The notes beneath the pieces were generated by a model, which searched no databases, had not been told where the DNA came from, and was given only the letters and a program-made list of their open reading frames with translations. Source: Nitrososphaerales archaeon TH5894 (GTDB taxonomy: Archaea > Thermoproteota > Nitrososphaeria > Nitrososphaerales > Nitrososphaeraceae). Taken from it: a DNA stretch of 16,273 nt. Position numbers and translations under genes: made by a program. The stretch lies in the NCBI GenBank assembly GCA_014523485.1, contig JAATVK010000256.1, forward strand, positions 1 to 16,273, given 5' to 3'. Shown here piece after piece: positions 1 through 16,273 of the stretch (position 1 is its first letter; each line of letters begins with the position of its first letter).

Positions 1-30
1 AATGAATGTTCTAAAATACATATCAATTAC

Positions 31-40
31 CTTAATATCC
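31..40 (+). promoter_or_regulatory. TATA-like box for aIF2-gamma
   Basis: The sequence cttaatatcc is centred about 27 bases before the TTG at 63. That is where an archaeal TATA box should lie for a leaderless transcript, so it also supports the TTG start. Confidence 0.4.
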
Positions 41-62
41 CTCCCTAAATCTTAATTCGCTA

Positions 63-1322
63 TTGCATTGGAAAGATACTCTTCCTGATTGGTATGTACG
101 TGAATACGGGTACCAACCTAATGTAAATATTGGTACTGCAGGACATGTTGATCATGGAAAAACTACATTAATTGAAGCTATAACTGGAATTTGGACTAGT
201 GCTCATAGCGAAGAACTAAGGAGGGGTATAACTATAAAAGTAGGCTACGCTGACGCCGCATTTTATAAATGTAAATCCTGTTCATCACCTGAATGTTACT
301 CTACTAAGCCACAATGTAATAACTGTGGACAGGAGAGTGAACTTTTGCGAATAGCCAGTTTTGTTGATTCACCAGGTCATGAAAGTTTAATGGCCAATAT
401 GTTATCAGGCGCTGCGCTTATGGATGGAGCAATTCTTGTTGTAGCTGCCAATGAATCAGTACCTCGTCCTCAAACCACAGAACATATGCTGGCTTTAGAA
501 GTTCTGGGTATTAAACAAATTGTAATTGTCCAAAACAAAGTAGACCTGACAGAAAAAGAAGAAGCCTTGAAAAATTATGATCAAATAAAAGATTTTGTAG
601 ATAAGAGTGTAGCAAAAAATGCTCCTATTATACCTGTTTCTGCTCAACACAATTTAAATATTGACCTATTAATTGAAGCTTTAGAAAAAAATATCCATAC
701 TCCTCATAGGAATAGACAAACATTTCCAATAATGCATGTTTTACGTTCATTTGATATTAACAAGCCTGGAATGCCTGTAGCCTCAATTCATGGAGGGGCG
801 ATAGGTGGTGCTTTAATTCAAGGTGAATTCAACATAGATGATGAGATTGAAATGCGACCTGGTACACTTAATAGTAAAGGGAAATATTCTCCTATTTATT
901 CCAAAATTTCTAGTTTAGGAACAGGTGCTGGATTGGTCAGTAATGTCAAACCCGGAGGATTAGTGTCTATTGGTACAATTTTAGACCCGTCTTTGGTAAA
1001 GAGTGATTCACTTATTGGTTCGGTAGTAGGTAAACCTGGAACATTGCCTCAAGACATCTATGACGTTTCAATAGATACATATCTTTTTGATACTGCAGTT
1101 GGAACCCAGGAGCCAGTAAAAGTTGACCCAATTAAAAAGAATGAACAACTTCGAATAAATATTGGAACTTTAGCTACCGCTGCTTTAGTTACAAATACTA
1201 AAGAAAATAAAATAGAAATTAACCTAAAAAAACCAGTTTGTATTATACAGAGTAGCAGAGTTGCTTTAAGCAGAAAGATTGGAGAAAGATGGCGTCTAAT
1301 AGGATCAGGCATAACAAAATAA
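63..1322 (+). CDS. eif2g: Translation initiation factor aIF2 subunit gamma
   Basis: This is the GTPase subunit of archaeal initiation factor 2, which delivers methionyl initiator tRNA to the small ribosomal subunit. At 419 residues it has the usual family length. Visible motifs are the P-loop GHVDHGKT (27-34), switch I RGITIK (54-59), a zinc knuckle with C70, C73, C85 and C88, G3 DSPGHE (102-107), NKVD (158-161) and SAQ (193-195). The two beta-barrel domains follow. The P-loop with VDHG, followed by a Zn knuckle, separates it from EF-1A and SelB. The start is TTG: no other start codon lies between it and the upstream in-frame stop at 33-35, and a TATA-like box sits 27 bases before it. It converges on the zinc-ribbon gene at 1357. 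Family assignment is very secure. Confidence 0.97.
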   Translation: MHWKDTLPDWYVREYGYQPNVNIGTAGHVDHGKTTLIEAITGIWTSAHSEELRRGITIKVGYADAAFYKCKSCSSPECYSTKPQCNNCGQESELLRIASFVDSPGHESLMANMLSGAALMDGAILVVAANESVPRPQTTEHMLALEVLGIKQIVIVQNKVDLTEKEEALKNYDQIKDFVDKSVAKNAPIIPVSAQHNLNIDLLIEALEKNIHTPHRNRQTFPIMHVLRSFDINKPGMPVASIHGGAIGGALIQGEFNIDDEIEMRPGTLNSKGKYSPIYSKISSLGTGAGLVSNVKPGGLVSIGTILDPSLVKSDSLIGSVVGKPGTLPQDIYDVSIDTYLFDTAVGTQEPVKVDPIKKNEQLRINIGTLATAALVTNTKENKIEINLKKPVCIIQSSRVALSRKIGERWRLIGSGITK

Positions 1323-1356
1323 TATTCATCTAACAAATTTTTTCTTGTAACAATTA
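1323..1356 (+). terminator. T-rich convergent intergenic region
   Basis: Only 34 bases separate aIF2-gamma from the convergent zinc-ribbon gene. The stretch contains a T-run (aaattttttcttg). Archaeal termination commonly uses T-tracts, so this is a probable terminator for aIF2-gamma. No stable hairpin is evident. Confidence 0.4.
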
Positions 1357-1542
1357 CTAAGAAAAAGGATTTTTATCCAAATTATGATGGAATTCTATTC
1401 CCATATTAAGTGCCTTTTCCTTCATTATTTCTATATATTCTTCATATGAAATTTTTGTTAAACAATAAGTACAAGTAACTTCTGTCATATCATCGTTAAC
1501 TTGAGCTGTTTTATCGCATTTAGGACACTTAGCATCCAGCAT
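1357..1542 (-). CDS. Small zinc-ribbon protein (61 aa)
   Basis: This is a 61-residue protein with two cysteine pairs, CPKC (C6, C9) and CTYC (C24, C27), spaced as in a rubredoxin-knuckle zinc ribbon. An acidic helix follows (about 31-48), with a His pair near the C terminus. The role is unknown; such mini zinc ribbons often bind nucleic acid or protein partners. It starts with ATG and lies 107 bases downstream of top6A on the same strand. A strong TATA-like element (ctttataaa on the minus strand, about 1573-1583) precedes it, so it probably has its own promoter rather than relying on read-through from top6. The cysteine spacing makes it very likely real; the function is not assignable. Confidence 0.75.
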   Translation of the reverse strand: MLDAKCPKCDKTAQVNDDMTEVTCTYCLTKISYEEYIEIMKEKALNMGIEFHHNLDKNPFS

Positions 1543-1649
1543 ACTATAAAAAGTGATTTTATTTCTTAAAAATGTTTATAAAGATTTTTCATCTAATTGG
1601 TATCACAATTTAAATTATTAAGAGAAAACAGATAACATACCATTTAAAA

Positions 1650-2756
1650 TTAGATTACTCCTGCCTCTCTAAGTTTCTTTGGCAGGTATTGTTCAGCTAA
1701 ATATTTAAACCCATGCTTAAAAAATGCATCTAATTCGCACTTTTCTTTTTTTTTCAGAAATAAATTTAATTCTTTTTGCCATTGTTTTCCTTGCAACCAT
1801 GGTTTCTTTTTCATATCGTTTGCTCTATTGATATCTTCAGCAGTAACCGATAACCTCGCAACTTCTGGAATATTGTAATCGTATATGTCTGAAAACATCA
1901 TTCCTAGGACTTTGACATTGGGTGCGACCAATCTGTCGCTATCATAACTTAAAGATTCACTCCCAATTTTATAGCGTAAAGCTATACCTAAACCCCAAGG
2001 GTCTGCATCTGCGAATATGACTACAGGTTTTTTCCATTTCTCGTTTAATGTCTTTACCATCATTCTAGTTGCTCTATCAGGCTCTCCGGAACCAGTCATA
2101 AGTATTGCATTGTATTTCTGAATGAATCCAGATTTTCGTATATTATTTAAAACCGTATCTTTTTCTACTACCATAACAAGGTCTGCTTTAACATCCACTA
2201 TTTCTACATCAGACATATTGGTCGGAATTAACTGTGATGTGGCTCTGCTTCCAAGATTGCAATCAATAATATCTCCACCAACACTTAACGTAATAGGACC
2301 AGAAATCATACCTTTTGGTTTAGAAGTGACTGAGAATTCCTCCCTAGGAATTCCAGTAATTACCTCTACTGCTTTAATAGCGTCATCGGAATCCTCTTGA
2401 CTTCTCCAAAACTTTTCTTTATTTTTTTCATCTCCTACAGTACTTAAGGTTGCATAATACATACCTCTAATAGTACTTTCCATTTCTTCATCCACTAACT
2501 TTCGAATTGCATTAGCCATAACTAAATATTGAGAAAATGTCGGAATTTTTTTTGTTGAATTAGGACTTATTATAACCTTTTTGTCTCCTAGTGTTAACAT
2601 CTTCTTTTTTTCTGACCAAAAAGTATTATCATATCCTACTTTCGAAATTTCTAAAGAAGGCATTTGTTTTCCAATCAATACATCATTAGAAATTTCTTTC
2701 ATTATATTCTGAATTTTTTTGATAATTTCTTTGTGTCTTTTATTTTTAGTGGACAA
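1650..2756 (-). CDS. top6A: DNA topoisomerase VI subunit A
   Basis: This is the DNA-cleaving subunit of topoisomerase VI, a Spo11 relative that makes a transient double-strand break and works with Top6B to relax and decatenate DNA. At 368 residues it has normal length. The winged-helix CAP domain contains the catalytic tyrosine region MYYATL (Y100/Y101). The Toprim fold shows the metal-binding glutamate in VVEKD (E197) and the DADPWG motif (D249, D251), so the active site is intact. The start is TTG, only 5 bases after the top6B stop. A Shine-Dalgarno-like GGAG is embedded in the last two codons of top6B (minus strand, 2766-2769), 9 bases before the TTG. That supports this start and translational coupling in a top6B-top6A operon. 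Confidence 0.97.
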   Translation of the reverse strand: MSTKNKRHKEIIKKIQNIMKEISNDVLIGKQMPSLEISKVGYDNTFWSEKKKMLTLGDKKVIISPNSTKKIPTFSQYLVMANAIRKLVDEEMESTIRGMYYATLSTVGDEKNKEKFWRSQEDSDDAIKAVEVITGIPREEFSVTSKPKGMISGPITLSVGGDIIDCNLGSRATSQLIPTNMSDVEIVDVKADLVMVVEKDTVLNNIRKSGFIQKYNAILMTGSGEPDRATRMMVKTLNEKWKKPVVIFADADPWGLGIALRYKIGSESLSYDSDRLVAPNVKVLGMMFSDIYDYNIPEVARLSVTAEDINRANDMKKKPWLQGKQWQKELNLFLKKKEKCELDAFFKHGFKYLAEQYLPKKLREAGVI

Positions 2757-2761
2757 TAACT

Positions 2762-4699
2762 TTATCTCCTATTAAAATCATCAAGGGTTAATTTTTCTAT
2801 TTTTTTTCCTGTAGAAGCTTTACTTTTGGATAAATTCTGAGAACTATCTTTATCCTTAATTTTAGTATTTTTATTTTCTGTATTATTATACAATTTTTTT
2901 CCTATCATCGGTTTGTTTGATTTATTATTTATTTTGTCATTTTCCTTGAAAATTATTTCGGTAGGGGTAATTTCTTTTTTGACATGTTTTTCAGCTATCT
3001 CAATAAATAGTTCTGAAAGCTTAGTACGATCAACCTTTATTGAATCAGAGACAGCATCTACAATTAATGGAATATAATATTTGTACAATTTCAATCTATT
3101 TTCAGCATCTTTGATTTTTAAATCTCGACGTATCTGTGCACTAACTTTTCTATATAGGTCTGATAAACAAAATTTCATATATTTTTTCATTTCACCTTCA
3201 GATGCAATACTTTCCTTTCCTGCACTTTTATAAGGTATTTTTGTAGAACATATATGGAAAAATACATGGAGAGGAAGAAGTTCAACCGCTCTATCTGATT
3301 TGCTGCTTTGATCATTTGCAAATTGCTCTTTTGCCTCTTTTTTAGTAATACCCATTTTATTAATCCCAACCTCGGATACTACTTCCCTTGCAACATCTGA
3401 GCCTTCATCATATAGTAAGGGAATCTTATTTGCAAATCTGTATAATTTGAAGGAATTTATATCTCCACCATACGCAATTCCACATTCAATAATTGTTGGC
3501 CTATTATTAATTACAATAGATCGTGATGAATACGAAGTCAGAGCGGGTTTTAATACTTTAACATTTTGTTTGTTTCCCTCTTGTCCAGGATTTATCGATT
3601 TAAGTTGATCTTTGTTGTTAACAATAACGTATTCAGACATCATCCCTGTCGTTAATATCTTTTCACCTATTGGACTTAAATGGTCAATATGAGGTGACTG
3701 AAATTTCATCTGTTTACAAACATTCACTACTTTGATTAGGTCACTTTCTGAAAAAAGATTACCTAATTTATTACCAATTCCAGAGGCACGTATGATCACA
3801 CGTGCCTTTTCAATCGAAAGTTTTTGAAATGAACTGGCTAAAATAGTTTGAATAGAAGCTTTTTGATTGGAGAAATGTAATATTGCTTTTTTTAAAGTTT
3901 GTAAATCCATATCAGCAGGGTGAGGAAGTACTTCTTTTGCAGGTTCAGGCATTATATCGGTTCTCCTTTCAAAAATTATTTTGCCATCATCACTTTCGAA
4001 AATTAACTTCGAATACGGATTTACAATGCTAGTTTGGGAAATATAATCGTATATCTTGTTTTTAGTAATATGGGATAATCTTGCTCTTAATGTAGCAACA
4101 ATTTTAAAACCATATTTGTCTTTGATAATACTTTCCATTTTTGGCACCATTTTTTTGTTTAACACTATAGGTTTATTTGTTGTTATGTCCGTTCGCAATT
4201 CATAATAATATTCTGAATCTTCATCAATAGATTTTGACCATACTTTTATAGGTTTGTCTGTATCCTTTGAAGAAAATGCCGCAATCATTTTAAGGCCTAC
4301 TCCAAATAGCCCTCTTTGTTGTTTTTCAACATATTTACCTGATGTTAGAAAAGAACAGACAGCTACTGGCACCTTTTCAGAATTGATACCTATGCCATTG
4401 TCTTGACAAGAGAGGGTCCAAAGATCATTTTCAACATCAGTTTGTTTTATTGATATAGAAATACTGGGAAGAATATGATGAAGCTCACAAGAATCTAGTG
4501 AGTTCTCTATCAATTCTCTTATTGCCATGTACAAAATACGTTCCCCGGTAAATCCAGCTAAAGCAGAATTATCTACAAAAAACTCTGATTCAGCTTTTTT
4601 ATTGTATTTTACTTTAGAACTTTTGTGAAGCTGATGAGTTGATTTATTATCAGAATCATTCTTTTGATATTTTAGTTCTAATTTTGAATTTATTTTCAA
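2762..4699 (-). CDS. top6B: DNA topoisomerase VI subunit B
   Basis: This is the GHKL-ATPase subunit of topoisomerase VI, which clamps DNA and drives strand passage through the Top6A gate. Motifs are the N-box RELIENSLDSCE (E62, N66), DNGIGI (100-105) and the glycine-rich lid GLFGVGLKM (130-138). An H2TH region (about 290-360) and a transducer domain follow. AGKESIA (493-499) carries the likely switch lysine K495. At 645 residues it is longer than many archaeal homologues. The excess is a Lys/Asn/Ser-rich, probably disordered tail (about 583-632) ending in the compact IEKLTLDDFNRR. The start is TTG; the 37-residue leader before the ATPase core is low complexity, so the exact start is uncertain. 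It is followed immediately by top6A. Confidence 0.96.
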   Translation of the reverse strand: MKINSKLELKYQKNDSDNKSTHQLHKSSKVKYNKKAESEFFVDNSALAGFTGERILYMAIRELIENSLDSCELHHILPSISISIKQTDVENDLWTLSCQDNGIGINSEKVPVAVCSFLTSGKYVEKQQRGLFGVGLKMIAAFSSKDTDKPIKVWSKSIDEDSEYYYELRTDITTNKPIVLNKKMVPKMESIIKDKYGFKIVATLRARLSHITKNKIYDYISQTSIVNPYSKLIFESDDGKIIFERRTDIMPEPAKEVLPHPADMDLQTLKKAILHFSNQKASIQTILASSFQKLSIEKARVIIRASGIGNKLGNLFSESDLIKVVNVCKQMKFQSPHIDHLSPIGEKILTTGMMSEYVIVNNKDQLKSINPGQEGNKQNVKVLKPALTSYSSRSIVINNRPTIIECGIAYGGDINSFKLYRFANKIPLLYDEGSDVAREVVSEVGINKMGITKKEAKEQFANDQSSKSDRAVELLPLHVFFHICSTKIPYKSAGKESIASEGEMKKYMKFCLSDLYRKVSAQIRRDLKIKDAENRLKLYKYYIPLIVDAVSDSIKVDRTKLSELFIEIAEKHVKKEITPTEIIFKENDKINNKSNKPMIGKKLYNNTENKNTKIKDKDSSQNLSKSKASTGKKIEKLTLDDFNRR

Positions 4700-4768
4700 T
4701 AGGATATGACCTTTATATAATAACTAAATTTATCTTTTAGGATTAAAAAAATTAGCCTTTCGCATTTA

Positions 4769-4927
4769 TTATATTTGTGATCCGTAAGGGGTAGTTGAAA
4801 ATTTAAGTTCTTTTAAAGATTCAAAATTCACTTCGATTAAAAATCTTTTTCCTTCTTTATAGATAACCAGAAAATCAGTACCTATTCCGATGATTTCACC
4901 TCCTGCAAGTTTTTTATTGTTTTTCAT
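4769..4927 (-). CDS. Small hypothetical protein (52 aa)
   Basis: This is an uninterrupted 53-codon frame starting with ATG and ending in TAA. The protein (MKNNKKLAGGEIIGIGTDFL at its start) has alternating hydrophobic residues through about residue 35, suggesting a small beta-sheet (SH3/Sm-like) fold; that is inference. It has no cysteines and no membrane segment. It lies between top6B (69 bases downstream) and the 125-residue gene at 5366 (61 bases upstream), all on the same strand. An AT-rich TATA-like stretch lies at about 4952-4970. Patterned hydrophobicity and a position in a same-strand cluster argue that it is real, but I recognise no family. Confidence 0.55.
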   Translation of the reverse strand: MKNNKKLAGGEIIGIGTDFLVIYKEGKRFLIEVNFESLKELKFSTTPYGSQI

Positions 4928-4988
4928 AATTGTTAACTCTGGTATTAGGTCATTCTATTATTATAATTTTTTTAAATTTAAGATAATA

Positions 4989-5366
4989 TTATGAGGAAAA
5001 AACTATATTATTATAATCTTTTATCATGTCTTGGTCTATTATTCCTTGTACTACAATTTGCCTTCCATCTGATAATTTTATATCCATTGCAACAGCACTA
5101 TAAGGTATCTCAAATTTATCTATTATATTCTCATCCTTAGTATCATAAATCTTTTCGATTTTGTTTTTATCGATTTTAAATCCACTTACTTGAACTATTT
5201 TCCTATGTCCAGAACCACCTCCCCTTCCACCTGCTGATCCTTTTGATTCTTCCACTAATAAAATAAAAATCTGGTTATTAGATGAAATTTCCGATAAATC
5301 TAGTTCATCATATATTACTAATAGCTTTCTTTCTGCACTCAAGAGGAGTGATTCTAATTCATTCAT
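4989..5366 (-). CDS. Hypothetical protein with Gly-rich loop (125 aa)
   Basis: I do not recognise this family. An N-terminal helix with acidic and hydrophobic residues (1-25) leads to a strand (IFILLVEE, 33-40). A glycine-rich segment, KGSAGGRGGGSGHRK (about 42-56), follows, then an alternating strand-rich half with many charged residues. The glycine/arginine loop could be a flexible nucleic-acid- or phosphate-binding element, but it is not a canonical P-loop. There is no signal peptide or membrane segment, so it is probably cytosolic. The ATG at 5366 is preferred; a TTG at 5369 would add one residue. It begins 39 bases after the aglB-cyclophilin stop on the same strand and may be co-transcribed with it. 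Confidence 0.7.
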   Translation of the reverse strand: MNELESLLLSAERKLLVIYDELDLSEISSNNQIFILLVEESKGSAGGRGGGSGHRKIVQVSGFKIDKNKIEKIYDTKDENIIDKFEIPYSAVAMDIKLSDGRQIVVQGIIDQDMIKDYNNIVFSS

Positions 5367-5405
5367 CAATTTGTCTAAGGAAATAATCGAAGAGAAAGCA
5401 ATTTC

Positions 5406-8201
5406 CTATTTAGTGTCTTTTCTCTGTTCTATCGTAACTTTTTGAATCTTTGCTTTTTCAAAATCGATAGGTTGATCAGAAGATTTATTTGTAGTAAGAT
5501 CCTCTATTTTATCTACTATTTCCATTCCATCAATGACTCTTCCAAAAATGGTATATTGATTGTCCAAGAATTTTGAATCTTTTGTAACTATAAAAAATTG
5601 TGAACCTGCACTATTAGGATCTGCGGTTCTTGCCATAGATAATACTCCCCTTTCATGTGGAATGTCATTAAATTCAGCCTCGATAGTATAACCTGGTCCT
5701 CCCGTTCCCCATCTATCTTTTTGAGTACTATTCTTTGTAGTTGGATCTCCCCCTTGTATCACAAAATTTTTTACTATTCGATGAAAAATAGTTCCATCAT
5801 AAAAACCTGTGTTGGAGAGATTTAGAAAGCTCTTGACATGTTTTGGTGCTGCTTCTGGAAAAAATTCTATTGTAATGTTTCCAAGAGATGTTTTTAAAAT
5901 TGCAATATTATCAGATGGTGTCATATTAGCCTTAATCATATTTTCAGGTCTATTATCTGTTGTATTTGATTCTTTGTCCTTTGTTACATTCAGATTTGTA
6001 TTCAACTCTTGAGAGATAGGATTTGGTCTATAATTTTTATTAACTTGATAAAGAAAAACACCAAAAACAATGTCCTCAGTGTCATTTTCAAAACTGGGAG
6101 ATGCATATACGAGCTTATACGGTTGATCATTTGTTCCGTTTATTGGATATTTTATATCTTTAAGATTTAAAGCGATTGTTCCACTTGAATATTCTGGTTG
6201 GATGTTAGTCAACATACCATTACCAAACGATGCGTAAGATATCGGGGTAAAAGGTATTAGTTTCCCAAGTAAGGTATTATTCCAAAAATTTGCATTTGGA
6301 GTGAATCCATCATCTTCTACGTAATCTCTTTCGTTGAAACCGCCAATCTTCATAAACCATTGTTTTTTACTTTCATCTCCGCCACTTCCTAAAGTGTAAA
6401 ATGAATTCCCATTGGGACCATTATGTCTATCTGCTACAATGTATACCAATATATAATCAGCCTTTAGATCTTGAGCAATTTGAGTTGCTGTTTCTTGTTC
6501 GCTCATTAGCATTTTAGCTATGGTCTGTATTCTTGTTTGATTTATTGTTGCATTATCAGCCAAAGTAGTTTTATTTCCTAATGTAGTTATCCAATATCCA
6601 TAATCCCACCATGAAGCTATTACTGAGTCCTTAGGTGTATTGTTCTCTATCCAATCTAATGCAGCTACCCAATCCTCAACCTGCATTCTAAAACCTGTTG
6701 CGCCATTTACTATAGATGGCGGAATATCTGCTGAGCTTATCCAATTAAAATTCTTTGGATATATCACTCCATTATAATCAATCAAAGGAATAGAAATTAA
6801 AAATACAACCATAGCAACAAAGGATATTTTGACTAGAGGTTTTACGTTGGGTAAAATCTTACCTTCTTTAATATTTTTTCTAAATTCCCTTTCCTTTATC
6901 TTGTTCGGATTCTCGATCCTGTTCTGCAAAATGCTCCTAGTTAATTCATAAAGCCCAATAGAGGCTAGTATTACAATTGCTATAGAAGAATATACCATCA
7001 ATCTTGCAAATGTTGCACTAACATACAGACCAGTTATTCCGATTATTAAGGCAAAAATGGTCATGTCTGTTCTTTTAGAAAATGAAACCCAAACCCCAAA
7101 ACCCGCAAATATCAACAATATTGAATAATCTGTAAAATAGTCAATTACTGTTGGGGTAGAATGCTCAGCAACTGATTCAACCAAAGGATTATGAGAAGAC
7201 AAAAAAGGATTGACTGCAACAAGATATCGAAATGATGAAGGTTGATAAGCCCCTACAACAAATATACTTACTATAAGTAAAACAAATACACCAAGTGCTG
7301 CAATAAGATTTCTATTAGCCTTTGAAGAAGAACTTTTCGTCCTTATGATGGTTCCTACAATCGCAAATATCATTCCAACAATGAGAGCTATCCCTGGAAG
7401 TCCTATAACAAAGGAGATACCAGGGCGAGGGAATGCAGCTGCTGTTATTAAGGTTATTATCGTGAAAGTAATAATTCCATAAAGAAATAAGGAATCCTTT
7501 CTTAGAAAAGGTAACGAAAAAAAGAAAATACCTAGTGGAATACTGAAATATTGAATTCCACCCCATGAAGAGTTGGCTAATCCAAGAATTAGTCCTCCTG
7601 CTGCTGCTGTTAGAATAATCCGTTTGATATTTTTGCTTTTTATGGAAGAGGTAAACAAGTACACAGACAACAGTGCCAAGAAAAGGCCTAAAGGCTCAGA
7701 TTTAAACCATCCCAAATTTCCTCTCTGAATTATTGCGGGCATAAAAGCAAACAAGAGACTTGCGAACATCCCCGCGGTAGTGCCACTCAAATTTCTTACA
7801 AGAGCAAAAATAACTATAGTAGTCAGGGATCCTATTATTACTGGAAACATTATAACAAAATCCATAAGTGAACTACCAAAACCAAAAATTTTATACATGG
7901 TTGCTGCTATAAGATGAAGAGCGACTTGTGAGGTTGTGGGTACGAATCTACCTTCAGGATACCAAGACTCATAGTCATGCCAATTTAAATAGGCTTCAAA
8001 GCCATTATCAATAATATATTTAGTGGCTCTGTAATCAAAATATGGATCGAATTCATTTAAAGCAAAACCATATTTTATTGGATAGGATCTTATAATAAAG
8101 GCAGTAGAAAAGGCTATTATCAAAACCAAAATCACAAGAAGATGTTTAGCCTGAAATTGAAAGGAGCTTACTCTAAATAATGTTTTATTGCCCGATAACA
8201 A
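5406..8201 (-). CDS. aglB: AglB/STT3 oligosaccharyltransferase fused to a cyclophilin-type prolyl isomerase
   Basis: This 931-residue membrane protein transfers lipid-linked glycans to Asn in N-X-S/T sequons on the outer face of the membrane. Residues 1-475 hold about 13 membrane segments. The first external loop carries NEFDPYFDY (D52, metal-binding acid). SVAE (343-346) corresponds to the archaeal/eukaryotic SVSE loop. The catalytic-domain signature WWDYG is at 531-535. After the AglB globular domain (to about 725), a linker rich in Asn/Thr (about 730-763) leads to a complete cyclophilin domain (765-927). That domain has FHRIVKNFVIQGGD (R808, F813, Q816), GTGGPGY (832-838), SMAR (855-858) and SQFF (867-870); the human CypA Trp121 position is Phe (F878). 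The reading frame is continuous with no frameshift. The topology places the isomerase outside the cell membrane. The start is TTG; an AT-rich box lies about 30 bases upstream. Confidence 0.95.
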   Translation of the reverse strand: MLSGNKTLFRVSSFQFQAKHLLVILVLIIAFSTAFIIRSYPIKYGFALNEFDPYFDYRATKYIIDNGFEAYLNWHDYESWYPEGRFVPTTSQVALHLIAATMYKIFGFGSSLMDFVIMFPVIIGSLTTIVIFALVRNLSGTTAGMFASLLFAFMPAIIQRGNLGWFKSEPLGLFLALLSVYLFTSSIKSKNIKRIILTAAAGGLILGLANSSWGGIQYFSIPLGIFFFSLPFLRKDSLFLYGIITFTIITLITAAAFPRPGISFVIGLPGIALIVGMIFAIVGTIIRTKSSSSKANRNLIAALGVFVLLIVSIFVVGAYQPSSFRYLVAVNPFLSSHNPLVESVAEHSTPTVIDYFTDYSILLIFAGFGVWVSFSKRTDMTIFALIIGITGLYVSATFARLMVYSSIAIVILASIGLYELTRSILQNRIENPNKIKEREFRKNIKEGKILPNVKPLVKISFVAMVVFLISIPLIDYNGVIYPKNFNWISSADIPPSIVNGATGFRMQVEDWVAALDWIENNTPKDSVIASWWDYGYWITTLGNKTTLADNATINQTRIQTIAKMLMSEQETATQIAQDLKADYILVYIVADRHNGPNGNSFYTLGSGGDESKKQWFMKIGGFNERDYVEDDGFTPNANFWNNTLLGKLIPFTPISYASFGNGMLTNIQPEYSSGTIALNLKDIKYPINGTNDQPYKLVYASPSFENDTEDIVFGVFLYQVNKNYRPNPISQELNTNLNVTKDKESNTTDNRPENMIKANMTPSDNIAILKTSLGNITIEFFPEAAPKHVKSFLNLSNTGFYDGTIFHRIVKNFVIQGGDPTTKNSTQKDRWGTGGPGYTIEAEFNDIPHERGVLSMARTADPNSAGSQFFIVTKDSKFLDNQYTIFGRVIDGMEIVDKIEDLTTNKSSDQPIDFEKAKIQKVTIEQRKDTK

Positions 8202-8357
8202 TGTAATAAACTACTATTTTTTACTTCCTTTTTAAGGTAATGGCTATTTCATAAATCCATATATGATGGGTTCGCAAAAATCTGAGTACATTCTCAATAT
8301 CACTATAAAAATTGACATTTAGGTTTGGTTATGAATCAGTCTCATTACACAAATTTA
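8202..8357. other. Intergenic region upstream of aglB-cyclophilin
   Basis: These 156 bases separate the deoxyhypusine synthase stop from the aglB TTG. On the minus strand a TATA-like cttaaaaagg (about 8226-8238) lies roughly 30 bases before the TTG. I see no convincing small gene, RNA gene or repeat here. Confidence 0.4.
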
Positions 8358-9311
8358 TCATGCCGATGGTGTAGTGATAAGAGATGAATAAAGGAAAGGT
8401 AATAATGTTGTAATTTCTCCATGTATAGTGACTTGTTTTGCATCGACCCTTATCTTATTCCATGATATAGCTTCTTTCACTTCTGCTCCACTCAAACTTC
8501 CATCCCAAGCATTAGCAGTAGTAATATAAACGGCATAATCTAATCCATCTCTAAACTGATTCCACCATAGAGTGTGATGTTTAGATATTCCACCTCCTAA
8601 CATTAATGCCCCAGTTTTTTTTGCTTCAAATATAATATCAGAAATTTTAGTTTGATCTTTTAAAATATTAAGAAACATGTCCTTGTGATTCTGATAAAAT
8701 AACCATACCTGACTTCCTACCGCTCCGTCAACTATACCAGGGACAATAACAGGGATTTTGTTTTTATGAGCCCAATATAAAAAAGATGTTTCCCCTAATT
8801 TACTACCTATATAGTCAAGTAATTCATAACATGCAAATTGTTTATTCTCTTTGTAAAATTCATTAATATATTCTTGTAATTTAGTTTCGATTAAAGGACC
8901 ATAATTTTCTACAGGAATGAATACATTACCTAATCTGTGAATATTTTTTTTTTTAAGATAATAGTCATCGGTATTAAAATCTCCATGATAATATTTAGCA
9001 AATGATCTGGCTATATCATGATCTAAAGAACCGCATGTAGTTATTAAACAATTGAACATATTTTTTTTGACCATATCTTTAATTATTCCCCGTACGCCAG
9101 TAGAAATTATTGCTCCCACAAAAGATAAAAAAGTGGTACAATTAGGTTCTTCAATCATTTTTTGTAATATACTAATTCCGTCCCTCAAATTTACAGATTC
9201 AAATCCTCCTGATTTTGACATTTGATTTAAAACTTCCTTTAACTCACGGTTTTGAATATTATAATCCTCAATTTCATAATTGATTTTTTTTTGATTTTTA
9301 TTATAGGTCAT
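8358..9311 (-). CDS. dys: Deoxyhypusine synthase (canonical-type paralogue)
   Basis: Deoxyhypusine synthase moves the aminobutyl group of spermidine onto a lysine of aIF5A using NAD, the first step of hypusine formation. The 317-residue protein keeps the family landmarks: TTCGSLDHDI (91-100), HRLGNVFIP (125-133), PGIVDGAVGS (191-200), GGGISKHH with the active-site His (H245/H246) and SGAEVKEAISWNKI (274-287). The last contains E280 and the imine-forming lysine K286 (human E323 and K329). The HH after GGG and the NRxGN-like stretch make this the paralogue most like eukaryotic and archaeal DHS, so it is the better candidate for aIF5A modification. ATG start; an AT-rich promoter lies 27 bases upstream. 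It is divergent from the second paralogue at 9409. Confidence 0.92.
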   Translation of the reverse strand: MTYNKNQKKINYEIEDYNIQNRELKEVLNQMSKSGGFESVNLRDGISILQKMIEEPNCTTFLSFVGAIISTGVRGIIKDMVKKNMFNCLITTCGSLDHDIARSFAKYYHGDFNTDDYYLKKKNIHRLGNVFIPVENYGPLIETKLQEYINEFYKENKQFACYELLDYIGSKLGETSFLYWAHKNKIPVIVPGIVDGAVGSQVWLFYQNHKDMFLNILKDQTKISDIIFEAKKTGALMLGGGISKHHTLWWNQFRDGLDYAVYITTANAWDGSLSGAEVKEAISWNKIRVDAKQVTIHGEITTLLPFLYSSLITTPSA

Positions 9312-9329
9312 AGAAAATTACTAAAATAA

Positions 9330-9348
9330 TAATAATATAATAATATAT
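9330..9348 (-). promoter_or_regulatory. TATA-like element for deoxyhypusine synthase
   Basis: A pure A/T stretch (aataatataataatatattt on the plus strand) is centred about 27 bases before the ATG at 9311, as expected for a leaderless archaeal promoter. Confidence 0.4.
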
Positions 9349-9375
9349 TTACTTGTAATTGTTTTCATATTCGCA

Positions 9376-9386
9376 TTTTATAAAAG
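9376..9386 (+). promoter_or_regulatory. TATA box for second DHS-family gene
   Basis: The sequence ttttataaaag is a strong archaeal TATA match centred 28 bases before the GTG at 9409. It supports a leaderless transcript and decides in favour of the GTG, since both nearby ATGs (9402, 9407) run quickly into stops. Confidence 0.55.
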
Positions 9387-9408
9387 TCAGATAATTGTAT
9401 CATGTCAT

Positions 9409-10488
9409 GTGAATAATAAACACTCTTTTACCGGAAAAAAAATTGATCCTCCCAATATATACCCAAACATGTCTATTTCTGATCTTATTTCTTTCTATGG
9501 ATCTACTGGATTTAATGCTAGGCGATTGTCAGAAGCCGCAAAGATGTTGAAAAAAATGATTGATACTGAAGCCACTATTTGTTTAACTATTTCAGGAGCA
9601 ATGACTCCAATAGGACTTGGAAAATGTATTTCAACTTTAATTGAGAAAGGTTTTATTGATTGGATTATTACGACAGGAGCTAATGCTTACCATGATCTTC
9701 ATTTCGCCTATGATTTGCCTGTCAGACAAGGTCATTTTGATGTTGATGACGATATTTTATATTCTAAACAAATCGTTAGAATTTATGATGTTTATATTAA
9801 AGAAGTAGAAACACTTCAACGACAAGACGATCTTATACAAGACACTATAAGAAAGATGAGCAAAAGAATAGTAAATCCTGTAAAAGATATTTCAACATCC
9901 GATCTTTCTTACCGACTAGGTGAGAATGCTTATCATCATTCTCCTTTTCCTGTTAAATCTTTCATGGTTTCTGCTTTTAAAAATGAGGTCCCAGTTTATA
10001 TCCCCTCACTGACCGATTCATCAATTGGAATGAATATGATACCACTTCTTTTTGAGTCATCCTTACCTCCTATCAATCTTTTCTCAGATATTTCTGAATC
10101 AGCAGCAATATTATGGAAAAGTAAAATTTCAGGAGGCATAGAATTAGGTGGAGGAGTACCCAAAAATTTCTTTCAACAAACCGGTCCCACATTATATCAG
10201 ATTTTGAAAATAAAAGAAAAAGGTCATGACTATGTAATTCAATTAACTGACGCAAGACCTGATACAGGTGGTTTATCTGGAGCAACAATCCAAGAAGGGA
10301 AGAGTTGGGGAAAAATAAAAACATCTCATGCTGGCAATGTAATTGTTTATGGGGATTCTTCTGTTTATTTTCCCCTCCTGAGTTCCTATGTTTTGTCCGA
10401 ATGTAAACCAAGAAAACAAAAGAGATTATATCATTTGAAAGATAAGTTTGTAAAGGAAATGAAGGATAATTATTTAAAAAAAAATTAA
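9409..10488 (+). CDS. Deoxyhypusine synthase-family protein, second (bacterial-type) paralogue
   Basis: This 359-residue protein belongs to the deoxyhypusine synthase superfamily but to a different branch from its neighbour. It shows TTGANAYHDLHFA (88-100), the insert-like RQGHFDVDDD (106-115), IYDVYI, PSLTDSSIGMNM (199-210), GGGVPKNFFQQTGP (247-260), TDARPDTGGLSGAT (280-293) and EGKSWGKI with lysine K302 at the catalytic position (E296 six residues earlier). PKNF replaces the active-site His region of canonical DHS. This pattern is typical of bacterial-type DHS-like proteins, some of which act as homospermidine synthases. A role in polyamine synthesis is therefore plausible, as is aIF5A modification; the sequence cannot decide. 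The GTG start is fixed by a TATA box 28 bases upstream. Confidence 0.88.
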   Translation: MNNKHSFTGKKIDPPNIYPNMSISDLISFYGSTGFNARRLSEAAKMLKKMIDTEATICLTISGAMTPIGLGKCISTLIEKGFIDWIITTGANAYHDLHFAYDLPVRQGHFDVDDDILYSKQIVRIYDVYIKEVETLQRQDDLIQDTIRKMSKRIVNPVKDISTSDLSYRLGENAYHHSPFPVKSFMVSAFKNEVPVYIPSLTDSSIGMNMIPLLFESSLPPINLFSDISESAAILWKSKISGGIELGGGVPKNFFQQTGPTLYQILKIKEKGHDYVIQLTDARPDTGGLSGATIQEGKSWGKIKTSHAGNVIVYGDSSVYFPLLSSYVLSECKPRKQKRLYHLKDKFVKEMKDNYLKKN

Positions 10489-10490
10489 TA

Positions 10491-10512
10491 ATTTAACCTC
10501 TACGGTTTAAAT
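10491..10512. terminator. Imperfect hairpin between convergent genes
   Basis: atttaacc (10491-10498) and ggtttaaat (10504-10512) form an imperfect inverted repeat around a 5-base loop, in the 18-base gap between the convergent DHS-like and DUF309 genes. It may act as a bidirectional terminator; short and AT-rich, so uncertain. Confidence 0.3.
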
Positions 10513-11091
10513 CTTTAACATCAGAATTTTTTTATTTTCTAATATTTGTCCAATTAATATTTTTATTTTGTCAATATTAATACCATAATAATTTGAAGTT
10601 TCTACGTTTAAAAATTTAGCCATTGATCTCTCAAGTATTGAAAAACAAATATTATTTTCATTTTTTTGAAAATGAACAAAAGCAGCACAAATCAATATTA
10701 AGCCATTCAGTAATCTCTTTTCATGTCCACCGGCTTCTTTCCAAACCATTTCCAATGCTTCATGTGACCACCAATATTTCTCATCATTAAAGAGTTCTAT
10801 AGCACTAGTAATTGCTTCTGATTTGTTTAGATGTCTTTCTTTTACTTCCATGATTTCCTTGGTTAACGAAATATTTTTTAACAAATCCAATACTTTATCT
10901 ATATTTTCCTTTTTTTCAAGGCTAAGATCTAATTCAATAAAGTCGCTTGCTATACGACAGTCTCTAATTATAATATCCAAGGAATTAGTTAGCTCCCTTG
11001 ATTTTTTCAGGATCAAATCAGCATCTGCTGGCGTAAATTGTGCATTATTCAAATATACCATATATCTATATGAATTCTTCATTTTCTTCAT
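10507..11091 (-). CDS. DUF309-family protein
   Basis: The C-terminal half (about 98-145) matches the DUF309 pattern: ELFNDEKYWWSHEALEMVWK (99-118) followed by RLLNGLILICAAFVHFQK (126-143). This is a helical bundle of unknown function with a conserved His-Glu pair (H110, E111) and a Trp. The N-terminal 85 residues are a separate region with a strand-helix pattern and no recognised match. No signal peptide or transmembrane helix is evident; the hydrophobic stretch at 129-140 is part of the DUF309 helix. ATG start at 11091, with a second in-frame ATG at 11082. A TATA-like stretch at about 11111-11130 is shared with the divergent gene at 11149. Family assignment is by pattern memory; the biochemical role is unknown. 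Confidence 0.8.
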   Translation of the reverse strand: MKKMKNSYRYMVYLNNAQFTPADADLILKKSRELTNSLDIIIRDCRIASDFIELDLSLEKKENIDKVLDLLKNISLTKEIMEVKERHLNKSEAITSAIELFNDEKYWWSHEALEMVWKEAGGHEKRLLNGLILICAAFVHFQKNENNICFSILERSMAKFLNVETSNYYGINIDKIKILIGQILENKKILMLKI

Positions 11092-11110
11092 TATTTGCTA
11101 CTACACACAA

Positions 11111-11130
11111 TAATTAAAAATATATATCAA
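11111..11130. promoter_or_regulatory. Shared bidirectional TATA-like element
   Basis: An A/T-only stretch (taattaaaaatatatatc and flanks) lies in the middle of the 57 bases separating the ATG at 11091 (-) and the TTG at 11149 (+). It is about 28 bases from each start, so one element could serve two divergent leaderless genes. Confidence 0.4.
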
Positions 11131-11148
11131 ATAGAAATTAAAATAATT

Positions 11149-11436
11149 TTGGGACTGAGCTTATCCGATAAAAAGGAACTAGAATTATTATTAAAATTTC
11201 ATTCTTTAAACATAAATCAAATAATAACTTTCTCTAAGAATCTTATTCCTTCGCAAGGTAATATCGAAGATTTTGCGTATGGCTTTATTGTGGGCATAAT
11301 AATCGGTAATTATTTAGAAAAATTTTTTCAGAGACACAGTAGAGCTCCTGATAATGATGAATTAATGGATATATATTTTACATTATCATTGCGTTCTGCA
11401 AAAATTAGGAAGCGTATACTAAATGAATTAACTTAA
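11149..11436 (+). CDS. Hypothetical small helical protein (95 aa)
   Basis: I do not recognise this protein. From the TTG at 11149 it is 95 residues, beginning MGLSLSDKKELELLLKFHSL. A mid-protein hydrophobic stretch (GFIVGIIIGNYL, about 46-57) is followed by a charged C-terminal part with DNDELMDIYF and a basic helix (RSAKIRKRIL). The hydrophobic run is short for a membrane helix and could be a buried helix. The frame extends upstream to a TTG at 11095, but that start would lie 3 bases from the divergent DUF309 ATG and upstream of the TATA-like element. The 11149 TTG sits 27 bases after that element and is preferred. The histone gene follows 67 bases downstream on the same strand. Confidence 0.6.
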   Translation: MGLSLSDKKELELLLKFHSLNINQIITFSKNLIPSQGNIEDFAYGFIVGIIIGNYLEKFFQRHSRAPDNDELMDIYFTLSLRSAKIRKRILNELT

Positions 11437-11474
11437 TTATTTTTTAGTGATTCTGACGTATAATATCAATTAGA

Positions 11475-11484
11475 TTTTTAAATA
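11475..11484 (+). promoter_or_regulatory. TATA box for histone gene
   Basis: tttttaaata is centred about 24 bases before the histone ATG at 11504, fitting a leaderless promoter. Confidence 0.45.
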
Positions 11485-11503
11485 TCCTTAGACTGTTTAT
11501 ACT

Positions 11504-11728
11504 ATGGGTAATAACCCTGAATTTGGATTGGCTGTAATGAATAGGATAATTAAAAAGGCAGGTGCGGAAAGAGTAAGTGATGAAGCATCAGATACTTTAA
11601 GAAAAATACTTGAGGAAATTGCAAGCAATATATCTAAGACCGCTATAGATCTTGCAAATCATGCGAGCAGAAAAACAATAAAATCTGATGATATTTTATT
11701 GGCCTACAAGAATAGTTATAAAAAATGA
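11504..11728 (+). CDS. Archaeal histone (HMf-type, 74 aa)
   Basis: This is a single histone fold that dimerises and wraps DNA as archaeal chromatin. In 74 residues it shows helix alpha1 (about 7-18, GLAVMNRIIKKAG), loop 1 with the DNA-contacting AERVSDEA (21-28) and long central helix alpha2 (about 27-54). Loop 2 has RKTIKSDDI (56-64), followed by a short alpha3 ending in lysines. The N-terminal residues before alpha1 are short, so there is no eukaryote-like tail, and no second histone fold is fused. The short C-terminal SYKK end is usual. The ATG start is supported by a TATA box about 24 bases upstream. It stands alone, with no chromatin partner beside it. Identification is secure. Confidence 0.95.
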   Translation: MGNNPEFGLAVMNRIIKKAGAERVSDEASDTLRKILEEIASNISKTAIDLANHASRKTIKSDDILLAYKNSYKK

Positions 11729-11817
11729 AGTATATTTCATTTAGATTGTTTTAGCGGATATTAACAGTCAAATATTTCTCTAATTTATTAAGAAATAGTT
11801 TGCTAAAGGTAAATAAC

Positions 11818-11827
11818 TCATTTATAT
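11818..11827 (+). promoter_or_regulatory. TATA-like box for tRNA-Cys
   Basis: catttatatg lies about 30 bases before the first tRNA base (11853), the usual distance for an archaeal tRNA promoter. Confidence 0.4.
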
Positions 11828-11852
11828 GTCCCTTTTCCAAGACTAATTATGA

Positions 11853-11935
11853 GGTGGGGTGGCAGAGCGGCTATGCGTTCGCCTGCAGAAATTGTTGATA
11901 GCGAATATATAGGGGTTCGAATCCCTTCCCCACCT
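11853..11935 (+). tRNA. tRNA-Cys(GCA) with a short intron
   Basis: The acceptor stem GGTGGGG (11853-11859) pairs fully with CCCCACC (11928-11934). The discriminator is T (U73, 11935), the identity base of tRNA-Cys. The D-arm GCAGAGCGGCTATGC (11862-11876) is typical of archaeal tRNA-Cys. The anticodon stem TTCGC (11878-11882) pairs with GCGAA (11901-11905), and the T-arm is AGGGG-TTCGAAT-CCCTT (11911-11927). The loop reads CTGCAG with anticodon GCA at 11885-11887 but is 18 bases long instead of 7. An 11-base intron (11889-11899, or equivalently 11890-11900) at the canonical 37/38 site restores a 7-base loop. CCA is not encoded. The mature length would be 72 bases. Confidence 0.93.
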
Positions 11936-11972
11936 TTGAATTATTTTCAAATAGATGTCTAGAATAAGGGAT

Positions 11973-12317
11973 TTACTTGGTATAAGTTTCCTTCAATGCT
12001 TGGCCATAAGTTAAGAGGGCTTTTTTTCTGAGATAGGGAATTAACCTATAGTGTAATGAATATATATGCTCTTCCTTAATTAAAATTCCTTTTACTACCA
12101 ATGATATTAATCCACCAGATAATTTCGAAGAAGGTATATTACTTTCTTTTGAAAATAAAACTCTTTTGGATTGGTATTCGTCTATTGAAAAGTATGGTCT
12201 ATTTTTTTCAATTATCAATGGCCAAACAATCATTTCCCAAATTAATCTTCTATATTCAGTAGAATGAGCATGTTTTCCTTTGGGATGAGAATTTTTGCCA
12301 TTATTGTAGGATGTCAT
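11973..12317 (-). CDS. Hypothetical basic protein, possible winged-helix fold (114 aa)
   Basis: I do not recognise this family. The 114-residue protein has a polar, His/Lys/Asn-rich leader (1-20) and a Trp-containing hydrophobic helix (RRLIWEMIVWPLIIE, 23-37). A helix-turn-helix-like stretch (SKLSGGLISLVVKGILIKEEHIYSL) is followed by a basic helix (YLRKKALLTYGQAL). The order helix, helix, helix, then a short strand pair resembles a winged-helix DNA-binding domain; that is inference only. There are no cysteines or metal sites. ATG start at 12317; a TATA-like attataaaac on the minus strand (about 12354-12364) lies roughly 42 bases upstream, giving a short leader. It is convergent with the tRNA-Cys gene. 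Confidence 0.65.
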   Translation of the reverse strand: MTSYNNGKNSHPKGKHAHSTEYRRLIWEMIVWPLIIEKNRPYFSIDEYQSKRVLFSKESNIPSSKLSGGLISLVVKGILIKEEHIYSLHYRLIPYLRKKALLTYGQALKETYTK

Positions 12318-12487
12318 TGTTCATGTATTTTTATGTCTTTAATGTTGGAATAGGTTTTATAATCTAATACTTTTAAATTGAATATCTTTATCGATAATAG
12401 AATACTACGTAGAGAAAGTTGTAAAAATCTATATACAAATTATAGGATTTAGAAAACAATATAACAGTTGAATATTCCGGATTAAAT
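12318..12487. other. Divergent intergenic region
   Basis: This 170-base AT-rich gap lies between two divergent genes. It contains the TATA-like elements of both (about 12354-12364 for the minus gene, about 12455-12465 for the plus gene). No RNA gene or clear repeat is seen. Confidence 0.35.
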
Positions 12488-12649
12488 ATGAGTCTACATC
12501 AATTCTTATTCGCAATACTACCCCCGGACACTGTCATAAATGAAACAATTTTTTTTTCTTATCTTTCGATACTGGTCGGTTTAATAATTACTGCATTTTG
12601 GTTAAGAAGGAAACGGACTAAAAATACCTCTAACAAATCACAAGAATAA
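12488..12649 (+). CDS. Small single-pass membrane protein (53 aa)
   Basis: An intact 54-codon frame runs from ATG (12488) to TAA. The protein has one clear hydrophobic segment (about residues 20-38, ending TAFW) followed at once by LRRKRTK and a polar tail. By the positive-inside rule this suggests an N-out/C-in single-pass membrane protein; the hydrophobic N-terminal HQFLFAIL may be part of a signal-like region. Function is unknown. It sits 23 bases from the convergent AAA+ gene stop, with a TATA-like element about 28 bases before the ATG. The clean topology signal argues for a real gene despite the small size. Confidence 0.55.
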   Translation: MSLHQFLFAILPPDTVINETIFFSYLSILVGLIITAFWLRRKRTKNTSNKSQE

Positions 12650-12672
12650 CTTTATTCGTATGATACTGCCTC

Positions 12673-13389
12673 TTACTTATTTTTTCGATATTGAATCAAA
12701 GTTTTTGTAATCCATTCAATGTCTTCAATTGTTTTTGCTAATCTAGAAATTTTTATACAATCTCTAATATCTCGAGATTTTAATTTGTTCCAAACAACGT
12801 GAGAAATTTCATTAGCAAGATCAAAAGGAATATCGTTTTTAACAAGAATTCCATTCGATACTTCTATAAATTTATATCTAGTATATGGTTTTAGATGGAA
12901 AATAATAAATCTAGAAAGAAGTGGTGATAATAACTTTCCTTCGTTATTGCATGTTGCAAAGATCCATGTTTTTAATTGGGTACTACGAGTTTTTTGTGAC
13001 TTTGTTTCAGCTAGTATCCCTGTCTCCATTATACTCAGTAATGATGTCTGGTCCTTGTATGGCATATGTTCTATTTCATCTACTATTAAATATCTTGGAC
13101 GATAATCAAATAAATAATCGATCATTCCTGATTTTGTACTATGACTACCCAAAGTAAAATACGATCTTTCTAGCTTTAGAAATTCTAACATAAACAATGT
13201 CTTGGCTGATGCTGGAGGACCCACGAGTAAAATATGTACCGGTTTATCTGATATCAATGACATTTTAAAAATCTTTTTTATATCCTCATATCCTATTACA
13301 CTCTCAAAAAGTATTAAATTTTCACTACTTTTTTTGTCAAAGTATCTAGGAGCTTCATCTTTAACCTTTAAAAGTTCATTTCCATTCAT
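12673..13389 (-). CDS. Small AAA+ ATPase (RuvB-like core)
   Basis: This compact AAA+ ATPase has 238 residues from the ATG at 13389. It shows Walker A GPPASAKT (57-64), Walker B YLIVDEIE (100-107), sensor-1 ATCNN (N148), an arginine finger in SPLLSRF (R160) and a sensor-2-like RDIRD (206-210). Little else is present beyond the ATPase core and a short lid, so substrate specificity is not visible. The pattern is closest to RuvB/MCM-type helicase-loading ATPases, but it lacks RuvB's C-terminal winged helix. The frame extends to a TTG at 13410. The ATG is preferred because a TATA-like taataaatata (minus strand, 13413-13422) lies 28 bases before it and would overlap the TTG start. It is divergent from the 60-residue gene at 13514. 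Confidence 0.85.
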   Translation of the reverse strand: MNGNELLKVKDEAPRYFDKKSSENLILFESVIGYEDIKKIFKMSLISDKPVHILLVGPPASAKTLFMLEFLKLERSYFTLGSHSTKSGMIDYLFDYRPRYLIVDEIEHMPYKDQTSLLSIMETGILAETKSQKTRSTQLKTWIFATCNNEGKLLSPLLSRFIIFHLKPYTRYKFIEVSNGILVKNDIPFDLANEISHVVWNKLKSRDIRDCIKISRLAKTIEDIEWITKTLIQYRKNK

Positions 13390-13412
13390 TGAATAAATAG
13401 ATAGTACCAATC

Positions 13413-13422
13413 TATATTTATT
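13413..13422 (-). promoter_or_regulatory. TATA-like box for AAA+ gene
   Basis: The minus-strand taataaatata is centred about 28 bases upstream of the ATG at 13389. Confidence 0.4.
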
Positions 13423-13445
13423 ATTTTTATTTAATACTATAATTC

Positions 13446-13478
13446 CCTAGGTTCTAAATTTTTAGATATTAATCTAGG
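13446..13478. repeat. Nested inverted repeats between divergent promoters
   Basis: A 14-base palindrome, tctaaa-tt-tttaga (13453-13466), lies inside a wider inverted pair, cctag (13446-13450) and ctagg (13474-13478). The site lies between the TATA boxes of the AAA+ gene and the 60-residue gene, where a regulator could affect both. Confidence 0.45.
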
Positions 13479-13482
13479 AAAA

Positions 13483-13492
13483 GAAAAATATA
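13483..13492 (+). promoter_or_regulatory. TATA-like box for 60-residue gene
   Basis: gaaaaatata is centred about 26 bases before the TTG at 13514 and supports that start. Confidence 0.4.
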
Positions 13493-13513
13493 GGTTACAC
13501 ATAAGAATATACA

Positions 13514-13696
13514 TTGGCTGATGTTTCAATCAATGAAGATGAAAAACATTTAGTTCTTTTTGCTTTAAATCAAATAGCTGAAATGATCGAGGAGGGTGAC
13601 ATTAAAGAAGAAGACTTTAATCTAACTGGGTACAATTTTATTAATTTATCTTCGATATATGAGCTAAAAGATAGACTAGAAGCAGCAATTATGTAG
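13514..13696 (+). CDS. Small acidic hypothetical protein (60 aa)
   Basis: This is a 60-residue acidic, probably helical protein (MADVSINEDEKHLVLFALNQ at its start). One amphipathic helix (about 9-28) precedes the strongly acidic EEGDIKEEDF (27-36). A hydrophobic-aromatic stretch and a final helix ELKDRLEAAI (50-59) follow. It has no cysteines or membrane segment. I do not recognise a family. The start is TTG, with a TATA-like box about 26 bases upstream; there is no ATG in frame near the beginning. It is transcribed divergently from the small AAA+ ATPase, with nested inverted repeats between them, so the two may be co-regulated. The regular heptad-like hydrophobics make a real gene likely. 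Confidence 0.65.
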   Translation: MADVSINEDEKHLVLFALNQIAEMIEEGDIKEEDFNLTGYNFINLSSIYELKDRLEAAIM

Positions 13697-13753
13697 TTAT
13701 CATGTTTATGTCATTGTCATCTTATGAAAAGTGCGACACAAATCAACTAAAAT

Positions 13754-14410
13754 TCATAATTCTTCCCATTCACAAGAATATTCAGGACTAGTCTCCCACA
13801 ACTTTAAAAAAGATTTGAAATGTAAATCAAAAATTTCTTGATTTTTTCTTTTATATATTTGATATATTTTTCTATTTTGTGAGTTTATTCCAAATAAATA
13901 GGGCTCTACTAATATAAGTCCACTACCGTGAATATCTCTATCTCTTATTATGATATTATGAGGTAATATTGTTTTATAAATTCTTATTTCAATATTTGAT
14001 AATTCTTTCGTCGATAACGATACAATCTTCATGTTACAGAGCTTGGAAAGACAGGAAGTAAGGCTTTCATGAATATTTGGAAACACACTCAAATATTTTA
14101 TATGGTTTAGCATATCAGAATGTGGATCACAAAGCAAAATTTTTATTTTTATATTATTTTTTAATATACTTTTCAATACTTCAATATAATTAAAGGAAAA
14201 AATCTGATCAAGGCTAACACAAGCAATACATAGTTCTCTTCTTGAATTAACTATTATATCAAATATTTTTACATTCTCTTTTGAATAAACATCTATGGTA
14301 TCATCTTTATTTTCTTTTTTCAGAATTTCTTTTATTTTAGTTGCCATAAACGGAGTTATGGATGATGATATGTCACTACTTTTTTGAATGATATTTTCAA
14401 TTGTCAACAA
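13754..14410 (-). CDS. PLD-like / DUF5919-like protein (218 aa)
   Basis: The order of motifs resembles the phospholipase D-like or DUF5919-type domain. A strand-helix unit (ELCIACVSLDQIF, 59-71) precedes IKIKILLCDPHSD (87-98). Then come IEIRIYKTILPHNIIIRD (140-157), GSGLILVEPYLFG (162-174) and a C-terminal FKSFLKLWETS (198-208). No HxK(x4)D catalytic motif is present, so it is probably not an active phospholipase; such domains often sense or bind nucleotides or nucleic acid. The N terminus (1-55) is a separate helical region without a recognised HTH. The start is TTG at 14410: the next in-frame Met is residue 22, and an AT-rich box (14431-14445) sits 27 bases upstream. Similarity is by pattern, not search. 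Confidence 0.7.
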   Translation of the reverse strand: MLTIENIIQKSSDISSSITPFMATKIKEILKKENKDDTIDVYSKENVKIFDIIVNSRRELCIACVSLDQIFSFNYIEVLKSILKNNIKIKILLCDPHSDMLNHIKYLSVFPNIHESLTSCLSKLCNMKIVSLSTKELSNIEIRIYKTILPHNIIIRDRDIHGSGLILVEPYLFGINSQNRKIYQIYKRKNQEIFDLHFKSFLKLWETSPEYSCEWEEL

Positions 14411-14606
14411 AGAAAAACTACATAGAAGAAATAAAAATATTTATCTATTTAAGGAAAAGTTCACTATCGTTTTTAAAAAGGATAATAATAACAACAAATG
14501 TCAATAGTACATTTGTAATGTCGCAATTATATGTATTCTTTTTTTAAGTAAAAGTCAGAGAAAATTAGCTAACAGTCTTTTTAATAACAATTAATATATA
14601 TCAAAA
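14411..14606. other. Divergent intergenic region with palindrome
   Basis: The 196-base gap between divergent genes carries the TATA-like box for the minus gene (14431-14445) and an 8-7-8 inverted repeat (14494-14516, listed separately). T-rich and AT-rich stretches near 14538-14600 probably include the promoter of the zinc-finger gene. No protein-coding frame of note is seen. Confidence 0.4.
14494..14516. repeat. Perfect 8-bp inverted repeat (7-base spacer)
   Basis: acaaatgt (14494-14501) and its exact reverse complement acatttgt (14509-14516) flank caatagt. The 23-base element lies near the middle of a divergent intergenic region and could be an operator or an RNA hairpin. Confidence 0.5.
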
Positions 14607-14816
14607 TTGTCTGCTGTTCCTTCGAAATTAAAATTTCGTCTTAATTATAAGCCAATAAATTATGATGTTAAAACAGGTATGTTTGAAGTAAATTCAGAAA
14701 AATTTACAAGATATGAAGAAGCAAGAGCAAATCATTGGAGATGCGACAAGTGCGGCCATCGTTTTTCTACATTTAAAAAATTAAGAAAGCATAAAAAAGA
14801 CATACATGCCTACTGA
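14607..14816 (+). CDS. Small C2H2 zinc-finger protein (69 aa)
   Basis: This 69-residue basic protein ends in one classical C2H2 finger: C46-X2-C49-X12-H62-X4-H67, with the aromatic (F53) and Leu (L59) core positions in place. The N-terminal 40 residues are Lys/Arg/Tyr-rich (KLKFRLNYKPINYDVKTGMF at 7-26) with no recognised domain. A single C2H2 finger with a basic arm suggests a DNA-, RNA- or protein-binding factor; the target is unknown. The start is TTG, since no earlier ATG exists in frame, and a tttttaat box lies about 24 bases before it. A short ATG frame (14806) overlaps its last codons. The finger is unmistakable; the biological role is not. Confidence 0.85.
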   Translation: MSAVPSKLKFRLNYKPINYDVKTGMFEVNSEKFTRYEEARANHWRCDKCGHRFSTFKKLRKHKKDIHAY

Positions 14817-14916
14817 AGAGGAGATTTGGGGCTTCCTAAACGAAAGGTATGTATCAATTTATTTACAAATTGTGAATTATCACTCTCCATTTACCATAAA
14901 TTTCTTTATTTCATAA
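14806..14916 (+). CDS. Possible 36-residue ORF overlapping the zinc-finger gene end
   Basis: The ATG at 14806 lies 8 bases before the zinc-finger stop codon and opens a 36-residue frame. The N terminus MPTEEEIWGFLNERY looks protein-like (an acidic start and an amphipathic helix), while the remainder (YLQIVNYHSPFTINFF) looks like read-through of AT-rich DNA. It could be a translationally coupled micro-protein, the 5' remnant of a decayed gene, or chance. Low confidence. Confidence 0.22.
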   Translation: MPTEEEIWGFLNERYVSIYLQIVNYHSPFTINFFIS

Positions 14917-14960
14917 AAAATACATCAATACTTTTATTGTGGTCTATTTACTGAATTAAT

Positions 14961-15098
14961 ATGGACGGATATTGTGTTAAATGCAAATCTAAACGCGAAA
15001 TGCAAAATGAAAAAAAGGTTACAATGAAAAACGGAAGACCTGCTACTCAAGGTATATGTAGTGTTTGTGGAACAAAAATGTTTAAGATAGGAAAATAA
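14961..15098 (+). CDS. DUF5679-like small zinc ribbon (45 aa)
   Basis: A 45-residue protein is encoded by an intact ATG-to-TAA frame. It has two cysteine pairs, YCVKC (C5, C8) and CSVCG (C33, C36). Between them is a highly characteristic stretch, KREMQNEKKVTMKNGRPATQ (11-30). This matches my memory of the widely conserved archaeal DUF5679 zinc ribbon, which has the same K-R-E-M, MKNGRPATQG and CGTKMF elements. The function is unknown; size and charge suggest binding to RNA, the ribosome or a protein partner. A T-rich tract follows the stop, and an AT-rich box (about 14931-14942) lies about 26 bases before the ATG. The motif conservation makes the gene secure despite its size. Confidence 0.88.
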   Translation: MDGYCVKCKSKREMQNEKKVTMKNGRPATQGICSVCGTKMFKIGK

Positions 15099-15129
15099 TG
15101 ATATCATATAATAAACATTATATTTCGAT

Positions 15130-15180
15130 GTAATGTTTTTTACTTTTTTTAAAATGTTTTTTTTATTTTTTCTTCTTTGA
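15130..15180 (+). terminator. T-tract terminator after DUF5679-like gene
   Basis: Several runs of five to eight T residues (within about 15130-15180) lie just after the 45-residue gene. This is a likely factor-independent archaeal terminator. The rest of the 15099-15303 gap holds only the next gene's promoter. Confidence 0.55.
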
Positions 15181-15269
15181 TGCTGACTTTCTCAGAATCC
15201 TTAATATAAATAAAAAACGTGGCAATTGTTTTCGAATAATATAGTAGAAAGTTCTACGAGATATATTAT

Positions 15270-15282
15270 TAATTTAAATATA
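15270..15282 (+). promoter_or_regulatory. TATA box for surface protein gene
   Basis: taatttaaatata is centred about 28 bases before the ATG at 15304, fitting a leaderless archaeal promoter. Confidence 0.45.
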
Positions 15283-15303
15283 GTGTAATTTTGATTCTAT
15301 ACT

Positions 15304-16273
15304 ATGAAATTTATAGTCGTCTCTCTTTTTCTAACCTCTTTAATTGGATTCTTGGGCTTAATTATTTTCTATGATTTACAATCGATTAATTCTCAAGGCG
15401 AAATAACCCAAACCCTTGCAAATATTAGTGTAAAAATTACCTCTCCCAATGAAGGGAAAAAAATTCCTAGCGGTGAATTAACTATTTCTGGTATTTCTAG
15501 TGATACTCAAAATAAAAATTGTATTGTGTTTGTAGATTGGAATGACATAAAACCTTTTCAAAAAGTTAGGGCTGCTGGTCCAGGAGGAATTGAAGATTTT
15601 TCAGAATGGATTTTCACTTACGATTCGAGTTATCATGAAATAATTGCAGGAAACAACGAATTGACATCAAAAATAACATGTTTGGATGGAAGTAAGCCGT
15701 TAACAAAATGGAATTCTATAAATGTGACTGGTTATCCAAATAATTCTTCCTTATTATCTGATATACAACAAGATACAACCTCCTTAGAATCAATATCTAA
15801 ACAACTTCCATTGCAAACTATTCTACCTGGTTCCAATCAAAAAAATACAACTATACCTGCTGAACAAAATACAACTTCCTCACCTTTGGCCAGTGTATCA
15901 TCTGTTGAACAAAATACAACTTCCTCACCTTTGGCCAGTGTATCATCTGTTGAACAAAATACAACTTCCTCACCTTTGACCAACCTCTCGGAATCACCAG
16001 TAGAAATGGTCATTCCAAATGAATCAATTGTAGATGATATTAATAATACTAATACGTCTATTTCTATCAATTCTCAATCCACTTCAAATCTCAAATCCAA
16101 GCAACTTCTGTTGGACAATCCTCGAATAGACTTGGATACACAACAACCACCACAAACGTCAGAAGATGAGCAATCTGCCCAAAATCAAACAATGGTACCA
16201 TCTGCCCAAAATCAAACAATGGTACCATCTGCCCAAAATCAAACAATGGTACCATCTGCCCAAAATCAAACAA
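15304..16273 (+). CDS. Secreted surface protein with sequon-rich tandem-repeat stalk (partial, 3' end missing)
   Basis: The frame is open from ATG to the window edge (323 residues visible). An N-terminal hydrophobic segment (about 4-24) is a signal peptide or membrane anchor. A compact beta-rich domain follows (about 38-143), with two cysteines (C73, C126) that may form a disulfide and an Ig-like pattern ending KWNSINVTG. From about 145 on it becomes a Ser/Thr/Asn/Gln-rich stalk. This has 15-residue repeats EQNTTSSPLASVSSV (from 187) and then 9-residue repeats SAQNQTMVP (from 291), each with an N-X-T sequon; further sequons occur at N40, N140, N146, N147, N227, N239, N247 and N250. It is probably N-glycosylated by an AglB-type enzyme. 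Its specific role (adhesion, S-layer-associated or matrix) is not visible. Confidence 0.85.
   Translation, partial: MKFIVVSLFLTSLIGFLGLIIFYDLQSINSQGEITQTLANISVKITSPNEGKKIPSGELTISGISSDTQNKNCIVFVDWNDIKPFQKVRAAGPGGIEDFSEWIFTYDSSYHEIIAGNNELTSKITCLDGSKPLTKWNSINVTGYPNNSSLLSDIQQDTTSLESISKQLPLQTILPGSNQKNTTIPAEQNTTSSPLASVSSVEQNTTSSPLASVSSVEQNTTSSPLTNLSESPVEMVIPNESIVDDINNTNTSISINSQSTSNLKSKQLLLDNPRIDLDTQQPPQTSEDEQSAQNQTMVPSAQNQTMVPSAQNQTMVPSAQNQT
15862..15978 (+). repeat. 45-bp tandem repeat (about 2.6 copies)
   Basis: Two perfect 45-base copies begin at 15862 and 15907, and a third begins at 15952 that stays identical for 27 bases. The unit is in frame (15 residues, EQNTTSSPLASVSSV). A degenerate earlier copy is visible as QKNTTIPA just upstream. 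There are no spacers between units. Confidence 0.9.
16174..16273 (+). repeat. 27-bp tandem repeat (3.7 copies, running off the window)
   Basis: Three identical 27-base units (16174, 16201, 16228) and 19 bases of a fourth encode SAQNQTMVP repeats. Identity at DNA level implies recent expansion or ongoing slippage/recombination. The array continues beyond the window. Confidence 0.92.

Follow-up and report, generated by a model that had tools for sequence, protein, structure and literature searches.

An oligosaccharyltransferase-cyclophilin fusion conserved in Nitrososphaerales suggests that sugar attachment and folding of surface proteins share one site

In a 16,273-nucleotide stretch of DNA from Nitrososphaerales archaeon TH5894 (contig JAATVK010000256.1; hereafter the window), a single gene encodes an STT3/AglB oligosaccharyltransferase joined to a cyclophilin. 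STT3 trees with an outgroup place a single origin of the fusion in the common ancestor of four families, namely Nitrososphaeraceae, Nitrosopumilaceae and two smaller ones, followed by five to six losses. This old, conserved fusion suggests that surface proteins receive their sugars and fold at one spot. Nature has here linked an oligosaccharyltransferase covalently to a prolyl isomerase, an arrangement retained since that ancestor.

The gene occupies one minus-strand frame, read from 8201 to 5406 without internal stops; its true start codon is uncertain, as some listed relatives are 909 aa long. Its parts are as follows.

5406..8201 (-): aglB/STT3-cyclophilin fusion gene, 931 aa, TTG start (open frame and Pfam)
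6966..8135 (-): STT3 transmembrane catalytic domain, residues 23-412 (Pfam PF02516)
8028..8048 (-): DPYFDYR motif, residues 52-58; D52 invariant in a 52-row alignment
7164..7175 (-): SVAE motif, residues 343-346; S343 and E346 invariant in the same alignment
6597..6611 (-): WWDYG motif, residues 531-535; invariant in the same alignment
6351..6377 (-): DESKKQWFM, residues 609-617, aligning with the D..K stretch of human STT3A; we take this to be the 'DK motif'
5910..6023 (-): linker, residues 727-764 (about), Ser/Thr/Asn-rich across the family
5421..5909 (-): cyclophilin domain, residues 765-927 (Pfam PF00160 at 769-912, 5466-5897)
5778..5780 (-): Arg808, catalytic (human CypA R55)
5763..5765 (-): Phe813, catalytic (CypA F60)
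5754..5756 (-): Gln816, catalytic (CypA Q63)

The protein thus has three parts, the oligosaccharyltransferase (residues 1-725), a disordered linker (pLDDT <50 over residues 730-757) and a complete cyclophilin. Pfam matched STT3 at residues 23-412 (1.1e-29), STT3-PglB_core at 525-582 (3.9e-07) and Pro_isomerase at 769-912 (3e-51). Bit scores were 104.7 for PF02516 (cut-off 24.5), 31.1 for PF21436 (cut-off 23) and 174.3 for PF00160 (cut-off 21.7); PF22627 (AglB_core-like) reached 26.2 bits, slightly below its cut-off of 27, and NCBIfam TIGR04154 (archaeosortase A system-associated STT3) scored 129.2 bits, below its threshold of 450. The GT66 hallmarks (residues 52, 343-346, 531-535 and 609-612) were invariant or nearly so across the 52 rows. 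Structure comparison with VIA-align found a GT-C fold with a soluble C-terminal domain in the STT3 part and a cyclophilin fold in residues 765-927. The preliminary description had proposed AglB and cyclophilin in one polypeptide, and the stop-free frame with STT3 and Pro_isomerase matches both above cut-off bears this out; the residues it had named (D52, SVAE 343-346, WWDYG 531-535, R808, F813 and Q816) are all in place. That the architecture is an oligosaccharyltransferase fused to a cyclophilin is virtually certain.

Among the listed relatives (of 4,719 matches), 116 of 120 carry both PF02516 and PF00160, including all 113 with a query cover of at least 90%; the 4 exceptions are shorter pieces. 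Their listed names, which are 'peptidylprolyl isomerase', 'DUF6541 family protein' and 'dolichyl-diphosphooligosaccharide--protein glycosyltransferase', cover half of the fusion at most, so that recognizing it improves annotation. Our locus set comprised 71 full-length fused loci, some counted twice, or 44 non-redundant at 85%. Single-contig genomes have the fusion as well, for example G070, G100, G109, G132 and G136. Two loci (L074:6001-8756 and L200:2440-5107) show a frameshift between or within the STT3 linker and the cyclophilin, which is either a sequencing error or a real split.

We sampled 74 of 400 genomes, with one to five per genus, complete ones preferred and some without a cyclophilin match included. 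An STT3 match was found in 68 sampled Nitrososphaerales genomes, with 28 fused, 39 unfused and 1 fragment (G185), the fused state being read from shared place and frame length and the frameshifted G346 being counted as fused. Among genomes with an STT3 match, family f1 has 13 fused, 4 unfused and 1 fragment, Nitrosopumilaceae (f2) has 13 fused and 17 unfused, and families f3 and f5 have 1 fused each; none of the 18 STT3-bearing genomes of families f4, f6, f7, f11, f12, f14 and f15 is fused. By name, 38 of 80 loci are full-length fused, among them Nitrososphaera, Nitrosocosmicus, Nitrosotalea and Nitrosotenuis, and the unfused include Nitrosarchaeum (2/2), Cenarchaeum (2/2) and most Nitrosopumilus loci. 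In 37 genomes of the same phylum that lie outside the order and have a cyclophilin match, the 47 PF00160 matches fell in open frames spanning 100-646 aa, and no frame had a length that would suit the fusion. Fused forms in families f1, f2, f3 and f5 rule out restriction to one narrow clade. The check for such confinement that the preliminary description had suggested returned the opposite, a fusion ancestral to four families with five to six losses.

The genes surrounding the fusion in the window are the following.

63-1322 (+): aIF2-gamma
1650-2756 (-) and 2762-4699 (-): topoisomerase VI A and B
in the window: a 126-residue frame without a family
8358-9311 (-) and 9409-10488 (+): adjacent, divergent pair of deoxyhypusine-synthase-family genes

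Of 90 gene-bearing loci longer than 6.4 kb, 60 contain aIF2-gamma, comprising 36 of 51 full-length fused loci and 24 of 39 others; it lies within 2 kb in 57 loci and about 4-5 kb off in 3, and is absent from the available stretch in the other 30. By these counts, the gene mostly sits in the same surroundings whether fused or not. Topoisomerase VI intervenes between aIF2-gamma and the gene in the group to which the window belongs, where the distance is the longer one. One of the deoxyhypusine-synthase-family pair is nearest to deoxyhypusine synthase and the other to homospermidine biosynthesis protein, with 445.7 bits against a cut-off of 450, and both occur near aglB in many Nitrososphaeraceae loci. 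Further along the window, a tRNA-Cys(GCA) at 11853-11935 (+) has an 11-base intron at position 37/38; it was missed by ARAGORN as first run and was found by Rfam and by ARAGORN with introns allowed.

To polarize gains and losses of the cyclophilin domain we relied on the outgroup, because change counts alone cannot separate a gain from a loss. The STT3 tree was thinned from 148 to 113 rows, of which L136, L141 and L065 were removed as cut pieces; L074 was labelled fused despite its frameshift. The resulting 110-row tree required 7 label changes, satisfied by one gain and six losses, with the gain preceding the common ancestor of all 92 rows beyond the 18-row outgroup; Biopython returned outgroup monophyly as False, yet the ancestor of the fused rows spans 92 of 110 rows and the remaining 18 equal the outgroup in size. 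One of the six losses is L122, which sits on a long branch and is unsure in place. A mixture-model tree of 75 of the 113 rows, from which L122, L136, L141, L065 and L220 were excluded along with eight rows of the outgroup and the majority of the marine ones, separated the outgroup at 100/100 and required 6 changes, a count that holds throughout the 5-95% range of 200 bootstrap trees and fits one gain and five losses. These losses fall in the marine Nitrosopumilus/Nitrosarchaeum clade, in Cenarchaeum, in one group of Nitrosopolaris and in each of the lone Nitrososphaeraceae rows L219 and L051. L219 (G317) has a stop within the linker followed by broken but recognizable cyclophilin pieces, a decaying remnant. 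A quick free cyclophilin tree split the fused copies into pieces. Several independent fusions are nevertheless unneeded, as the tree holding the fused copies together was 15.7 log units better than the free one, with a p-AU of 0.73 (the cyclophilin tree was thinned from 133 to 91 rows, and L201 was excluded from the AU tests).

The cyclophilin of the fusion appears equipped for catalysis. In CypA numbering, the fused copies (66, near-identical ones included) keep Arg55 in 66, Phe60 in 65 and Gln63 in 65, and position 113 is Phe in 64 and Tyr in 2. Rough dN/dS values, several having dS >1, were 0.03-0.16 for the cyclophilin in 11 of 11 pairs, similar to the 0.06-0.11 of the STT3 part in 9 of 11, and the linker, at 0.37-1.21 in 8 of 11, evolves fast. 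Across the 44 non-redundant copies, linkers range from 10 to 96 residues and consist of 17% Thr, 16-17% Ser, 11% Asn and 8% Pro.

From residue 484 onward the maximum 19-residue mean hydropathy is 0.85, so the cyclophilin should lie on the same side of the membrane as the WWDYG domain. The C-terminal domain of STT3/AglB is extracytoplasmic, and the cyclophilin would therefore be outside, where it would meet the proteins that the transferase modifies. This agrees with the outside placement of the isomerase in the preliminary description, the hydropathy profile giving the side and homology to solved STT3/AglB making that side external. Judged from catalytic residues, which predict isomerase activity, and from topology, which predicts location, the cyclophilin is very probably both external and catalytically competent.

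Sequon counts are a weak sign of exposure. In 21 Nitrososphaeraceae rows we counted 56 sequons in the cyclophilin versus 33.3 +/- 5.3 after shuffling, and 60 in the linker versus 41.2 +/- 5.0; in 21 Nitrosopumilaceae rows the values were 17 versus 26.5 +/- 4.3 and 16 versus 9.1 +/- 2.1. With the reversed motif as control, the Nitrososphaeraceae linker had 61 versus 32 (p 0.004) and the cyclophilin 57 versus 39 (p 0.08), and after thinning to 65% identity this control left no significant sequon excess in Nitrososphaeraceae.

Cyclophilins also occur on other carriers, and an external cyclophilin can therefore exist off the transferase. Nitrosopumilaceae have an exported cyclophilin (L010, L016, L143, L162-L171, L175-L180), which in L016 is followed by a PsbP-like domain (3.2e-06), a CLIATAAYGSE stretch and a C-terminal membrane segment; this anchored type was defined by Pfam on one example, the others being assigned by tree and by eye. 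Its gene has one stop in G103 and its frame is 366 aa in G178. In g2 genomes (L230:1529-2932, the gene of L153; L229; L181), a secreted protein of 453-484 aa bears a C-terminal cyclophilin, and the cyclophilins of L153 and L181 group inside the clade of transferase-fused copies, as if copied out of the transferase. The exported protein at L174:2656-5616 (G142), in which Pfam finds a cyclophilin, a glucose/sorbosone dehydrogenase and a DsbA-like thioredoxin, is another unusual fusion of envelope folding enzymes; L173 (G037) has a similar frame, the two being 988 and 923 aa. In another family of the same phylum (G531), the 602-residue frame at L234:1492-3297 (-) ends in a cyclophilin and resembles, by eye, an exported solute-binding protein.

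We propose that the single-subunit oligosaccharyltransferase (GT66, STT3/AglB type) carries its cyclophilin by the flexible linker on the extracytoplasmic C-terminal domain. The membrane domain would move the lipid-linked glycan onto Asn-X-Ser/Thr sites of exported chains, and the tethered isomerase would accelerate cis-trans proline steps in those envelope proteins, such as the S-layer protein and multicopper oxidases, as they exit the translocon next to the transferase. Both domains presumably share their substrates, to the presumed benefit of folding or glycosylation. An external foldase tethered at the glycosylation site and helping envelope proteins to fold is the explanation we favour, with moderate confidence. 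Counter to it, the domain was lost five to six times, g2 genomes apparently copied it onto a different secreted protein, and some archaea in the order possess other external isomerases, such as the parvulin NmPin. The sequon excess of the fused cyclophilin, weak against the reversed motif and missing from Nitrosopumilaceae, also counts against it. A true coupling, in which one enzyme both glycosylates the nascent envelope protein and isomerizes its prolines, is possible but on the doubtful side. We offer only tentatively the broader idea of a hard-wired folding-and-glycosylation machine, formed when the transferase gained its cyclophilin in an ancestor shared by most ammonia-oxidizing archaea.

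The genomes that lack the fusion bear on how strict such coupling could be. The window's assembly (2.36 Mb, 281 contigs, 87.5% complete) has the fusion as its sole PF02516 and sole PF00160 match, along with one FKBP and one short parvulin, and in G082 of the same genus (98% complete) the single cyclophilin match is the fused one. Four Nitrososphaeraceae genomes lack the fusion. In G329, G265 and G317 there is a short cyclophilin in which no signal sequence is seen by eye, to which G317 adds a remnant and G265 a weak match to a fragment; G249 (93% complete) has no cyclophilin match. From these four genomes it follows that neither viability nor presence of the transferase requires the cyclophilin domain. 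Repeated domain loss, together with the copy of the domain on another carrier and the missing match in G249, argues against obligate coupling. Compensation, meaning loss of the fusion in genomes that have a second external cyclophilin, is borne out by the sampled Nitrosopumilaceae and fails in Nitrososphaeraceae.

Alternatively, the transferase could be only a membrane anchor and the cyclophilin a general external foldase with no kinetic coupling to glycosylation, which we consider rather unlikely. Such a role would suit the Nitrosopumilaceae carrier with its signal, cyclophilin, PsbP-like domain and C-terminal membrane segment, the secreted carrier of g2 genomes whose cyclophilin falls inside the fused clade, and the solute-binding-like carrier of another family. 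It would also suit the occurrence of the anchored type in 17 of 17 sampled Nitrosopumilaceae genomes with unfused STT3 versus 6 of the 13 whose STT3 is fused (p 0.0008 in a Fisher test, which ignores shared ancestry). However, once made, the fusion remained on STT3 in four families, and human OST also seems to gather isomerases, judging from the available part of PMC9892003 and the title of PDB 9n9j.

It is quite improbable that the cyclophilin is non-catalytic and merely binds or holds, either preventing acceptor chains from folding or stabilizing the transferase. Substrate holding is known from eukaryotic OST, in its thioredoxin-type Ost3/Ost6 (MagT1) subunits, and the flexible linker does join the cyclophilin to the WWDYG-bearing C-terminal domain; but the catalytic Arg, Phe and Gln are retained in 65-66 of 66 fused copies, and a mere holder would not need them. 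That a sequencing or assembly error joined two genes, or that one locus gives two products, is scarcely credible, since the frameshifts in two MAG loci (L074, L200) stand against the same fusion in single-contig genomes and many separate assemblies and against purifying selection on both the STT3 and cyclophilin domains, which rule out a joining by assembly error.

Published work on ammonia oxidizers offers a comparison. The proteome of Nitrososphaera viennensis contains AglB at all three times, and its S-layer protein bears an N-glycan, as do two multicopper oxidases; Nitrosopumilus piranensis gives an AglB signal weaker by a factor of about 5 to 15 and yielded no identified N-glycoprotein, according to the accessible text of PMC12153357, which also cites N-glycosylation as suggested for Nitrosopumilus maritimus, likewise marine. 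With the fusion state of N. viennensis and N. piranensis predicted from their genera and from G132, this contrast between just two species is compatible with a role of the fusion in glycosylation. That marine loss of the cyclophilin domain accompanied relaxed N-glycosylation is conjecture from one species pair. The main text of PMC12153357 has zero mentions of isomerase or cyclophilin.

The preliminary description knew of no such fusion, and in full-text searches of open-access PubMed Central we found no description of one. A 2021 census of archaeal isomerases, which kept 106 of 122 sequences, notes that some cyclophilins are multidomain with the isomerase domain N-terminal, and nowhere in the available text do the terms oligosaccharyl, STT3, fusion, fused or glycosyl appear (PMC8530231). 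Because the system has a single subunit, it makes testable whether a folding catalyst beside the transferase alters which sites are glycosylated.

Compared with known STT3/AglB enzymes (GT66: human STT3A, 6s7o; yeast STT3, 8age; Archaeoglobus fulgidus AglB, 3waj and 5gmy), the protein has an extra C-terminal linker and cyclophilin. Among the 60 listed matches to residues 1-729, the solved sequence relatives are all eukaryotic STT3s, human and canine STT3A first, with no archaeal AglB structure. With single-domain cyclophilins (E. coli PpiA/PpiB, human and archaeal cytoplasmic; 32-43% identity and rmsd 1.0-2.8 among the matches listed) it shares the full fold and the catalytic Arg, Phe and Gln, but unlike them it is fused to a membrane transferase and predicted to be external; at the position of CypA Trp121, 42 of 66 fused copies have Phe and 12 have Trp, and at that of CypA His126 all 66 have Tyr. 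The membrane-associated parvulin NmPin of Nitrosopumilus maritimus, for which its authors propose a role in S-layer protein folding, would likewise act outside the membrane but belongs to a different isomerase family, and 'oligosaccharyl' has 0 occurrences in the available text of that paper, which draws no link to an oligosaccharyltransferase (PMC4922055). The eukaryotic OST-translocon also has a prolyl isomerase on the lumenal side, at the catalytic STT3 or close to it, but as a separate protein. For human OST-A, unassigned lumenal density in ER tomograms agrees best with cyclophilin B, a tentative assignment, and isomerases there are regarded as transient binders (PMC9892003, available part); PDB 9n9j (2025) is, by its title, an FKBP11-bound secretory translocon. 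The earlier statement that ER cyclophilins and OST subunits are separate in eukaryotes stands, although the cyclophilin B-like density at OST-A makes the contrast less sharp. Both of these hints, cyclophilin B at OST-A and FKBP11 at the translocon, involve separate proteins, and by analogy eukaryotic OST may reach an equal end by recruiting isomerases that the archaeal enzyme carries in its own chain.
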